This document shows, in pieces, positions 1 through 64,000 of a stretch of 64,000 bases of DNA (positions are counted from its first letter, which is position 1; every line of letters starts with the position of its first letter). Source of the stretch: Saccharothrix australiensis (GTDB lineage: Bacteria; Actinomycetota; Actinomycetes; Mycobacteriales; Pseudonocardiaceae). A program made the position numbers and the translations under genes. The DNA is taken from assembly GCF_003634935.1 (NCBI RefSeq), contig NZ_RBXO01000001.1:2443501-2507500 (forward strand), in the 5' to 3' direction. Under the pieces are notes generated by a model. It was not told the DNA's origin. It made no database searches and saw nothing but the letters and a program-made list of their open reading frames with translations.

Positions 1-103
1 TGTCAAGAGCAACGGGCCAGCGCGGGGATACACGCGGCGCGGGCGGTCGCTGTCACGTGGAATACGCGCCCGGAGCGCGCGTGGGGACAGGACGGCGTGC
101 CGC

Positions 104-730
104 TCACCGCCCGACCAGGCCGGAGCGCCACGCCCACGACGCCACCTCGACCCGGTTGCGGGTGCCGAGCTTGCCCTGGACGGACGTGAGGTGGGTCTTC
201 ACCGTCGACAGCGACATGTGCAGGTGGGCCGCGATCTCCTGGTTCGTCAGGCCGCGCGCGACCTCGCGCACGACGTCCTGCTCGCGCGCCGTGAGCGCGC
301 CGGGCGCGGGACCGTGGCCGCGCCGCGCGAAGTGCGCCAGCAGCCGCACGGTCACCTCCGGCGAGATCAGGGCGTTGCCCCGCGCCGCCGCCCGCACGGC
401 CTCCACGAGCAGCGCCGGCCCGGCGTCCTTGGTGAGGAACCCGCTCGCGCCGTTCTCCAGCGCGGTGTGCACGTACTCGTCCAGGTCGAAGGTGGTCACC
501 ACGACGACCCGGCACAGCGGCGCGAGGCGCTTGGCGACCTCCAGCCCGTCCAGGCCGGGCATCCGGATGTCGACCAGGCACACGTCCGGCCGCAGCTCGT
601 GGGCCGACCGGACGGCGGCGACGCCGTCGGGCACGTCCGCCACGACGGTGATGTCGGGCTGCTTCTCCAGGATCAGGCGGAAGCCGACGCGGACCATCTC
701 CTGGTCGTCGGCGATGAGGACGGAGATCAC
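104..730 (-). CDS. NarL/LuxR-family response regulator
   Basis: A 208-residue cytoplasmic response regulator. The receiver domain (about residues 1-120) has the acidic pair D8-D9, the phospho-acceptor D54 in the context LVDIRMPG, and the conserved K near residue 104 (FLTKDAG). The C-terminal LuxR helix-turn-helix (about 140-205) contains LTAREQDVVREVARGLTNQE and STVKTHL. It starts at a GTG whose bases overlap the TGA of the upstream kinase gene (GTGA), so the two are translationally coupled. The partner kinase should phosphorylate D54 and the regulator probably controls the divergent ABC exporter; that target is inferred from position only. Confidence 0.93.
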   Translation of the reverse strand: MISVLIADDQEMVRVGFRLILEKQPDITVVADVPDGVAAVRSAHELRPDVCLVDIRMPGLDGLEVAKRLAPLCRVVVVTTFDLDEYVHTALENGASGFLTKDAGPALLVEAVRAAARGNALISPEVTVRLLAHFARRGHGPAPGALTAREQDVVREVARGLTNQEIAAHLHMSLSTVKTHLTSVQGKLGTRNRVEVASWAWRSGLVGR

Positions 731-1866
731 CGGCGGCCCGTCCACGGCAGCTCGGCGCACACGCGCCAGCCGTCGGCCACCGGCCCGGCGGTGAACCGGC
801 CGCCCAGCAGGGCGACCCGCTCCCGCATGCCGACCAGGCCGTAGCCGCCCTCGCCGCGGTTCCGGCCGCCCTCGCCGTCGTCGGCGACGACCAGGCGCAC
901 CGCGTCCGGCGTGCGGGTCAGCTCGACGTCGACCGCGCTCGGCCGCGTGGCGTGCTTGCGGGCGTTGGTGAGCGCTTCCTGGACCAGCCGCAGCAGCGAG
1001 CGGCCCAGCTCGGGCGGCAGGTCCGCGGGCAGGTCGAGCCGCAGCCGGACCGGGATGCCCGACTGCCTCGTCCGCTCCACGGCGGCCAGCACGTCCGCGC
1101 CGAGGTCGGTCGTCGCCGTGTCCGGCTCGCCCTGCCGCAGCGCGCCGACGAGGCCGCGCATCGCGCCCAGCGCCTCCGACCCGCTGCGCACGATGCCCGG
1201 CAGCAGGCGGTGCGCCGCGCCAGGGTCGTCGTCGGACACCTCCAGCGCGGCCTGCGCCTGCACCAGCATCCCGGTCAGGTGGTGCGCGACCACGTCGTGC
1301 AGCTCGCGCGCCAGCGCCATCCGCTCCTCGCGCTGGGCGGCCGACACGGCGGCCGACACCCGGGCCGCCCGCTCCGCGTCGCGCGTCCGCTGGAACCACC
1401 CCGCGCCGAGCGCGAGCGAGCCGATGAGCAGCGGCCCGGCGACGTTGGTCGGCGTGAACGAGTAGCCGCGCACGAAGGCGGCGTGCGCGCCGACCGCGAC
1501 GAACACCGCCACCACGGCCACGACCACCCCCGGCGACGAGCGCCGCGCGGCGGCCACGGCCACGACGCAGCAGGCGGCGGTCTCGGCCGGCGACACCGGG
1601 CTGAGCAGGCCGTCCAGGCTCTTCCCGACGACGTCGAGCAGCACCGTGGTCGCCACCACCGACCCGGCCGCGACGGCGGTCGCCGCACCGATCCGGCGCG
1701 GCGCGGCCGAGGCCGCCAGCGCCGCCGCGCACGCCGGCGCGGTCGCCAGCCACGCGCCGAACTCCGCGACGGACGTCGGCCGCAGCCAGCCGAGCTGCGT
1801 CAGCAGCAGCGCACCGAGCCCGAGCGCGACCGGCCACTGCCGGCGGAGTCCGTCCACGGTGGACAC
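727..1866 (-). CDS. Sensor histidine kinase (HisKA_3/NarX-type)
   Basis: About 379 residues. The N-terminal half has several hydrophobic membrane segments (starting WPVALGLGALLLTQ), followed by a HisKA_3 dimerisation helix with the phospho-acceptor His in ARELHDVVAHHLTGM, and a HATPase_c domain with an N-box (QEALTNARKHA) and G-boxes (DDGEGG, GYGLVGMRERV). It is stop-coupled to the response regulator downstream. The frame stays open to 1953, which would leave only 14 bp to the divergent ABC gene; I chose the GTG at 1866 because it leaves promoter space and starts just before the first membrane helix. The chosen start sits on a copy of the GTCCAC palindrome. Confidence 0.88.
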   Translation of the reverse strand: MSTVDGLRRQWPVALGLGALLLTQLGWLRPTSVAEFGAWLATAPACAAALAASAAPRRIGAATAVAAGSVVATTVLLDVVGKSLDGLLSPVSPAETAACCVVAVAAARRSSPGVVVAVVAVFVAVGAHAAFVRGYSFTPTNVAGPLLIGSLALGAGWFQRTRDAERAARVSAAVSAAQREERMALARELHDVVAHHLTGMLVQAQAALEVSDDDPGAAHRLLPGIVRSGSEALGAMRGLVGALRQGEPDTATTDLGADVLAAVERTRQSGIPVRLRLDLPADLPPELGRSLLRLVQEALTNARKHATRPSAVDVELTRTPDAVRLVVADDGEGGRNRGEGGYGLVGMRERVALLGGRFTAGPVADGWRVCAELPWTGRR

Positions 1867-1967
1867 CGTACTGGCGGCCGACGGGGGGTCGCATCGGTCA
1901 TCCGGCCGACCCGGAATGGCGCTCCGGCCGAGGCGCGCGACCCGGTGCGCCACCGAGGATCGACCCC

Positions 1968-2642
1968 ATGAGTCCGATTCTGACGGCCCGCGGGTTGGTC
2001 AAGCGCTACGGCGACGTGCGGGCGCTCGACGGGGTGGACGTCGACGTCGAGCGCGGGGAGGTGGTCGCCGTGGTCGGCCCGTCCGGTTCCGGCAAGACCA
2101 GCCTGCTGCGGGTGCTGTCGGGCGTCCTGCCCGCCGACGGCGGCGAGGTCCGCGTGGACGGCGCCGCCGTCGGCGACCGCTCGGAGGCGGAGCGGGCGGT
2201 GCTGCGGCGCACGGTGTTCGGCCTGGTGTTCCAGTCCGGGATGCTCGTCGCCGAGCTGACCGCCGAGGAGAACGCGGCGCTGCCCGCGCTGCTCGGCGGC
2301 GTCCGGTGGGCGGAGGCGCTGGGCGCGGCGCGGGAGTGGCTGGACGTGCTCGGGCTCGCCGGGCTGGCGAGCCGTCGGCCGGCGGAGCTGTCGGGCGGTC
2401 AGGCGCAGCGGGTGGCGATCGCCCGCGCCCTGGTCCACCGGCCGGCCGTGGTGTTCGCGGACGAGCCGACCGCGGCGCTGGACAGCCGGACCGGCCACGA
2501 GGTGGTGACGTCCCTGCTGACGGCCGCGCGGGCGGCGGACGCGGCGGTGGTGCTCGTGACCCACGACCACGGCGTGGCGGGCCGCGCGCACCGCGTGCTC
2601 GACTTCCGGGACGGGCGGGTCGTGGCGGAGGTGACGCCGTGA
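1968..2642 (+). CDS. ABC transporter ATP-binding protein (LolD/MacB type)
   Basis: A 224-residue ATPase of the lipoprotein-export/macrolide-export class. Walker A GPSGSGKTS (about residues 37-45), Q-loop VFQSGM, signature LSGGQAQRVAIARAL, Walker B VVFADEPTAALD and the switch His in LVTHDH are all present, so it should be active. The start has a GAGGA ribosome site 7-12 bases upstream. It is followed on the same strand by two FtsX-like permeases, which it probably energises, and is divergent from the two-component system that may sense its substrate. Confidence 0.94.
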   Translation: MSPILTARGLVKRYGDVRALDGVDVDVERGEVVAVVGPSGSGKTSLLRVLSGVLPADGGEVRVDGAAVGDRSEAERAVLRRTVFGLVFQSGMLVAELTAEENAALPALLGGVRWAEALGAAREWLDVLGLAGLASRRPAELSGGQAQRVAIARALVHRPAVVFADEPTAALDSRTGHEVVTSLLTAARAADAAVVLVTHDHGVAGRAHRVLDFRDGRVVAEVTP

Positions 2643-2751
2643 GGCCCGTGGCAGGGGGCGCGCCGGGACTGCTGTCCGCGGTGGTGGTGAGCGGTCCGGG
2701 CGGTGGTGGGCGTCGGCCGGTGGCGCCGGGCGGCGTGGCGGGGGTGGCGCG

Positions 2752-4923
2752 GTGAGGCTGGCGTTCGCCGTGCTGCGCGGTGACCGGGGCGGCCGGGTGG
2801 CGGCGGCGCTGGCCGCGGTGGGCACGGCGGCCGGTGTGCTGCTGGCGCTGTGGCTGCTGACCGCGCCCGGCGCGCTCGACGCGCGCGAGGCCCGTGCCGC
2901 CTGGCGCACGCCGCCGGCGGGCGCGACGCCGGGACCGCTCGCGGTCGCGGTCACGCGGGACGAGTTCGACGGGAGGCTGATCGAGCGGTTCGACGTCGCG
3001 TCGACGACCGCCGGCGAGGTGGCCGTGGCGGCGGGCATCCCGCGCCGGCCCCGCCCCGGCGAGGTGCTGCTCTCGCCGGCGCTGGCGGAGCTGGTGCGGA
3101 CCGTGCCCGCCGACCGGCTCGGCGACCGCTTCCCCGGCGCGGTGGTCGGCGAGCTGGGCCCGGAGGCGCTGCGCTTCCCCGACGAGCTGGTCGCGATCGT
3201 CGGCCACCGCGTCGGCGAGGTGGAGGGCGTGCCGCGCCGCGACCTCGTCGGGTCGACCGCCGTGAGCGGTGTCGGGAGCGGGATGCCGCGGCTGCTCACC
3301 GAGGTCGGCCTGGTCGTGCTGGTGGTGCCGTGCCTCGCCCTGGTCGCCGCGGTGGGCAGGCTCACCGAGGCGGCACGCGCACGCCGGTTCGCGGCGCTGC
3401 GGCTCGCGGGCGCGACACCGGGCCAGGTGGTGCGGCTGACGGCGGTGGAGGCGGCGGTCGGCGCGCTCGCGGGCAGCGCGCTCGGCGTGGCCCTGTCCGT
3501 GCCCGCGAGCCGGTTGGCGGCGCGGGTCCCGTGGGGTGGCGGCGCGTGGTTCCCGGAGGACTTCGTCCCGGACCCGGTGACGGCGCTGGTGGTGGCCGTG
3601 CTGAGCGCGGCCCTGCTGGTCGGCGCGGCGGTCCTCGGGCACCTGCGGCAGCTCGCGCGCCCGCCCGCGCCGCCCGCGGACCAGCGGGTGACCGCCCGGA
3701 GGCTGCTGTTCGCGCTCGCGGCGGCCGGGGTGTTCGCCCTGGGTCTGGTGCACGCGCAGCAGGCCGCGGGCCCGCAGCGGTTCACGGTCGTGCTGGTCGG
3801 TGTCGGCGGCGTCGTGGTGGCGCTGGTGCTCGTGGGACCCGTGGCGACCGGGCTGGTCGGCCGGGCCCTGCTGCGGTGTCGGCGCGGGCCGCTGGGGCTG
3901 CTGGTCGGCCGTCGACTGGCCAGCCGGCCGGTGGCGTCGTTCCGGGCGTCGGCGGGTGTGCTGGTCGCGGTGTTCACCGGCGCGCTGGCGCTGACCATGC
4001 TGCCGACGCTGGAGGAGCAGGTGCGGTTCGACGACGGGACGTGGCGGCCGGGCGCGGTCGTCGCGCGCGGCGTCGACCCGCCGGCGCGCGTCGACGCGGT
4101 CCGGCGGGAGGCCGGCGCGCCGGTCGTGCCGATGACCACGGCGCTGGTGGTGTCGGGAGGCCGTGCGCACCAGGCGGTCGTCGGTCGGTGCGCGGAGGTC
4201 GCGACGGTGCTGGCCGGGCTGGTCTGCGCGCCGGGGCCGGCCGTCTACGCGCCGGGGCCGCTGGAGGGCCCGGCGCGGCTGCACGACCGGCGGGACCGGT
4301 CGGACGTCGACCTGCCGCCCGGTGTCCCCGTGCGACCGTCCGGCGGCCCGGTCGCGGTCGTCGACCCGGAACTCGCGCCGTCCGTCGCCGCGCGCCCGGA
4401 CACCGCGGTCGTCCGGACCACGCCGGAGAACCGCGACGCGGTGCGCACGGTGCTGGCCCGGGTGCTGCCGGGGATCGCGTTGCTCGACCGCGGCAGCACC
4501 GACGGCCTCGCCGTGACGGTGCTCGGGGACCTCCGGCGCGCGGTGGTCGTCGGCCTGGTGCTCGCGGCGTCGCTCGGTGGGGTGGGCGCGTCGGTGGCGG
4601 CGGCGGGGTCGGTGCTCGACCGCGGCCGGACGTTCGCCGCGCTGGTCGCCGCCGGGACGTCGAAGCGCCTGCTGCGCCGGGCGCTGTGCGCGGAGGTGCT
4701 GCTGCCGGTGTGCGCCGTGACGCTGGCGGCCTGTGGCGCGGGCGTCGCGGTGGGTATCGGGTTGCTGTCGGTGACGCCGGGCATCCCCGACGGGGCGCGG
4801 GCGCAGGTGACGCCGTGGCTCGCCGTGCCGGTGGCGGCGGGTGCGGTCGTCGCGCTCGCGGCGGCCGTGACGAGCGGGTCCGTGCTGCGGCGCGTCACGG
4901 CCGTCGAGCAGCCGGGCGAATGA
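2752..4923 (+). CDS. FtsX-like ABC transporter permease
   Basis: 723 residues. The layout is typical of a two-FtsX permease: an N-terminal helix (about 10-40), an extracytoplasmic segment, a first block of three helices (about 180-310, with the FtsX motif RRFAALRLAGATPGQV), helices near 320-370, a second external domain, and a C-terminal FtsX block (about 600-710). The start is a GTG with only a weak ribosome site. A 109-base gap separates it from the ATPase gene. It should form the membrane part of an exporter or lipoprotein-extraction complex together with the ATPase and the permease that follows. Substrate is not predictable. Confidence 0.9.
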   Translation: MRLAFAVLRGDRGGRVAAALAAVGTAAGVLLALWLLTAPGALDAREARAAWRTPPAGATPGPLAVAVTRDEFDGRLIERFDVASTTAGEVAVAAGIPRRPRPGEVLLSPALAELVRTVPADRLGDRFPGAVVGELGPEALRFPDELVAIVGHRVGEVEGVPRRDLVGSTAVSGVGSGMPRLLTEVGLVVLVVPCLALVAAVGRLTEAARARRFAALRLAGATPGQVVRLTAVEAAVGALAGSALGVALSVPASRLAARVPWGGGAWFPEDFVPDPVTALVVAVLSAALLVGAAVLGHLRQLARPPAPPADQRVTARRLLFALAAAGVFALGLVHAQQAAGPQRFTVVLVGVGGVVVALVLVGPVATGLVGRALLRCRRGPLGLLVGRRLASRPVASFRASAGVLVAVFTGALALTMLPTLEEQVRFDDGTWRPGAVVARGVDPPARVDAVRREAGAPVVPMTTALVVSGGRAHQAVVGRCAEVATVLAGLVCAPGPAVYAPGPLEGPARLHDRRDRSDVDLPPGVPVRPSGGPVAVVDPELAPSVAARPDTAVVRTTPENRDAVRTVLARVLPGIALLDRGSTDGLAVTVLGDLRRAVVVGLVLAASLGGVGASVAAAGSVLDRGRTFAALVAAGTSKRLLRRALCAEVLLPVCAVTLAACGAGVAVGIGLLSVTPGIPDGARAQVTPWLAVPVAAGAVVALAAAVTSGSVLRRVTAVEQPGE

Positions 4924-4930
4924 GCGCGAG

Positions 4931-4941
4931 TCCATTGTGGA
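4931..4941. repeat. Dispersed palindrome copy (TCCATTGTGGA)
   Basis: A short inverted repeat directly after the first permease gene. It is one of about ten related copies in gaps of this window; see findings. Confidence 0.5.
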
Positions 4942-5130
4942 TAGTCTGATCGGACCGGGGTCCATGTCTGTCACCATCATCGCGTCGCCGTGCGCGGCCG
5001 TCGTCCCCGCCTCGTGCGGGCAGCCGAGAGGGGCGGAACCGAACCCGGACGCCGCACCGCCGACCGAGGTCCCGGTGGAGCACGCGCGCCGGGCGGGCGC
5101 GGTGCTGGAACCGACCCAGGGGCGACGCTC

Positions 5131-6420
5131 GTGAAGTTCTCCGGAGGGGTGCGCTCCGCCCTGCTGATCAGCGGGCAGGGCATCCGGGCGCACAAGCTGC
5201 GCACGTTCCTGTCCACCATGAGCCTGTTCCTGGGCGTCCTCGCGGTGCTGACCGTGCAGGCCGGCGCGGAGGTCGCGCAGCGGGTGCTGGTGGGCGACGT
5301 CGAACTGGCCCAGGGGCGGGACGGCACGCTGCGCTTGCAGGTGCCGGACGAGGGCACCGCGGCGGAGGTGGTCGAGCGCACCCTGGCCGGGCGCTCGGAC
5401 GGGGTCGCGACCACGAGCCTGTCGGCGGTCATCGGCGAGCCCGGCGTCCGGCCGGTCAACGAGGGCGCGCTGCCGTTCGACCGCCCGCGCGGCACGACCG
5501 CCGACCCGTGCGCGGGTGACGAGGGGTGCGCGCCGGGCGAGCGCGAGGCCGACGGCCAGGCCGTCGAGGTGCGGCTGCACGCCGTGACCGGCGATGTCCG
5601 CGCGTTCCGGCCGTTCCGGACGGTGTCGGGGCGGTGGCTGGACTTCGCGGGCGCACCGTCCCTGGCGCCGGGGATCGTGCTCAACGAGGAGGCCGCGAAG
5701 GGCCTGCGGCGGCACCGCGTGCCGGCGGAGCTGGCCGTGGCCGGCGCGACCGCCCACCTCACGCCGCGCGTGCTCGGCGTCGTGGCGGACGGCGGCGCTC
5801 AGCCCGCCGCGTACGTGCGCGTGGACGAACTGCGCACGTGGCTGCCGAAGAGCCCGCCTGCCGACCCGGCGCGGGGCGGCGCGCGGATGCAGGTGCTGTT
5901 CGACCCCGCCGCCGACGACCTGGCGCGCACGCTGCGCGCCCGGCTGGTCGCCATCGGGCTCGACGCCGACGAGCTGCGCGTCGACGTGGTCGACGCCCGT
6001 GCGGAGCGGGAGGGCCAACTCGCGCTGATCCGGTGGATCTTCCTGGGCATGGCGGGGCTGGTGCTGCTGATCGGCGTCGCCGGCATCCTCAACGTGGGCC
6101 TGGCGACGGTGGGGGAGCGCGTGGAGGAGTTCGCGCTGCGGCGCGCGGTGGGCACGCCGCGCCTGCTGCTGGCGGCCGTGGTGCTCGCCGAGACCCTGCT
6201 GACGGGCCTGCTCACGGCCGCCGCCGCGATCGGGGTGGGCGTGGTGGGGCTGCGGGTCGGCGCGGCGTGGCTCGGGCACCCGGCGCTGGAGGGCGTCGCG
6301 TTCCCGTGGCAGGCGGGCGTGGCCGGGGTGGTGGCGGGCCTGGTCGCCGGTGTGCTCGGCGGGCTCGTGCCGGCGGTCCGCGCGGCGCGCATCCCCATCG
6401 CGGCGGTGATGCGCGCCTGA
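5131..6420 (+). CDS. MacB-like ABC transporter permease
   Basis: About 429 residues with the MacB/FtsX plan: N-terminal transmembrane helix (after KLRTFLSTMSLFLGVLAVLT, about 20-45), a large periplasmic-type domain (about 50-300) and a C-terminal three-helix FtsX block (about 310-425) with the motif EFALRRAVGTPRLLLAAVV. I chose the GTG at 5131 because the protein then starts as homologues do, with a short basic stretch before the first helix; the frame is open to 4990 but that part is not protein-like. It lies 207 bases after the other permease and probably pairs with the same ATPase. Confidence 0.88.
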   Translation: MKFSGGVRSALLISGQGIRAHKLRTFLSTMSLFLGVLAVLTVQAGAEVAQRVLVGDVELAQGRDGTLRLQVPDEGTAAEVVERTLAGRSDGVATTSLSAVIGEPGVRPVNEGALPFDRPRGTTADPCAGDEGCAPGEREADGQAVEVRLHAVTGDVRAFRPFRTVSGRWLDFAGAPSLAPGIVLNEEAAKGLRRHRVPAELAVAGATAHLTPRVLGVVADGGAQPAAYVRVDELRTWLPKSPPADPARGGARMQVLFDPAADDLARTLRARLVAIGLDADELRVDVVDARAEREGQLALIRWIFLGMAGLVLLIGVAGILNVGLATVGERVEEFALRRAVGTPRLLLAAVVLAETLLTGLLTAAAAIGVGVVGLRVGAAWLGHPALEGVAFPWQAGVAGVVAGLVAGVLGGLVPAVRAARIPIAAVMRA

Positions 6421-6463
6421 GCGGCGGTCGGGGCCGTCGGTCGGGTGCCGACGACCCCGGAGC

Positions 6464-6516
6464 GTCCACTTCGGACAAAGGTCTGCGGCTTGTGGCGATT
6501 CGATCCATTGTGGATC
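6464..6516. repeat. Two dispersed palindrome copies
   Basis: GTCCACTTCGGAC at 6464-6476 and GATCCATTGTGGATC at 6502-6516, the latter with perfect 6-base arms. They lie in the gap between the convergent permease and cupin genes. Confidence 0.55.
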
Positions 6517-6541
6517 GGGTTCGGAATGTCCTCGCGACCGC

Positions 6542-7000
6542 CTAGGCGGAGCCGGGGCTGTCCAGCATCGGACATCCGGGGTTGGGCACGTCCACGGCCA
6601 GGGGCGGGCCGACCGGGCTGCGGTAGAGCACGTCGAGCACGAGCGGCGTGGCGCCGAGGTTGCGCCCGAGGTGGACGTAGCCCGGACCGCTCTCCTCCAC
6701 GATCACCTGCCCGGCGTGGTAGACGCCGTCGATCGAGCAGTTCGACTCGTAGTGGTCCAGCACGCCCTGCCGGATGTAGCCGGTGACCTCACCGGGGTGG
6801 TAGTGCCAGCCGGTGCTGCCGCCCGGCGCGATCGTGATCTCCTTCAGCGCGTACCGGGTGTCGCCGACGACCCGGTCGAAGACCGTGACCGCCGTGACGC
6901 CGCGACCGGGCGTCGCGTGCGCGGTGTCGGGCGTCGCGACCAGGGACAGGCCCACGACGACGGCGGCGGCGAGCGCCGGCGGGGAAACCTCGTGCCTCAA
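6542..7000 (-). CDS. Secreted cupin-domain protein
   Basis: 152 residues. An N-terminal signal peptide (LAAAVVVGLSLVATP, cleavage near AHA-TPG at about residue 29) precedes one compact cupin beta-barrel. The metal-binding motif 1 is visible as GWHYHPGEVTGYI with two His and a Glu, and a GHxxxx-type second motif is only weakly matched (PGYVHLGRNLG). Two Cys (near residues 87 and 143) may form a disulfide outside the cell. Stands alone, convergent with the ABC operon. Enzymatic role unknown; single-domain secreted cupins of this kind are common in actinomycetes. Confidence 0.82.
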   Translation of the reverse strand: MRHEVSPPALAAAVVVGLSLVATPDTAHATPGRGVTAVTVFDRVVGDTRYALKEITIAPGGSTGWHYHPGEVTGYIRQGVLDHYESNCSIDGVYHAGQVIVEESGPGYVHLGRNLGATPLVLDVLYRSPVGPPLAVDVPNPGCPMLDSPGSA

Positions 7001-7183
7001 CTGGACCTCCGGGTCAGGAGTCGGGACACCGACAGTAGGGCCGTGCGGTGCACGTGTCGTCGACGGCGGGCCGACCGCGTGTCCGGTGGGGGCGTCCGGC
7101 GCGCGCTGCGCGGCGCGGGGGAGACCAGCCCGAACCGGGGACTGCCGCGCGGGACCGGTCGACCCGCACGACGTCCGCCCGCC

Positions 7184-8824
7184 TCAGCGGTCCGCGCCGG
7201 GCGCGGCCGTCTCCAGCAGCCGTCCGCCGTCCAGCCGGAGGCCGCGGTCGACGCCGATCGCGGCGAGGAACCGCTCGTCGTGGCTGACGACGACGAACGC
7301 GCCCTGGAAGGCGTTGAGCGCGCTCTCCAACTGCCCGACGCTGACCAGGTCGAGGTTGTTCGTGGGCTCGTCCAGCAGCAGCAACTGCGGCGCGGGCTCC
7401 GCGAACAGGACGCAGGCGAGCGTGGCGCGCAGCCGTTCACCGCCGGACAGCACGCCGACCGGGAGGTGCGCCCGCGCGCCGCGGAACAGGAAGCGCGCGA
7501 GCAGGTTCATCCGCTGCGCGGGCGGCATCGCGGGCGCGAACGCGGCCAGGTTCCCGGCGATCGTGCGGTCGCCGTCCAGGAGGTCCAGGCGCTGCGACAG
7601 GTAGGCGATCCGCCCGTCGGCCCGCCGCACCTCGCCGCGGGTCGGCTCCAGGTCGCCGTGGACGATCCGCAGCAGGGTGGACTTCCCCGCGCCGTTGGGC
7701 CCGGTGAGCGCGATCCGCTCGGGACCCCGGATCACCAGGTCCACGCCGTCGCCCGCGAACAGCTCCCGCCCGCCGTAGCCGGCGCGCAGGCGCTCGCCCG
7801 CGAAGAGCGTCCGGCCCGCGGGCACCGCGGTCTGCGGCAGCTCCAGGCTGATCCGCTGGTCGTCCCGCAGCGCGCGCTCGGCCCGGTCGAGCTTGGCCTT
7901 GGCCGCGCTGACCCGCGCGGCGTGCGTGCCGTCCGCCTTGGCCGCCGACTCCTGCGCGTTGCGCTTCATGTTCCCGGCGAAGATCCTGGGCAGGCCCGCG
8001 TCGCCGAGCGTGCGCGCGGCGTTGCTCGCCCGGCGCGCGGCGCGTTCGCGGGCCTGCTGCATCTCGCGCTTCTCGCGCTTGACCTCCTGCTCGGCGTTGC
8101 GGATGTTCTTCTCGGCGACCTCGCGCGCGGCCTCGACCGCCTTCTCGTACTCGGTGAAGTTCCCGCCGTAGTAGCGGACCTCGCCGCCGTCCAGCTCGGC
8201 GATGCGGTCCACGCGGTCGAGCAGCGCGCGGTCGTGGCTGACCACCAGCAGGCAGCCGGACCAGTCGTCGAGCACGTCGTAGAGCTTGTGGCGCGCTTCG
8301 GCGTCCAGGTTGTTGGTCGGCTCGTCGAGCAGCAGCACGTCCGGGCGCTTGAGCAGCTGCGCCGCCAGGCCGAGGGAGACGGTCTGGCCGCCGCTGAGCG
8401 TGCGCAGGGTGCGGTCGAGGCCGAGGTCGCCGAGGCCGAGCCGGTCCAGCTGGGCGCGGGTCCGCTCCTCGATGTCCCAGTCGTTCCCGATGGTGGTGAA
8501 GTGCTCCTCGGCGACGTCGCCGGACTCGACGGCCGCCAGGGCGCGCAGGACCCCGTCGATTTGGAGGATCTCGGCGACGGTCGGTTCGCCGACCAGTGGC
8601 AGGTCCTGCGGGAGGTAGCCGAGGACGCCCTCGACGGTGACGCTGCCCGCCGACGGGCGCAGCTCGCCCGCGATCAGCTTGAGCAGGGTGGTCTTGCCCG
8701 CGCCGTTGGGCGCGACGAGACCGGTGCGACCACTCGGGACGGTGCAGGACAGGCCGTCGAAGACCGGGGTGTCGTCGGGCCAGGAGAAGGACAGGCCGGA
8801 CACGACGACGCAGGATTCGGACAT
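7184..8824 (-). CDS. ABC-F ATPase (ribosome protection / antibiotic resistance type)
   Basis: 546 residues with two ABC domains and no membrane segment, the hallmark of ABC-F proteins. Domain 1 has Walker A APNGAGKTTL, signature LSGGQTVSLGLA and Walker B VLLLDEPTNNLD; domain 2 has GPNGAGKSTL, LSGGERLRATLA and LLLLDEPTNNLD. Between them is the charged inter-domain linker (about 215-300, rich in RxREMQQARERAARRA) that reaches the peptidyl-transferase centre in antibiotic-resistance ABC-Fs. The ATG at 8824 follows a GAGGT ribosome site; an in-frame extension to 8953 is instead interpreted as leader. Expression is probably controlled by the leader described separately. Confidence 0.93.
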   Translation of the reverse strand: MSESCVVVSGLSFSWPDDTPVFDGLSCTVPSGRTGLVAPNGAGKTTLLKLIAGELRPSAGSVTVEGVLGYLPQDLPLVGEPTVAEILQIDGVLRALAAVESGDVAEEHFTTIGNDWDIEERTRAQLDRLGLGDLGLDRTLRTLSGGQTVSLGLAAQLLKRPDVLLLDEPTNNLDAEARHKLYDVLDDWSGCLLVVSHDRALLDRVDRIAELDGGEVRYYGGNFTEYEKAVEAAREVAEKNIRNAEQEVKREKREMQQARERAARRASNAARTLGDAGLPRIFAGNMKRNAQESAAKADGTHAARVSAAKAKLDRAERALRDDQRISLELPQTAVPAGRTLFAGERLRAGYGGRELFAGDGVDLVIRGPERIALTGPNGAGKSTLLRIVHGDLEPTRGEVRRADGRIAYLSQRLDLLDGDRTIAGNLAAFAPAMPPAQRMNLLARFLFRGARAHLPVGVLSGGERLRATLACVLFAEPAPQLLLLDEPTNNLDLVSVGQLESALNAFQGAFVVVSHDERFLAAIGVDRGLRLDGGRLLETAAPGADR

Positions 8825-9000
8825 GGCGGTGAGACCTCGGATGTGGTGCGGGCAGCACGGTGCCCGATGGGAGAGGTGGACGACGAAGAGGGACCGCCAC
8901 GGCTGAGCCGGGGGCCGCCGACTCCGGGGATCACCCGGAGATGTCGTCTTCACCTGCCACGTCGAGTCTCCTCACGAACGGGTCTCCGGGGTTGAGGGTA
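8825..9000 (-). promoter_or_regulatory. Candidate attenuator leader of the ABC-F gene
   Basis: On the minus strand the leader holds three elements: A = CCCCGGAG (8991-8984), B = CTCCGGG (8940-8934) and C = CCCCGGAG (8929-8922). B can pair with either A or C, but not both. B overlaps the last three codons of a small reading frame. Closer to the ABC-F start, ACCTC (8878-8874) can pair with the GAGGT ribosome site near 8838, with a small GGGCA/TGCCC hairpin between. This is the architecture of antibiotic-responsive attenuation; the pairings are read from sequence, the regulatory role is inferred. Confidence 0.6.
8931..8960 (-). CDS. Nine-codon leader peptide upstream of ABC-F gene
   Basis: The frame GTG GCA GGT GAA GAC GAC followed by ATC TCC GGG and TGA encodes MAGEDDISG. 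A GAGGAG ribosome site (8973-8968) sits 7 bases upstream, an ideal spacing. The last codons and the stop lie inside hairpin element B, so a ribosome stalled here would hide B and change which hairpin forms. Too short for routine gene finding. Role inferred from position and from the known use of short leader peptides in front of erm and ABC-F genes. Confidence 0.5.
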   Translation of the reverse strand: MAGEDDISG

Positions 9001-9092
9001 CCAAAGGCGGTCACGAGTCGTCGGTGGACTCCGGCACCGAAGGCGGTGACAGGTGCGTGGGCGGTGCCCGGAGCGCGCCCCGCTCGGGACGG

Positions 9093-9136
9093 CCCGCCGG
9101 GCCCGCCGTCACCGGGACGACGGCGGGCCCGGCGGG
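9093..9136 (-). terminator. 18-bp perfect hairpin at the 3' end of the M50 gene
   Basis: Left arm 9093-9110 and right arm 9119-9136 are perfectly complementary, with an 8-base loop ACCGGGAC. The stem contains the stop codon of the M50-type gene, so it also encodes its last residues. No T tract; typical of GC-rich actinomycete terminators. Confidence 0.7.
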
Positions 9137-11487
9137 CTCTCGGACGGCGTGGCCGGCACCGTGGTCGTGCTCGGCGCGGGGCTGCCCGGAGAGGGGCCCG
9201 GAGAGGGGCTGCCCGGAGAGGGGCTGCCCGGTGTTGGGCTGTCGGGTGCGGTGCTGCTCGGCGGTGCCGAGGTCGTGCCCGTCGGGGACTCCGACGTGCG
9301 GCCGGGCGACGAGGTCGGCACCGGACCCGACGTCGTCGCCGGAGGTGTCGTCGCGGGAGGCGTCGTCGTACTGCCGCCGGGCAGCGGCACGCCCTCCTCC
9401 CGCAGGACGCCCAGGATCCGGGCCTTGGCGCCCTCCAGCGCCTGCTGGACCTGCTGGACCGTCATGCCGGGCACGTCCCGCGCCAGCCGCGCCAGCTCCG
9501 CCCACACCTCCTCCAACCGCGCCTTCGCCCGCGGGCTCAGGTCCTCGGGCAGGCTGACGACGAGCTGCGCGGCCAGCGCGTAGGTCACGCACCGCACGCA
9601 CGAGTGGTTGACGGCGACGGCGATGTTCTCCGGCACCACCACGTCCGCCTGCCCGACGACGAGCACCACCTGGAACGCCACCGCGACCGTCGTGCAGTCC
9701 CGGCACGACGCCAGCGCGTACGCCTCGTTCCGGTTGTCCACCACGCCGTCGGTCTCCCAGACGAGCGCGAAGGACACCTCGTAGCGCACCGACCCGTCGA
9801 CCGTGTTCACGGCCAGCGCCTGGTTGTCGCCCGGTCCGGGCGGCGCGGGCAGGTCGAGCGGGAACACCAGGGTCGGCTCGCCGGCCGCGCCGTCGGCGGG
9901 CGCGAGGACGAGGGCCAGCACCGGCTTCTCCCTGGTGGGCAGGGGAGTCCCGCTCGGCCACGCCGTCCGGGCGGCCCGCGCCTCGCCGGGAGCGGGCGTC
10001 GCCCGCCCGGAGCCCGCCGCCGCGCCCACCGCACCGGGCACGGCGTCGACCACCGTCCCGCGCTCGTCGGGTCGCACCGGCCGGTACCGGTCGGGCTGCG
10101 GCCACCACGCCCACAGCAGGCCCGCGAGCACGGCGAGCCCGCACACCACGACGAGCGCGCGGCGTCCGGGCCTGCCGCCGGTGGACCGCCAGACCCGCGC
10201 GCAGACCCGCCGCGCCAGCCGGACCAGCAGCAGGCCGACGCCCAGCACGGGCAGCGCGATCGCCGCGACGGAGAGCACCCGCACCAGCACGAGCGCCAGG
10301 TCGCCGTCGCCCAGGGCCGCGCCCGCGGACCGCCACTGCTCGCCGACGCCCTGCCACGCCGTCGCCACGACGCGGGGCAGCGCCAGCACCAGCAGCGCCG
10401 TCCCGGCCAGCAGCAGCGGCACGACGAGGAGGACCCAGGCCGTCACCACGGCCCGCGCCCACGGCTTGAGCACCTTCGACTCCGGCCTGCCCCAGCGGTG
10501 CGGCAGCAGGCCCAGCAGCGTCGGCTTGATGTGCCGGAACAGGTCGGGCACGCCCGTCAGGTCGGCGAGCACGTGGTAGCCGTCGTACCGGACCACCGGC
10601 GCGAGCTGGCGCAGCATCTGCGCGATCTGCGTCGCCACCACCAGCAGCAGCGCGTCCCACCCGGACACCCACCAGGCGACGTGCACCGCGACCGCCACCA
10701 GCGCGTTGAAGTACAGACCGCCCAGGTCGGTGCGCAGCCGGCCGGCCCGCCCGAGCCGGTAGCTGTCGGTGACGTCGGTGTAGAAGGCGGGCCACAGCAG
10801 GTACAGGCCGAACCCCATCGCGCCGGGTGTCGCGCCGCCGTAACGGGCCGCCGCGGCGTGCCCGAACTCGTGGCAGCCCGCCGACACCACCGTCACCGCG
10901 AACACCAGCAGCAGCAGGGCCGGCTGGTGGAACGCCTGGTGGGTGGCGCCCGCGAGCCCTTCGTGGAACAGCACCCAGGTCGCCACCGCGGCGAACGCCA
11001 CCAGCGCCGCGACCACCACCGCGGGGTGGAACAGCCGGGCGAACGGCGCGGTGATCCGCCTGGTCACCGCGGGGTCCGCCACGACGTGGCGCAGGCGCAG
11101 CCCGAGCAGCGGCTCCGCCTTGCGGTGCTCGGGCTCGGTCCCGTCGGGCAGCCGGAGCACGCCCAGTGGCGCGAGCTTGGTCGCCAGCAGCACCCGCACG
11201 TCGTCGGCGGTCACCCGGCGGCCGACGGCCCGGCCCACCGCCGCGGCGATCCCGGCGTGGTCGGCGCGCCCGTCGACGGCCGCCAGCACCCGGTACAGCA
11301 GCGGCGTCAGCTGGAGCACCTGGCCGTCGGCGCGGCGGACCAGCGCGGGCGGGCGGCGGTAGCCGGAGTCGCGCAGCTCGCCGATCAGCTCGACGCCCCG
11401 CGCCCGGTGCGGCACGTCCGACGCCGGGGCGGTGGTCGCGCCACGCCCGGCGGTGCCCTCGCCCGAGGCGTTCACCGGACCGCTCAC
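9109..11487 (-). CDS. Membrane M50-type zinc metalloprotease with PqqD-like N-terminus
   Basis: 792 residues. Residues about 30-125 resemble a PqqD/winged-helix peptide-recognition domain (VELIGELRDSGYRRPPAL, LTPLLYRVLAAVDG). Then come several membrane helices, the zinc motif HEFGH (206-210) in a helix, and the second M50 element VVRYDGYHVLADL. A further set of helices runs to about 470. The C-terminal part is outside the core, has two CxxC pairs (CRDC and CVRC) and ends in a long Pro/Ser/Thr-rich tail. The GTG start overlaps the TGA of the upstream repeat protein by 4 bases (GTGA), so the two are made together. Family members are annotated as putative peptide zinc metalloproteases; the substrate is probably the coupled protein (inference). 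Confidence 0.85.
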   Translation of the reverse strand: MSGPVNASGEGTAGRGATTAPASDVPHRARGVELIGELRDSGYRRPPALVRRADGQVLQLTPLLYRVLAAVDGRADHAGIAAAVGRAVGRRVTADDVRVLLATKLAPLGVLRLPDGTEPEHRKAEPLLGLRLRHVVADPAVTRRITAPFARLFHPAVVVAALVAFAAVATWVLFHEGLAGATHQAFHQPALLLLVFAVTVVSAGCHEFGHAAAARYGGATPGAMGFGLYLLWPAFYTDVTDSYRLGRAGRLRTDLGGLYFNALVAVAVHVAWWVSGWDALLLVVATQIAQMLRQLAPVVRYDGYHVLADLTGVPDLFRHIKPTLLGLLPHRWGRPESKVLKPWARAVVTAWVLLVVPLLLAGTALLVLALPRVVATAWQGVGEQWRSAGAALGDGDLALVLVRVLSVAAIALPVLGVGLLLVRLARRVCARVWRSTGGRPGRRALVVVCGLAVLAGLLWAWWPQPDRYRPVRPDERGTVVDAVPGAVGAAAGSGRATPAPGEARAARTAWPSGTPLPTREKPVLALVLAPADGAAGEPTLVFPLDLPAPPGPGDNQALAVNTVDGSVRYEVSFALVWETDGVVDNRNEAYALASCRDCTTVAVAFQVVLVVGQADVVVPENIAVAVNHSCVRCVTYALAAQLVVSLPEDLSPRAKARLEEVWAELARLARDVPGMTVQQVQQALEGAKARILGVLREEGVPLPGGSTTTPPATTPPATTSGPVPTSSPGRTSESPTGTTSAPPSSTAPDSPTPGSPSPGSPSPGPSPGSPAPSTTTVPATPSESPPGPPSSR

Positions 11488-12134
11488 TGGTCGATGCCCG
11501 ACCTCTGCTCGGCGTTCGCCTCGGCGGTGCCGTCGATGGTCTGCTGGATGATGGCGTCCTGCTGCGCGACCGCCGTCGCGGCCGAGCCGTCCGAGCCGAT
11601 GTTCGCGGCCACGGCGGCGTCGATCGGCGCGGCGACGTTGGCGTTGGCGGCCACCGCCCCGTTGATCGGCGCGGCGAGGTCGAGGTCGGCGGCGAGGTCC
11701 ACGTCGACGTTGAGCAGGCCGCCCTCCAGCGCGGCGGCGGGGTCGGTGGGGTCGACGGGCGCCGACCGCACGGCGTCGGCCTGACCGCCGGCGGGCGGCG
11801 TCGCCGGCCGCTCGCCCTGGTCGATGGCGCTGTCCTGGCTGGAGTTGGCGACGGCCTCGCCGGTGATGCCCTGCTGGATCGCGGCGCCCTGGTCCGCCAG
11901 GGCCTGGGCGGTGGACCCGTCGGACAGCACGTTCGCGCCGACGGCGGCGTCGATCGGGGCCGCGACGTTGGCGTTGGCGGCCACCGCGAGGTCGATCGGC
12001 GCGGCGAGGTCGAGGCCGAGGTCCAGGTCGACGTTCAGGTCGAGCAGCGAGTACACCTCCTTGTCCGGCAGCGCCGTTCCGCCCTCGGCGGCCAGGTCGT
12101 CGGCGGACAGCGGTGGCAGGTTCGCGTCGCTCAT
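11484..12134 (-). CDS. Two-repeat Ala/Asp-rich protein coupled to M50 protease
   Basis: 216 residues, no Cys, no classical signal peptide. It has a short leader-like N-terminus (MSDANLPPLSADDLAAEGG) and two long direct repeats, about residues 31-106 and 140-216. Each repeat runs through LNVDLDL-like, AVAANANVAAPIDAAV and a Q/D-rich end finishing in IDQ, separated by a Pro/Gly linker. The internal GG at 18-19 is reminiscent of a leader cleavage site. Its stop overlaps the start of the M50 gene. Related proteins are sometimes labelled peptidoglycan-binding, but I see no such domain. Best reading: substrate or partner of the M50 protease. Confidence 0.8.
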   Translation of the reverse strand: MSDANLPPLSADDLAAEGGTALPDKEVYSLLDLNVDLDLGLDLAAPIDLAVAANANVAAPIDAAVGANVLSDGSTAQALADQGAAIQQGITGEAVANSSQDSAIDQGERPATPPAGGQADAVRSAPVDPTDPAAALEGGLLNVDVDLAADLDLAAPINGAVAANANVAAPIDAAVAANIGSDGSAATAVAQQDAIIQQTIDGTAEANAEQRSGIDQ

Positions 12135-12291
12135 CGGTCGCTCCCGTTCGTCTGGTCGGCCGGCCGGTCGCATGGCCGGTGGTGGTCCAGACCACTACCC
12201 GCATCGGCAGCGGTGAAACGGGTCGGGCGGCCCGGTCGCGGTATCGGGCCGGGAAAACCCTCCGGGCGGTGTTCCGTCGCTGGTCCGGATG

Positions 12292-12330
12292 CCGTAGCGG
12301 GAGGTGAAACTTCTTCACCTCCCGCTACGG
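12292..12330. terminator. 17-bp perfect hairpin
   Basis: Arms 12292-12308 and 12314-12330 pair perfectly around the loop ACTTC. It lies after the hydrolase gene and its first terminator, reading on the minus strand. Confidence 0.65.
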
Positions 12331-12358
12331 CGGCGTTGCCCGCCGGCCTCTCGACCGA

Positions 12359-12411
12359 CCACCGGTCGGGGTGACGGGCGGTGGCGGACCGCCCGTCACC
12401 CCGACCGGTGG
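12359..12411 (-). terminator. 24-bp perfect hairpin after the hydrolase gene
   Basis: Arms 12359-12382 and 12388-12411 pair over 24 bp with loop GGCGG, beginning 3 bases after the hydrolase stop codon. Tandem with the 17-bp hairpin that follows. Confidence 0.75.
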
Positions 12412-12414
12412 CGG

Positions 12415-13308
<894 letters not shown>

Positions 13309-13311
13309 CTA

Positions 13312-13396
13312 TTACCGAACGATCGGTAAAGCAACGTGGGCGGCGAGACACGTGATCCTCGTCGTAACCCTTGCGGGTGGACCGTTCGTTCGGTAA
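13312..13396. promoter_or_regulatory. Two TetR operator copies
   Basis: TTACCGAACGATCGGTAA at 13312-13329 is a near-perfect palindrome (arms TTACCGA/TCGGTAA). A second, half-matching copy ACCGTTCGTTCGGTAA is at 13381-13396. They flank the divergent promoters of the hydrolase and TetR genes. Confidence 0.65.
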
Positions 13397-13406
13397 TCGT
13401 GGACGA

Positions 13407-13964
13407 ATGGCCCGGCCACCGTCCGTCCACGACGACGAGCTGTACGACCGCCTGGCGGAGGTGTTCCGCACCGCCGGGTACGAAGGCGCGTCGCTGGGCG
13501 CGCTGGCCGAGTCCACGGGGCTGAAGCGGGCGAGCCTGTACCACCGCTTCCCGGACGGCAAGGCGCAGATGGCCGAGGCGGTCCTGGGCCGGGTCGAGCG
13601 GCTGTTCGACGGGCTGCTGGAGCCGATGCGCACGGACCCGGACGTGCGGGCGGGCATCGCGCGGTCGGCGGCGCGGATCGCCGAGTTCTACGGCGGCGGG
13701 CTGCTGTCGTGCGTGCTGGACACCCTGCCGCTGAGCGGCGCGCCGGACCGGGTGCGGCTGCGGGCGGCGGCGGTGGCCGACGGGTGGATCTCCGCGATGG
13801 CCGACGCCGCGCGGCGCGGCGGCCGGGCCGAGGACGACGCCAGGTCCGCGGCCGAGGACGCGTTCGCCCAGGTCGAGGGCGGCCTGGTGTACGGCCGGCT
13901 GTTCGGCGACGGCACGCCGTTCCGGCGGGCGCTCGCCCGGCTGCCCGACCTGCTGCTCGGCTGA
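13407..13964 (+). CDS. TetR/AcrR regulator (LmrA/YxaF-like)
   Basis: 185 residues. The N-terminal helix-turn-helix covers about residues 8-55 (LYDRLAEVFRTAGYEGASLGALA, then STGLKRASLYHRFPDGKA). The C-terminal ligand domain, with GGGLLSCVLDTLPLSG and a helical end, resembles the LmrA/YxaF group. The ATG at 13407 follows the second operator copy closely, consistent with autoregulation. Probable target: the divergent hydrolase. Confidence 0.88.
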   Translation: MARPPSVHDDELYDRLAEVFRTAGYEGASLGALAESTGLKRASLYHRFPDGKAQMAEAVLGRVERLFDGLLEPMRTDPDVRAGIARSAARIAEFYGGGLLSCVLDTLPLSGAPDRVRLRAAAVADGWISAMADAARRGGRAEDDARSAAEDAFAQVEGGLVYGRLFGDGTPFRRALARLPDLLLG

Positions 13965-13996
13965 TGCCGCCCGGCCTGCTGCCCGCCGCACGACGG

Positions 13997-14032
13997 CGCG
14001 GGCCGCACCACCCGGTCGTAGTGCGGCCCGCG
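13997..14032. terminator. Bidirectional 12-bp hairpin
   Basis: Arms CGCGGGCCGCAC (13997-14008) and GTGCGGCCCGCG (14021-14032) pair perfectly. It lies between two convergent genes and can serve both. Confidence 0.55.
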
Positions 14033-14084
14033 GTCGACGGAGGGGCGAGGGCGCGGCGCCGGCACGGCACCGCGCCCCCGACGG

Positions 14085-16091
14085 TCATGGCCTGGCGTGC
14101 ACCCTCTTCTCCTCGTAGAAGAACTCCCTCAGCAGGTTGTTCCGGATGGCGGGACCCTGCGCCTCGTACGGACCACCGGGACCGGTGAGCTGGTCGATCT
14201 GCTGGAGGACCGCCTGGCTCTGCTGCCTCAGCTCCGGTGGCAGCTGCACGACCGCGCTCCTCGGGTCGTTCGGGTCGATCCGGGTTTCGTTGCCCTGTAG
14301 GTAGTTCTGGAACTGGTCCCAGCTGATCGGCGGGGCAACGCCCTGGTCCGGCATGTAGTCCAGGCGCGTGGGGTTCTGGTTGAGCTGGTTGTGCGCGTTC
14401 TCGTTGAGCAGCACGTTGTGGTACTCGACCAGGAGGCGCTGGGTGTTCTGGTTGTTGATGTCGTGCTCGTTCTGCCGGGCGTGCCCGAGCTCGTGGAACA
14501 GCGTCTTGTTGTCGGCGTGGTTGCTGTCCGCGATGAGCAGGTTGTCGGGAGCGCTGTACGCCGCGCCGCCCTGCTGCTCCGCTTCCCAGTACGCCGGGCT
14601 GTTCGCGAAGTCCGGGTCCGCCATGAGCTCGGGATCGACGCCCATGAGCTGACCCAGCGTCATGTTCTGCTGCTCGGGCGTCAGCCCGACGGTGCTGCCC
14701 TCCGGCAGGGCCGAGACCGGCGAGTTGTACTTGATGCTCGGGTCGGCGGGGATGACGACGACCGCCGGGTTGCTCTGGAGCCCGAGCTGGTTGGCGATGT
14801 CGTTGATCCGCTCGTTGACCGGCCGGCTGTCGTTCTGCGGCATCGGCGTCGCGCCCGGCGGCGGCATGTCGGTCGGCTCGGGGGCGTTCTGGTTGTTGTC
14901 CCCGTTGTTGTTGCCGCCGTCGTTGTTCCCGCCGTCGTTGTTGCCGCCGTTGCCGTCCTGGTTGTCGTTGCCCTGGTTGTTCCCGCCCTGGTTGTTGTTG
15001 TCGGGGCCGTTGTTGCCGCCCTGGTCGTTGCCGGTGTTTCCGGTGTTGCCGGTACCGCCGGTGTTGCCGGGGAGCGGCGGTGGCGGTGGCGGCGGTGCGC
15101 CGTTGTTGCCGGTGTTCCCGGTGAACGGCGGCGGCACCGGTGGCGGTGCCCCGGTGTTGCCCGTGTTGCCGGTGAAGGGCGGTGGCGGTGGCGGCGGTGC
15201 GCCGTTGTTGCCCGTGTTGCCGGTGAACGGCGGCGGCACGGGCGGCGGTGCGCCGGTGTTGCCGCCGGGACGCCGCGGTGGCGGAGGCGGCGGTGCGCCG
15301 TTGTTGCCACCCGTGGGACGCGGTGGCGGTGGCGGCGGTGCGCCGGTGTTGCCGCCGGACGGCCTCGGCGGAGGCGGCGGGGGCGCGCCGGTGTTGCCGG
15401 TGTTGTTGCCGCCACCCGAGGTGTGGGTGTCGCCGCCGGGGCCGCTGCCCGGAGGCGGCGGGGGCGGGCCGCCGGCGTTGCCCGACGGCGGGGGCTGGTT
15501 GCCGCCGCTGGACGTGTTCGTGTTGCCGCCCTGGGACCCGCTCGGGCCGACGTCCGGCTGATCGGTCTTGATGTTGTTGAGCTTGTCGGTGACGTCGCTG
15601 TCGACGTCGAGCAGCTCTTGCAGCGACTGGCGGACCTTCCGCGCCGCGCCGGCCGCGCCCTGCGCGCCCGCCTGCACCGCTTCGGCGCTCTGGGTGATGT
15701 TGCTGTTCAACGGCGGCGTGATCATGCTGCCGAAGGTGCCGTAGGCGTCCGCGGTCGCCTGGTGCGACGCGAGGTTGGTGCCCGCCGTGGTCAAGCCCTG
15801 CTCCAGGCTGTCCAGCTGCTGCGCGGCCCAGGTCAGGCTCTGGGGGTTGACCGTCACGCCGTTGTCGCTGCCGCTGTCGCTGGCGGCGTAGCCGTCGTCG
15901 AACGGGTTCGCCGGGTCGGCGAACGGGTCCGAGACCTGCGAGTTCGTGCTGTCGGTCGGGCTGGGCGGCGGGCTGTCGAACGGGTTCGAGCCGTCGCCAC
16001 CGGTCTGGTCCGGCGGCGGTGGCGGCGGCGGGCTCTGGACCGGGGGCGGTGGCGGAGTGGCGGAGGACCCGCCTCCGAAGCGCGCCATCAC
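14085..16091 (-). CDS. Type VII-associated proline-rich protein with HELGH metalloprotease-like C-terminus
   Basis: 668 residues. Residues about 1-75 are Pro/Asp/Ser-rich; about 78-190 form a helical WXG100/LXG-like module (SLTWAAQQLDSLEQGLTTAG). The middle (about 200-400) is a low-complexity linker of PPPPPP and GGNTGAPPP units followed by Asn/Gly/Asp-rich repeats. The C-terminal 240 residues form a globular domain with the zinc-protease motif HELGH near residue 533 (FHELGHARQNEHD). It starts with GTG ATG at the stop of the WXG100-like gene (GTGA or TGATG overlap), so the two are coupled. This plan fits a secreted type VII effector or toxin; target unknown. No immunity gene is evident next to it. 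Confidence 0.82.
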   Translation of the reverse strand: MMARFGGGSSATPPPPPVQSPPPPPPPDQTGGDGSNPFDSPPPSPTDSTNSQVSDPFADPANPFDDGYAASDSGSDNGVTVNPQSLTWAAQQLDSLEQGLTTAGTNLASHQATADAYGTFGSMITPPLNSNITQSAEAVQAGAQGAAGAARKVRQSLQELLDVDSDVTDKLNNIKTDQPDVGPSGSQGGNTNTSSGGNQPPPSGNAGGPPPPPPGSGPGGDTHTSGGGNNTGNTGAPPPPPPRPSGGNTGAPPPPPPRPTGGNNGAPPPPPPRRPGGNTGAPPPVPPPFTGNTGNNGAPPPPPPPFTGNTGNTGAPPPVPPPFTGNTGNNGAPPPPPPPLPGNTGGTGNTGNTGNDQGGNNGPDNNNQGGNNQGNDNQDGNGGNNDGGNNDGGNNNGDNNQNAPEPTDMPPPGATPMPQNDSRPVNERINDIANQLGLQSNPAVVVIPADPSIKYNSPVSALPEGSTVGLTPEQQNMTLGQLMGVDPELMADPDFANSPAYWEAEQQGGAAYSAPDNLLIADSNHADNKTLFHELGHARQNEHDINNQNTQRLLVEYHNVLLNENAHNQLNQNPTRLDYMPDQGVAPPISWDQFQNYLQGNETRIDPNDPRSAVVQLPPELRQQSQAVLQQIDQLTGPGGPYEAQGPAIRNNLLREFFYEEKRVHARP

Positions 16092-16957
16092 GCCACCTGC
16101 GGCTGGGTCGACGGCGGCGGGGTGCCCTGCTTGCCCTGGTTCTTCTCGTCGCCGTAGAAGTTGCCGTACGCGCCGCCCGCCTTCGCGCCCTCGTGCACGA
16201 TCTCGGCGCCGTCGGCGAACCGCTCGAAGTTCTTCGAGACGGTCTTGGCCGCGGTGCCGAGCTTGCCCAGCCGCGCGGCCTGCCTGCCCAGCGCGGCGAT
16301 CAGCTTGGCGATCCGCGCGCCGATCCGCACGGCCAGCGCGGTGGCGGAGGCGACGGCGTAGCCGATGAAGCCGGCGATGGACGCGCCGAAGGTGACGATC
16401 GCCATCGCGGCCGCGATCAGCGCGCCCTTGACGAGCTGCGCGAGCAGGCCGGCGATCAGGTCGCGCACGATGTCGCGCAGGATGATGATCAGGGTGCCGG
16501 TGACGGCGGTGACGCGGGCCATGCCGTCCACGACCTCGGCCAGCGAGTCCAGCTCGCCGCCGAGCCGGTCCATGCTCGCCCGGAACGCGTCACCCGACTT
16601 GCCCTGCCAGCCGGTGAGCTTGCCCATCGCGTCCTTGTGCTGGGCGGCCTGGTCCCGGATCTGCTTGGCTTCGCCCTTGACGGCGTTGACGTGCGCCTGG
16701 ATCGCGTCCTTGTCGCCCATCAGGGCGTCCAGCGGCTCGCGCAGGAAGCTGACGTGCTCGATCAGCCACCCGATGCCGGCGGCCAGCAGCGTGCCGATGG
16801 GGTCGACCACGAGGGCGGCCGTGGACGCGACGACGTCGACCACGCTGAACGTCATGTCCAGGACGTGCGCGGTCTCGCTCTCGGACTCCTGCCCGATCGT
16901 CTCGACGAGCCCGGCGTAGCTCTCGAAGATGCCCGCGCCGGCGAACTGGTCGGACAT
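16088..16957 (-). CDS. WXG100-family type VII secretion protein with membrane segment
   Basis: 289 residues. Residues about 85-165 carry a WXG100-like helical hairpin with the turn motif LTGWQGKSGDAFRASMDRL. Residues about 165-240 are strongly hydrophobic (TLIIILRDIVRDLIAGLLAQ, then AIVTFGASIAGFIGYAVASA), suggesting membrane insertion or a pore-like part. The C-terminus is Lys/Gly-rich. It is the first gene of a two-gene unit and probably the secretion partner or chaperone of the proline-rich metalloprotease-like protein. No ESX core genes (EccC, EccD) are in the window, so export would rely on a system elsewhere. Confidence 0.85.
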   Translation of the reverse strand: MSDQFAGAGIFESYAGLVETIGQESESETAHVLDMTFSVVDVVASTAALVVDPIGTLLAAGIGWLIEHVSFLREPLDALMGDKDAIQAHVNAVKGEAKQIRDQAAQHKDAMGKLTGWQGKSGDAFRASMDRLGGELDSLAEVVDGMARVTAVTGTLIIILRDIVRDLIAGLLAQLVKGALIAAAMAIVTFGASIAGFIGYAVASATALAVRIGARIAKLIAALGRQAARLGKLGTAAKTVSKNFERFADGAEIVHEGAKAGGAYGNFYGDEKNQGKQGTPPPSTQPQVA

Positions 16958-17394
16958 GGATCAGCCCACCTCTCCCGGCTCGGTGGTGGACAAGTGGCGC
17001 ACAACTGCCTCCCTCGGATCGGACTCCTGCACGTCGGAGTGAACTGCGCACGGCCAACGTCCGACCAACGCGCAACCAACGATCACTCGCCGGGTGAACC
17101 TTCGGCCGGCGCGGCGACCGGGAAACCCCCTGGTCAACCGGGCTCGCGCGGTGTGGGACGCGTGTCGCGGGCCGCGCGGTGCGGCTCGGGCGGGTGTGGT
17201 GCCGCGCGTCGGGCGGGTCGTGCGGCGCGGTGCCGGCCCGGTGCCGGCCCGGTGGGGCGGTCGCCGGACGGGTTCCCGTTCGGGCAGGGTTGTTGCCCCG
17301 CCGCCCCACTCCCGCGCGCCGGCTCGTCCTGGTCGCCCCGGGGTTGGGGTTCAGTCGGGGTGGCTCGGTGCCCGTCGGCGGAAGGACCAGGTCG
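16958..17394. other. Divergent intergenic region
   Basis: 437 bases between the WXG100-like gene and the DUF4157 gene. It should hold both promoters. I see GC-rich imperfect repeats around 17130-17270 (GCCGGCCCGGT units) but no convincing gene, operator or RNA. Confidence 0.5.
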
Positions 17395-18954
17395 GTGCAC
17401 ACACCCGAACACGACAAGCACCCCGACGGGAACGCGCCCGGCCGCGCGCCGGCCCGGTCCCGCGCGCAGGAACCGCGGGCGGGCCTGCTCGGCCTCCAGC
17501 GCACCCTCGGCAACCGGGCGGTGGTGGAGATGCTCCAGCGGTCCGGCCACCCCGGCGCGTCGACGCCGGTGCAGCGGTCGAGCGTGCGGGACGTCCTGCG
17601 CCGCCCTGGCGAGCCGCTGGACGACGCGACCCGCGTCGACATGGAGTCGCGCCTCGGCGCGGACTTCACCGACGTGCGCGTGCACACCGACGCCGCCGCG
17701 CAACGCTCGGCGGCGGAGATCGGCGCGCGCGCGTACACCTCGGGCAGCCACATCGTCATCGGCGCGGGCGGCGCGGACCGGCACACCCTGGCCCACGAGC
17801 TGATCCACGTCGTGCAGCAGCGCTCCGGGCCGGTCGCCGGCACCGACAACGGCGACGGGCTGCGCGTGAGCGACCCCGGCGACCGGTTCGAGCGCGAGGC
17901 CGAGGCGGGCGCAGGCCGGGCGCTGTCGATGCCGACGCCCGCCCAGCGCGCGGTGACGGGGGAGGAGGCGGCGGGCGACCCGCGTGCGACCGGGTTCGTC
18001 CAGCGCCGGTTCGCACCGTTCACCGGGGCCATGACGCCGAGCGGGGTCGGCGTGGCGGGCCTCGGCCACCCGCTGGACACCCTCCAGAACTCCGGCCTCA
18101 CCTACCCGAACGGCGCGACGCGCGGGAACCTGGTGGCGATCGAGCAGCTGTTCCAGCAGACCGGGGGCAACTCGCAACCCGGTTACCCGGTGGGCTTCCG
18201 CGAGATCACCCGGCTCTTCCCGAACGCGGTCGGCGAGGAGCACCTCATGCAGGTGGCCACCGCCATGCACGCCATCAACGCCGGGTTCGTGGCCGGCGCC
18301 AACAACGTCGCCACCAACATCTTCATGGGCACGGCCACGGCCAACCGCAACCACTCCAACGAGGTCGAAGTGCCGTTGCGCCAAGCGATGCAGGGGCTGA
18401 ACAACGCGGGCAGGGCGGCGGCCTACGAGTGGGTGATGGGCAACCTGCCCCCGCTGTCGACCCCCAACGCCCCGCACCTGCGCTACTGGATCGCGCCCAA
18501 CACGTGGATCCCCGGCGCCCTCGTCCCCGGCCCGCAGGTGGCGGCCCTGCTGCCGCAGGGGGCCACGCACTACGTCGACACCACGCGGTTGTACCGCGAC
18601 CTCAGCCGGTTGCCGAAGATCGTCGTCTACCGGGTGCGGCCGAACTACGTCGCCAACTACCTGCCGGACTACGTCCTGGACAACATCGACATGATCGAGG
18701 AGGAGGCCGCCGCGATCAACCGGGAGATCACGCCCCTGCTGGCCGCCGGCGCCCAGCTCACGCCGCGTGACCAGTACCGGATCGGCATGGTGAACACCAC
18801 GCTGAACGTCGTGCGGTTGTTGCGCGGCAACGGCCCGTTGCTGTTCCCCAAGACCTTCACCGCCAGTGCCCAGTACTGGTTGCCCACCTACGACAGCGCC
18901 GCGTGGTGGGCGATCGGCGGGGAGAGCACGACCCTGGCCGCCGACACCGTCTGA
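17395..18954 (+). CDS. DUF4157 (eCIS-type metalloprotease) protein with unknown C-terminus
   Basis: 519 residues. Residues about 70-148 match the DUF4157 domain found in cargo of extracellular contractile injection systems and in polymorphic toxins: SRLGADFTDVRVHTD, RAYTSGSHIVIG and the zinc motif HELIH (134-138) in LAHELIHVVQQRSG. The first 60 residues are basic and contain LLGLQRTLGNRAVVEMLQR, a segment frequent in such proteins. The C-terminal 330 residues (about 190-519) match no family I can name; they include NRNHSNEVEVPL. A GAAGGA ribosome site lies 8 bases before the GTG. No injection-system genes are in view. Confidence 0.85.
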   Translation: MHTPEHDKHPDGNAPGRAPARSRAQEPRAGLLGLQRTLGNRAVVEMLQRSGHPGASTPVQRSSVRDVLRRPGEPLDDATRVDMESRLGADFTDVRVHTDAAAQRSAAEIGARAYTSGSHIVIGAGGADRHTLAHELIHVVQQRSGPVAGTDNGDGLRVSDPGDRFEREAEAGAGRALSMPTPAQRAVTGEEAAGDPRATGFVQRRFAPFTGAMTPSGVGVAGLGHPLDTLQNSGLTYPNGATRGNLVAIEQLFQQTGGNSQPGYPVGFREITRLFPNAVGEEHLMQVATAMHAINAGFVAGANNVATNIFMGTATANRNHSNEVEVPLRQAMQGLNNAGRAAAYEWVMGNLPPLSTPNAPHLRYWIAPNTWIPGALVPGPQVAALLPQGATHYVDTTRLYRDLSRLPKIVVYRVRPNYVANYLPDYVLDNIDMIEEEAAAINREITPLLAAGAQLTPRDQYRIGMVNTTLNVVRLLRGNGPLLFPKTFTASAQYWLPTYDSAAWWAIGGESTTLAADTV

Positions 18955-19193
18955 CCGGGCGCCGCGCGACCACGCGGGCGGCGCGGTGGCTCGTGCCCGC
19001 GCCCGGACATGCGGGATCGGCGGCGCGGAGGGGGAGGCCGCACCGCCGAAGACGAGCCCGCTGGACGAGAACCAGTCACATCACGACCACGTGCGCCGAT
19101 GGCGTCGGCGCGGGTGGCACCTGCCCCGGGGCGTGCCAGGTCGAGCGGGGTCGGCGCGGCGTGCGGACGCCGCTCGGTCCCGCTCGGCACGGG

Positions 19194-19988
19194 TCAGACG
19201 TCGTACTCGTCGGGGAACCGGAGGCCGGAGCCGCTCGCGTGCATCTCCAGCGGGATCGCGCGGCCCTTGGGCTCCTCCCACGCGTCCTGGCGACCGAGCG
19301 CGGTCAGGTCGAGGTAGTGGCTCGCGGCCCAGGTGGACTCGATGCCGCGGGCGTAGGTGGTGTAGGTGTGGTAGACGGTGTCGTCGACGCGGAGGAACGC
19401 GCTGATGGCCGGCCAGTCGCCCCGCCACGCCGGCGTCCAGGGCATGCCCGCCTCCGCGAGTTCCTCCTCCGTGCGGTAGTTGAGCAGCACGGGCGCGACG
19501 CGGTCGTCCACCGTCGTGTGGAAGTCGTAGTTGAAGTCGCTGTCGGCCGAGGAGTACCAGGGGAACGTCCACCCCATCCGCTCACGGAACGCGGCCAACT
19601 TCTTGTACGGCGCGCGGGTCACCGCGACGAGCGAGGTGTTCCGCACGTGCAGCTGGGTCAGCCGCGGGATGACGTCGGCCTGGGTCGAGCAGCTCGTGCA
19701 GCCGGTGTCGCGGGGGTGCTCGTTCCCCTCCTCGTCGATGTCGAAGGCCCACATGAAGTGGTGCATCACCAGCTGTTGGCGACCCTCGAACAGGTCGAGC
19801 AGGCTCACCGCGCCGTCCGGGCCCTCGAACGTGTACGGCTTGTCCACGCGGACCATCGGCAGCCGACGGCGGTCGGCGTTCACCCGGTCGCGCGCACGGG
19901 TGAGCTCCTTCTCCTTCACCAAGAGCTCTTTGCGGGCGGCGAGCCACTCCTCGCGCGTCACCACCTCGGGCAGGTTTCCGTAGGACAA
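19194..19988 (-). CDS. DUF899 thioredoxin-fold protein
   Basis: 264 residues of the DUF899 family (dithiol-disulfide isomerase-like, cytoplasmic). Motifs: VVTREEWLAARKELLVKEKE at the N-terminus, LVMHHFMWAF, GCTSCSTQAD (CxxC-type thiol site), and the C-terminal Y-rich segment VYHTYTTYARG. I chose a TTG start at 19988 because a GGAGG ribosome site sits 5 bases upstream and the protein then begins as the family does. Divergent from an HxlR regulator, sharing a promoter region with inverted AACTGGTT/AACCAGTT elements; probably a stress gene under its control. Confidence 0.87.
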   Translation of the reverse strand: MSYGNLPEVVTREEWLAARKELLVKEKELTRARDRVNADRRRLPMVRVDKPYTFEGPDGAVSLLDLFEGRQQLVMHHFMWAFDIDEEGNEHPRDTGCTSCSTQADVIPRLTQLHVRNTSLVAVTRAPYKKLAAFRERMGWTFPWYSSADSDFNYDFHTTVDDRVAPVLLNYRTEEELAEAGMPWTPAWRGDWPAISAFLRVDDTVYHTYTTYARGIESTWAASHYLDLTALGRQDAWEEPKGRAIPLEMHASGSGLRFPDEYDV

Positions 19989-20016
19989 CGGTGCCTCCGT
20001 GCTGATATCGATTTGC

Positions 20017-20070
20017 AACTGGTTTCCGCCTAGCAGGCTAGGGCATACTGGTGTAAGAATGCAACCAGTT
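20017..20070. promoter_or_regulatory. Candidate HxlR operator region
   Basis: AACTGGTT (20017-20024) and its complement AACCAGTT (20063-20070) form a widely spaced inverted repeat, each in the larger context GCAAC(C/T). Between them is the palindrome CCTAGC-AG-GCTAGG (20029-20042). The region lies between divergent DUF899 and HxlR genes. Confidence 0.45.
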
Positions 20071-20081
20071 CGGAGGTGAGT

Positions 20082-20597
20082 GTGGTGCGGAAGGACGTGC
20101 GGTCCGGGTGCCCGGTCAGTCAGTGGTTGGAGATCTTCGGCGACCGGTGGACGCTGATCGTCCTGCGCGACGTCATCTTCAGCGGGGCGAGGCACTTCCG
20201 CGAACTGCTCGCGAGCCCCGAGCGGATCTCGTCGAACGTCCTGGCCGACCGGCTCAACACGCTCGTCGAGCACGGGCTGCTGACGCGGTCGGACCACCCG
20301 ACGCACAAGCAGAAGGTGACCTACAGCCTCACCGAGCAGGCGATCGAACTGGTACCGATTTTCGCCCAGTTGGGTGACTGGGGGGTCCGGCACCTCCCGG
20401 TCTCCGAGGAGTACGCCGCGCGCGGGGAGGTGCTCGTCAGCGGCGGCCGACCGGTCTGGGACGCGTTCATGGACGAACTCCGCGAGATCCACCTCGGACC
20501 CGGGGCCCGTCGGCGGCCCGCGCCGGACGGCCCCACCGTGGCGTCGCGGATGCAGGCCGCCTTCGCGAACGCGCTCGACCGCGACACCGGTACCTGA
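20082..20597 (+). CDS. HxlR-family transcriptional regulator
   Basis: About 171 residues. The winged helix has the family hallmarks CPVSQWLEIFGDRWTLIVLRD, F(R)ELLASPERISSNVLADRL and LTRSDHPTHKQKVTYSLTE. The conserved redox/ligand Cys near residue 11 is present (SGCPV). Several GTG codons (20076, 20082, 20085) could start it; the CGGAGG ribosome site at 20071-20076 favours the second or third. It precedes the MFS gene by 86 bases and faces DUF899, so it probably regulates both in response to electrophiles or quinones. Confidence 0.9.
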   Translation: MVRKDVRSGCPVSQWLEIFGDRWTLIVLRDVIFSGARHFRELLASPERISSNVLADRLNTLVEHGLLTRSDHPTHKQKVTYSLTEQAIELVPIFAQLGDWGVRHLPVSEEYAARGEVLVSGGRPVWDAFMDELREIHLGPGARRRPAPDGPTVASRMQAAFANALDRDTGT

Positions 20598-20683
20598 CCG
20601 GGAGGAGGGCGGGGCGGTCGCGGGCCTCCTCCGGCGGACCCCGACGCGCGACCGCCCACACAAGACAACCAAGGAAGGTGCGG

Positions 20684-21922
20684 ATGAGTACCCAACAAGC
20701 GGCGCTGAGCCGGGGCCGGACGAGCCTCGTCCTGGCCACGCTGTTCCTCGGATCGTACGTCCTGGGCTCGGCCGAGCTGCTCATGGTCGGCCTCCTGAAC
20801 CTCGTCTCCACCGACCTCCAGATCTCGGTGCCCGCCGCCGGCGAGCTGGTGACCGCCTACGCGCTCGGCATGTCCATCGGCGGTCCGCTGCTAACCGCGC
20901 TGACGATCAAGCTCAACAAGCGGGTCGTCCTGGTCGGCGCGGTCGTGCTGTTCGCCCTCGGCAACCTGGTCCCGGTGCTGGTCGACAGCTACGGCCTGTT
21001 CCTGGCGGCCCGCGCGCTCACCGGCTCGCTCAACGGCCTGTTCATCGCCGTCGCGTTCGTCGCGGGCATCTCGATCGTCCCGCCGGAGCGCGCGGGCCGG
21101 GCGATCTCCACGGTGTTCTCCGGGTTCGCGGTCTCCGCCGCGACCGGCGCACCGCTGGGCACGCTGCTCGGCCAGTCGCTCGGCTGGCGCAACTCGTTCG
21201 TCGCGGTGGTCGTGCTCGCCGTGCTCACGGCCGTCGCCACGACCGTGCTGCTGCCGAGCCTGCCGAGCGCGAGCGGTGGCGGCGGCGCGGGCAACCAGGT
21301 GCGGTACGCGTTCGCGCCGAGGGTGCTCGCCGTGCTGTTCCTCGGCTTCCTGGCGTTCGCGTCGCTGTACACGGCGCTGACCTACATCGTGCCGTACCTG
21401 GAACGCGTCACGGGCATCTCCGGCGCGTTGCTCAGCGTCTTCCTCCTAGTGTACGGCGTGGCGACGGCGGTCGGCTCGTTCGGCGGCGGCCGGTTCGCCG
21501 ACGAGCGGTCCGGGCGCACCATGCTCATCGGGTCCATCGGCGCGGCGGCGTCGCTGCTGGTGCTCTTCCTCGGCGGCGCCATCGCGTTCGTCGCGGCGAT
21601 CGCGCTGCTCTCCCTCGGCCTGTTCGCGCTGGGCATGGTGCCCGCGTTCCAGTACCGCGTGATCAGCCTCGCCGGACCCGGCGGCCAGTTGGCGTCCTCG
21701 CTGCCCGCCTCGGCGGCCAACGCCGGCATCGCGGTGGGCTCGACCATCGGCGGCGTGGCGATCGTCGGGCTCGGCGACTCGGGCGCGGTGGCCGTCGGCC
21801 TGATCATCGCCGCCGCCACGATCCCGGTCGCCTGGGCCGCCGGCCTGCTGAAGCCGCCGGCGGTCGAGGAGCCGGCCGGGCAGCCGGCCGCGGTCGAGCC
21901 GACCGCGGGCACCGCGTCCTAG
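20684..21922 (+). CDS. MFS drug-efflux transporter (DHA1, AraJ-like)
   Basis: 412 residues with twelve predicted transmembrane helices. The AraJ/DHA1 features are visible: SAELLMVGLLNLVSTDLQIS after helix 1, loop 2-3 (KLNKRVVLVG), and FVAGISIVPPERAGRAISTVF. The central loop is short and Gly/Ser-rich (SASGGGGAG). The start has an AAGGAAGG ribosome site 6 bases upstream. It follows the HxlR gene on the same strand, a common efflux cassette. A hairpin terminator follows. Confidence 0.91.
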   Translation: MSTQQAALSRGRTSLVLATLFLGSYVLGSAELLMVGLLNLVSTDLQISVPAAGELVTAYALGMSIGGPLLTALTIKLNKRVVLVGAVVLFALGNLVPVLVDSYGLFLAARALTGSLNGLFIAVAFVAGISIVPPERAGRAISTVFSGFAVSAATGAPLGTLLGQSLGWRNSFVAVVVLAVLTAVATTVLLPSLPSASGGGGAGNQVRYAFAPRVLAVLFLGFLAFASLYTALTYIVPYLERVTGISGALLSVFLLVYGVATAVGSFGGGRFADERSGRTMLIGSIGAAASLLVLFLGGAIAFVAAIALLSLGLFALGMVPAFQYRVISLAGPGGQLASSLPASAANAGIAVGSTIGGVAIVGLGDSGAVAVGLIIAAATIPVAWAAGLLKPPAVEEPAGQPAAVEPTAGTAS

Positions 21923-21927
21923 CACGA

Positions 21928-21952
21928 CGACCGCGGCGACCCGCCGCGGTCG
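21928..21952 (+). terminator. 11-bp hairpin after MFS gene
   Basis: CGACCGCGGCG and CGCCGCGGTCG pair around a 3-base loop, 6 bases after the MFS stop codon. Confidence 0.6.
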
Positions 21953-22119
21953 GGGTGCCCGGGTGATCCGGGCGGTCCGACCGGCCGCCCCGATCCGCAC
22001 CGGACCCCGGCCCGACGGGTCGCCGGGTGGTCGACCCCCGGCGCGCCGCCCGGTCTCGCGGCCGTCCGCGGGCGTTCCGCCGGCCGGAATCGTTCCGGGG
22101 TGACATCCGAATACCGTCG

Positions 22120-22147
22120 AACACCGCCCGCGCGCGGGCGGTGTTTT
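22120..22147 (+). terminator. 13-bp palindrome with T tract
   Basis: AACACCGCCCGCG is followed directly by CGCGGGCGGTGTT and then TT, giving a stem ending in TTTT. This is one of the few intrinsic-type terminators with a T run in the window; it insulates the carbamoyltransferase region from the MFS operon. Confidence 0.65.
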
Positions 22148-22285
22148 CCGCTGCGTTCGACCGAGCATTCCGAGCGTCCTACGCGATAAAGTGCCGCCAA
22201 GGCGTTCCGCGATCGCTCTCCGTGGCCGTCAAATGGGCCGTCGTTGCCGTCGGTGAACATGCGCGCAATTATTTTCACGAGTGCT

Positions 22286-22304
22286 CTGACCTGCGCTGCG
22301 CAGG
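22286..22304. promoter_or_regulatory. 19-base palindrome, candidate operator
   Basis: GACCTGCGC-T-GCGCAGGTC is a perfect 9+9 palindrome about 180 bases upstream of the carbamoyltransferase start, in the AT-richer stretch. Likely a binding site for an unidentified regulator. Confidence 0.4.
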
Positions 22305-22480
22305 TCCGTAGGGGAATGATCCGGGCGGCGGAACGCGAAATCGGCAGAAGTTCTCCAGCGGTGCTCTGGGTAGCCTGTGGTGGTTCGGGCCGGAGATGAT
22401 CCGCGACCCGTACGGAAATCATCGGCCGCCAATGCGGCACAAGCCGCTCCTGGGGGAGCGCGACCTTTTTTGGAGACACT

Positions 22481-24502
22481 GTGTTGACACTCGGCCTGAG
22501 CGGGCACTACGGGTCCGACGACGTGGACCTGGCACCCGGCATCCCGCGCTGGTACATGCACGACGCGGCCGCCTGCCTGGTCGCCGACGGCGAGCTGGTC
22601 GCCGCGGTGGAGCAGGAGCGCTTCAACCGGATCAAGCACACCACCAAGTTCCCGGTCGCGGCCATCCGCGCGTGCCTCGACCTGGGTGGGGTCGGCCCGG
22701 AGGACGTCGACGCCGTCGGCTACTACTTCGGTGAGGAATTCAGCGACATCGCGCTCAACACGTGGTACGCGGCGATCCCGACCCTGCCCGCCCGCACGAC
22801 CCGCCAGGTGATCCAGGACAAACTGCACGCGGAGTTCGACTGGCGCGTGCCCGACGACCGCCTCCAGTTCACCGCGCACCACCTGTCGCACGCGCGGTCC
22901 AGCTTCACGCGGTCGGGCATGGGCGAAGCGCTCGTGGTCGTCATGGACGGCCGTTCCGAGGATGATTCGACGTCGATCTTCCGCGGCGAGGGGGACAAAC
23001 TGGAGAAGCTCGCCACCTACTCCATCGCCCAGTCGCTCGGCCTGTTCTACATGTCGGCGATCAACCTGGTCCGCTACGGTTTCGGCGACGAGTACAAGGT
23101 GATGGGCCTCGCGCCGTACGGCGACCCGGCGGTGTACCGGGACGTTTTCCACACCCTGTACACGCTGCACGACCACGGCCAGTACGAGCTGACCAAGGGC
23201 ACCGTCGACATGCACCTGGTGGCGGCGACGTTCCGCTCCGCCGGGCTGTGGCCGCGGCGCGCCGGTGAGCCGGTGACGCAGCAGCACATGGACTTCGCCG
23301 CCGGCCTCCAGGAGATGCTGGAGACGGTCTCGCTGCACGTCGTCTCGCACTGGGCGGAGGCGACCGGGCTGTCCAAGCTCTGCTTCGTCGGCGGTGTCGC
23401 CCACAACAGCAGCCTCAACGGCGTCCTCCTGCGCTCGGGCCTGTTCGAGGAGGTGTTCGTGCACCCCGCCTCGCACGACGCGGGCGCGGCGGAGGGCGCG
23501 GCCCTGGAGGCGGCCCAGACCCTGGGCGACCGGCCGGCCCGACAGCCGCGGATGCGCACCGCCAGCCTGGGCGGCCACCTCGGCACGCGCGCGGAGGTCG
23601 AGCGCACGCTGCGCGGCTGGAGCGACCTGGTCGAGTACGAGCGGCCCGACGACATCGTCACCGCGGCGGCCGGCCTGCTCGCCGAGGGCGCGGTGCTCGG
23701 CTGGGCGCACGGCCGCTCCGAGTTCGGCCCGCGCGCCCTGGGCAACCGGAGCATCATCGCCGACGCGCGGCCCGCCGAGAACCGCACGCGGATCAACGCG
23801 ATGGTCAAGAAGCGGGAGAGCTTCCGCCCGTTCGCGCCGGCGGTCACCCCGGAGGACGCCGCGACCTACTTCGACCTCACCGGGACGAAGGCGGACCACG
23901 AGTTCATGTCGTTCGTCGTCCACGTGCACCCCGACCGCAGGGACGAACTGGGCGCGGTGACGCACGTCGACGGGTCCGCCCGGCTCCAGGTCGTCGACCC
24001 GGGGACCAACCAGCGGTTCTACCGGTTGATCAAGGCGTTCGGCGAGCTGACCGGGACACCGGTGCTGCTGAACACCTCGTTCAACAACGACGCGGAGCCG
24101 ATCGTCGAGACGGCCACCGACGTGATCACCTCGTTCCTCACCACCGGGCTCGACGCGCTGGTCATCGAGGACTTCCTGGTCCGCCGCCGGGACGCCGTGC
24201 TGCCCGCGCTGGACGGCCTGGTGCCGCGCCTGCGGCCGGTGACCAGGCTGAAGGAGGAGTGGAACCCCCGCGCCGCGGGCGCGGCGTCGGTCCGCCACGT
24301 CTACCTCTCCTGCACCGACGGCCCCCGCGCGGAGGTCTCGTCGCCGGTGTTCGACCTGCTCCGCTTCACCGACGGCGCGAGCACGCTCGGCGCGCTGGCG
24401 GAGCGCCACCTGGCCGGACCGCTCACCGACGCGGTGCGCGAGGAGCTGTTCGGTTTGTGGCAGCAGCGGTACTTCTCGCTGACGCCGCAAGCGCTCGCCT
24501 GA
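22481..24502 (+). CDS. O-carbamoyltransferase (TobZ/NovN/HypF-C type)
   Basis: 673 residues. The N-terminal Kae1-like ATPase/carbamoyl-transfer domain (about 1-370) has HDAAACLV (His about 28), HHLSHARSSF, VVMDGRSEDDST and GGVAHNSSLNG; the C-terminal domain (about 380-570) has GRSEFGPRALGNRSI and KKRESFRPFAPA. These are the signatures of enzymes that move carbamoyl from carbamoyl phosphate to a hydroxyl of an antibiotic or sugar. An extra C-terminal tail (about 600-673) resembles a short PqqD/HTH-like segment (VRHVYLSCTDGP, SPVFDLLRFTDG). The GTG start has GGAG 5 bases upstream. No scaffold biosynthesis genes are adjacent. Confidence 0.9.
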   Translation: MLTLGLSGHYGSDDVDLAPGIPRWYMHDAAACLVADGELVAAVEQERFNRIKHTTKFPVAAIRACLDLGGVGPEDVDAVGYYFGEEFSDIALNTWYAAIPTLPARTTRQVIQDKLHAEFDWRVPDDRLQFTAHHLSHARSSFTRSGMGEALVVVMDGRSEDDSTSIFRGEGDKLEKLATYSIAQSLGLFYMSAINLVRYGFGDEYKVMGLAPYGDPAVYRDVFHTLYTLHDHGQYELTKGTVDMHLVAATFRSAGLWPRRAGEPVTQQHMDFAAGLQEMLETVSLHVVSHWAEATGLSKLCFVGGVAHNSSLNGVLLRSGLFEEVFVHPASHDAGAAEGAALEAAQTLGDRPARQPRMRTASLGGHLGTRAEVERTLRGWSDLVEYERPDDIVTAAAGLLAEGAVLGWAHGRSEFGPRALGNRSIIADARPAENRTRINAMVKKRESFRPFAPAVTPEDAATYFDLTGTKADHEFMSFVVHVHPDRRDELGAVTHVDGSARLQVVDPGTNQRFYRLIKAFGELTGTPVLLNTSFNNDAEPIVETATDVITSFLTTGLDALVIEDFLVRRRDAVLPALDGLVPRLRPVTRLKEEWNPRAAGAASVRHVYLSCTDGPRAEVSSPVFDLLRFTDGASTLGALAERHLAGPLTDAVREELFGLWQQRYFSLTPQALA

Positions 24503-24504
24503 CC

Positions 24505-24891
24505 ATGCGGGCGCCCGTGGAGCCGAGCGCGGTCGTCGGAGCCGGGCCGGAAGAGGTCAAGCTGCTGGTCGACGCCGTGCTCCGCCAGGCGGACCGGCAG
24601 GCGGACGGCGGGGCGGACGACCCGCTGTCGCACGCCTGGCTGTGCTGCCTGGAAGCCGCGAGCCGGGTGGGCCGGGTGCTCGACGCGCGGCGGGAGCAGG
24701 CGGTGGAGGACGGCGGGGTGCGCCGGGCCGAGGAGCCCGCCACGACGGACGTGGAGCTGCGGGAAGCCTTCTCCGCGGCCCGTGCCGCCGCGGCGGCCGT
24801 CCGGTACGCGCTGTACGGGTCGCCGGACCGCACCCGGCCGCACGGGGACCGGTCCGACGCAGGCGGGACGTCGTCCGCAGGGCCGGGGTAG
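24505..24891 (+). CDS. Hypothetical protein downstream of carbamoyltransferase
   Basis: 128 residues, starting 2 bases after the carbamoyltransferase stop, so certainly co-transcribed. It is Ala/Arg-rich and predicted mostly helical up to residue about 100 (EEVKLLVDAVLRQADRQAD, ELREAFSAARAAAAAVRYAL) with a disordered Gly/Asp C-terminus. One CC pair near residue 48 (LCCLEAASRVG). No family recognised. Codon use is like its neighbours, supporting a real gene. Confidence 0.65.
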   Translation: MRAPVEPSAVVGAGPEEVKLLVDAVLRQADRQADGGADDPLSHAWLCCLEAASRVGRVLDARREQAVEDGGVRRAEEPATTDVELREAFSAARAAAAAVRYALYGSPDRTRPHGDRSDAGGTSSAGPG

Positions 24892-25030
24892 CCCGGCGGG
24901 CGGCGTCCGGGGACACGTCGGTCCCCGGAGGGATCGGGCGGTCGGCCTCGGTGGGGCTGACCGCCTCCTCCGATCGCGAGCGCTCACGGCGCTCCGCGCC
25001 TTCGCCACCGGCGGTTCGCCGGCACCCGCT

Positions 25031-25043
25031 GTCCACAGTGGAC
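25031..25043. repeat. Dispersed palindrome copy (GTCCACAGTGGAC)
   Basis: Best-conserved copy of the family, followed by ATATATGG, about 115 bases before the cyclase gene. Possibly part of its promoter region. Confidence 0.55.
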
Positions 25044-25157
25044 ATATATGGTGGAGTGCCAGGGAAACCCGTTACCGCGATGAGGTGAAGCCCGTTGCGC
25101 TCACGGCCGTTCGACGGGTAGAGCACATGGATTGCCGTCCTGCCGAAGGAGTCACCC

Positions 25158-26414
25158 GTGAACCCCGATCTGCTGCGCAACTACCTCGTCCGCCACCACG
25201 TCGGACGCCGTGACGTGCTCCGGATGGCGGGCGCGGCGGGCGCCGCCGGACTCGTCGGCGCCGCGTCGTCCGCACCGGCATCCGCGACCACGGGGCCCGC
25301 TGAGGCCGACGCCACCCGGCTCGACGACACGCCGTTCGACTACGCGGACCCGGCGAACCTGTCGGACTGGGCGCCCAGCCGGTACGGGCCGGACGACCAG
25401 CGCGGCACCCTCAACGAGGTCACCCCGGCGAAGACCGCCGCGGCCCTGGCCCTGCTGCGGCCCCGCCGCGACGTCACCACCTACAACCTGGGCGAGCTGA
25501 TGTGGAACGGCTTCCCCGCCTTCCGGACCGAGCCCCGCCGCACCTACGAGCAGCGGCTCACCGTCCTGGGTTACCAGCCGCCACCGGGTTTCCGCGAGCA
25601 GGGCGGCATCCTGGTGACCCCGGAACCGCTGGGCGACAACCGGATCAGCATCCACGAGGAGCGGTTCGAGGCGGAGCTCTCGGCGGCGCACCCGCGGCCC
25701 GTGGCCACGACCTTCCAGATCGGCAGCCAGCTCGACAACCTCAACCACATCGGCGCGGCGGAGTTCTTCTACAACGGCCTGCGCGGCCCGGACATCGCGC
25801 GCGGCCACGGCACGGTGCGGCTCGGGGCGGAGAACGTGGGCCCGGTCGTCACGCGCGGCGTGCTGCTGGACGTGCTGGGGGTGAAGCTGGCCGGGGACCG
25901 CCGGGAGGACCTGGCCGAGCCCGCGGCCAACGGTCGACCGCTGCTGCGCGAGAACTACCGCATCACCGTCGAGGACATCCGGGACGCGATGGAGTTCGGC
26001 GGCATCGACCGCCTGGAGCCCGGTGACGCCATCCTGTTCCGCACCGGGTGGAGCAACCTGCTGGCGCGCCGCGACCCGGCCGACATCGCGCGCTGGGAGG
26101 GCGCGCGGGGGCTGCCCGGTATCTACCTGCGCGAGGCCAGGTGGCTGGCCCGCGCCCGGCCCGCGGTCATCGGCGGCGACACGTGGGCGCTGGAGGTGGT
26201 GGGCAACCCGGTCAACGACGCGGCCGTCGTGTTCCCGGCGCACCAGGAGTTGATCATGCGCCACGGCATCCGCATCGGCGAGTCCTACGTCGTGGACCGC
26301 CTCGCGGCCGACCGCGTCCACGAGTTCGTGTTCATCGTGACGCCCCAGTACTCCCAGGGCGCGACGGCGGGCAACACCCCGCCCGCGGCGCTGGGCCAGC
26401 CCCGCCGCCGCTGA
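25158..26414 (+). CDS. Secreted cyclase-family (kynurenine formamidase-like) protein
   Basis: 418 residues. A Tat-type signal is visible: a twin-arginine in VGRRDVLRMAG, then a hydrophobic stretch and an ASA-type cleavage site near residue 43. The body matches the metal-dependent cyclase/formamidase family (PF04199), with the metal motif variant QLDNLNHIG in place of the usual HxGTHxDxPxH, and later GGDTWALE and HQELIMRHGI. Because the first His of the usual motif is replaced, metal binding may differ from the family norm. GTG start after a GGAG-like site. Stand-alone gene with its own upstream region. Confidence 0.85.
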   Translation: MNPDLLRNYLVRHHVGRRDVLRMAGAAGAAGLVGAASSAPASATTGPAEADATRLDDTPFDYADPANLSDWAPSRYGPDDQRGTLNEVTPAKTAAALALLRPRRDVTTYNLGELMWNGFPAFRTEPRRTYEQRLTVLGYQPPPGFREQGGILVTPEPLGDNRISIHEERFEAELSAAHPRPVATTFQIGSQLDNLNHIGAAEFFYNGLRGPDIARGHGTVRLGAENVGPVVTRGVLLDVLGVKLAGDRREDLAEPAANGRPLLRENYRITVEDIRDAMEFGGIDRLEPGDAILFRTGWSNLLARRDPADIARWEGARGLPGIYLREARWLARARPAVIGGDTWALEVVGNPVNDAAVVFPAHQELIMRHGIRIGESYVVDRLAADRVHEFVFIVTPQYSQGATAGNTPPAALGQPRRR

Positions 26415-26479
26415 CCGGGCGGTGCCGGGACGCGGGTCGTCGTGCCATGCTGGAGGCGGCAACGTGATCGGGGGTGCGC

Positions 26480-26629
26480 ATGGCGTCGAAGCGCAGGAGC
26501 GGTGTCGCGCCCTACGTGGCGCTGGTCCTGGTACTGGTCATCTTCGTGCCGGGCGTGCGGGAAGTCCTGGCCGACCTCCTCACCCCCCTGCTGGACCTGC
26601 TGCGCGACCTCAACCCCTTCCGCGGCTGA
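26480..26629 (+). CDS. Small single-pass membrane protein
   Basis: 49 residues: a basic N-terminus (MASKRRSGVAPY), one transmembrane helix (VALVLVLVIFVPGV) and an amphipathic Leu-rich C-terminal helix (LADLLTPLLDLLRDLNPF). Codon bias is strongly coding. It lies 65 bases after the cyclase gene and 103 bases before a secreted protein gene. Function unknown; such proteins often assist membrane complexes. Confidence 0.6.
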   Translation: MASKRRSGVAPYVALVLVLVIFVPGVREVLADLLTPLLDLLRDLNPFRG

Positions 26630-26732
26630 CCCCAACCACCTTCCACAACGGACAGTCCCCCATCCCCTCCCCGCGCCCCGACGGCGGCCTCGCCCGCCTC
26701 GCGGAGCCGAGGCCATTCACCAGGGACGGATG

Positions 26733-27638
26733 ATGCGAAGAAGAGACGACCTCCGGCGCACCGTGATCGGGGCGATGGCCGCGTCGGTGTGCTGTGCCGG
26801 GGCACTGGTCGTCGGCGCGCCCGTCGCGTCGGCGGCACCGGTCGGGCTCGCGCTCGACTACACGTGCGCCGTGGCCACGGGTCCGGGGCTGCCGGTCCGG
26901 GTGGACGTCACGGGCGTGCTGCCGGACGAGGGTTTCGCGGGCGTGAACTCCGTGCCGTACCTGGAGCCGGCGTTCATCGACGTGGACCTGGAACTCGGGG
27001 CGTCCGACGCGTTGGGCCGGTCGGCGGTCCCCGGTGGGCTGCGGCTGGACGGCGACAGCACCGCGACGCTCGCGGCGACCTTCGTCGGGCCCGGCGGCAC
27101 GACGGCGGCCGAAGCCGCGCTGGCGTTCGCGCCGACGCGGATCACCCCGTCCGGCGGGTCGTCGGTCAAGGCGGCGGGCGGGTTCCCCGGGCTGACCTTC
27201 CACCGGGCCGGCGCCTACGACGTCCACCTCGGCGACCTGGAGCTGTCGCTGCGCGTCGAACGGGCCGACGGGACGCCGCTGGGCACCGTCACGGCCACCT
27301 GCGCCCACGACCCGGCGGCACCCGCCGTGCTGGGCACGCTGGTGTCGGAGCCGGTCATCGTGGAGCACCCGATCCGACCGTCCGCACTGCGGGTGACCGA
27401 GGTGACGCCCACCAGCGCGGCACTGACCTGGCACGCCGTCCCGTGGTGGTTCGACACCCGGGGCTACGAGGTCTACGTCGACGGCGAGCAGGTCGCGTTC
27501 GTCCACGACAAGCAGGCGACCATCACCAACCTGGCACCCGACAGCCAACACCGCGTCAAGATCGTCACCCGAGACGTGCGCGGCCTGTCCTCCCCCCGAA
27601 GCCAGGGCCTGGTATTCACCACCCCACCCACCCCCTGA
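26733..27638 (+). CDS. Secreted protein with DUF6801-like and fibronectin type III domains
   Basis: About 301 residues. Signal peptide with basic start and VIGAMAASVCCAGALVVGAP, cleavage near ASA-AP (about residue 35). The central part begins LALDYTCAVATGPGLPVRVDV and resembles the DUF6801 secreted domain of actinomycetes. The C-terminal 90 residues form a fibronectin type III domain (PSALRVTEVTPTSAALTW, GYEVYVDGEQV, NLAPDSQHRVKI). Two ATGs abut (26730, 26733); the second has better spacing from AGGGA. Surface or extracellular adhesive role likely. Confidence 0.8.
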   Translation: MRRRDDLRRTVIGAMAASVCCAGALVVGAPVASAAPVGLALDYTCAVATGPGLPVRVDVTGVLPDEGFAGVNSVPYLEPAFIDVDLELGASDALGRSAVPGGLRLDGDSTATLAATFVGPGGTTAAEAALAFAPTRITPSGGSSVKAAGGFPGLTFHRAGAYDVHLGDLELSLRVERADGTPLGTVTATCAHDPAAPAVLGTLVSEPVIVEHPIRPSALRVTEVTPTSAALTWHAVPWWFDTRGYEVYVDGEQVAFVHDKQATITNLAPDSQHRVKIVTRDVRGLSSPRSQGLVFTTPPTP

Positions 27639-27720
27639 CCCCACCCTCACCCCCTGACCCTCACCCCCCTGACCCCCGCCCCCCTGACCCCCTGACCCCT
27701 CTCCCCACCCCTCTCCCGCC
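27626..27720. repeat. C-rich tract with CCCCTGAC repeats
   Basis: About 95 bases of almost pure pyrimidine plus TGA, made of six or so CCCCCTGACC-like units, directly after the fibronectin-domain gene. The other strand has many runs of three to six G and could form quadruplexes. Confidence 0.6.
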
Positions 27721-27727
27721 CTCGCAC

Positions 27728-27832
27728 CGCGAGGCCGCGTCGGGTTGTCGCGCCTCATTTCCCGCCGATCACGCTTTTCGATCGGCGGGAAATCAGGCGC
27801 GATGACCCGACCACAGGGCGGCCGAGCCGCCG
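27728..27832. repeat. Dispersed hairpin repeat, copy 1
   Basis: About 105 bases. Left outer part GAGGCCGCGTCGGG, then a long stem (arms 27741-27772 and 27779-27811 region, pairing over about 30 bp with one mismatch and two wobbles) around a loop with CGCTTTT, then a second small hairpin GGCGGC-CGA-GCCGCC. Copy 2 is at 29938-30041 in the same orientation. Confidence 0.8.
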
Positions 27833-27863
27833 CCTGCGGAGCAGCGGCCATCCAACACAGCCA

Positions 27864-28469
27864 TCAAACACACCCGTCCAACACCATCCCGAGACCGAAC
27901 TCGAAACGCTCGTCGAAGGACGTGTCCCGCAGGTGGGGCAGCACCCGCCTCAACGCCGGGTAGTCGCCCTCGGCGACGAGGGCGGCGAACCGGTCGCCGG
28001 CGGCGTGCGGCGCCGCCTGCTCCTCCTGCACCAGGCCCAGCACGAAGTAGACGATGGACCAGCAGGTCCAGACCGCCTCCCGGTCGGGGCACCCGCCGCG
28101 CGACAGCGCGTCGACGAGCGCCTCGGCCAGGCCGAGGGTCGCCGGCTCGGCGGCGTAGGTGCCCGCCACGACCCGCGCGCCGTCGCGGTGCGCGAGCAGG
28201 GCGCGGCGGTAGCGGTGGGCCAGTTCGCGGGCCCGGTCGCGCCAGTGGTCGGGCAGCCCGTCCAGGGAGACGTCGGCGACGATCGCGTCCGCCATCAGCT
28301 CCAGCAGCCGCGCCTTGGTCTTGGCGTGCCAGAGCACGGTGTTCATGCGGACGCCGAGGCGGTCCGCGATGCCCCGGATGGACACCCCGTCGGCACCCAG
28401 TTCGTCCAGCAGGGCCAACGCCGCCCGCACGACGGCGTCCTGGTCGAGCCGTCCTTGACTCTTGGTCAC
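27864..28469 (-). CDS. TetR-family regulator (TetR_C_1-like)
   Basis: 201 residues. Helix-turn-helix at about 8-55: AVVRAALALLDELGADGVSI, RGIADRLGVRMNTVLWHAKT. The C-terminal domain resembles that of tetracycline-type repressors (LLAHRDGARVVAGTYAAEP; GLAEALVDALSRGG). The GTG start is inside an inverted repeat shared with the divergent monooxygenase promoter, which it presumably represses. It begins 31 bases from repeat copy 1. Confidence 0.88.
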   Translation of the reverse strand: MTKSQGRLDQDAVVRAALALLDELGADGVSIRGIADRLGVRMNTVLWHAKTKARLLELMADAIVADVSLDGLPDHWRDRARELAHRYRRALLAHRDGARVVAGTYAAEPATLGLAEALVDALSRGGCPDREAVWTCWSIVYFVLGLVQEEQAAPHAAGDRFAALVAEGDYPALRRVLPHLRDTSFDERFEFGLGMVLDGCV

Positions 28470-28510
28470 CGACCTAGTGTACTGGCGATGGGTATTGGTC
28501 AGTGACCAAG
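28461..28510. promoter_or_regulatory. Divergent operator between TetR and monooxygenase genes
   Basis: CTTGGTCAC (28461-28469) and GTGACCAAG (28502-28510) are perfect inverted repeats at the two edges of the 49-base gap; GTACTGG and GTATTGG repeat inside it. The left arm contains the TetR start codon. Confidence 0.55.
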
Positions 28511-28518
28511 GAGGAGTC

Positions 28519-29967
28519 GTGGAGCAGGTCGTCATCGTCGGCGCGGGACCGGTCGGACTGTGGTTGGCCGCGGAGCTGCGCCTGGGTGGTGCGGCGGTCA
28601 CCGTGCTGGAGAGCAGGCCGGAACGCGATCCGCACTCGAAGGCGCTCACCGTGCACCCGCGCACGATCGAGGTCCTGGCGTTCCGGGGCGTCGCGGACCG
28701 CTTCCTCGCGGAAGGCGTGCGAATCCCCGACGGGCACTTCGGCGGGTTGGACAGCCGGATGGACTTCGGCGGGTTGGACACGCCCTTCCCGTTCACGCTC
28801 GCGCTGCCCCAGGCCCGCACCGAGGAACTGCTCGCCGAGCACGCGCGGTCGGTCGGCGCGCGGGTTCGGCGCGGGCACCGCGTCACGGGGCTGACGCAGA
28901 CCGCTGACGCCGTGTCCGTCGAGGTCGAGGGCCCGGCAGGGCCGTACGTGCTGGACGCCGGGTACGTCGTCGGGTGCGACGGGACGCGCAGCACCGTCCG
29001 CGCGGCCGCCGGCATCGCGTTCCCCGGCACGGACACCACCACGTGGGGCTGGCTCGGCGACGTCGTCCTCGACGACCCGCCGCCGGGCGCGGTGCTCGAC
29101 GCGTCCGGTCCGCGCGGCGGCGTGATGGTCGTGGCGCTGCCCGGCGGCGTGCACCGGTTCGTCGGCTGCGACCCCGGCGGCCACCGCGCCGACTGGCCAG
29201 GCGACCTCACCCTGGACGAGTTGCGCGCTACCGTCACGAGCATCACCGGCACCGACTTCGGGATGCGCGACCCGGTGTGGCTCTCGCGGTTCGGCAACGC
29301 CACCCGCCAGGCCGAGCGGTACCGCAGCGGTCGGGTCCTGCTCGCCGGCGACGCGGCGCACATGCACTTCCCGACCGGGGGAGTGGGGCTGAACGTCGGC
29401 GTGCAGGACGCCACGAACCTCGGCTGGAAGCTGGCCGCCACCGTGACCGGGCGGGCGTCGGACGACCTGCTGGACACCTACCACGCCGAGCGCCACCCCG
29501 TCGGCGCGGACCTGCTGGTCGCCACGCGGGCGCAGACCGCGTTGATGACGTCCTTCACGCCCGAGACACGAGCCCTGCGCAGCCTGCTCGGCGACCTGAT
29601 CGCCACCGTGCCCGAGTTCTCCCGCGACCTCGCCGAGCGCCTGTCCGCGCTCGCCGTCGCCTACCCGCCCACCACCGCGGACGCCCACCCCCTCACGGGG
29701 AAGCGCGCGCCGGACCTGAGGTTCCGCGACGGCACCGGCCTGTTCGGGCTGCTCCGCGCCGGGCGGCACGTCCTGCTCGACCTCGCCGACGACGACCGGG
29801 CGGTCCCGGACGTCGGGATCACCACGCATCGCGCCCCGCTGGCCGAGGCGCGTGACGACTGGGAGGGCGTCCGGTTCGCGCTCATCCGCCCGGACGGGCA
29901 CGTGGCGTGGGCGGGTGCCGACATCACACCCGTGGCACGCGAGGCCGCGTCGAGTTGTCGCGCCTGA
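28519..29967 (+). CDS. FAD-dependent aromatic monooxygenase (PheA/TfdB, RdmE-like)
   Basis: 482 residues. FAD-binding GAGPVGLWLAAEL (about residues 8-20), the DG motif GCDGTRSTVR (about 152-162) and the GD motif LLAGDAAHMHFPTGGVGLNV (about 273-292) define a class A flavoprotein hydroxylase. A thioredoxin-like C-terminal domain follows (about 385-470). The usual C-terminus of the family is replaced: the last eight or so residues (REAASSCRA) and the stop are encoded by repeat copy 2. GTG start with AGGAGGAG. May hydroxylate a phenol, or inactivate a tetracycline- or rifamycin-like drug, given its TetR neighbour. Confidence 0.88.
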   Translation: MEQVVIVGAGPVGLWLAAELRLGGAAVTVLESRPERDPHSKALTVHPRTIEVLAFRGVADRFLAEGVRIPDGHFGGLDSRMDFGGLDTPFPFTLALPQARTEELLAEHARSVGARVRRGHRVTGLTQTADAVSVEVEGPAGPYVLDAGYVVGCDGTRSTVRAAAGIAFPGTDTTTWGWLGDVVLDDPPPGAVLDASGPRGGVMVVALPGGVHRFVGCDPGGHRADWPGDLTLDELRATVTSITGTDFGMRDPVWLSRFGNATRQAERYRSGRVLLAGDAAHMHFPTGGVGLNVGVQDATNLGWKLAATVTGRASDDLLDTYHAERHPVGADLLVATRAQTALMTSFTPETRALRSLLGDLIATVPEFSRDLAERLSALAVAYPPTTADAHPLTGKRAPDLRFRDGTGLFGLLRAGRHVLLDLADDDRAVPDVGITTHRAPLAEARDDWEGVRFALIRPDGHVAWAGADITPVAREAASSCRA

Positions 29968-30041
29968 TTTCCCGCCGATCCAAAAGCGGGATCGGCGGGA
30001 AATCAGGCGCGATGGCCCGACCAAAGGCGGCCGAGCCGCCG
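29938..30041. repeat. Dispersed hairpin repeat, copy 2
   Basis: Matches copy 1 base for base through about 100 positions outside the loop. The main stem is perfect over 24 bp (29959-29982 with 29990-30013). The loop reads CAAAAGCG, the reverse complement of the loop of copy 1. It supplies the 3' end of the monooxygenase gene. Confidence 0.8.
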
Positions 30042-30178
30042 AGGCGATTCAACACGCGCTGACGCACGTGGCCGCGCTGGGGCCGGTGCCGGCGGAGTTC
30101 ACGCGGGTGCCGGAGGCGAAGCGGGCCGCCGACGCCGGTGTGCCCGCGATGCTCGTGTGGCACTCCCAGCGGACCTGA
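30035..30178 (+). pseudogene. C-terminal remnant of an unidentified gene
   Basis: Directly after repeat copy 2, a stretch with strong coding bias reads AIQHALTHVAALGPVPAEF, TRVPEAKRAADAGVPAML and VWHSQRT before a stop. There is no start or ribosome site, and the 5' part is replaced by the repeat. Probably the tail of a gene cut off by insertion or recombination at the repeat. Family not recognised. Confidence 0.5.
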
Positions 30179-30203
30179 CCGCCGGCGGCCGGGCGCGGTG
30201 GCC

Positions 30204-30233
30204 GGCGGGTCGGGCTCGGGGGCCCGACCCGCC
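30204..30233 (-). terminator. 12-bp hairpin after the response regulator gene
   Basis: GGCGGGTCGGGC (30204-30215) pairs with GCCCGACCCGCC (30222-30233) around TCGGGG, 10 bases beyond the stop of the minus-strand response regulator. Confidence 0.65.
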
Positions 30234-30242
30234 GCTCCGCCC

Positions 30243-30920
30243 TCACCCCTCCCTCCTCGCGCGCGGCGTGACGAGACCGGATTCGTAGGCCGCCACGACG
30301 GCCTGGGCGCGGCTGTTGAGGCGGAGCTTCGCCATCATGCGCTTCACGTGCGTCTTGACCGTCGCCTCGCTCAGGACGAGGCGGTGCGCGATCTCCTGGT
30401 TGGTCAGGCCGTGCGCGACGAGGCGCAGGATCTCGGTCTCCCGCGCGGTCAGCTCCGACAGCGGCGCGTGGTCGGCGGCGGTGGTGCGGTGCCGGTCGGC
30501 GTAGGTCTCGATCAGGCGCTGGGTGATGGCGGGCGCGAGGAGGATGTCGCCCGCGCTGATGGCGCGCACCGCCGAGATGATGCGGTCGGGCGGGGTGTCC
30601 TTGAGCAGGAAGCCGGACGCGCCTTCGCCGAGCGCGGTGTAGACGTACTCGGGCAGGTCGAACGTCGTGAGCACGATGACCTGCGGCGCCGGGTCGGCCG
30701 GGCCGGCCAGGATGGCGCGGGTCGCCGCGATGCCGTCGAGGACGGGCATCCGGATGTCCATGAGGACGACGTCGGGCCGGGTCGCCGCGGTCACGGCCAC
30801 GGCCTGCTCGCCGTCGCCCGCCTCACCGACGACCGTGAAGCCCGGCGCGGCCGTGAACAGGGCGACGAGGCCGGCCCGGATCAGCGGCTGGTCGTCGGCG
30901 ATCAGCACGCGCGTGGTCAT
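30243..30920 (-). CDS. NarL/LuxR-family response regulator
   Basis: 225 residues. Receiver domain with D9-D10, phospho-acceptor D55 (VLMDIRMPV), the switch Thr/Ser in VLTTFD and conserved K in FLLKDTP; LuxR-type HTH at about 150-215 with LTARETEILRLVAHGLTNQE and EATVKTHV. The ATG overlaps the stop of the kinase gene by 4 bases (ATGA). A cognate pair with that kinase; targets unknown. Confidence 0.93.
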   Translation of the reverse strand: MTTRVLIADDQPLIRAGLVALFTAAPGFTVVGEAGDGEQAVAVTAATRPDVVLMDIRMPVLDGIAATRAILAGPADPAPQVIVLTTFDLPEYVYTALGEGASGFLLKDTPPDRIISAVRAISAGDILLAPAITQRLIETYADRHRTTAADHAPLSELTARETEILRLVAHGLTNQEIAHRLVLSEATVKTHVKRMMAKLRLNSRAQAVVAAYESGLVTPRARREG

Positions 30921-32011
30921 CGGCCGCTCCGCGCGGTGGGCAGGCGCAGCACGACGGCGAACCCGCCGTCGACGGGCTCGGCGGTCACGGTCCCGCCGTA
31001 CAGCTCGGCGCGTTCCCGCATCGCCCGGATGCCGTCCGGGGTGTGGTCGGGCCGCGGCGGCGGTGGCGGGCCGCCGGTGTTGACGATGCCCAGCGTCAGC
31101 ACGTCGCCGCGGTAGTCGAGCGTCACGCGCGCGGTGGCCCGCCCGGCGTGCTTGAGGATGTTGGTCAACGACTCCTGCGCGACGCGGTACGCGCACAGGT
31201 CCGTCCCGGCGGGCAACGGCCGCGCCTCGCCGCGCACCTCCAGGTCCACGGGGACTCCCGCCAGCCGGACGCGGTCCACCAGGCAGCCCAGGTCGGTCAG
31301 GCCGGGGTTCGGGCCCAGCTCGCCGCGTTCGCCGACGCGCAACACGTCGAACAGCCGCCGCAGCTCCGTCAGCGCCTCGCGGCCGGTGTCGCCGACGGTC
31401 GCGATGGCCCGCCGCGCGGTGTCGAGGTCGCTGTCCAGGACGTAGTGCGCCACACCGGCTTGCAGCGTCACCACGGACATGTGGTGCGCCACCAGGTCGT
31501 GCAGCTCGTGCGCGAGGCGCAGCCGACGGTCGAGGGTCGCCCGCGCGGAGCGCGCGGCCAGCCGCCGCACGCGGTCGCCCCAGCTCCGCGTGCTCTCGCC
31601 GAGCACCCACGCGGTGAGCACGACCACCGTCGACAGCGCCGCCGCCGACCACGTCCCGTCCGCCGACAGCCGCAGGTGCGCCGCCCACACCACGAGCGTC
31701 GTCGCCGCGAACACCGCCGCCGCCACCGGCCGGGGCCGCAGCGTCGCGACGGTGAACATCGCCACGAGCACGCCGAAACCGCCGGCGGCGGCCAGGTCTT
31801 CCCCGATCACCGCGCACGCGCCCAGCGCGCCGAGGGCCACGCCCATCGTGGCCACGGGCGCGCGCTGCCGCAGTGCGAGGGGTGCGGCCGTGAGCCCGAC
31901 GAGGACGAGGGCGGCCGGGTCCGACACGCCGCGGGTGACGGCGGTCGTGGTCGAGAGACCGGCGACCACCGTGGCGAGCAACGCGTCCACCGCTATCGGC
32001 TGGGATCGCAC
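30917..32011 (-). CDS. Sensor histidine kinase (HisKA_3/NarX-type)
   Basis: 364 residues. About five hydrophobic helices in the first 130 residues with almost no extracytoplasmic loop, so it may sense the membrane. HisKA_3 motif RLRLAHELHDLVAHHMSV with phospho-acceptor His at about 167, then HATPase_c with an N-box (QESLTNILKHAG) and the G2 region (DGIRAMRERAELYG). GTG start. Coupled to the response regulator downstream. Confidence 0.92.
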   Translation of the reverse strand: MRSQPIAVDALLATVVAGLSTTTAVTRGVSDPAALVLVGLTAAPLALRQRAPVATMGVALGALGACAVIGEDLAAAGGFGVLVAMFTVATLRPRPVAAAVFAATTLVVWAAHLRLSADGTWSAAALSTVVVLTAWVLGESTRSWGDRVRRLAARSARATLDRRLRLAHELHDLVAHHMSVVTLQAGVAHYVLDSDLDTARRAIATVGDTGREALTELRRLFDVLRVGERGELGPNPGLTDLGCLVDRVRLAGVPVDLEVRGEARPLPAGTDLCAYRVAQESLTNILKHAGRATARVTLDYRGDVLTLGIVNTGGPPPPPRPDHTPDGIRAMRERAELYGGTVTAEPVDGGFAVVLRLPTARSGR

Positions 32012-32747
32012 CGGCCCACGTTAGCGTCGCGGCGGTGGCCGGGTCGCCCCTCGTGAGGAGGAGCCCGCCCTACCCTCCTGGGGGTAGGCGGACCGTTCCC
32101 CGAAGCGGGGACGACCCTTCGGCGCGGCGCGTGGACACCGGTCGGGGCACCCGGCGCGGACGTCGTTCGCGTTGCGGTCGGCGGCGGTGGCGAGGGGCAA
32201 TATCGAAGAAGTCGCGCCGGGGTGGCCTGGATACACTCCGTGGTGTTGCCGACAAGCTGATGATTGTTTCTGCGAGCGTTGACCCCTGGAGGTCCGCAAT
32301 GCGCTCCTCTGCCGCGTCATCGCCCGCTCCGGACCGCCGAACCGAGAATTCTTCGGAAAACTGCCGATCCGCCGAAAACCGCGATTCTTCCCCGACGGGC
32401 CGTCGTGTCCGCCCGTCGACCGCGCGGGCGGACGGCCGCACCCCCTCGGCGACGGCCACCGGCTCGGCGGCGCTACCCGGCTCGGCGGCGGCTCCTTCCC
32501 GCCCGGCGGCGGTTCCCCGGCCGGCGACGACCACCCCGCCGCCCGCCGTCCACCGCCGGCCACCGTCCTCTCGGGACGATCGCCGCCGGTCGGGCGCCGC
32601 GCGGCCACCCACCAGCCATCAGGGCGTCCGTGACCGCCGCCGATCGGCCGACGCCGACGGCCGGCCGCGGGCCGGTGCCGCCGACGTGGTGTGGCGCGGC
32701 ACGCGGGCCGTGACAGCCCAACGCCAACCAAGACGCGGAGGACGCCA
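32012..32747. other. Long gap before GMC oxidoreductase
   Basis: 736 bases between divergent genes. The first 290 bases include AT-richer patches near 32195-32285 (AATATCGAAGAAGTCGC) that look promoter-like. The rest is a Ser/Pro/Arg-coding low-complexity stretch that may or may not be translated; see the next entry. Confidence 0.5.
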
Positions 32748-32751
32748 ATGA
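32299..32751 (+). CDS. Doubtful Arg/Ser/Pro-rich hypothetical protein
   Basis: A 150-residue frame from an ATG with GGAGG 6 bases upstream, ending in a TGA that overlaps the ATG of the GMC oxidoreductase (ATGA). Composition is Arg/Ser/Pro/Ala-rich with no domain. The good ribosome site and stop-start overlap favour a real or at least translated leader; the low-complexity sequence and mixed third-position bias argue against. Confidence 0.3.
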   Translation: MRSSAASSPAPDRRTENSSENCRSAENRDSSPTGRRVRPSTARADGRTPSATATGSAALPGSAAAPSRPAAVPRPATTTPPPAVHRRPPSSRDDRRRSGAARPPTSHQGVRDRRRSADADGRPRAGAADVVWRGTRAVTAQRQPRRGGRQ

Positions 32752-34298
32752 GCGTGCCGGAGACGTTCGACGACATCATCGTCGGGGCGGGCAGCGCCGG
32801 GATCCCCCTGGCCGCGCGCCTGAGCGAAGACCCGTCCAGGCGGGTCGCCCTGATCGAGGCCGGCCCCGATTACCGCACGCCGGAAGAGACCCCGGAAGAC
32901 CTGCTCGACGGCAACCAGATGTCCCTGGTGCACCACGACTGGCGGTTTTCCGCCGATTTGCTGCCGGACCGGAGGACCCGCTATTTCCAGGGCAAGGTGG
33001 CCGGCGGTTCGTCGGCGGTGGGCAATACGATCGCCATCCGGGGAATGCCCGAGGACTTCGACGAGTGGGCCGCCGCCGGCAACCCCGAGTGGGCGTGGTC
33101 GAAGGTGCTGCCGCACTTCCGGCGGATCGAGGACGACCTCGACTTCGGCGGCGAGTTCCACGGCAGCGGCGGCCCGATGCCGATTCGCCGCTGGCGGTCC
33201 GAGGAGTTGACGGCCGCGCAGCAGGCGTTCTACGACGGGTGCCTGGCCACCGGCTTCCCCCGGTCGGTCGACCACAACCACCCGACGTCGACCGGTGTCG
33301 GCCCCGCGCCGTCCAACCGGCGCGACAGCCGCGTGCGCGTGTCGACCGCGTCGGCGTACCTGCCGGAGGCCCGCGCGCGGGAGAACCTCACGATCCTCTC
33401 CGGCGCGGTGGTGAACCGGGTGCTCCTCGACGGCGGCGTCGTGCGGGGCGTCGAGGTGGTCACCGGGTCGGCCACGCAGGAGCTGCGGGCGCGCCGGGTG
33501 ATCCTCTCGGCGGGCGCGGTCGGCTCGCCGGCGATCCTGCTGCGGTCCGGCATCGGGCCGCGCGACGACCTGCGCCGGTTCGGGATCGACGTGCGGCTGG
33601 ACCTGCCGGGCGTCGGCGCGGGCCTGAACGACCAGGCGCGCACCGGCGTGTTCATGGTGCCCAAGCCCGGCGCCGAGAACTTCGGCGCGTCGGTGGGGCA
33701 GATCGTGCTGCGCACCGCGGCCAAGAGCACCGGGCGCGCCAACGACATGTACTACGCGATGGTCAACCACTTCGACCTGGCCACGCAGTTCCCGCACCTG
33801 CGGGACGCCGCGCAGGCCGGGCGCGTGTTCACCGTGCTCGTCGTCGCCCGCGAGCCCAGCTCGCGCGGTCGCGTCACGCTGGCGTCGAAGGACCCGCGCG
33901 TCGCGCCGCGCATCGACCTCAACTTCCTCTCCACCGAGCACGACCACCGGTTGCTCGCCGACGGGCTGCGCATCGGGTGGGAGGTGGCGCAGTCGCCGAC
34001 CATCCGCGGCCTGGCCGAGCGGGTCGTGCTGCTCGACGACGCGCTCGTCGACTCCGACGAGGCCGTGCGCGACTACGTCCGGGCGACGGTGGACCCCGCG
34101 TACAACCCGGTCGGCACCGCGCGGATGGGCCCGGCCGACGACGAGATGGCGGTCGTGGACCAGCGCGGCGCGGTGCACGGCGTCGAGAACCTGTACGTGG
34201 CGGACGCGTCGATCATGCCGAGCATGGTGCGGGCGAACATCAACATGTCGGTGATCGCGATCGGTGAGCGGGTCGCGGAGCTGCTGCGCGCCGGCTGA
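32748..34298 (+). CDS. GMC-family FAD oxidoreductase with altered active-site motif
   Basis: 516 residues. FAD motif VGAGSAGIPLAARL at the N-terminus, GGSSAVGNTIAIRG (GMC signature 1 region), GAVGSPAILLRSGIG (signature 2) and the C-terminal VADASIMPSMVRANINMSV. In this family the usual HPxGTCRMG motif carries the catalytic His; here it reads YNPVGTARMG, with Asn (about 453) in place of His and Ala for Cys. The second active-site position (ANIN) is kept. The enzyme may therefore be impaired as an alcohol dehydrogenase or do different flavin chemistry. RBS CGGAGG upstream; followed by an O-methyltransferase gene after a terminator. Confidence 0.9.
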   Translation: MSVPETFDDIIVGAGSAGIPLAARLSEDPSRRVALIEAGPDYRTPEETPEDLLDGNQMSLVHHDWRFSADLLPDRRTRYFQGKVAGGSSAVGNTIAIRGMPEDFDEWAAAGNPEWAWSKVLPHFRRIEDDLDFGGEFHGSGGPMPIRRWRSEELTAAQQAFYDGCLATGFPRSVDHNHPTSTGVGPAPSNRRDSRVRVSTASAYLPEARARENLTILSGAVVNRVLLDGGVVRGVEVVTGSATQELRARRVILSAGAVGSPAILLRSGIGPRDDLRRFGIDVRLDLPGVGAGLNDQARTGVFMVPKPGAENFGASVGQIVLRTAAKSTGRANDMYYAMVNHFDLATQFPHLRDAAQAGRVFTVLVVAREPSSRGRVTLASKDPRVAPRIDLNFLSTEHDHRLLADGLRIGWEVAQSPTIRGLAERVVLLDDALVDSDEAVRDYVRATVDPAYNPVGTARMGPADDEMAVVDQRGAVHGVENLYVADASIMPSMVRANINMSVIAIGERVAELLRAG

Positions 34299-34306
34299 GG
34301 GCACGG

Positions 34307-34340
34307 GGTGCGGGGCCGGCGCCGTCGCCGGCCCCGCACC
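34307..34340 (+). terminator. 14-bp hairpin after GMC gene
   Basis: GGTGCGGGGCCGGC and GCCGGCCCCGCACC pair around GCCGTC, 9 bases past the stop. Confidence 0.65.
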
Positions 34341-34357
34341 GGCGCACGGCACGGAAC

Positions 34358-34370
34358 GTCCACAGTGGAT
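34358..34370. repeat. Dispersed palindrome copy (GTCCACAGTGGAT)
   Basis: Lies 35 bases before the start of the methyltransferase gene, between the upstream terminator and its ribosome site. Confidence 0.55.
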
Positions 34371-34404
34371 CGACGAGGGCGCCTCGGAGAGGTGGAGCAG
34401 AGCG

Positions 34405-35433
34405 ATGACAGCAGTGGAGGACCAGCACGGGGTACCGGTGACCGCGCCCGACCGGGCCGTCTCCCCGGCGGCGATCATTGAGCTGGTGAGCGGGTTCCGG
34501 GCGGCCAAGTTCCTGATGGCGGCCACCGAGATCGGCGTGTTCGAGGCGCTCGCCGACGCGCCCGCGGACCTCGCCGGGCTCGCCGCCCGCACCGGGCTCA
34601 CCCGGCGGGCGGCCCGGATCTGCGCGGACGCGATGGTCGCGATCGGGCTGCTCGTCCGCGACGGCGACGCCTACCGCAACAGCGACGTCGCGGCCACCTA
34701 CCTGACCGGGTCGACCGACGTGGACCTGCGCCCGTTCATCCGGTTCTCGGACCGCATCAGCTACCCGGCGTGGGACGGCCTCGCGCACGCGCTGCGGCAC
34801 GGCCCGAGGGACCAGATCACCGACCTGGACCCGGAGCGGCAGCGCAGCTTCTCCGAGGGCGTCGAGGCGCTGAACGCCGGACCGGCCGCCGCGCTGGCCG
34901 CGCGCGCCGACTTCACCGCGAGCCGCCGGCTGCTCGACGTCGGCGGCGGCACCGGCTCGTGGTCCATCGCGGTCGCGCGGAGCCACCCGCACCTGAGCGC
35001 GACGGTGTTCGAGCTGCCGCAGGTGGTCGGCCTCGCGCGGGAGCGGATCGCCGCGCGGGGGCTGGCCGGGCGGATCGGGGTGGTGCCCGGCGACGTCCTG
35101 GCGGACGAACTGCCCACCGGGCACGACTGCTGCCTGCTGGCCAACGTGGTGCACTGCTTCTCGGCGGAGGACAACCGGCGGCTGCTGGCCAAGGCGCGCC
35201 GGGCGGTGGAGCCGGGCGCGCGGCTGCTGCTCGTCGACTACTGGACCGATCCGACGCACACCCGACCGGTGATCGCCGCCCTGATGGCCGGCGAGTTCGC
35301 GGTCAACATCGAGCACGGCGACGTGTACAGCTCGGCCGAGGCCCGCGCGTGGTTGGCCGACACGGGGTGGCGGTTCACCGCCCAGGACCCGATCGACGGC
35401 GCGAAGTCGGTGATCGTCGCCGAAGCGGTGTGA
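34405..35433 (+). CDS. SAM-dependent O-methyltransferase (family 2)
   Basis: 342 residues. An N-terminal winged-helix dimerisation part (about 20-110: FRAAKFLMAATEIGVFEALA, LAARTGLTRRAARICAD) and a Rossmann SAM domain with LLDVGGGTGSWSIAVA (about 175-190) and the post-motif FELPQVVGLAR. The usual catalytic His of the family lies in a region where VVHCFSAEDN is seen. Typical of natural-product O-methylation. It follows the GMC gene but is separated by a terminator, so has its own promoter. Confidence 0.9.
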   Translation: MTAVEDQHGVPVTAPDRAVSPAAIIELVSGFRAAKFLMAATEIGVFEALADAPADLAGLAARTGLTRRAARICADAMVAIGLLVRDGDAYRNSDVAATYLTGSTDVDLRPFIRFSDRISYPAWDGLAHALRHGPRDQITDLDPERQRSFSEGVEALNAGPAAALAARADFTASRRLLDVGGGTGSWSIAVARSHPHLSATVFELPQVVGLARERIAARGLAGRIGVVPGDVLADELPTGHDCCLLANVVHCFSAEDNRRLLAKARRAVEPGARLLLVDYWTDPTHTRPVIAALMAGEFAVNIEHGDVYSSAEARAWLADTGWRFTAQDPIDGAKSVIVAEAV

Positions 35434-35459
35434 GGGGCGGTGGGAGCCCGCGCCGCGGT

Positions 35460-35489
35460 CACGCGGGTGGGGTCCGCCCCACCCGCGTG
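35460..35489 (+). terminator. 13-bp hairpin after methyltransferase gene
   Basis: CACGCGGGTGGGG pairs with CCCCACCCGCGTG around TCCG. Confidence 0.65.
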
Positions 35490-35563
35490 GTGGTGCCGGC
35501 TCCACCACCGCCGGGCAGGCAACGGGATCGTCGGTGCCGTCGCGCGTTCGTAGGTTCTCGGTC

Positions 35564-35776
35564 ATGGGCAATCGGACCGAAGTGATCCAGACCGGCCGCT
35601 CCGGCGGCGTCCTCGTACCCGTGGTGCTGTGGTCGCTGCTGGTGGCCGGCGTGACGACCAACGCGATCAGCTCCCTGATCGGCGCCGGTGGAATCGTGCA
35701 CCTCTCGGCGGGCGGGGCGGCGGTGCTGTGCATCGTGCTCCTCGTGGCCTACTACGCGCGCCGCCGGTCCCGGTGA
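35564..35776 (+). CDS. Small two-helix membrane protein
   Basis: 70 residues: GGVLVPVVLWSLLVAGVTTN and GAAVLCIVLLVAYYARRRSR form two membrane helices with a positively charged C-terminus expected in the cytoplasm. No family recognised. Stop codon lies 12 bases before the remnant that follows. Confidence 0.6.
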   Translation: MGNRTEVIQTGRSGGVLVPVVLWSLLVAGVTTNAISSLIGAGGIVHLSAGGAAVLCIVLLVAYYARRRSR

Positions 35777-35788
35777 CCGTGCGCGGCG

Positions 35789-36144
35789 GTGCTGGTCGCC
35801 GCGCTGCTGACGCAGGCCGTCCAGGCGCAGGCCGCGCCGGCGGAGGCCGCGGTGAACGCCGGGCTGCGCGCGGCGGCGGAGCGGGTCGTCGCCGGGGCGG
35901 TGGGCGTGCAGGTCCGGTCCGCGGGAACCCGTGGGGCGTCGACGGGTTCGGGCTCGGCCTGATCCAGCACCGGACCCCGTGCGGGGTGGACGCGTGGGGC
36001 CGTGCAGGCGGCGTGCCCGGCTGCGTCACCGTCGCCTACACGACGCTGGACGGCCGCAAGCGCGTGGAGGCGTCCGTGAACTCCGGCGCGCAGCTGACCG
36101 ACGCCTTGGTCGACGGGCTGATCGACGCCGCCGTCTGCGGCTGA
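35789..36144 (+). pseudogene. Decayed beta-lactamase-family serine hydrolase
   Basis: The first part, in one frame from a GTG, reads like a signal peptide and mature start (VLVAALLTQAVQAQAAPAEA, LRAAAERVVAGAVGVQV). About 50 codons on, a frame change leads to a segment typical of the C-terminus of secreted D-Ala-D-Ala carboxypeptidase-like enzymes (FGLGLIQHRTPCGVDAWGRA, GCVTVAYTTLDGRKRVEASV, NSG). The whole middle with the SxxK and YxN motifs is missing. So an internal deletion with frameshift has killed the gene. Confidence 0.65.
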
Positions 36145-36215
36145 CCCCCGGCGGGCGGCGCACCGCTCGCGCCGCCCCCGGATCGGGGTGCCCGCACCCG
36201 CGGGCCCCCGGACGT

Positions 36216-36262
36216 CGGCGCCCGTTCCCCGTCGCAGGACTGGCGGCGGGGAACGGGCGCCG
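36216..36262. terminator. 19-bp hairpin between convergent genes
   Basis: Arms 36216-36234 and 36244-36262 pair with one G-T wobble; flanking CCCCGGACGT and ACGTCCGGGG can extend it. It can end transcription from both sides. Confidence 0.65.
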
Positions 36263-36288
36263 CGTCGCGCACGTCCGGGGAAGCCCCG

Positions 36289-39225
36289 TCAGTACCGGAA
36301 CGCCTGGAACTCGGCGATCCGGACGGTCCGCGCCACCACCGGGTTGCCGGTGGCGCAGTCGCTGGTCGACCGGGGGTCGTCGTGCCGCGAGCCGGCGTAG
36401 TCCGGTCCGTCCGTGCACTGGTTGCCCACCACCCGGATCCGCAGGTGGGTGGCGCGCGTGGGCGGTATCGGGAACCGGCGCGTGGTGAGGTCCGGCGCGG
36501 TGGGGCGCGGCACGTCGGCGGGGAAGGCGTCGGCCGGGCTGGTGTACGCGACGCGGAAGTCCGCCGGGTCGGCGCACGACGAGCCGGCCGTGGCGTCGCA
36601 CGCCAGCACCTCGAACCGCCGCAGCGCGGTGAACCGGTTCTGCGGGCCGGGATCGGCGTCCGGCTCGACCGCCGGCCGCAGCAGGGCACTCACCTGCACC
36701 CGGCGGACGACCTGCGGCCGGTCGCCCGCGAGGTCCACCGTGACGCCCCTGCCCGCGACCGGGGAGCCGATCGACGCCCAGTTCGTGGCCTCGGTGTCGT
36801 CGATCAGCGCGGTCAGGTTCACGCCGTCGCCGGAGGCGGTCGCGCCCCGGGCGCGGGAGGCGAGGTTGGGTGTGGTCGACGGCTGGACCGCGGTGTCGCG
36901 GTCCGCGCGGACCGCGCGCCGGGTCCTGCTGCTGCCGTAGCCGTCCGCCACCACGACGAAGTCGTAGTCGCCCGGCACGACCTCCACCGCGTCGGGCAGC
37001 GGCGTCGCCGGGTCGGTGTCGGCCACCGGGCGGCTGCGCGCCTCGTAGGCGCCGACGTACAGCCGCGCGCCGGCCGGCGCCGCCAGCCGCACCGTCGCGT
37101 TGCGCGCGTGCGGCGAGGCGAAGCTCGGCGTCGGGTCGGCGTCGTCGGGTCCGTCGCTCGCCGCGTCGCGCCCGAGACCGCGCCGGGCGAACGCGCGCCA
37201 CAGCTCGGGCACGTCCGCGCCGCCGAACCGGACTTCGTTCGCGGCCAGCGTGGCGTCCCGCAGGTCGACGTAGCTGACCGCGCCGGACGCGCTGAGCAGC
37301 AGCGCGTCGAACGCCTGCTGCACCCACCGCCGGTTGCCGGGGCACCGCTCGACGGGCCGCTCGCCGTCCGCGCACGCCCGCTGCGCCTCGGCGGTGCCGA
37401 GGCCGTACTTGTCGATCATCGCCCGGCGGAGGTCGAAGCTCGTCGCGGTCCAGATCTCGCCGTCCGCGTGCACCTGCTGCCCCACGAGGTCGTAGGCGAT
37501 GTTGCTGTAGTTGAGCGGGCTGCGGCTCATGTCGTAGTTGCGGATGCCCGCCTCCGCGTCGCCGGTGGCGTAGCCGGCGATCACGTAGCGCGTGTCGCCG
37601 CGTGGCCGGAAACCGTGCTCGAACAGGTACTCCGCGGCGAACAGGTCGGAGTGCGACTCGTTCAGCGCCCCGCCCTGCGCGCCGGACCAGCCGCTGTCCG
37701 GCCCGGCGATCAACCGGCCGCTGATGGCGTGCCCGTACTCGTGGCCGATCACGGACATGTCGTAGTCGCCGTCCACGCACGGCGCGTAGAACCCGGCGGG
37801 CGTCGGCTGCCACAGGTACATGTTGGTCGTCGGCGGCACGCCGTCGGGCGGCGTGATCTGGTTGGCGTTGTTGCGGGACGGGAACGTCGGCGGCGCGCCG
37901 CCCACCCGGCCGCCCGCCTGGGCGTTGCCGCGCTCGGCGTCACCGCCGAGGCCGCCGCGGTCGCCGTTGTCGGCCTGCATGTTCCAGGTCTCCTCGGTGA
38001 AGCCGAGGTGGTACGACCAGTCGTGCATCCGGTTGTGCATGGCGAACAGGTTGGCCAGCGCCGCGTCGACGTCGTTCTGCCGCGCGGAGGCGAAGACCGC
38101 CGGGTCGCAGCGCTCCTCGTGCCACTGGTTGGTCCACGGGTAGGCGTAGCGGCGGTCCGGCCTGGCCGCCGAGGTGCGCGTACCGACCGTGCCGGAGGCC
38201 AGGTCGTCCCACTTCTCGGTGGTCCGGCCGGAGTTGCCGGACGACGTGCGGCTCGCGTCGCCCGCGACGGGGTCGAGGTCCCAGGCGAGGCCCCGGTCCG
38301 CCGTGCGCACGGTCCGCTCGCAGCCGCGCACCCGCTCCAGGCACCACCGGACGCGGTTGTCGCGCGAGGAGTAGTCGGCGGGCGGGTTGGCCGGGAACAC
38401 CTCCCACTCGGGGTGGTCACCGTCGGAGTGGTGGTCCACCAGGTCCTCGCGCACCAGCAGCTCGCCGGTGCGGGCGTCCACGTAGCTGGTGGCGCCGGTC
38501 TCCGCGCCCACCTGGACGACCTGGTAGGCGAGCCGCGCGGGGCCGTCCGGCATCGGCACCGCGCCGAGCGCGACCCGCGCGGCCGGGCCGAGACCGGCGA
38601 GGGCCTGGTCCGGTGACAGGGTCGCGGGCTCCGGGTCGGCCCGCGTGGGGCTCAGCGTCGAGCTGAGGAACACCACCGCGCCGTCGCGGACGCCGAACGC
38701 CGCGAGCCCGTCCAGGATCGCGGGCGTCGACCCGAACCGCTGGCGCAGCAGGACGTACGAGCCCTGGCCCATCGGGCGGTCCACCAGCACGTCCATCGCG
38801 TCGACGGTGTGCCGCGCCAGGCCGAACACGTCGCGGTTGGCGGTCAGGTAGGCGCGGGCCACCGCCACCGGGTCGCCTTCGACGCGGGTGCGCGACCCGG
38901 CGCGGGGGATCACCGTGGCGGGCGCGCCGTACCGGTTCCACCGCACGGTCGCGGAGCGCTCGCCCGCGAGCGCCCGCTGCCGGTCGGTGGGCCGTGCCGC
39001 GCCGGGCCGGTGGTCGACGTCGAGCCGGCTGCCGGGGGTGTCGCCCTGCGCGGGGGAGACCTCGCCGGCGGGCGGCGCGCCGATGGGCGGCGCTCCGGTG
39101 CGCGCCCCGGCGGGCGCGCCGCCGTCGCGCGGGTCGGCGGACGCCGTCCACGGCACCACCGGACCGAGGGCCAGCGCACCTGTCGCGGCGAACGCCACGG
39201 CCCGCCGGAAAGCCCGTTTCCGCAT
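36289..39225 (-). CDS. Secreted M36 fungalysin-like metalloprotease
   Basis: 978 residues. Signal peptide (AVAFAATGALALGPVV, cleavage ASA-DP near residue 31), then an FTP-type propeptide (about 85-265), and an M36 catalytic domain (about 290-650) with the zinc motif HEYGH (495-499) and downstream ALNESHSDLFA giving the third ligand. After it comes a linker domain (ATVRLAAPAGARLYVGAYEA) and a C-terminal discoidin/F5-8-like carbohydrate- or matrix-binding module (about 800-978, GVNLTALIDDTEATNWAS). Extracellular proteolysis. Single gene with a strong terminator downstream. Confidence 0.92.
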   Translation of the reverse strand: MRKRAFRRAVAFAATGALALGPVVPWTASADPRDGGAPAGARTGAPPIGAPPAGEVSPAQGDTPGSRLDVDHRPGAARPTDRQRALAGERSATVRWNRYGAPATVIPRAGSRTRVEGDPVAVARAYLTANRDVFGLARHTVDAMDVLVDRPMGQGSYVLLRQRFGSTPAILDGLAAFGVRDGAVVFLSSTLSPTRADPEPATLSPDQALAGLGPAARVALGAVPMPDGPARLAYQVVQVGAETGATSYVDARTGELLVREDLVDHHSDGDHPEWEVFPANPPADYSSRDNRVRWCLERVRGCERTVRTADRGLAWDLDPVAGDASRTSSGNSGRTTEKWDDLASGTVGTRTSAARPDRRYAYPWTNQWHEERCDPAVFASARQNDVDAALANLFAMHNRMHDWSYHLGFTEETWNMQADNGDRGGLGGDAERGNAQAGGRVGGAPPTFPSRNNANQITPPDGVPPTTNMYLWQPTPAGFYAPCVDGDYDMSVIGHEYGHAISGRLIAGPDSGWSGAQGGALNESHSDLFAAEYLFEHGFRPRGDTRYVIAGYATGDAEAGIRNYDMSRSPLNYSNIAYDLVGQQVHADGEIWTATSFDLRRAMIDKYGLGTAEAQRACADGERPVERCPGNRRWVQQAFDALLLSASGAVSYVDLRDATLAANEVRFGGADVPELWRAFARRGLGRDAASDGPDDADPTPSFASPHARNATVRLAAPAGARLYVGAYEARSRPVADTDPATPLPDAVEVVPGDYDFVVVADGYGSSRTRRAVRADRDTAVQPSTTPNLASRARGATASGDGVNLTALIDDTEATNWASIGSPVAGRGVTVDLAGDRPQVVRRVQVSALLRPAVEPDADPGPQNRFTALRRFEVLACDATAGSSCADPADFRVAYTSPADAFPADVPRPTAPDLTTRRFPIPPTRATHLRIRVVGNQCTDGPDYAGSRHDDPRSTSDCATGNPVVARTVRIAEFQAFRY

Positions 39226-39537
39226 CTGTGAACGCCTCTCCGCGAGCCGTGCGAGATCCGAGTCGGTTCGAGCCTCCCGGTCGCGGCCGGGGAAAAGCTA
39301 GGCCCGTTCGTACGGCTCGACGACGGCCATCCCGGTGAGCGGTGGCGTGCGAACGCCGGCCCCGGCCTTGTGTCCTCTGTGGACGATGGACGGGTCGTGG
39401 CGGCCGGTGCCGGCTCGGTGACGGCCCAGGCACCGCCCGTGACGCCGTCGCCGCCGGGAAACCCCGGTCCGCCCGACGCGGACCGCGTCGGCGATCATGG
39501 GCGGTGTTCGTCGGTGGTGGTCGGTCGGGGAGGCGCA
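39226..39537. other. Divergent intergenic region with palindrome copy
   Basis: 312 bases between the M36 protease and a hydrolase gene, holding both promoters. It contains GTCCTCTGTGGAC at 39372-39384, a copy of the dispersed palindrome. No gene seen. Confidence 0.5.
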
Positions 39538-40395
39538 GTGGCGGAACGCGTGGTCGAGGCGGGGGACATCCGGCTCTGGAGCGAGGAGTCGGGCGACCCG
39601 GCGGGTCCGCCGGTCCTGCTGGTGATGGGCGCCAACGCGTCGGCGGTGGGCTGGCCCGACGAGTTCGTCGCGCTGCTGGTGGCCGGCGGGTGCCGGGTCG
39701 TCCGGTACGACCACCGCGACACCGGGCGGTCCACGGTGGTGCCGCCCGAGACCGCCGACTACGACCTCGGCGACCTCGCCGCGGACGCGGTCGCGGTGCT
39801 GGACGCGCACGGCGTCGACGCGGCGCACGTGGTGGGCCTGTCGATGGGCGGGCTGATCGGCCAGCTGCTGGCCGTCGACCACGCCGACCGCCTGCGCTCG
39901 CTCACGCTCGCCCTGACCGGCGCGCTCGACATGGGCACGACGGACGAGCCGAGGTCCGACCAGGGCGAGCGCCTGGAGCGGCTGATCGCGCTGGCCGAGC
40001 CGGCCGCCGACGCGGAGTCCGAGGTGGAGCGCCGGGTCGCGGTGTGGCGCGAGCTGCACGGCGCCGTGCTGCCGTTCGACGCGGCGGAGTACCGGCGGCT
40101 GGAGGAGCGCGCCATCGCGCACGCCGGCACGATCGTCCCGCCCACCGGCCACGTGCGGCTGGCGTCCACGCCCGTGCCGCGCGGCGCGGACGACCTGCGC
40201 ACGGCGACCACGCCGACCCTGGTCGTGGCGGGCACCGAGGACCCGTTCTACCCGCCGGGTTTCGGCCGCCACCTGGCCGGCCTGCTGCCCGACGCGCGGC
40301 TGCTGGAGGTGCCCGGCCTCGGGCACGCCCTGCCCTCCGCCGTGCACGGTGTCGTGGCGGACGCGATCCTCGACCACGTCCGCAGCCACCCCTGA
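39538..40395 (+). CDS. Alpha/beta hydrolase
   Basis: 285 residues. Motifs: VLLVMGANASAVGWP (oxyanion strand, HG replaced by MG), VRYDHRDTGRST, nucleophile elbow GLSMGG (Ser about 103), the acid in VVAGTEDPFYPPG and His in PGLGHALPS. Closest in look to the RdmC/aclacinomycin-methylesterase-like group. GTG start with GGGAGG 4-9 bases upstream; the frame is open further upstream but reads through non-coding sequence. Confidence 0.9.
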   Translation: MAERVVEAGDIRLWSEESGDPAGPPVLLVMGANASAVGWPDEFVALLVAGGCRVVRYDHRDTGRSTVVPPETADYDLGDLAADAVAVLDAHGVDAAHVVGLSMGGLIGQLLAVDHADRLRSLTLALTGALDMGTTDEPRSDQGERLERLIALAEPAADAESEVERRVAVWRELHGAVLPFDAAEYRRLEERAIAHAGTIVPPTGHVRLASTPVPRGADDLRTATTPTLVVAGTEDPFYPPGFGRHLAGLLPDARLLEVPGLGHALPSAVHGVVADAILDHVRSHP

Positions 40396-40403
40396 GCGCG
40401 GCC

Positions 40404-40429
40404 GGGGCGGGTCCGGCCGGACCCGCCCC
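40404..40429. terminator. Bidirectional 11-bp hairpin
   Basis: GGGGCGGGTCC and GGACCCGCCCC pair around GGCC, between two convergent genes. Confidence 0.65.
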
Positions 40430-40450
40430 TAATCCCTTGCGCCGTCCCGG

Positions 40451-41296
40451 TCAGCGGTGGCCGCCGGCGGGCTCGTCGGTCCGCGTCACGGCGATCGCCA
40501 CGGTCGGCCAGCGCATGGTGAACTCGCTGCCCAGCGCGTCGATCGCCGCACCGACACCGGCCGTCACCTCCTCCGCCAGGTCCGGCGGGAGCCCCGTCAC
40601 GGGACCGGTGGTGCGCAGGTGGTCGAGCCACTCGTCGCGGGTGTAGGAGCGCTCGGAGTCGAACCGCCACCGCTCCGGTTCGCCGAACCCGCCCGCCTCC
40701 CGGATCCCGTCGACGGCCTTGGCCGACATCGCCTCGTACGCGCCCAGGGGGTCCCGCGCCACGCCCGTGAAGTCGAAGGGCGAATCGGGCACGACCCGGC
40801 GGTAGACCTCGACGAAGGCGTCCAGCACGGCCGCCGGTGGCGTGAACGCGTGCCAGAACACCGCCAGCCGACCGCCGGGCCGCAGCACCCGCGCCGCCCG
40901 CGCCGCGCCCGCGACCGGGTCGACCCAGTGCCAGGACTGGCCGGCGACGACGGCGTCGAACGTGCGGCCAGCGGGGTCCCACGCCTCGAACGTCGCCACC
41001 TCGACGTCGAACAGCCCGTCGCGCCGCGCGAAGTCGGCCATCCGCGCGTCGGGCTCGACGCCCAGCACGGCGCAGCCCGCCGCGTGGAACTGCCGGGCCG
41101 CGATGCCGGTGCCGCAGCCGACGTCGAGGACGTCGGGGCCGGTCCGGTCGGGTAAGCCGGCCACCACCCGTCCCACCAGGGCGTCGGGGTAGCGGGGCCG
41201 GGTGCGGTCGTAGCGCTCGGGATCGGTGCCGAACGACTCCGCCACCCGCCGGTGCCGGTGGGGTTCGGGAGCAGGGCCGGACGTTGAAGTGGGCAT
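40451..41296 (-). CDS. Class I SAM-dependent methyltransferase
   Basis: 281 residues. The SAM site is VLDVGCGTGIAARQFHAAGC (about 52-71), with an acidic residue at the end of strand 2 (LGVEPDARM). VAGQSWHWVDP fits the family of small-molecule methyltransferases related to the UbiE/trans-aconitate group. The ATG lies inside the first of two palindromic operators, so a repressor bound there would block both transcription and initiation. Divergent from the TetR gene that probably controls it. Confidence 0.9.
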   Translation of the reverse strand: MPTSTSGPAPEPHRHRRVAESFGTDPERYDRTRPRYPDALVGRVVAGLPDRTGPDVLDVGCGTGIAARQFHAAGCAVLGVEPDARMADFARRDGLFDVEVATFEAWDPAGRTFDAVVAGQSWHWVDPVAGAARAARVLRPGGRLAVFWHAFTPPAAVLDAFVEVYRRVVPDSPFDFTGVARDPLGAYEAMSAKAVDGIREAGGFGEPERWRFDSERSYTRDEWLDHLRTTGPVTGLPPDLAEEVTAGVGAAIDALGSEFTMRWPTVAIAVTRTDEPAGGHR

Positions 41297-41324
41297 GTGC
41301 CCACCTTAGTGGGCAAGTGCCCAC
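41289..41324. promoter_or_regulatory. Twin 16-bp palindromic TetR operators
   Basis: GTGGGCATGTGCCCAC (41289-41304) and GTGGGCAAGTGCCCAC (41309-41324), centres 20 bp apart, two helical turns, so two dimers could bind one face of DNA. Located between divergent methyltransferase and TetR genes; the first contains the methyltransferase start codon. Confidence 0.75.
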
Positions 41325-41364
41325 TCGGCTACCGTGCGGCGGGACGGGAGAAGGGGAGCACGGG

Positions 41365-41952
41365 ATGCCGACGGGGATCGCGATCCGCGACGTGCGCGAG
41401 CAGCTGTTCGCCGCCGCCGACCGCATCCTGCTCCGGGACGGGCCGAGCGCGCTGACCAGCCGCACCGTCACCGCCGAGGCGGGCTGCGCGAAGGGCGTCC
41501 TGCACCGGCACTTCGCCGACTTCGACGCCTTCCTGGCCGAGTTCGTGCTCGACCGCGTCGACCGGATGGACGCCCAGGCCGCCGCCCTGCGGGGTGCGGC
41601 GGGCACGGGCGACGTCGTCGGCAACCTCACCGACGCGCTGACGGCCCTGTTCGGGTCGGTGGCGGTGGCGATCGTCTCCCTCGTCACCTTCCGCGACGAG
41701 CTGCGCGCCCGGCTGCGCCGGGACTGGCCGGCGGGCGTGCCGGTGCTGACGGAGGCCGCGACCATGCTCGCCGACTACCTCGCGGCGGAGCGCGACCTGG
41801 GACGCCTCGCGGCGGACGCCGACGTCGACGCGCTCGCGCCCACGCTGATCGGGGCGGGCCACCTGCTGTACGCCGACCGGACGGGGGAGCGGCCCGCCGA
41901 CGACGCCGTCCGCCGGATGGTGACCGCGGTCCTCGGCGGCGTCGTGCGGTGA
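41365..41952 (+). CDS. TetR-family regulator
   Basis: 195 residues. HTH at about 12-58 (REQLFAAADRILLRDGPSAL, AEAGCAKGVLHRHFADFDAF). The C-terminal domain is helical without a family I can name. ATG with AGGGGAG 7 bases upstream. Probably binds the twin palindromes and represses itself and the methyltransferase. Confidence 0.9.
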   Translation: MPTGIAIRDVREQLFAAADRILLRDGPSALTSRTVTAEAGCAKGVLHRHFADFDAFLAEFVLDRVDRMDAQAAALRGAAGTGDVVGNLTDALTALFGSVAVAIVSLVTFRDELRARLRRDWPAGVPVLTEAATMLADYLAAERDLGRLAADADVDALAPTLIGAGHLLYADRTGERPADDAVRRMVTAVLGGVVR

Positions 41953-42126
41953 GCGGCCGGCCCGACCGACCGCCGTCCGGCCCGACCGGCACCCGTTGAC
42001 CGGACCCGTCCGGCCGGTGCCCGCCCGACCCGGTGCCGGGCTGACCGGCGTCACCTGATGGCGCTGACCGGCGCCTGTCGGGTCGGTGCCGTTCGGCCGG
42101 ATGCCCGTCGAGCGTCCGCGCGGAGG

Positions 42127-42200
42127 TGACCGCGCTTACCGGGTGGGCGCTTACCGGGTGGGCGCTTACCGGGTGGGCGCTTACCGGGTGGGCGCGGTCA
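42127..42200. repeat. 15-bp tandem repeat x4 bounded by 9-bp inverted repeats
   Basis: Four perfect copies of GCGCTTACCGGGTGG fill 42132-42191. TGACCGCGC (42127-42135) and GCGCGGTCA (42192-42200) bracket the array as inverted repeats. Confidence 0.85.
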
Positions 42201-42214
42201 GGCGGCGTGCTCGG

Positions 42215-42473
42215 CGCGGCGGGCCCGGCGACGGCCCGGTCGTGCGGACGGTCCACGAGTGCCTCCAGGCCGTCCTGTGGAACAGGACGGTGGGCATCAC
42301 GTCGCCGGCGCACGCCCTCCCGGTGGGCCTCGTGTCCGTGCCGCTGGTCGACCGGCCGCCCGGCGAACTCGTCGTCGCGTGGCCGAGCGCACGACCCGGC
42401 CCGCTGGGTCCGCTCGTTCGTCCGGATCGCGGTGGCCCATTCGGAAACCCGCATCCGGGGCGGAGCGGAATAG
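42215..42473 (+). pseudogene. C-terminal remnant of a LysR-type regulator
   Basis: The reading VRTVHECLQAVLWNRTVGIT, SPAHALPVGLVSVPLVDRPP, GELVVAWP in one frame, then ARWVRSFVRIAVAHSE after a +1/-1 shift near 42385, matches the end of a LysR substrate-binding domain. The DNA-binding half is missing and the frame is broken. It begins just after the tandem repeat array. Confidence 0.55.
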
Positions 42474-42987
42474 GCACCGAATGTGCCCGAAGGGGCAATC
42501 GCGGTCGGTGGTGGCCGCCGGGGGGCGCGGTCCGGGCCGCCGGCGCGGAGTACGGCCGTGGCGCGGGGGTGAGCACGGCCGCGCCTCAACGGCCTAATCG
42601 CCGCGTGCCGCTCGGCGCAGTGCGGAAGGGCAATCCTTCCGATGGAGCTTGGGTTATCCGTGATAATCGAGTTCTCGTCATATTCGGTGCGACCGGTAAA
42701 CGCGCTGATCAGCGTGAACGACCCGAAAAATGCAGTTGCGCAGCGTGTTCACCGCGTCACCCGTTCGGCCCTTTCTGCCCTCCAGCCGGTCGCATAACGT
42801 CGCCCTCGGGTCGCGACCGGCGGACGCCGTCGCGTGCCCGTCCGGGGGTGGCCCCGTCCGGGGGAGTGCGCACGTCGTGTCGACGCTGTGATTTCCCGTG
42901 CGACCGCGCCCGGTATTCGGTGTCCGGCCGGAGTTTTCTCATGGGGCGCCCATTCCGGGAATGGGCCGATGCGCTGGGGCGGGAGAC

Positions 42988-44178
42988 ATGTTCGCCGAGT
43001 TGGATCTGCGCGTGCGTTTCGGGGAAAAGAATTATGGGGGGCTCTACTCGTCGGAGAGCCTGGTCGCGGTTCTCCAGGAGGTCGAGGACGCCTTCGTGAA
43101 GGCCCAGGCCGACCCGGTGTTCATGGGCCGGTTCGAGGAGGTGCTGAAGACGTTCGCCGGCCGCGCCACGCCGCTGATGTTCGCGGAGCGGTTGTCGGAG
43201 AAGTACGGTCGGCGGATCTACCTCAAGCGCGAGGACCTGCTGCACGGCGGGGCGCACAAGACCAACAGCACCATCGGGCAGCTCCTGCTGGCCCAGTACA
43301 TGGGCAAGACGCGGATCATCGCGGAGACGGGCGCGGGTCAGCACGGCGTCGCCACCGCGATGACCGGTGCGAAGCTCGGCCTGCCGGTCGAGGTCTACAT
43401 GGGCGCGGTGGACGTGCGGCGCCAGCAGACCAACGTCAAGCGGATGGAGCTGTTCGGCGCCACCGTCCACCCGGTCAGCTCCGGTGGCGCGACGTTGAAG
43501 GACGCGATCAACGACGCGATGCGCGACTGGATCACCAACGTCGGCAGCACCTACCACTGCTTCGGCACGGCGGCGGGGCCCTACCCGTACCCGTCGATGG
43601 TCAAGTACTTCCAGTCCGTCATCGGCACCGAGGCGAAGGCCCAGCTCCGCGAGCAGGCGGGCGTGCTGCCCGACGCGGTGTTCGCGTGCATCGGCGGCGG
43701 CAGCAACGCGATCGGCATGTTCGCCCCGTTCACCGAGGACCCCGACGTGCGGTTGTACGGCGCGGAGCCGGCCGGCCTCGACGACGGCTCCGACCGGCAC
43801 GCGGCGACGTTGACGCGCGGCACGCCCGGCGTGTTCCACGGGATGCACTCGTTGTTCCTCCAGAACTCCGAGGGCCAGATCACCAACACCCACTCGATCG
43901 CGGCCGGTTTGGACTACCCCGGCGTCGGGCCGGAGCTGGTGGCGATGCAGGACTCCGGGCGCGCGACCTTCGAGGCGGTGTCGGACGCCGAGACCGTGGA
44001 CGCGTTCGCCGAGCTGTCCCTGCTGGAGGGCATCATCCCCGCCTTCGAATCGGCGCACGCGCTGGCGCTCGCCCTGCGCACCGCGCCACGCCTGGACCCG
44101 GACGCCGTGCTGCTGGTGTGCGTCTCGGGACGGGGCGACAAGGACCTGGACGAGTACTGGAACTACCGGGGGGTCTGA
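42988..44178 (+). CDS. trpB: Tryptophan synthase beta chain
   Basis: 396 residues, full length. The PLP lysine is in LLHGGAHKTN, with AETGAGQHGVA, the phosphate-binding GGGSNAIGMF, and CVSGRGDKDL at the C-terminus. It joins indole and serine. The ATG follows GGGAG. The gene is followed 6 bases later by trpA and then an exporter gene, without trpE, D, C or F, so it is not part of a normal tryptophan operon and could be a second, dedicated copy. It starts after a long, AT-richer upstream region. Confidence 0.95.
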   Translation: MFAELDLRVRFGEKNYGGLYSSESLVAVLQEVEDAFVKAQADPVFMGRFEEVLKTFAGRATPLMFAERLSEKYGRRIYLKREDLLHGGAHKTNSTIGQLLLAQYMGKTRIIAETGAGQHGVATAMTGAKLGLPVEVYMGAVDVRRQQTNVKRMELFGATVHPVSSGGATLKDAINDAMRDWITNVGSTYHCFGTAAGPYPYPSMVKYFQSVIGTEAKAQLREQAGVLPDAVFACIGGGSNAIGMFAPFTEDPDVRLYGAEPAGLDDGSDRHAATLTRGTPGVFHGMHSLFLQNSEGQITNTHSIAAGLDYPGVGPELVAMQDSGRATFEAVSDAETVDAFAELSLLEGIIPAFESAHALALALRTAPRLDPDAVLLVCVSGRGDKDLDEYWNYRGV

Positions 44179-44184
44179 CCGATC

Positions 44185-44979
44185 ATGAACCGATTCGACA
44201 GTGCTTTCCAGGCGTCGGACCGCAAGCTGTTCGTCCCGTTCTTCACGCTGGGCGACCCGAACCGGGAGGAGAGCCTGGGGCTGATCCGGGCCGCCGTGGA
44301 CGCCGGCGCGGACGCGGTCGAGCTGGGCTTCCCGTTCTCCGACCCGATCACCGACGGCCCGATCAACCAGCGGTCCATGAAGCGGTCGCTCGACGCGGGC
44401 ACCACCTACGACGCGTGCGTGGACATGGTGCGGGAGATCCGGCGCGCCTACCCCGACCTGCCGATCGGGCTGCTGCTGTACTACAACCTGCTGTTCAAGC
44501 GCGGGCGGTCCGCGTACGCGGAGCTGGCCGAGGTCGGCGTGGACGCCGTGGTGTGCTCGGACCTGCCGCTGGAGGAGGCCGCCGAGCACGAGGCGCTGCT
44601 GGCGGAGCACGGGTTGGGCTGCATCCAGATGGTCGCGCCGAACACGCCCGCCGAGCGGGCGAGCAGGCTGTTCGAAAGCTCCAGCGCGTTCACCTACGTC
44701 ATCAGCCGGTTCGGCACCACCGGACCGAGCGTGCGGTTCGAGGACAACTCGGTGCAGCGCATCAGGATGTTGCGCGCGCTCACCGACAAGCCGATCGTGG
44801 TCGGGTTCGGGGTGAGCACGCCGGCCCAGGTCGCGGACTTCTGGGACGCGGGCGCGGACGGCGTGATCGTCGGCAGCCACTTCAGCCTGCTCGTGGAGCG
44901 CAACCTCGGCGACGTGAGCGTGGCGCGCAAGGAGATCGAGGACTTCGTGCGCGCGCTGCGGGAGCCGGGCGAGGTCTGA
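44185..44979 (+). CDS. trpA: Tryptophan synthase alpha chain
   Basis: 264 residues, a TIM barrel. Catalytic Glu in VELGFPFSDP (about 49) and Asp in ITDGP (about 60) are kept; the segment usually reading YYVSxxGVTG is TYVISRFGTTG, and LLYYNLLFKRG replaces the usual MTYYNPxxxxG. It is thus somewhat divergent from housekeeping TrpA proteins. It splits indole-3-glycerol phosphate to indole, normally passing it to TrpB. Coupled both sides: 6 bases after trpB and overlapping the EamA gene (TGATG). Confidence 0.93.
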   Translation: MNRFDSAFQASDRKLFVPFFTLGDPNREESLGLIRAAVDAGADAVELGFPFSDPITDGPINQRSMKRSLDAGTTYDACVDMVREIRRAYPDLPIGLLLYYNLLFKRGRSAYAELAEVGVDAVVCSDLPLEEAAEHEALLAEHGLGCIQMVAPNTPAERASRLFESSSAFTYVISRFGTTGPSVRFEDNSVQRIRMLRALTDKPIVVGFGVSTPAQVADFWDAGADGVIVGSHFSLLVERNLGDVSVARKEIEDFVRALREPGEV

Positions 44980-45878
44980 TGCGCAGAGCGGACTGGGCGC
45001 GGCTGCTGGTGCTGGGCGCGCTGTGGGGCGCGTCGTTCATCTTCCTGCGCGTCCTGGCGCCGGTGATCGGCGCCGTCCCGACGGCGGGCCTGCGGGTCGG
45101 CGTCGGCGGGCTGGCGTTCCTGCCGTACTTCGCGGTGGTGCGCTTCCGCCCGCGGTGGCGCGCGCACTGGGTGCACTACGCCGTGGTCGGGCTGTTCAAC
45201 GTCGCCGCGCCCATGCTGCTGTTCTCCTACGCGGCGGTGCACATCCCCGCGTCGTACTCGGTGATCATCAACTCCAGCACGCCGCTGTTCGGGACGCTGC
45301 TCGCGGCGGTGTTCCTGAGCCAGCCGCTGACCGTGCGCGGCGTCGCGGGGCTCGTGATCGGCATGGGCGGCGTGGCGCTCGTCGCGGGTGCGGGGTCGAC
45401 CGGCGACGCCACGGTGGTGTTCTGGCTCGGCATCGGGGCGTGCCTGCTGGCGGCGGTCTGCTACTCGCTGTCCGGCGTGTACGTGAAGCGGTTCGCGCAC
45501 GGCGTGGACCCGGTCGGCACGGCGGGCTGCTCGCAGTTGCTCGCGGGGCTGGTCATCTTCCCGTTCTGGGCGGCGGACCTGCCCGACATCCGCTTCACGT
45601 GGTCGATCGTGCTGAACGTCCTGGCCCTCGCGGTGCTCTGCACGACGATCGGCTTCCTGCTGTACTTCCGGCTGATCGCGGACGTGGGCCCGGCCCGCGC
45701 GATGATGGTGGCGTTGCTGACGCCGCTGTTCGGCGTGGGGTGGGGCGCGCTGTTCCTCGACGAGCGGATCACCGTCTCCGTGGCGGTGGGCTGCGCGCTG
45801 ATCATCCTGTCGGCGGCGCTGGTGCTGGTGAAGCCGCGGCGGCGGGCCCCGTCGCCGGGTCCGGTGCGCAGCGGGTAG
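44979..45878 (+). CDS. EamA/DMT-family exporter
   Basis: 299 residues, ten predicted transmembrane helices in two EamA repeats (LGALWGASFIFLRVLAPVIG; then LGIGACLLAAVCYSLSGVYV). Family members export amino acids and small metabolites. The ATG overlaps the trpA stop (TGATG), so it is made together with TrpBA and may export tryptophan, an analogue or an indole product. A 15-bp terminator follows. Confidence 0.91.
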   Translation: MRRADWARLLVLGALWGASFIFLRVLAPVIGAVPTAGLRVGVGGLAFLPYFAVVRFRPRWRAHWVHYAVVGLFNVAAPMLLFSYAAVHIPASYSVIINSSTPLFGTLLAAVFLSQPLTVRGVAGLVIGMGGVALVAGAGSTGDATVVFWLGIGACLLAAVCYSLSGVYVKRFAHGVDPVGTAGCSQLLAGLVIFPFWAADLPDIRFTWSIVLNVLALAVLCTTIGFLLYFRLIADVGPARAMMVALLTPLFGVGWGALFLDERITVSVAVGCALIILSAALVLVKPRRRAPSPGPVRSG

Positions 45879-45893
45879 CGGGTCCTGGCCGGG

Positions 45894-45936
45894 CCGACGC
45901 CCGGCGCGCCCCGTCCGGGGTCGCGCCGGGCGTCGG
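45894..45936 (+). terminator. 15-bp hairpin after trpBA-exporter operon
   Basis: CCGACGCCCGGCGCG pairs with CGCGCCGGGCGTCGG around 13 bases. Confidence 0.65.
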
Positions 45937-45983
45937 TCTGCCGCCGGCGGTCGGTGCTCGTGCCACCGTCGCTCGTGGGCGGT

Positions 45984-46016
45984 GGGCCGGCCCGCGCACC
46001 GCGTGCGGGCCGGCCC
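45984..46016 (-). terminator. 12-bp hairpin after YCII gene
   Basis: GGGCCGGCCCGC pairs with GCGGGCCGGCCC around GCACCGCGT, 6 bases past the stop of the minus-strand gene. Confidence 0.6.
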
Positions 46017-46021
46017 GTTGT

Positions 46022-46390
46022 TCAGGCCGGCGTGGGCAGCTCGTGCTCCTCCACGACCCGGCGCACCTCCACCTCGATCTCGTCGAACAGCTCGGCGTAC
46101 CGCCGGGCGAACGCGACGGCGGCCTCCCGGTCCTCGGCGTTGATCAGCGCGAACCCGCCGATGACCTCCTTGGCCTCGGTGAACGGCCCGTCGGTCGCGG
46201 TGGTCGCCCCGGTGCGGGTCTTGCGCACCCGCGCGCCCTGCGCGGACGGGTGGACCCCCTCGGCGGTGATCAGGACGCCGTCGTCGATCGCCTCCCGGAT
46301 GAACGCTCCCATCTTCTCGATGAACTCCGGGCTCGGGTTCCACGCCTCCGGGGCGCGCTCGTCGAGCCGGTGCATGAGCAGGAACCGCAT
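46022..46390 (-). CDS. YCII-related (DGPF) domain protein
   Basis: 122 residues of the YCII/DGPF family. DGPFTEAKEVIGGFALI is the hallmark, with MRFLLMHRLDE at the start. The ATG at 46390 has GGGAG 7 bases upstream; a GTG two codons earlier is too close to it. Such proteins often accompany ECF sigma factors or act as small enzymes; none is adjacent here. Confidence 0.88.
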   Translation of the reverse strand: MRFLLMHRLDERAPEAWNPSPEFIEKMGAFIREAIDDGVLITAEGVHPSAQGARVRKTRTGATTATDGPFTEAKEVIGGFALINAEDREAAVAFARRYAELFDEIEVEVRRVVEEHELPTPA

Positions 46391-46620
46391 CTTCACTCCC
46401 TGGTGTGCTCGTACCGGACCGGTCGGTCCCGCCGACCGGCCGTCACGTACGCGTCGAACGAGGGCACCCCCGTTTCGACATCCTCGGGGAGGGATCTTCG
46501 CCGGGTGGTGGCGGGGTGGCCGCACGTGACCCGTGTCGAGCGCCCGCGATCCGGTGGCTCCCGGTCGGTGCGCCGGCCTGCCGGACGTGCCGCGCCGCGG
46601 ACCTGTTCGACCGGGTGGCC

Positions 46621-46811
46621 GCGCGGGCGAGTTCTGCCTGTACTTCCAGTACAACCTGACCGGCTCGGTGTCCGACTTCGCCACTTCGGTCCCGGACTAC
46701 GGCTCCTCGCAGCCCTCCTGCCACGAGTTCAAGGGACCCGCCACCGGTTCCGCGCCGGGTCGGCGGGACGCGCGGTGTCCGGGAACACCGCGCGTCCCGC
46801 CTTCGTCATAA
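46621..46811 (+). pseudogene. Remnant of a peptidase-inhibitor I36-like secreted protein
   Basis: GRAGEFCLYFQYNLTGSVSD and FATSVPDYGSSQPSCHEFKG match the start of the mature part of actinomycete I36-family inhibitors (Cys-rich beta-sandwich). The frame then runs into a 17-bp hairpin and stops; signal peptide and second half are absent. Reads as a gene fragment. Confidence 0.55.
46762..46801. terminator. 17-bp perfect hairpin
   Basis: Arms 46762-46778 and 46785-46801 around the loop CCGGGA, truncating the I36-like remnant. Confidence 0.6.
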
Positions 46812-46906
46812 GGGGTGGGCGCGGCCTGCGGGCCGCGTCGCCTTCCAGTGGCGCGATCCGTCGCCGGGCGAGTTCCCCGGCGGAGGACGGAAAGGACGGT
46901 GGGGTA

Positions 46907-47944
46907 ATGGTGACGGCCGCGGACACCCGTGGGGACCTGGTGCCGCTGCGAACCGACTTCGACCTGGTGTGGCGCGGCTACGACCGCCACCAGGTGCGGC
47001 ACTACGTGCGGGGCGTGGAAGCGGAGCTGCGCCTGGCCGCAGTGGACCGGGACGCCGCCGTCGCCCGAGCCGAGGACCTCACCCGGCAGCTGGAGGCCGC
47101 CCGCGGCGAGATCGCGGAGCTGCGTGGTCGCGTCGACCGGATCAGCCGCACCCCGATCGAGCCGTCCGCGCTGACCGAACGCCTGGGTCGCATGGTCGAA
47201 CTGGCCCACGAGGAGGCCGCGGACGTCACCGAGCGGGCGCGGGCCGCCGCCGAGCAGTGCTGGGCCACCGCGAGCCAGGCCACCGACCGGCTGCGGCAGC
47301 GCGCCGACCAGCTGGTCGCCGAACTGGACCGCCGCCGCCGCGAGATGGAGACCGAGCACCGCGAGCTGATGGCCCGCTCGCGGGAGCGGGTCACCACGAT
47401 GGCCGCGGAGGCGGCGCGGAGGCGGCGCGAACTCGACGAGCGCTCCGCGCGGCTGCGGGAGGAGGTCGAGACCGACTTCGAGCTGGCCATGTCCGCCCGC
47501 CGCGCCGAGGCGCGGCAGGCGATCGCGGAGCAGGAACGCGCCGCGCGGGAACGGGCCGACCGGTTGGTGCGCGAGGCGAGGGAGTACGCGGAGCGGATCG
47601 TCGCCGAGGCGCGGCACGAGGTCGACGTCCTGCGCGCGCACCGCGGGCGGCTCGCCGAGGACCTGCGCGCCGCGCACCGCCTGCTGGCCGACGTCGAGCC
47701 CCTCCTGCACCCGCTGCCGGAGGAAGCGTCGGCGCCGCAGGGCGATCCGGTGGCGCCGGACGTCCCGGCGGCCCGGAATGGCGCCGAGGCGGCGGGTGTT
47801 CCGCTGCCGCCGGGTGGTTCGGCGTCGGCGTCGGACGGGTCGGTCGCGCGGGGTGACTCGCTGCCGCCGGGCGGCCGGGCGGTGCCGCCCCGGGTGGAGG
47901 CGGTGGCCCCGGACCGCGTGCTCACGGGTGCTTCCGTGGCGTGA
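46907..47944 (+). CDS. DivIVA-like coiled-coil protein
   Basis: 345 residues. The first 55 resemble the DivIVA membrane-targeting domain (LRTDFDLVWRGYDRHQVRHY). Residues about 55-270 form a nearly continuous coiled coil rich in Arg, Glu and Ala, of the kind seen in actinomycete cytoskeletal proteins. The C-terminal 75 are disordered with PPGGSA and PPGGRAV repeats. Likely structural, acting in polar growth or septation. ATG after a GGTGGGG stretch. Confidence 0.82.
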   Translation: MVTAADTRGDLVPLRTDFDLVWRGYDRHQVRHYVRGVEAELRLAAVDRDAAVARAEDLTRQLEAARGEIAELRGRVDRISRTPIEPSALTERLGRMVELAHEEAADVTERARAAAEQCWATASQATDRLRQRADQLVAELDRRRREMETEHRELMARSRERVTTMAAEAARRRRELDERSARLREEVETDFELAMSARRAEARQAIAEQERAARERADRLVREAREYAERIVAEARHEVDVLRAHRGRLAEDLRAAHRLLADVEPLLHPLPEEASAPQGDPVAPDVPAARNGAEAAGVPLPPGGSASASDGSVARGDSLPPGGRAVPPRVEAVAPDRVLTGASVA

Positions 47945-48248
47945 TCGTGGGGGCGTGATCGCGGGCGGGTGATCGCGCAGCGGGCCGCGCCCGGGCAGCA
48001 GTGGACCGCGCCCGGGCGACGAGCCGTGCTCGGGTAAGGGGCGCGGTGAATGGGCGCTGTGAGTGGGTGCTGTGAGTGGGTGCGGTGAGTGGGCGCTGCG
48101 AATGGGCGCTGTGAGTGGGCGCGGTGAGTCGTGCTCGGCAAGGGGCGCGGTCGGCCGCGCCCGGACAACGGGCCGTGCTCGGGCAACGGGGCGCGGCAAG
48201 GGCGCGGTCGGCCGTGCTCGGGCGAGCGCGTGACCGGGCGGGCGCTCG
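47945..48248. repeat. Gap with 13-bp tandem repeat x6
   Basis: 48046-48123 holds six near-identical copies of GTGAGTGGGCGCT. Flanking it are scattered GCCGTGCTCGGGTAA-like and GGGGCGCGG elements. No gene seen. Confidence 0.7.
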
Positions 48249-48605
48249 TCAGCTCGGGTGGTGGCGGACGGGGCCGACCCGGATGTCGGGTTGCCCCGCC
48301 TGCCCGCCGCGGCGGACGCGGACGGGGATCGGCACCGGGCCGGGTGCCGCCGCCACCGGGTCCGGTGACGGCGGCGCGGTGTGCCGCCGGTCGTGCGCGG
48401 CGCGCCGTTCGGGGTCGCGCAGCAGCGCGTAGGCGGCGAGGACTTCCGCCAGGCGGGCCGGGTCGGTCGGCGCGCTCCGGGTGTCCGGGTGCAGCGCCAG
48501 GACCAGGGCCCGGTAGGCCGCCGCGATCCGCGCCGGCGAGGCGTCGCGCGGCACGCCGAGCGCGCGGTACGGGTCCGGCGGCTGCGGTGCGGGTCGGTGC
48601 GCCAT
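48249..48605 (-). CDS. J-domain protein
   Basis: 118 residues. A J domain covers about residues 10-72 (DPYRALGVPRDASPARIAAA, YRALVLALHPDT with the HPD triplet, then YALLRDPERRAAHD). The rest is a Pro-rich tail. It stimulates an Hsp70 ATPase. It starts 8 bases after the Hsp20 stop, in one operon with it. Confidence 0.85.
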   Translation of the reverse strand: MAHRPAPQPPDPYRALGVPRDASPARIAAAYRALVLALHPDTRSAPTDPARLAEVLAAYALLRDPERRAAHDRRHTAPPSPDPVAAAPGPVPIPVRVRRGGQAGQPDIRVGPVRHHPS

Positions 48606-48613
48606 GCCGCCGG

Positions 48614-49066
48614 TCAGGTGGCGAGCTGCTTGGTGTCGCCGCCGGCGCTGATCGCGATCTTGCGCGGCTTGGCCTTCTCGGCGACGGGGATGCGCAGGGT
48701 CAGCACACCCGCCTGGTAGCTCGCCTGGACCTGGTCGGTGTCCAGGGCCTCACCGAGGAACAGTTGCCTGCTGAACGTGCCGCGCGGTCGCTCGGCGACG
48801 AGGTAGTCGGCCCGGTCGCCGTTCGAGGCGGCCTGCTCGCCGTTCCCGCCGGGCCGTTCCGCCCGGACGGTCAGCACGTTCTGCTCGACGTCCAGGTCGA
48901 TCGACGCCGGGTCGACGCCGGGCAGGTCGAACTCCACCACGAACTGCCCGCCCGCGCGGTAGGCGTCCATCGGCATCACCGCGGGGCGGCTGAGGGTCCC
49001 GTTGCCGCCGAAGAACTGCTGGGTCAGTCGGTCGAGTTCGCGGAACGGGTCGGTGCGCATCAACAT
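48614..49066 (-). CDS. Hsp20/alpha-crystallin small heat-shock protein
   Basis: About 150 residues. It begins [17 protein letters not shown] and has an alpha-crystallin domain (about 40-140; [50 protein letters not shown]). Two ATGs (49066, 49060) are possible. Unusually the frame stays open upstream for another 240 codons. It forms an operon with the J-domain gene and is probably controlled by the MerR regulator on the other strand. Confidence 0.92.
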
Positions 49067-49768
49067 CTCCACGGTCTCCTTCCGGCAACCATCTCGCTCG
49101 ATCGGTGTGGTGCGCGGGCTTCGCGCGTCCGCCCGCCCGCCCCGGAGCGACCGGGACGGGCGGATCGGTGCGGGGCGCGGTCGCGCGACCGGCGGCGCGG
49201 GCGACAGCACACGCCCGGCGCCTCGCGCGGCAGGGCGGAGGCGTAGCGCCGCGTCGGCGGGCTGCTCCGAGCACGCCCGTCGCTCGGCGAGGCAGGCCCT
49301 CGGCGGACGCCGGCCGCACCCGCGGGTCGTGTGCGACCTGCGGCGTCGGACGGGCGTCGCCGGTCGCGGGACTGCGGCGTCGTGGGATTGCGGCGTCGCG
49401 GGCTGTGGCGTCGTGCGCTGTGGCGTCGTGGGCTGTGCGTCGCCGGAGTGCGGCGGTCGGGTGGGCGTCGCGGCCGCGCGACCGCGGCCAGGCGGAGGAG
49501 ACCGTTGCCGCGCGCCGACCGCGCGCACCACCCGCGCACACCCCGCGACCGCACCGGCTGGGCACCGGGCCGCGCGCCGCCCGCTCGCGCCGTCACCGCC
49601 GCGCGGCGGCTGGGGCTCGCGGCGGGCGGGAGGGCGCGAGTCGGCGGCGGCGCCGAAGTTGGCCGCCACGATCGCGTCGAACTCCTCGTGCAGCCACTGG
49701 CGGTCGGAGAAGACCACCTCGGCGAACCGCGCCGTCTCCGGCCGGGTGCGCGTCGCCTCGCCGATCAC
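49067..49768 (-). CDS. Uncertain small-protein frame running into Hsp20
   Basis: From a GTG at 49768 with GGGAG 8 bases upstream, the first 50 codons look coding ([31 protein letters not shown]) and resemble short proteins often found next to actinobacterial hsp20 genes. After about residue 85 (ARQRSPP) the sequence becomes low-complexity Arg/Pro/Thr, with TTPQ and ATPQS repeats, and continues with no stop into the Hsp20 start. Either the stop of a small gene has been lost, or a fusion protein is made. End point therefore uncertain. Confidence 0.4.
49370..49460. repeat. Degenerate 14-16-bp repeats (TGYGGCGTCG)
   Basis: About six imperfect units based on GGGCTGTGGCGTCGT, inside the low-complexity part upstream of hsp20. 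Confidence 0.55.
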
Positions 49769-49813
49769 GTCGATCACTCCCAGGGCATCGTCACCAGGTT
49801 CTGACCGATACCC

Positions 49814-49846
49814 ATAATCTACAGTCACCACTGGAGGTTCTGTCAA
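49814..49846 (-). promoter_or_regulatory. Candidate sigma-70-like promoter for the Hsp20 transcript
   Basis: On the minus strand TTGACA (49846-49841) is followed 19 bases later by TAGATT/GATTAT (49821-49814). The same AT-rich block could give a -10 (CATAAT) for the divergent MerR gene. An ACTCGATTGAGGT sequence next to it is a weak palindrome that could bind the MerR regulator. Confidence 0.4.
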
Positions 49847-49923
49847 CCACTCGATTGAGGTAATCTCGGCTGACGGGTGCCGGCCGTGGTCGCGTGCCCC
49901 GACGTGGGAGGAGCCGATCGGTC

Positions 49924-50370
49924 GTGGCCGTGCGCAAACTGGACGACGTGGACTACCCGGCGTACAGCACGGGCCAGGCGGCCGACCTGCTCGACGTCCA
50001 GCAGGCGTTCCTGCGCAGCCTCGACACGGCGGGCCTGTTGTCCCCGCGGCGTTCCGGGGGCGGGCACCGGCGCTACTCGCGCCGCCAGCTCGAACTGGCC
50101 GCGCGCATCCGCGTCCTGTTCGACGAGGGCCACACCCTGGCCGCCGCCGCGCGCATCATCGGCCTGGAGGACGAACTCGCCGCCGCGCACGACCAGATCG
50201 CCCGGCTGCGGACCAGGCTCGCGGCCCCTGACGGCGCACCGGTCCCCGACGGCGGGGCACCGGTGCCCGACGGCGGCGCGCCGGCCGACCGCGTGCCGGC
50301 TCCCGGTGACGATGCGCCGGGCCCCGGTGACCGCGCGCCGGGCGCGGAGGAGCCCGCGAACAACGGTTGA
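49924..50370 (+). CDS. MerR-family regulator (HspR-like)
   Basis: 148 residues. The winged HTH covers about 10-75 ([40 protein letters not shown]). A short helical linker and a disordered tail with PVPDGGA repeats follow. GTG at 49924 chosen for GGGAGGAG 10 bases upstream; another GTG lies 30 bases earlier. Divergent from the Hsp20/J-domain operon, which it probably controls. Confidence 0.87.
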
Positions 50371-50446
50371 GCGGCGCGTCCTGTCCGGAATCACGCCCCT
50401 CCTCGTGGAGGAGCGACAAACCGGAAGCTGAACTCGTGTGGAATCA

Positions 50447-50475
50447 CTCACAGCACGTAGCGATTCGCCTGTGAG
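50447..50475. promoter_or_regulatory. CTCACAG/CTGTGAG inverted repeat
   Basis: CTCACAG (50447-50453) and CTGTGAG (50469-50475) lie about 190 bases before the DHA2 efflux gene. Candidate operator. Confidence 0.35.
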
Positions 50476-50657
50476 CGATGTCGGAGGAGACGCGTGCACT
50501 TGTTCACCGGCCAGTGCGCACGCGTTCACCTCACCGGTCCGCGGCATCGCCCGGCAGCGGAAAAAGGCGTTTGCCGCGCGTCCGGTGCCGGTAGGGTTGA
50601 CGGGGTTCAGGGCGCTGTTGCCCTTTCTGGCGCCCGTATTCTTCTGGGGGATCTCGC

Positions 50658-52109
50658 ATGACTTCCGCAGGTGTGTCCGACGCCGTGTCGTCGCCGCCCG
50701 CACTCAGCCGCAGCGATCGCACGGTGATCGGCGTGCTGCTCGTGGCCACGTTCGTGGTCATCCTCAACGAAACGATCATGGGCGTCGCGCTGCCGGTGCT
50801 GCTCACCGAATTGCACGTGACGGCGGCCGTGGGGCAGTGGCTCACCGCCGGCTTCCTGCTCACCATGTCGGTGGTCATCCCGGTCACCGGCTACCTCATC
50901 CAGCGCGTGCGCACCCGTGTTCTGTACGGCGTGGCGATGACCCTGTTCAGCGCCGGCACGCTGATCGCTGCGCTCGCGCCGGGGTTCGAGGTGCTGCTGG
51001 CGGCGCGCGTCGTGCAGGCGAGCGGCACGGCGATCATGCTGCCGCTGCTCATGACGACGGTGATGACGCTCGTGCCGCCCGCCCGGCGGGGCGCGGTGAT
51101 GGGCAACATCTCCATCGTGATCTCGGTCGCGCCCGCCGTCGGCCCCACGGTGTCCGGTGTGGTGCTGGACGTGTTCGGCTGGCGCGGCATGTTCTGGGTG
51201 GTGCTGCCGATCTCGGTGGCGATGCTGGTGATGGGCCTGCGCTGGGTGTCGAGCATCGGTGAGACGAGCGACGCGCCGATCGACGTGGTGTCGGTGGTGC
51301 TGTCGGTGTTCGGCTTCGGCGGCCTGGTCTACGGCCTGTCGAGCATCGGGCACTCGGGCGGGTCCTCCGCCGCCACGCTGTGGGTGTCGCTCGCGGTGGG
51401 CGTGGCGGGCATCGCGGCGTTCGTGCTGCGCCAGGTGTCGCTCCAGCGCCACGAGCGCGCGCTGCTCGACCTGCGCACGTTCGGCTTCCGCACGTTCACG
51501 CTGGCCAGCGTCCTGATGATGGTGATGATGGGCCTGCTGCTCGGCGCGGCGACGGTCCTGCCGATCTACACCCAGAACATCCTGGGGCTCGACCCGCTGG
51601 CCACCGGCCTGCTGCTGCTGCCCGGCGGTCTGCTGATGGGCCTGCTGTCGCCGTTCGTCGGCCGGCTCTACGACCGGGTGGGGCCCCGCATCCTGCTGGT
51701 CGTCGGCACGATCGCGACCGCCGCGTCGCTCTGGTTCGCGACGACGGGGTTCAGCACCTCGACCCCGGCGGTGCTCGTGCTGGCGTTCCACCTGGTGCTG
51801 AGCCTGGGCCTGGCGTTCTCCTTCACGCCGCTGTTCTCGGCCGGGCTGGGCGCGCTGCCCGCGCGGCTGTACTCGCACGGCAGCGCGATCTTCGGCACGA
51901 CGCAGCAGTTGGCGGCGGCGGCCGGGGTGGCGCTGCTGGTGAGCGTGATGAGCGCGCGTGCGGCCGGCCTGGCGGCGTCCGGTGAGCCGCGGGTGCAGGC
52001 GGAGATGGGCGGTGTGCACGCGGCGATGCTGCTCGCGGCGATCCTCGCGGTGGTGGCGGTCGTCGGCGCGTTCCTGGTCCGCGGCGGCAAGGCCGAGACC
52101 CCGGCGTGA
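50658..52109 (+). CDS. MFS multidrug transporter (DHA2, EmrB/QacA type)
   Basis: 483 residues, fourteen predicted transmembrane helices. DHA2 signatures: LNETIMGVALPVLLTELHVT in helix 1, WLTAGFLLTMSVVIPVTGYL (motif D2-like), and motif C in helix 5 (ISVAPAVGPTVSGVVLD). Proton-driven drug export. ATG after a GGGGG stretch. No divergent regulator gene adjoins it except the MerR gene 290 bases upstream. A 13-bp terminator follows. Confidence 0.93.
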   Translation: MTSAGVSDAVSSPPALSRSDRTVIGVLLVATFVVILNETIMGVALPVLLTELHVTAAVGQWLTAGFLLTMSVVIPVTGYLIQRVRTRVLYGVAMTLFSAGTLIAALAPGFEVLLAARVVQASGTAIMLPLLMTTVMTLVPPARRGAVMGNISIVISVAPAVGPTVSGVVLDVFGWRGMFWVVLPISVAMLVMGLRWVSSIGETSDAPIDVVSVVLSVFGFGGLVYGLSSIGHSGGSSAATLWVSLAVGVAGIAAFVLRQVSLQRHERALLDLRTFGFRTFTLASVLMMVMMGLLLGAATVLPIYTQNILGLDPLATGLLLLPGGLLMGLLSPFVGRLYDRVGPRILLVVGTIATAASLWFATTGFSTSTPAVLVLAFHLVLSLGLAFSFTPLFSAGLGALPARLYSHGSAIFGTTQQLAAAAGVALLVSVMSARAAGLAASGEPRVQAEMGGVHAAMLLAAILAVVAVVGAFLVRGGKAETPA

Positions 52110-52116
52110 CACCGAC

Positions 52117-52147
52117 GCCCCGGTCCCGCTCCTCGCGGGACCGGGGC
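52117..52147 (+). terminator. 13-bp hairpin after DHA2 transporter gene
   Basis: GCCCCGGTCCCGC pairs with GCGGGACCGGGGC around TCCTC. Confidence 0.65.
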
Positions 52148-52241
52148 GCGCCGCGGTGTGGCCTCTCGCGGTGCCGGGGCGCGCGTGGTGTGGCTACTCG
52201 CGGCCGAGCCGTCGAGCGGGCGGTTCCGCACCTGGTCGGCG

Positions 52242-52247
52242 TATGCT
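52242..52247 (+). promoter_or_regulatory. -10 element of a leaderless transcript
   Basis: TATGCT ends 8 bases before the GTG of the following gene, placing transcription start at or next to the start codon. No ribosome site is present, consistent with leaderless translation. Confidence 0.45.
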
Positions 52248-52255
52248 CGCCCACT

Positions 52256-53311
52256 GTGAGTGACACCACGGAGACCAGCGCGAACCCCGAGCACAGCCAG
52301 AGCGGGACGTACTCCGTCAAGGGCAAGGAGTACACCCGCGACACCCGCTACATCACCACCCGGATCACGGCCGACGGCCGCGACGGCTTCCCCGTCGAAC
52401 CGGGTCGGTACCGGCTGGTCGCGGCCCGCGCGTGCCCGTGGGCGAACCGGACCATCATCGTGCGCAGGCTGCTCGGCCTGGAGGACGCGCTCTCGCTCGG
52501 CCTGCCCGGTCCCACCCACGACGCCCGGTCGTGGACGTTCGACCTCGACCCGGACGGCCGCGACCCGGTGCTCGGCATCGAACGCCTCCAGGAGGCGTAC
52601 TTCCGCCGCGACCCGGACTACCCGCGCGGCATCACGGTCCCGGCGATCGTGGACACGACGACCGGCGCGGTGGTGACGAACGACTTCGCGCAGATCACCC
52701 TCGACCTGTCGACCCAGTGGCGCGCCCACCACCGCGAGGGCGCGCCGGACCTGCTGCCCGCCGAGCACCGCGACGAGATCGACGCCGTGAACCAGCGGGT
52801 CTTCACCGAGGTCAACAACGGCGTCTACCGCTGTGGTTTCGCGGGCAGCCAGGAGGCGTACGACGCCGCGTACGAGCGCCTGTGGACCGCGCTGGACTGG
52901 CTGGAGGACCGGCTGTCCGACCGGCGCTACCTGGTCGGCGACACGATCACCGAGGCCGACGTGCGCCTGTTCACCACCCTGGTCCGGTTCGACCCGGTCT
53001 ACCACGGGCACTTCAAGTGCAACCGGAACAAGCTCAGCGAGCTGCCGAACCTGTGGGGTTACGCCCGCGACCTGTTCCAGACGCCCGGTTTCGGCGACAC
53101 GGTGGACTTCGAGCAGATCAAGCGGCACTACTACGTGGTGCACACCGACATCAACCCCAGCGGCATCGTGCCCGCCGGCCCGGACCTGTCCGGGTGGGTC
53201 ACCCCGCACGGCCGCGAAGCGCTCGGCGGTCGGCCGTTCGGCGACGGCACGCCGCCCGGACCGGTCCGCGAGGCCGAGCGGGTCGACCCGGCGCACACCC
53301 CGTTGCGCTGA
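52256..53311 (+). CDS. Glutathionyl-hydroquinone reductase-like protein (Xi-class GST fold)
   Basis: 351 residues. The catalytic motif is ACPWANRTII with Cys about 60, in a thioredoxin-like domain (about 40-190), followed by an all-helical C-terminal domain (GDTITEADVRLFTTLVRFDP, YYVVHTDINPSGIVP). In the family this reduces S-conjugated hydroquinones. Actinomycetes use mycothiol rather than glutathione, so the physiological thiol is probably mycothiol (inference). The start appears leaderless. Confidence 0.9.
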   Translation: MSDTTETSANPEHSQSGTYSVKGKEYTRDTRYITTRITADGRDGFPVEPGRYRLVAARACPWANRTIIVRRLLGLEDALSLGLPGPTHDARSWTFDLDPDGRDPVLGIERLQEAYFRRDPDYPRGITVPAIVDTTTGAVVTNDFAQITLDLSTQWRAHHREGAPDLLPAEHRDEIDAVNQRVFTEVNNGVYRCGFAGSQEAYDAAYERLWTALDWLEDRLSDRRYLVGDTITEADVRLFTTLVRFDPVYHGHFKCNRNKLSELPNLWGYARDLFQTPGFGDTVDFEQIKRHYYVVHTDINPSGIVPAGPDLSGWVTPHGREALGGRPFGDGTPPGPVREAERVDPAHTPLR

Positions 53312-54174
53312 CCGGGCCCGATCGCTCACCGTCCACTTCGGACAGTCATCGGCCGGTCGACTGCTCGGCCGGTCGACTGCATCGCGGGGATGACGCCTGC
53401 GGGTGGTCATCCCCGCGTGGCACCGGAATCGCCTCCGCCGACCGACGCGCCGCGCCCGTGGGTCGCCGGGGCACCGGCGCGGGAGCTGGTGGTCTCCCTC
53501 TGGTACCCGGCGGAGCGCCGGGGCGGCCCGCGCGCCGCGCACACGACGGCGCGGGAGTCGGAACTCCTGCTCACCGAGGGTGGTATCACCGGTGTGCCGC
53601 TGGACGTCTGGGCACGACACGCACCAACGCCGTCCGCGACGCCGGGCCGGCGGGCCGGCGGGGCGCGAGCGCGCCTGACCGGCTGGAAGCGCCGGCTCCT
53701 GGCGGAGGGCGCGGCGCACGCCTCGTCCACCGACGTCGGGCTGCTCGCGGGGGACAGCTCGGCTTCGGCGCGGGCACGCCCGCCGCGCGCGTCGCGGTGA
53801 TCACCCGCGCCTGCACCGCGGCGTTCCTCGACCGGCACCTGCGCCACCGACCGCGCGGCCTGCCGGACGGGCCGAGCCCGCGCCACCCCGAAGTGTCGTT
53901 CTGCTGGGCGGGCACCCCCGGCGAGCCCCGCTGATCCGCGCGACCGGCCCGCGCCGACCGCGTCCGGGGGTCCGGTCGACCCCGTGCCCGACCCCGGCCC
54001 GCGGCGGGTCCACCCCGGTCCAGCGCGGGTTCCCGCCTCCCGGTGGACCTCGGGTCCGACCGCCGCGACCCGTCCGACCGCCCTCCCCGCGTCCGGCCGG
54101 CCCGCCCGTGTCCGTTCGTGTTGCCGTGGTCCGCGTGCCTTCCCGGACCGACACCGGACCGGGACACTGGCCCC
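53312..54174. other. Gap containing a decayed esterase
   Basis: 863 bases. It begins with a palindrome copy (GTCCACTTCGGAC, 53331-53343), then the esterase remnant, then about 240 bases of CCGACC-rich sequence before mtnA without a recognisable gene. Confidence 0.5.
53399..53934 (+). pseudogene. Decayed PAF-acetylhydrolase-like esterase
   Basis: One frame gives PWVAGAPARELVVSLWYPAE and ESELLLTEGGITGVPLDVWA, typical of the N-terminus of this alpha/beta-hydrolase group; a shifted frame gives GTTRTNAVRDAGPAGR; then LLAEGAAHASSTDVGLLAGD in the first frame; and finally ARVAVITRACTAAFLDRHLR, GLPDGPSPRHPEVSFCW in the shifted frame. The nucleophile region is missing. At least two frameshifts and one deletion. 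Confidence 0.65.
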
Positions 54175-55125
54175 ATGCGGACGATCGACTGGGTGGACGG
54201 CCGGATCATCGCGATCGACCAGACCCTGCTGCCCGGCGAGCTGACGACCCTGCGGATCGACACGGTCGACGCGCTGGTGGCCGCGATCCGGCGGCTGGCG
54301 ATCCGGGGCGCGCCCGCGCTGGGCGTGGCCGGCGCGCTCGGGGTGGCGCTGGCCGCGGGCAACGGCGGGGACGTGCGCGCGGAGGCGGCGCGGCTGCGCG
54401 CGGCCCGGCCGACGGCGGTGAACCTCGCGTGGGGCGTGGACCGGGCGCTGGCGCGGCTCGACGACGGACCGGACGCCGTGGTCGCCGAGGCGGTGCACGT
54501 GCTGGAGGACGACATCCGCCGCAACCGCGAGCTGGGCCTGCGGGGCGCGCGGTGGCTCGTCGACCGGCTCGGCGGACCGGTCAACGTGCAGACCCACTGC
54601 AACGCGGGCGCGCTGGCGTGCGTCGAGTGGGGCACCGCGCTCGGCGTGGTGCGGGCGCTGCACGAGTCCGCCGCGCTGGGCCACGTCTACGTGGACGAGA
54701 CCAGGCCGTTGCTCCAGGGCAGCCGGTTGACGGCGTGGGAGCTGGCCCGCATGGGCGTCGCGCACACCGTGGTGGTCGACTCCGCCGGGCCGACGGTGAT
54801 CGCGCGCGGCCTGGCCGACGCGGTGGTGGTGGGCGCGGACCGGATCGCCGCGAACGGCGACGTGGTCAACAAGATCGGCACGTACCCGCTGGCCCTGGCC
54901 GCCGCGCGGGCCGGTGTCCCGTTCGTCGTCGCCGCGCCGGAGTCGACCATCGACCTGGCCACCCCCGACGGCGCGTCGGTGGAGATCGAGGTCCGCGACG
55001 CCGCCGAGGTCGTCGGCGACCGCGCCACCGCCGCGCTGAACTACGCCTTCGACGTCACCCCCGCCGACCTCGTCACGGCGATCGTCACCGACGAACGGAT
55101 CATCCATGGAAAACCGCTGGGCTGA
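54175..55125 (+). CDS. mtnA: S-methyl-5-thioribose-1-phosphate isomerase
   Basis: 316 residues, complete. Signatures of the aIF2B-like isomerases: RRLAIRGAPALGVAGALGV at the N-terminus, NVQTHCNAGALACVEWGTAL with the catalytic Cys, and GADRIAANGDVVNKIGTYPL with the Asp. It converts methylthioribose 1-phosphate (or 5-deoxyribose 1-phosphate) to the ribulose form. Its last 20 bases overlap the aldolase gene, so the two products are made together. Confidence 0.94.
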   Translation: MRTIDWVDGRIIAIDQTLLPGELTTLRIDTVDALVAAIRRLAIRGAPALGVAGALGVALAAGNGGDVRAEAARLRAARPTAVNLAWGVDRALARLDDGPDAVVAEAVHVLEDDIRRNRELGLRGARWLVDRLGGPVNVQTHCNAGALACVEWGTALGVVRALHESAALGHVYVDETRPLLQGSRLTAWELARMGVAHTVVVDSAGPTVIARGLADAVVVGADRIAANGDVVNKIGTYPLALAAARAGVPFVVAAPESTIDLATPDGASVEIEVRDAAEVVGDRATAALNYAFDVTPADLVTAIVTDERIIHGKPLG

Positions 55126-57034
55126 AACGCACACCGACCCGCTCGACGCGTGCGTGTACGGCTCGCGGCTGCTCGGCGGCGACCCGGACCTCGTGCTGCA
55201 CGGCGGCGGCAACACCTCGGTGAAGGTCACGACCGCCGACCTCACCGGCCGTCCGGTGGACGTCCTGTACGTCAAGGGCAGCGGCTGGGACCTGGCGGAC
55301 ATCGAGCGGGCCGGGTTCGCGCCCCTGCGGCTGGAGCGGCTGCGCGAGCTGCTGACCCTGCCCAGCCTGCCGGACGGCCGGATGATGAACGAGCTGCGGT
55401 GCGCCCTGCTGGACGCGAGCGCGCCCGACCCGAGCGTCGAGACCCTGCTGCACGCGCTGCTGCCGCAGCCGGCCGCCCTGCACAGCCACGCCGACGCGGT
55501 GATCACCCTGACCAACCTGCGCGAACCGCGCGTCGCGGAGGTGTTCGGCGACCGCGTCGTGGTGGTGCCCTACGTGATGCCGGGTTTCGCGCTGGCCCGC
55601 ACGTGCGCGGAGCTGTTCGCGCGGCACGCCGACGGCGACACGGTCGGCGTCGTCCTGATGAACCACGGCCTGTTCACCTTCGGCGAGGACACCGAGCAGG
55701 CGTACGCCCGGCACGTCGAACTGGTCGGCGAGGCCGAGGAGTTCCTGGCGCGGCACCGGCCGGCGCGGGCGGCGTCGGCCGCCGCGCTGCCGCCGGTCGA
55801 CCCCCTCGTGCTCGCCCGCCTCCGCAGGGAGATCGCGGACGTCGCGGGACACCCGGTGATCGCCGGCAGGCACACCGACGCCGCCACCGCGGCCTTCGTC
55901 GCCCGGCCGGACCTCGCCGACGTGGCCGGCCGGGGCCCGGCGACGCCCGACCACGTGATCCGCACCAAGCGCGTGCCGCTGGTCGGCCGGGACGTCGCCG
56001 GCTACGCCGAGGACTACCGCCGCTACTTCGCCGAGCACGCGCGACCGGGCCTGACCATGCTCGACCCCGCGCCGCGCGTCCTGCTCGACCCCGAGCTGGG
56101 CATGGTGACGGTGGGCAGGCGCGCCAAGGACGCCGACATCGCCCGCGACATCTACGCGCACACCATCGGCGTCATCGAGCGGGCCGAGGCGTTGGGCGGC
56201 TACCGGGCGCTGCCGGCCGCCGACCTGTTCGACGTGGAGTACTGGGAGCTGGAGCAGGCCAAGCTGCGGCGCGGCGGCGCGCCCGCCGAGTTCACCGGCG
56301 AGGTCGCGCTGGTCACCGGCGCGGCGTCGGGCATCGGCCGGGCCTGCGTCGACGCCCTGCGCGCCAGGGGCGCGAGCGTGGTCGGGCTCGACCTGACGCC
56401 CACCCCCAGCCGCGCGGACTACCTCGGCCTCCAGGTCGACGTCACCGACGCCGCCGCGGTGCGGGCCGCCCTCGGGCGCGGTGTCGAGCGGTTCGGCGGC
56501 GTGGACGTGCTGGTCGCCTGCGCCGGGGTGTTCCCCGGTGACGCGCCGATCGCCGACCTGGACCAGGAGACGTGGCGGCGCACCATGTCGGTCAACGTCG
56601 ACTCGGTCGCGACGCTGCTCGGCGCGGCGCACCCGCTGTTGCGGTTGGCTCCGCGTGGCGGGCGCGTCGTCGTCGTGGCGTCGAAGAACGTGCCCGCGCC
56701 GGGACCGGGCGCGGCGGCGTACTCGGCGTCGAAGGCCGCGCTCACCCAGTTGGCGAGGGTCGCCGCGCTGGAGTGGGCGGCCGACGGCATCCGCGTGAAC
56801 ACCGTCCACCCGGACGCGGTCTTCGACACCGGGCTGTGGACCGACGAGGTGCTCAGCCGCCGCGCCCTCCGCTACGGGCTGGACGTCGAGGCGTACAAGC
56901 GGCGCAACCTGCTGGGCGCGAAGATCACCAGCGCGGCGGTCGGCCGGCTGGTCGCGGAGCTGTGCTCGGACACCTTCGCGTGCACCACGGGCGCGCAGGT
57001 GCCGATCGACGGCGGTAACGAGCGGGTGGTCTGA
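55106..57034 (+). CDS. Class II aldolase fused to short-chain dehydrogenase
   Basis: 642 residues. The N-terminal aldolase/adducin domain (about 10-390) has LHGGGNTSVK, LHSHADAVITLTN (metal His pair) and MNHGLFTFGED. The C-terminal SDR (about 395-640) has TGAASGIGRACVDALRARGA, NAG-like CAGVFP, and YSASKAALTQ (catalytic Tyr and Lys). With mtnA it forms a methylthioribose/5-deoxyribose shunt: isomerisation, aldol cleavage to dihydroxyacetone phosphate plus an aldehyde, and possibly oxidation or reduction of the aldehyde by the SDR part (inference). Same architecture as RhaD-like bifunctional enzymes. Confidence 0.92.
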   Translation: MENRWAETHTDPLDACVYGSRLLGGDPDLVLHGGGNTSVKVTTADLTGRPVDVLYVKGSGWDLADIERAGFAPLRLERLRELLTLPSLPDGRMMNELRCALLDASAPDPSVETLLHALLPQPAALHSHADAVITLTNLREPRVAEVFGDRVVVVPYVMPGFALARTCAELFARHADGDTVGVVLMNHGLFTFGEDTEQAYARHVELVGEAEEFLARHRPARAASAAALPPVDPLVLARLRREIADVAGHPVIAGRHTDAATAAFVARPDLADVAGRGPATPDHVIRTKRVPLVGRDVAGYAEDYRRYFAEHARPGLTMLDPAPRVLLDPELGMVTVGRRAKDADIARDIYAHTIGVIERAEALGGYRALPAADLFDVEYWELEQAKLRRGGAPAEFTGEVALVTGAASGIGRACVDALRARGASVVGLDLTPTPSRADYLGLQVDVTDAAAVRAALGRGVERFGGVDVLVACAGVFPGDAPIADLDQETWRRTMSVNVDSVATLLGAAHPLLRLAPRGGRVVVVASKNVPAPGPGAAAYSASKAALTQLARVAALEWAADGIRVNTVHPDAVFDTGLWTDEVLSRRALRYGLDVEAYKRRNLLGAKITSAAVGRLVAELCSDTFACTTGAQVPIDGGNERVV

Positions 57035-57105
57035 CGGCGGCCGGTGACCGGGCCCGGTACGGCGGACCGGCCGGCGCGAGCCTGGAACCCGTCGGCTGGG
57101 CGGAC

Positions 57106-57111
57106 TACTGT
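57106..57111 (+). promoter_or_regulatory. -10 element of a probable leaderless transcript
   Basis: TACTGT ends 7 bases before the GTG of the HTH protein gene, with no ribosome site between. Confidence 0.4.
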
Positions 57112-57118
57112 CCGGCAG

Positions 57119-58015
57119 GTGCCCGAGCCGGTCGGAATCCGCCTGAGCCCGTTCGCCGGTGCGTTGCGCCGCGCGATCCGGGAGCGCGGCGCGACCCTGG
57201 AGCGCCTGGCCGAGCACCTGCGGGACCAGGGCACACCGGTCAGCGCCGCGACGCTGAGCTACTGGCAGTCCGGGCGCAGCCGGCCGGAGCGGGCCCTGTC
57301 GCTGGCGGCGCTGCGCCACGTGGAGCGGTTCCTCGGGCTGCGCGGCGGCGAGCTGGCCGGCCTGCTGGACGCGCCCCGGCCGAGGGGCCGACCGGCCCAC
57401 CGCCCGCCGTCGCCCGCCCCGATGTCGCGGGTCTGGCCGGACGCGCGGTCGCGGCGGCGGGCGCTGCACGGGCTCCGCCCGCGCGACGAGGCGCGCCTGA
57501 CCAGGCTGAGCATCGTGTCGCGGCTGGAGATCGGCCCGGACCGCACCGAGCGGCGCCAGTGGAACCGCAACATCCTCCGCGCCGAGCAGGACGGCGTCAC
57601 GAGCATGGTGCTGTTGTTCTGGCCGGACGCGCACCAGCCGCCGCCGACGCTGGTGCCGACCCGGAACTGCACGATCGCCGCGTCGAACCGGGACGAGGAC
57701 TCCGGGCTGACCGCCGCCGAACTCCGCTTCCCGCGCCCGTTGGCGCGGCACGAGACGATCATCGTCGAGTACGAGATCGAGCAGGGCGGCGCGGTGCCCG
57801 CGACCAACCACGAGCAGCGCGGGCGGATGCCCACCCGCGAACTGCTGATCGAGGTGCGGTTCGACCCGGCCGCGTTGCCGAGGCGGTGCGAGCAGTTCTC
57901 CGACATCGGCGGCAGGCCGCTGGTGCGCCCGCTGACGTGGGACGACTCCTACACCGTGCACGCGCTGGGGCTGGACGTGCGGCCGGGCGCGTTCGGCATC
58001 CGCTGGTCGTGGTGA
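57119..58015 (+). CDS. XRE-like HTH protein with unknown C-terminal domain
   Basis: 298 residues. Residues about 5-75 fit a helix-turn-helix (FAGALRRAIRERGATLERLA, SAATLSYWQSGRSRPERALS). The C-terminal 200 residues, with RRQWNRNILRAEQDGVTSMV, IVEYEIEQGG and the end FGIRWSW, form a beta-rich domain seen in many uncharacterised actinomycete regulators. Start chosen at the GTG next to a -10-like sequence. Located 84 bases after the aldolase fusion gene; it may sense pathway status, but this is not shown. Confidence 0.8.
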   Translation: MPEPVGIRLSPFAGALRRAIRERGATLERLAEHLRDQGTPVSAATLSYWQSGRSRPERALSLAALRHVERFLGLRGGELAGLLDAPRPRGRPAHRPPSPAPMSRVWPDARSRRRALHGLRPRDEARLTRLSIVSRLEIGPDRTERRQWNRNILRAEQDGVTSMVLLFWPDAHQPPPTLVPTRNCTIAASNRDEDSGLTAAELRFPRPLARHETIIVEYEIEQGGAVPATNHEQRGRMPTRELLIEVRFDPAALPRRCEQFSDIGGRPLVRPLTWDDSYTVHALGLDVRPGAFGIRWSW

Positions 58016-58272
58016 GCCCGCTGCCCGGCGGCCACCGGCTTAAGCGTTAACAGGGGTTGATCGATCAACTTTTTTCACCGCGCGGTGCCGGCCGGCAGTA
58101 TTCCGGCGCACGGCAAAGCCCACCGGCGGGCCGACCACGCGGACCACCCGGCACCGCGCGGCACGCGGCGGACGACGGAGCGCACCCCGTTCCGGACCGC
58201 CGCCACCGCGACGACGCCGGGCGCGCGCGACCGCCGGGTGCCGCGCGAAGCGACCTGTGTGTGCCCCTGCCG

Positions 58273-58303
58273 CGAACGGCCCCGGCCCCGCCGGGGCCGT
58301 TCG
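58273..58303. terminator. 13-bp hairpin leading into the 29-bp repeats
   Basis: CGAACGGCCCCGG pairs with CCGGGGCCGTTCG around CCCCG. The right arm is the first part of each 29-bp repeat unit, so the left arm could pair with any of the first three copies. Confidence 0.6.
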
Positions 58304-58405
58304 TCGTGCCGCGGTCGCGCCGGGGCCGTTCGTCGTGCCGCGGTCGCGCCGGGGCCGTTCGTCGTGCCGCGGTCGCGCCGGGGCTGTTCGTCGTGCCGCG
58401 GTCGC
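58290..58405. repeat. 29-bp tandem repeat x4
   Basis: Four head-to-tail units starting GCCGGGGCCGTTCG and ending GCCGCGGTCGC; the fourth has one C-to-T change. No spacers between units. Confidence 0.9.
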
Positions 58406-58560
58406 GCCACCCGCTGCGAGGTGGCCGCTGCACGGTGCGCTTCCCGCCCGCGATCAGCCGGAGGCCCGTGCGCGACGTCGCCGACCGCGCCCGGTGCCCG
58501 CGTCCCCGCACCCGACCGGGGTGCGGGGTTCCGGACCCGGCCGAGGTCCGACGCGCCCGC

Positions 58561-59967
58561 TCAACCGAGGGCGGACCCGTCCCACAGCCGGTCGACCAGT
58601 TCCGCCGCCCGCTGGGTCAGCTCCGTCCCGCCGAACCGGCCGATGCGGGTCCACGCGCCGAGGCTGACCTCGTAGATCGGCCGGTCCCACGCCTCCGGGT
58701 CGGTCAGGTAGCCGAGGTAGTCGTTGGCGTAGCCCACGGGCAGCACCCGGCGGCCGTCGTCGGACCGCTGCTTGAGCACGAAACCGAGTTCCACGAACGG
58801 TTCGCCGGGCAGGCAGGCGAGCGCGACGTCGCCGAGGCGCAGCACCTGCACCTCGGCGGAGATCGGGTCCGTGCCCCGGTCGATCGCGACGAGCTGCTCC
58901 TCCGTCTCCTGGAGCTGCCCGGTGAGGCGCACGATCTCGGCGCGCGGCGCGCCGGAGGCGACGGCGTCGTCCAGCGCCTGCCTGCGCGCCTCCCACTCCC
59001 GCTGGAACGGCGCGCGGTCGGGCAGGTCGCGCGACGCGACGGCGAGCCGCTCGGACACCGCCGAGACCGGGCCGGACACCGGCGTGTCGGCGGCTTCGAC
59101 GACTTCGAGGACCTTGGCGGCCAGCGCCATGCCCATCCGCTCGGTGTGGGCGAAGGCGTCGCGGACGTTCTCCGGCAGCAGTTGGTACTCCGCGTCGAAC
59201 GGCGGCTTGCCCGCCCCGTTCTGGTGGGTCAGCGGGTCGGGCGGCGGGCTCTGGTTGCCGCACGCGCCCTGGAGGAACAGCGCCGCGCGGCAGCCGGGCA
59301 CGTTGCGCTCGACGAAGTCCGACGTGACACCGGGGAAGTCCGCCGAGGCGTACGGCTGCACCTGCACGTACACGGGGTGGTTCGCGAAGTTGTAGAGCAC
59401 CGACGACCAGCCCGGCGCCTCCAGCACCAGCACGTCCACCTCGGGGTCGTCCGGCGCGGCGGCCGGGTCCGGGTACGCCCAGGCGTTGCGGTTGACCGCG
59501 AGCGTGCCGCGCACCACCTCGCCGCGACCGCGCCGCGCGGTGACCGGGCGCCGGTCCTCGAACGCGAGGACGGCGGAGCTGACGAGGAGTTCGGCGAACC
59601 GGGCCAGCCACTCGTCCGCGCCGGGCGTGTCGAGCAGGCGGCGGACGTCGCCGGTCTCCGGGCTGGAGTGGGTGTGCGAGCTGGCGACCAGCACGTGCGA
59701 CGGCGGAACGCCGGTGGCGTCCTCGATCGCGCCGCGCACCTCGGCGGTGAAGTCCCGGTCGGGGCCGAGGATGTCGTTGTTGATGCCGAGCGCGTCGACG
59801 GCGATGACGATGACCGTCTCGCCGCCCACCTCGCCGAACGCGACCGCGCGGGCGTGCAACGCGTCGTGGACGCCGAAGTAGGGCGAGTGCCGTGGGATCC
59901 CGCCGAGGTACGGGATCGTCAACGGAGGAGTCACATCCACTTTCGCCGCGCCCGCCGTGTAGGCCAT
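58561..59967 (-). CDS. Neutral/alkaline ceramidase-like protein
   Basis: 468 residues of the neutral/alkaline non-lysosomal ceramidase family (N-terminal catalytic domain only). GAAKVDVTPPLTIPYLGGIP at the start, zinc-site-like ASSHTHSSPETGD, FANHPVYVQ and FLQGACGNQSPP are visible. No signal peptide, so cytoplasmic, unlike true secreted ceramidases; many actinomycete members are annotated only as putative and may act on other amides or sugars. The coiled segment at about 310-375 is unusual. Stand-alone gene with an AT-rich upstream region. Confidence 0.85.
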   Translation of the reverse strand: MAYTAGAAKVDVTPPLTIPYLGGIPRHSPYFGVHDALHARAVAFGEVGGETVIVIAVDALGINNDILGPDRDFTAEVRGAIEDATGVPPSHVLVASSHTHSSPETGDVRRLLDTPGADEWLARFAELLVSSAVLAFEDRRPVTARRGRGEVVRGTLAVNRNAWAYPDPAAAPDDPEVDVLVLEAPGWSSVLYNFANHPVYVQVQPYASADFPGVTSDFVERNVPGCRAALFLQGACGNQSPPPDPLTHQNGAGKPPFDAEYQLLPENVRDAFAHTERMGMALAAKVLEVVEAADTPVSGPVSAVSERLAVASRDLPDRAPFQREWEARRQALDDAVASGAPRAEIVRLTGQLQETEEQLVAIDRGTDPISAEVQVLRLGDVALACLPGEPFVELGFVLKQRSDDGRRVLPVGYANDYLGYLTDPEAWDRPIYEVSLGAWTRIGRFGGTELTQRAAELVDRLWDGSALG

Positions 59968-60073
59968 GTCCGCCCGCTTTCCCCGTGCTCGAACCGAGGT
60001 GTCCCAGGATGCACGCCCGCCGGCAGGAGGCCGGGCTCTTGCGCGGCAATCACCCGATAGAATCAATTTCGTT

Positions 60074-60085
60074 GTGAGTGCTCAC
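60074..60085. promoter_or_regulatory. GTGAG-TG-CTCAC palindrome upstream of ceramidase-like gene
   Basis: Short inverted repeat in an AT-rich patch (60055-60090) about 110 bases before the ceramidase-like start; candidate operator or promoter region. Confidence 0.3.
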
Positions 60086-60164
60086 TTTTCGGCAGGCTGG
60101 CGGGGTCGCCCGGTGAACCGCCGCGCGCCCGGTGGTCGACGCGATCCCGCCGGCGGCCGACGCC

Positions 60165-60509
60165 CTAGCGGCAGAACGCCGCCACTCCCAAGGGGACGAT
60201 CGCCGCGGTGGGCGGGTCCTGTTCGTACGGGTTCAGCGACAGGACCATCGACCTGCCTCGCCCGTCGGTCAGGGCGAAGGTCAGGTAGCCGATCAGCCGG
60301 CCGGTCAGCTTTTCGATGAGCAGCCCGGCCACGACGTAGTTGGTGTTCGAGTAGCGCCAGGGCTCGCCCGCGTCGTCGTCCTGGTCCGCGGTGAACGCGA
60401 CCTGGAGCAGTTCCTGGCTTCGCAGTTGCGCCGCGGGTATGCCGGGCGTGGCCGGCGCGACGCTCGGACCGGTGGCGAGGGTGATGGACAGGATCGTGTG
60501 CAACAGCAT
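60165..60509 (-). pseudogene. Internally deleted beta-lactamase-family serine hydrolase
   Basis: 114 codons without frameshift. A signal-like start (MLLHTILSITLATGPSVAPA) is joined to WRYSNTNYVVAGLLIEKLTG, which contains the YSN motif of the family, and then directly to a C-terminal segment (ALTDGRGRSMVLSLNPYEQD). The SxxK nucleophile segment and most of the fold are missing, as is the HTG-like region. Two in-frame deletions explain this. It cannot be an active enzyme. Confidence 0.6.
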
Positions 60510-60559
60510 GGCCACGACGCTAGGTCGGGGCGGCCCGGCCGACCATGAGGTCGTCCACG

Positions 60560-60856
60560 CTATCGACCTGCGGAGAACCACACCGGCGGTGCGGACGTGG
60601 GCGGCCCGGTCGTCGGCCCGGTCGTCGGCCCGGTCGTCGGCCCGGACGTCGGCCCGGACGAGGCGGTCGGCGCCGTCGGGGTCGGGGTGGGGACGGTCGG
60701 CGCGGGGGAGGGTGGCGACGGCGGGTCGGGGCGCTGGGTGAGCGTCGGCGTAGCCGCCGGGGTGGCGGTGGAGGTGACCAGCGGGCGTGGCTCGTCCTGC
60801 GCCGTGACGCCGCAGCCGGCGAGCAGCAGCCCGAGCGCGAGCGCCGTCGCCCTCAC
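60560..60856 (-). CDS. Small Pro/Thr-rich lipoprotein
   Basis: 98 residues. Lipoprotein signal ALALGLLLAGCG with the lipid-modified Cys at about 15, then an extended Pro/Thr/Ser region ending in GPTT repeats encoded by 12-base GTCGGCCCGGTC units. The GTG start overlaps the kinase stop (GTGA). Possibly a sensor partner of the kinase on the outside of the membrane. Confidence 0.7.
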   Translation of the reverse strand: MRATALALGLLLAGCGVTAQDEPRPLVTSTATPAATPTLTQRPDPPSPPSPAPTVPTPTPTAPTASSGPTSGPTTGPTTGPTTGPPTSAPPVWFSAGR

Positions 60857-62214
60857 CGCTCCGCCTCCGGGATCTCGACGACGAACCTCGCCCCGCCGCC
60901 GGGCCGCTCCTCGACGTGCACCGTGCCGCCGTGCCGCTGCACGTGCTGGGCCACCAGGGCGAGCCCGAGGCCGCTGCCGATGTCGCCGCCCCGGCTGCCC
61001 GCGCGGGCGCCCCGGTCGAACCGGTCGAAGATCCGGTCGCGCAGCTCGGCGGGCACGCCCGGACCGGCGTCGTCGACCTCCAGCCGCGCCGCGCCGTCCC
61101 GGCTGAACACGGCCACCCGCACCGCGCCGCCCGCGTGGTGCTCGGCGTTGTCGAGCAGGTTGGCCACCACGCGGTCCAGGCGGCGGCGGTCGCCGAGCAC
61201 CTGCGGCGCGGACGCCCCGGTCTCGACGGGCACGACGGGTCCGGGCCGCGCGCCGACGACGTTGCCGACCAGCACCACCATGTCGATCGGCTCCAGCGCG
61301 AGGTCGTCGGCCCGCTGGTCGGTGCGGGAGATCTCCAGCAGGTCCACCACCATGCGCGCGAACCGGTCCACCTCCGACGTCAGCAGCTCCAGCGCCTTGC
61401 CCGCCGTGCCGGTGATCTCGGCGCGCCGCCTGCGCAGGACGGCCGCCGCGTTGACCATCGTCGTCAGCGGCGAGCGCAGCTCGTGGCTGACGTCGCCGGC
61501 GAACCGGGCGTCCTGGACCACGCGCTGCTCCAGCGCGTCCGCCGTGGCGTTGAAGGTGGTGGCCAGCGAGGTGAGGTCCGGGTCGGTCTGCGCGGGCAGG
61601 CGGGCCCGCAGGTCGCCGCCCGCGATGCGGGACGCCGCGGCGGTCAGCGCGGTGAGCGGGCGCAGCGCCTGCCCGCTCGCCCAGGCGCCCAGCGCGACGC
61701 CGAGCAGGCCGCTGGCCACCGTGCCCGCCACCAGGAGCCAGCTGAGGAACCGGAACGCGCGGTCGAGCTGCACCAGCGGCGCGAGTTCCACGTAGGTGCC
61801 CTCCGCCGACGTGATCGGCAGCGTGACGGCGAGGATCGGGATGCCGTCCACGACCAGCCGCTGGGCCGCCGGCACGCCCCGCCTGCCCAGCTCCAGCAGC
61901 CGCCGGGGCAGCGCGCCCGCGTCCACCTGCCGCCCGCTGGTGAGCACCTGGCCCGGCCGGAACAGCAGGACCGTCGAGTCCGGTCCGGTGGACAGGCCGG
62001 TCAGCAGCTCGTCCAGGCCGTGCGAGCCGGTGCGCAGGGACTCGTCGACGAGGCGCGCGTTGACCTCGGCCTGCCGTATCCCGCTCTGCTCCCGCTGCCG
62101 CAGCATGTAGCCGGAGGTGAGGTTCCAGGTCGCGATCGCGAGCGTGCTGGCGACCAGCAGCGAACCCAGCCCGAGGGCGACCGCCACCCGCCACCGCAGC
62201 GTCAGCCGGCGCAC
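60853..62214 (-). CDS. Sensor histidine kinase (HisKA, MtrB/CseC-like)
   Basis: 453 residues. Two membrane helices (about 12-32 and 150-175) border an extracytoplasmic sensor domain. HAMP (about 176-228), HisKA with phospho-acceptor His in GDVSHELRSPLTTMVNA, and HATPase_c with LLDNAEHHAGG, DAGPGVPAEL and GSGLGLALVAQHV. GTG start. Downstream partner of the OmpR-type regulator, 4 bases apart, and coupled to a lipoprotein gene. Confidence 0.93.
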   Translation of the reverse strand: MRRLTLRWRVAVALGLGSLLVASTLAIATWNLTSGYMLRQREQSGIRQAEVNARLVDESLRTGSHGLDELLTGLSTGPDSTVLLFRPGQVLTSGRQVDAGALPRRLLELGRRGVPAAQRLVVDGIPILAVTLPITSAEGTYVELAPLVQLDRAFRFLSWLLVAGTVASGLLGVALGAWASGQALRPLTALTAAASRIAGGDLRARLPAQTDPDLTSLATTFNATADALEQRVVQDARFAGDVSHELRSPLTTMVNAAAVLRRRRAEITGTAGKALELLTSEVDRFARMVVDLLEISRTDQRADDLALEPIDMVVLVGNVVGARPGPVVPVETGASAPQVLGDRRRLDRVVANLLDNAEHHAGGAVRVAVFSRDGAARLEVDDAGPGVPAELRDRIFDRFDRGARAGSRGGDIGSGLGLALVAQHVQRHGGTVHVEERPGGGARFVVEIPEAER

Positions 62215-62218
62215 GGCG

Positions 62219-62902
62219 TCACCGGTCCGGGTCCATCCGGTACCCCGTGCCCCGGACCGTCACCACCAGCGTCGGGTCGTCCGGGTCGCGCTCGACCTTG
62301 CGGCGCAGCCGCCGGATGTGCACGTCCAGCAGCCGCGTGTCGCCGAAGTAGTCGTAACCCCACACGCGTTGCAGCAACTGCTCGCGGGTGACGATCCGGC
62401 CCGCCGCCGACGCCAGCTCGACCAGCAGTCGGAACTCGGTCCTGGTCAGGCGCACCTCGCCGCCCGCGCGGTGCACCGTGCCGACGTCCGGGCGGATCTC
62501 CAGCTCGCCGAACCGCAGCACCTCGGCCGGCCGGCCACCGCCGCGCCGCCGCAGCAGGGCCCGGATGCGCGCGGCCAGCTCGCCCGCCACCAGGGGCTTG
62601 GTGACGTAGTCGTCGGCGCCCGCCTCCAGGCCCGCGATGACGTCGGCGGTGTCCGCGCGGGCGGTGACGACGATGATCGGCAGGTCGCCGCGCGCCCGGA
62701 GCGTGCGGCACACCTCCAGCCCGGTCACGCCGGGGAGCATGAGGTCGAGCAGGACCACGTCGTACGCGCCGCGGTCGAGCATCCGCAGCGCGTCCTCGCC
62801 GGACACCGCGTCGGTGACGGCGAAGCCCTCGTCGCCCAGCGCGAGGCCCAGCGCCTGCCTGATGTTCTCGTCGTCCTCGACGAGCAGTACGGAGCAGTCC
62901 AT
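62219..62902 (-). CDS. OmpR-family response regulator
   Basis: 227 residues. Receiver with D10-D11, phospho-acceptor D53 (VVLLDLMLPGVTG), T in VVTARAD and K in YVTKPLV; winged-helix DNA-binding domain at about 130-225 (LTRTEFRLLVELASAAGRIV, LDVHIRRLRRKVE). It forms a three-gene unit with the kinase and lipoprotein. Confidence 0.94.
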   Translation of the reverse strand: MDCSVLLVEDDENIRQALGLALGDEGFAVTDAVSGEDALRMLDRGAYDVVLLDLMLPGVTGLEVCRTLRARGDLPIIVVTARADTADVIAGLEAGADDYVTKPLVAGELAARIRALLRRRGGGRPAEVLRFGELEIRPDVGTVHRAGGEVRLTRTEFRLLVELASAAGRIVTREQLLQRVWGYDYFGDTRLLDVHIRRLRRKVERDPDDPTLVVTVRGTGYRMDPDR

Positions 62903-63001
62903 GTCCCGTCGATTCTCGTGGTCGGTGCGGGCCGGGCCCACCACCTTGCCGCACCGGGTGGCGATCGCAAGGAGATCGCAAGGTTCAACGGCGTGGTTCT
63001 C

Positions 63002-63014
63002 GGCCACAGTGGAC
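63002..63014. repeat. Dispersed palindrome copy (GGCCACAGTGGAC)
   Basis: Found 100 bases upstream of the response regulator start, in the divergent gap to the small zinc-ribbon gene. Confidence 0.5.
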
Positions 63015-63122
63015 CGTGAGCGCCACGAGGATTCCGGGTGCACGACCGGGTGTCGGCCGCACAGGCGCGGCCGACACCTGCCCGGAACCCCGCACCCGTC
63101 ACGGAAGTCGACGCACCCTGCT

Positions 63123-63311
63123 GTGACCGCCATCCCCGGTGACCACGACCCGAACTCGCTCGTCCTGATCTGCGACGGCTGCGGGCGCACCCGCGGCGCG
63201 GAGGGCTCGCCGCAGGACTGGAAGACGTTGTGGGGACGCGCGTTCGACGCGGGGTGGCGCGGCAGCGACCGGCGCGTGGGCCCGCACAACTGCCTGCACT
63301 GCGCCGGTTGA
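63123..63311 (+). CDS. Small CxxC zinc-ribbon-like protein
   Basis: 62 residues with two CxxC pairs (LICDGCGR and NCLHCAG) that could bind one zinc. Central part QDWKTLWGRAFDAGWRG is helical. GTG start; no clear ribosome site. No named family recognised. Confidence 0.6.
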   Translation: MTAIPGDHDPNSLVLICDGCGRTRGAEGSPQDWKTLWGRAFDAGWRGSDRRVGPHNCLHCAG

Positions 63312-63431
63312 GGACGCCGGTTGAGGACGCCGGTCGGCGACGCAGGTCGGCGACGCGCCGGTCGGGCCCGCTGTCACCCGACCGGTGGTGTGCGCTGCCA
63401 CGAGCGACCCGTCGTGACGCGCGGGTCGCGT

Positions 63432-64000
63432 TCACGGTGAACCGGGCGAGCGCCCGGTGAAGTCGGGTTCGACGCCGGTGAGGTCGACGCTCGCCGCCCA
63501 GAGCCGCCGCGCGAGCGCCTGGTCCGCCGGCGGTCCGGAGACGGGTTCGAGCCGCGGCGCGCCGCGCAGCCCGAGCACGCGCGGACCCCAGAGCCGGCCG
63601 CCCTCGGCGGACGGGTCCAGCACGGCCCGGACGGTGGGCCACGCGCCGGCGTCCTTGCCCTGCAGGAGCAGCGCCGCGGGCAGGGAGCGCACCCGCTGCC
63701 AGGCGGTCCGCACGTGCACCGGCGGGCGGCTCGGGGTGAGCGAGTCGAGCGCGCCGCCGGGGTGGGTCACCACGCTCAGCGTCGTGCCGCCGGTGGCCCG
63801 CACCCTGCGGTCCAGCTCCAGCCCGAACAGCATCTGCGCCAGCTTCGACCGCGCGTAGGCGGCCTTGGCCCGGTAGCCGCGGGCGCTCTGGAGGTCGTCG
63901 AGGTCCAGCCGGGCGGTCTTCCCGACGAAGCTCCCGGTGGTGACGACCCGGCTCGCGGGCGTGGCGGACAGCAGGGGCGCGAGCCACGCCGTGAGCGCGA
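63432..64000 (-). CDS. Short-chain dehydrogenase (retinol-dehydrogenase-like), partial
   Basis: The gene runs off the right edge, so the N-terminus with the NADP site is missing. Visible are SRVVTTGSFVGKT, the catalytic YARSK motif (Tyr and Lys) and a C-terminal half that ends after VDLTGVEPDFTGRSPGSP. The plan resembles light-dependent protochlorophyllide/retinol dehydrogenase-type SDRs of actinomycetes. Confidence 0.85.
   Translation of the reverse strand, partial: ALTAWLAPLLSATPASRVVTTGSFVGKTARLDLDDLQSARGYRAKAAYARSKLAQMLFGLELDRRVRATGGTTLSVVTHPGGALDSLTPSRPPVHVRTAWQRVRSLPAALLLQGKDAGAWPTVRAVLDPSAEGGRLWGPRVLGLRGAPRLEPVSGPPADQALARRLWAASVDLTGVEPDFTGRSPGSP

What the first reader, a model, noticed from the sequence alone, without database searches (positions are those of the whole stretch)
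8825..9000. ABC-F gene preceded by a nine-codon leader frame inside mutually exclusive hairpins
On the minus strand, CCCCGGAG occurs twice (8991-8984 and 8929-8922), with CTCCGGG (8940-8934) between them able to pair with either. A GAGGAG site at ideal distance starts the frame MAGEDDISG, whose last codons and stop fall in the shared strand. A third pairing (ACCTC with GAGGT) can cover the ribosome site of the resistance gene. This is the layout of an antibiotic-sensing attenuator, in a GC-rich organism and with a peptide unlike known leader peptides that I recall.
Basis: partly seen in the sequence, partly recalled or inferred. Interest (0 to 1): 0.72.

Follow-up and report, generated by a model that had tools for sequence, protein, structure and literature searches.

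The report
Conserved drug-sensing leader before resistance gene

Summary
The leader frame MAGEDDISG (window 8960-8931, minus strand) is real. A short frame of the [D/E]DD[I/V]SG type precedes 148 of 176 distinct ABC-F orthologue upstreams examined and 0 of 59 more distant ABC-F relatives. It corresponds to tiaAL (MVGDDDISG), the uORF of tiaA in Streptomyces coelicolor: PMC12421871 reports that lincosamide, streptogramin A and pleuromutilin drugs stall ribosomes at its start codon and that a translational reporter is drug-inducible. So the window holds a new member of a known kind.

The B:C hairpin is conserved, with one clade of compensatory change.

New here: codon choice in the leader is constrained as RNA. 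In one mycobacterial genus the uORF is reduced, in 26 of 61 distinct upstreams, to M*, MR*, MLSR* and similar forms starting at the predicted 5' end; some keep one leader helix as non-coding RNA. This favours initiation, not the peptide, as what is sensed. How the ABC-F gene is then switched on is unresolved (negative).

The parts
8995..9000 (-). Predicted -10 element TACCCT within TGGTACCCT; implies a transcription start near 8988 (not mapped)
   Evidence: for the position; 40 bases upstream of the leader start, inside the main cluster (-48 to -37) of TAnnnT positions in 157 relatives. The window scan found no sigma-70-type promoter at its threshold.
8984..8991 (-).
   Evidence: 10 of 151 relatives with at least 6 of 7 matches, 14.7 expected
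8968..8973 (-). Ribosome site GAGGAG of the leader frame
   Evidence: purine-rich site in most relatives by eye
8931..8960 (-). Leader frame (uORF) MAGEDDISG*, tiaAL type
   Evidence: PMC12421871
8943..8948 (-). Helix P1, 5' strand GACGAC (leader codons 5-6)
   Evidence: compensatory evidence mixed
8879..8884 (-). Helix P1, 3' strand GTCGTC
8934..8940 (-). Helix P2, 5' strand CTCCGGG (end of the leader frame)
   Evidence: in one clade codon TCC becomes TCA together with CCCGG becoming CCCTGG (12 of 15 against 1 of 123)
8922..8928 (-). Helix P2, 3' strand CCCGGAG
   Evidence: (106 of 116 regions fold better than shuffles by more than 1 sd)
8891..8919 (-). Helix P3 hairpin GGCGGCCCCCGGC / GCCGTGGCGGTCC
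   Evidence: pairs with changes on both sides, e.g. AU 21, GC 13, CG 2 of 69; 77 of 116
8877..8974 (-). Whole match of covariance model R1 (leader ribosome site through P1)
   Evidence: 81.3 bits, E 9.9e-16; next best in the window 17.4 bits. The window's sequence is one of the 69 that built the model.
8849..8866 (-). Hairpin P4 CGGGCACCGTGCTGCCCG just upstream of the ABC-F ribosome site
   Evidence: 70 of 113 with z below -1; variable in sequence, absent in some relatives
8834..8838 (-). Ribosome site GAGGT of the ABC-F gene
7184..8824 (-). ABC-F gene, 546 aa, TiaA-like ribosomal protection protein

Best explanation
This is the leader of a TiaA-type (ARE5) ABC-F gene: a constitutive promoter makes a 5' leader with a short uORF. 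Drugs that block the first peptide bonds (lincosamide, streptogramin A, pleuromutilin type) hold a ribosome at the uORF start codon; it covers the leader-coding strand of helices P1/P2 and so changes the fold of the leader, and translation of the ABC-F gene rises. Shown in print for S. coelicolor: start-codon stalling and a drug-inducible translational reporter. Shown here: conservation of the uORF, of helices P2 and P3, RNA-level constraint on leader codons, and relatives in which the frame is cut to 1-6 codons. Inferred: the drug response of this window's leader, and how the ABC-F start is uncovered.
For: Leader of this type in 148 of 176 orthologue upstreams, 0 of 59 in distant ABC-F relatives. 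Exact tiaAL peptide MVGDDDISG in 7 orthologues; published start-codon toeprints and reporter. Codon constraint: Gly3 GGT 86 of 96 against 11% usage, Gly9 GGG 93 of 96 against 20%, Glu4 GAA 64 of 68 against 24%. P2 compensatory change in one clade; P3 both-side changes. Shortened uORFs in one genus, 26 of 61, all by definition with a start codon 6-7 bases after TAnnnT; P2-like hairpin after the stop in 9 of 10 M* forms, 2.4 expected; P1 complementarity after the stop in 8 of 9 MR* forms. Element single in the own genome.
Against: Thermodynamic folding with a ribosome placed at the uORF start does not expose the ABC-F ribosome site (mean unpaired 0.28 free, 0.23 stalled, n 158) nor, in 66 representatives, the start codon (0.460 against 0.443); in the 158 the start codon rose from 0.358 to 0.455, but also to 0.479 with the ribosome at the stop. 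A tree-aware covariation scan had no significant pair (lowest E 12.9). P1 compensation is mixed: own leader better in 8 of 15 variant leaders, worse in 7. P1 complementarity over all short forms is 10 of 26 against 6.0 expected. No drug data exist for this organism; SCO0636 itself was not fetched.
Confidence: 0.75

Rival explanations
1. The peptide itself is sensed: the acidic GEDD/GDDD stretch or the DDISG end arrests or slows the ribosome, and the ABC-F protein relieves the arrest, giving feedback (as EttA relieves pauses at acidic stretches in E. coli).
For: Peptide kept in 148 of 176; codon 4 moves between Glu and Asp, keeping the charge (GAA 69, GAC 59, GAG 19 of 157). EttA and acidic motifs: PMC12421871 section 12; PMC11282234 seen in a listing only.
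Against: 26 of 61 distinct upstreams of one genus have M*, MR*, MLSR*, MLSH*, MLGI* or MLGIDA* instead. Codon choice is constrained beyond the amino acid. Published stalling is at the start codon.
Confidence: 0.12
2. Classical attenuation with mutually exclusive A:B and B:C hairpins.
For: Perfect A and C complementarity to B in the window.
Against: A is at chance level in relatives (10 of 151 against 14.7) and straddles the predicted transcription start; ACCTC:GAGGT not conserved.
Confidence: 0.04
3. Transcription attenuation: the leader controls read-through of a terminator (intrinsic or Rho) rather than translation of the ABC-F gene.
For: PMC12421871 says the tiaA 5'UTR can be folded into terminator and anti-terminator forms (its Fig. 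S4, not seen).
Against: No intrinsic-terminator-like site in 8700-9150; the same paper found a constitutive transcriptional reporter for tiaA, with a caveat about the strong ribosome site used. Rho could not be tested.
Confidence: 0.15
4. The frame is a chance reading frame in a conserved non-coding RNA element.
For: Nucleotide-level constraint; helices kept where the frame is cut.
Against: tiaAL is translated in vitro (PMC12421871); a start codon is kept even where the frame is reduced to start-stop (that count selects for such starts).
Confidence: 0.04

Closest known systems
tiaA (SCO0636) leader with uORF tiaAL, Streptomyces coelicolor (PMC12421871, mBio 2025)
   Same: Nine-codon uORF ending DDISG upstream of an ABC-F gene; exact peptide MVGDDDISG in 7 orthologues of this window's gene; leader length of the same order (194 bp 5'UTR reported; about 165 bases here from the predicted start).
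   Different: This leader reads MAGEDDISG; no drug data; the terminator/anti-terminator fold that the paper proposes (Fig. S4, not seen) has no terminator-like site here.
Other ABC-F attenuators named in PMC12421871 (lmrC, vgaA, msrD, vmlR, vgaL, are5sc)
   Same: uORF in the 5' leader senses ribosome-targeting drugs and controls an ABC-F gene.
   Different: Those are described there as transcription attenuation; the are5sc uORFs encode MLV and MRS, not DDISG.
whiB7/wblC uORF leader of actinobacteria
   Same: Actinobacterial uORF leader answering translation inhibitors (as cited in PMC12421871).
   Different: Controls a transcription activator; not compared by sequence here.

Membership tests
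tiaA-type ABC-F leader | Short uORF ending in DDISG directly upstream of an ABC-F gene | tested here: met
   MAGEDDISG; 148 of 176 orthologue upstreams canonical
tiaA-type ABC-F leader | Downstream gene orthologous to SCO0636 | tested here: inconclusive
   SCO0636 was not fetched. Orthologues with exactly MVGDDDISG (7) and a named Streptomyces orthologue at 73% identity with a GDDDISG uORF (L046) support it.
tiaA-type ABC-F leader | Drug-dependent stalling at the uORF start codon | not testable with these tools
   Published for tiaAL only
tiaA-type ABC-F leader | Induction at the translational level | not testable with these tools
   Published for tiaA; folding calculations here do not show exposure of the ABC-F start
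Intrinsic-terminator attenuator | Intrinsic terminator in the leader | tested here: not met
   none found in 8700-9150 (0.1 expected)
Classical translation attenuator with exclusive hairpins A:B / B:C | Conserved complementarity of A to B | tested here: not met
   10 of 151 against 14.7 expected
Classical translation attenuator with exclusive hairpins A:B / B:C | Conserved B:C hairpin | tested here: met
   99 of 151; compensatory change in one clade (12 of 15)
Rfam RNA family | Match at the gathering score | tested here: not met
   no match anywhere in the window

The most novel reading that the evidence does not exclude
The tiaAL-type leader is a pure initiation sensor: what counts is a start codon at which drugs can park a ribosome over an RNA fold, not the conserved peptide. 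In one mycobacterial genus it has been reduced several ways to a start-stop frame (AUG UGA) at the very 5' end of the mRNA, with P2 or P1 kept as non-coding RNA. That would be a drug-sensing leader with the smallest possible uORF.
Probability: 0.45. Interest if true: 0.62.

Novelty: new member of a known kind. Interest (0 to 1): 0.42.

Why it matters
It places the window's gene in a drug-inducible resistance circuit that is spread over many actinobacterial genera, and replaces the drawn switch by helices that have comparative support. The natural series from nine codons down to start-stop makes a direct test possible of whether such leaders read the nascent peptide or only the arrest at initiation.

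Tried and rejected
Rejected: strand A and the A/B/C switch; the ACCTC:GAGGT lock (below expectation); pairing of the leader start with the ABC-F start, seen in the window's own minimum-energy fold but not in general (probability 0.188 against 0.167 with shuffled upstream letters, Wilcoxon p 0.27, 66 representatives; no covariation in the window-pair scan); exposure of the ABC-F ribosome site by a parked ribosome. Led nowhere: a tree-aware covariation scan on 149 sequences (lowest E 12.9). Weak: helix P1 by compensation (8 of 15 for, 7 against). Rfam: no match. Rows dropped: the pair count used 69 of 74 representatives (L037, L038, L040, L145, L233 left out by me as divergent); identical upstreams were dropped; 3 mycobacterial loci (L324, L325, L327) were not fitted; at least five places listed (G170, G164, G096, G034, G006) were not fetched, and that list was itself capped.

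Full report
Observation. The gene is an ABC-F protein of 546 aa, 8824-7184, above the NCBIfam cut-off for ribosomal protection-like ABC-F (381.7 against 380 bits). The best solved relatives by sequence are YheS, the lincosamide-streptogramin A protein of 7nhl and EttA. The family of the host is inferred: genomes of the 'same family' carry upstreams identical to named Amycolatopsis and Lentzea records (duplicates L031 and L118); that this makes it Pseudonocardiaceae is recalled.

Is the leader real? I collected upstream regions of orthologues from 297 genomes of the family and 394 of the class, fetching most but not all listed places. Of 176 distinct upstreams, 148 carry a short frame of the type [D/E]DD[I/V]SG or a close variant; MAGEDDISG itself occurs 37 times and MVGDDDISG 7 times. 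Some of the 28 others are near misses by eye (for example L195, L198, L210), 9 are mycobacterial short forms of the kind described below, and some have no leader in view. Among 59 ABC-F relatives of at most 54% identity none has such a frame. The search used a pattern chosen after seeing the motif.

Known already. PMC12421871 (mBio 2025; sections 7 and 12 and passages seen; supplement not seen) describes tiaA (SCO0636) with uORF tiaAL = MVGDDDISG. Toeprints with S. [quoted passage not shown] The translational reporter was drug-inducible and the transcriptional one constitutive. A full-text search for DDISG found this as the one relevant paper among 14. So the mechanism class is in print; the window is a new member.

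RNA anatomy. An alignment gives one consensus architecture: P1 (leader GACGAC with downstream GTCGTC) enclosing P2 (TCCGGG around the leader stop with CCCGGA) and hairpin P3, then hairpin P4 before the ABC-F ribosome site. P2: at least 6 of 7 complementary in 99 of 151; in one clade the Ser codon is TCA and the partner is CCCTGG in 12 of 15, against 1 of 123 leaders with TCC. These 12 are mostly one lineage, so few events. P3: in 69 sequences several pairs change on both sides (67-112: AU 21, GC 13, CG 2, GU 12, unpaired 17). For the whole structure, cells with both-side changes are 35 against 12.9 in shuffles (0 of 500), covariation score 0.129 against 0.108 (0 of 500), but pairs with such change are 8 against 7.1 (207 of 500), and a one-column slide has 36 such cells with a lower score of 0.071. 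Folding of the P2, P3 and P4 regions is better than shuffles (mean z -2.05, -1.69, -1.26). P1 has no both-side change in that alignment, and the energy test on leaders that vary at codon 5 splits 8 to 7. A tree-aware scan over all column pairs found nothing significant (lowest E 12.9).

Strand A is at chance level in relatives (10 of 151 with at least 6 of 7 matches; 14.7 expected; perfect only in the window). The window's TACCCT is 40 bases before the leader start, where TAnnnT clusters in relatives, so transcription probably starts near 8988, inside strand A; the promoter scan at its threshold found nothing. The ACCTC:GAGGT type of pairing is rarer than chance (44 of 127, 68.8 expected). No terminator-like site was found.

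Peptide or RNA? In 96 leaders of the M-x-G-[ED]-D-D-I-S-G form, Gly3 is GGT in 86 (usage in 30 ABC-F genes 11%), Gly9 GGG in 93 (20%), Glu4 GAA in 64 of 68 (24%). These species are related, so the p-values in that call overstate. The bias shows constraint on the RNA itself; P2 explains Gly9 and Ser8, while the cause at Gly3 and Glu4 is not found.

Shortened uORFs. Of 61 distinct upstreams classified (12 from earlier calls, 3 further loci not fitted), 20 have a long frame without a TAnnnT at 6-7 bases, 12 a long frame whose start lies 6-7 bases after TAnnnT, 26 a short frame so placed (10 M*, 9 MR*, 5 MLSR* or MLSH*, 1 MLGI*, 1 MLGIDA*), and 3 neither. The 6-7 base placement was the selection rule, so it is no independent proof of leaderless starts. 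In the M* forms a second start, GTG AGT TGA (MS*), overlaps in most. After the stop, a hairpin of at least 5 pairs follows in 9 of 10 M* forms (2.4 expected), with changed but complementary stems such as GCCGGG/CCCGGC; P1-type complementarity is kept in 8 of 9 MR* forms but in 1 of 10 M* forms and in 10 of 26 over all (6.0 expected). In these forms the GACGAC and TCCGGG stretches are no longer translated as DD and SG. The simplest reading is that the start codon and the fold are what selection keeps. I saw no description of these short forms in the listings of two searches; those papers were not read for it.

Mechanism. Most likely: a drug parks a ribosome at the uORF start; its footprint overlaps the 5' strand of P1 and the leader ribosome site, and the fold changes. 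What uncovers the ABC-F start is not shown: placing a ribosome at the uORF start in folding calculations lowers, if anything, the mean accessibility of its ribosome site (0.280 to 0.229, n 158) and leaves the start codon unchanged in 66 representatives (0.460 to 0.443; 0.358 to 0.455 in the 158). The published reporters favour translation control.

Specificity. Model R1 finds one match in the own genome and one place in the window. In 396 genomes of the phylum 18 have a match at E 0.01; 6 of these (including the own genome) lie beside the ABC-F gene by coordinates, one (G484, E 0.009) does not, and the neighbours of the other 11 weak matches (E 3e-4 to 0.008) were not examined. Strict filters may have lost members: the model misses most short forms.

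Verdict. Observation confirmed; interpretation partly supported; new member of a known kind, with a testable twist on what the uORF senses.

Noticed in passing
window 9109-11349 (-): The next gene upstream weakly matches daptide/epipeptide-type intramembrane HExxH metalloproteases (NF041824, 97.6 bits, cut-off 300), no Pfam match, and ends in a Pro/Ser-rich repetitive tail.
   Followed up: partly
window 11484-12173 (-): Frame of 229 aa with two similar repeats rich in Leu, Asp and Ala (VDLDLGLDLAAPIDLAVAANANVAAPIDAAVGAN...), no NCBIfam or Pfam match.
   Followed up: partly
window 6542-7000 (-): Small cupin-domain protein (PF07883) directly downstream of the ABC-F gene; not tested whether it is in the same transcript.
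   Followed up: no
L197, L208, L209, L248, L257: Five relatives have an ABC-F gene with a TAACCGGTTGGTG-type sequence close upstream and no leader frame in view: the gene itself may be leaderless there.
   Followed up: no
L238, L250: A short frame MLGDD* (GTG CTT GGT GAC GAC TGA) lies further upstream, seen by eye; it is missing from the canonical tally.
   Followed up: no
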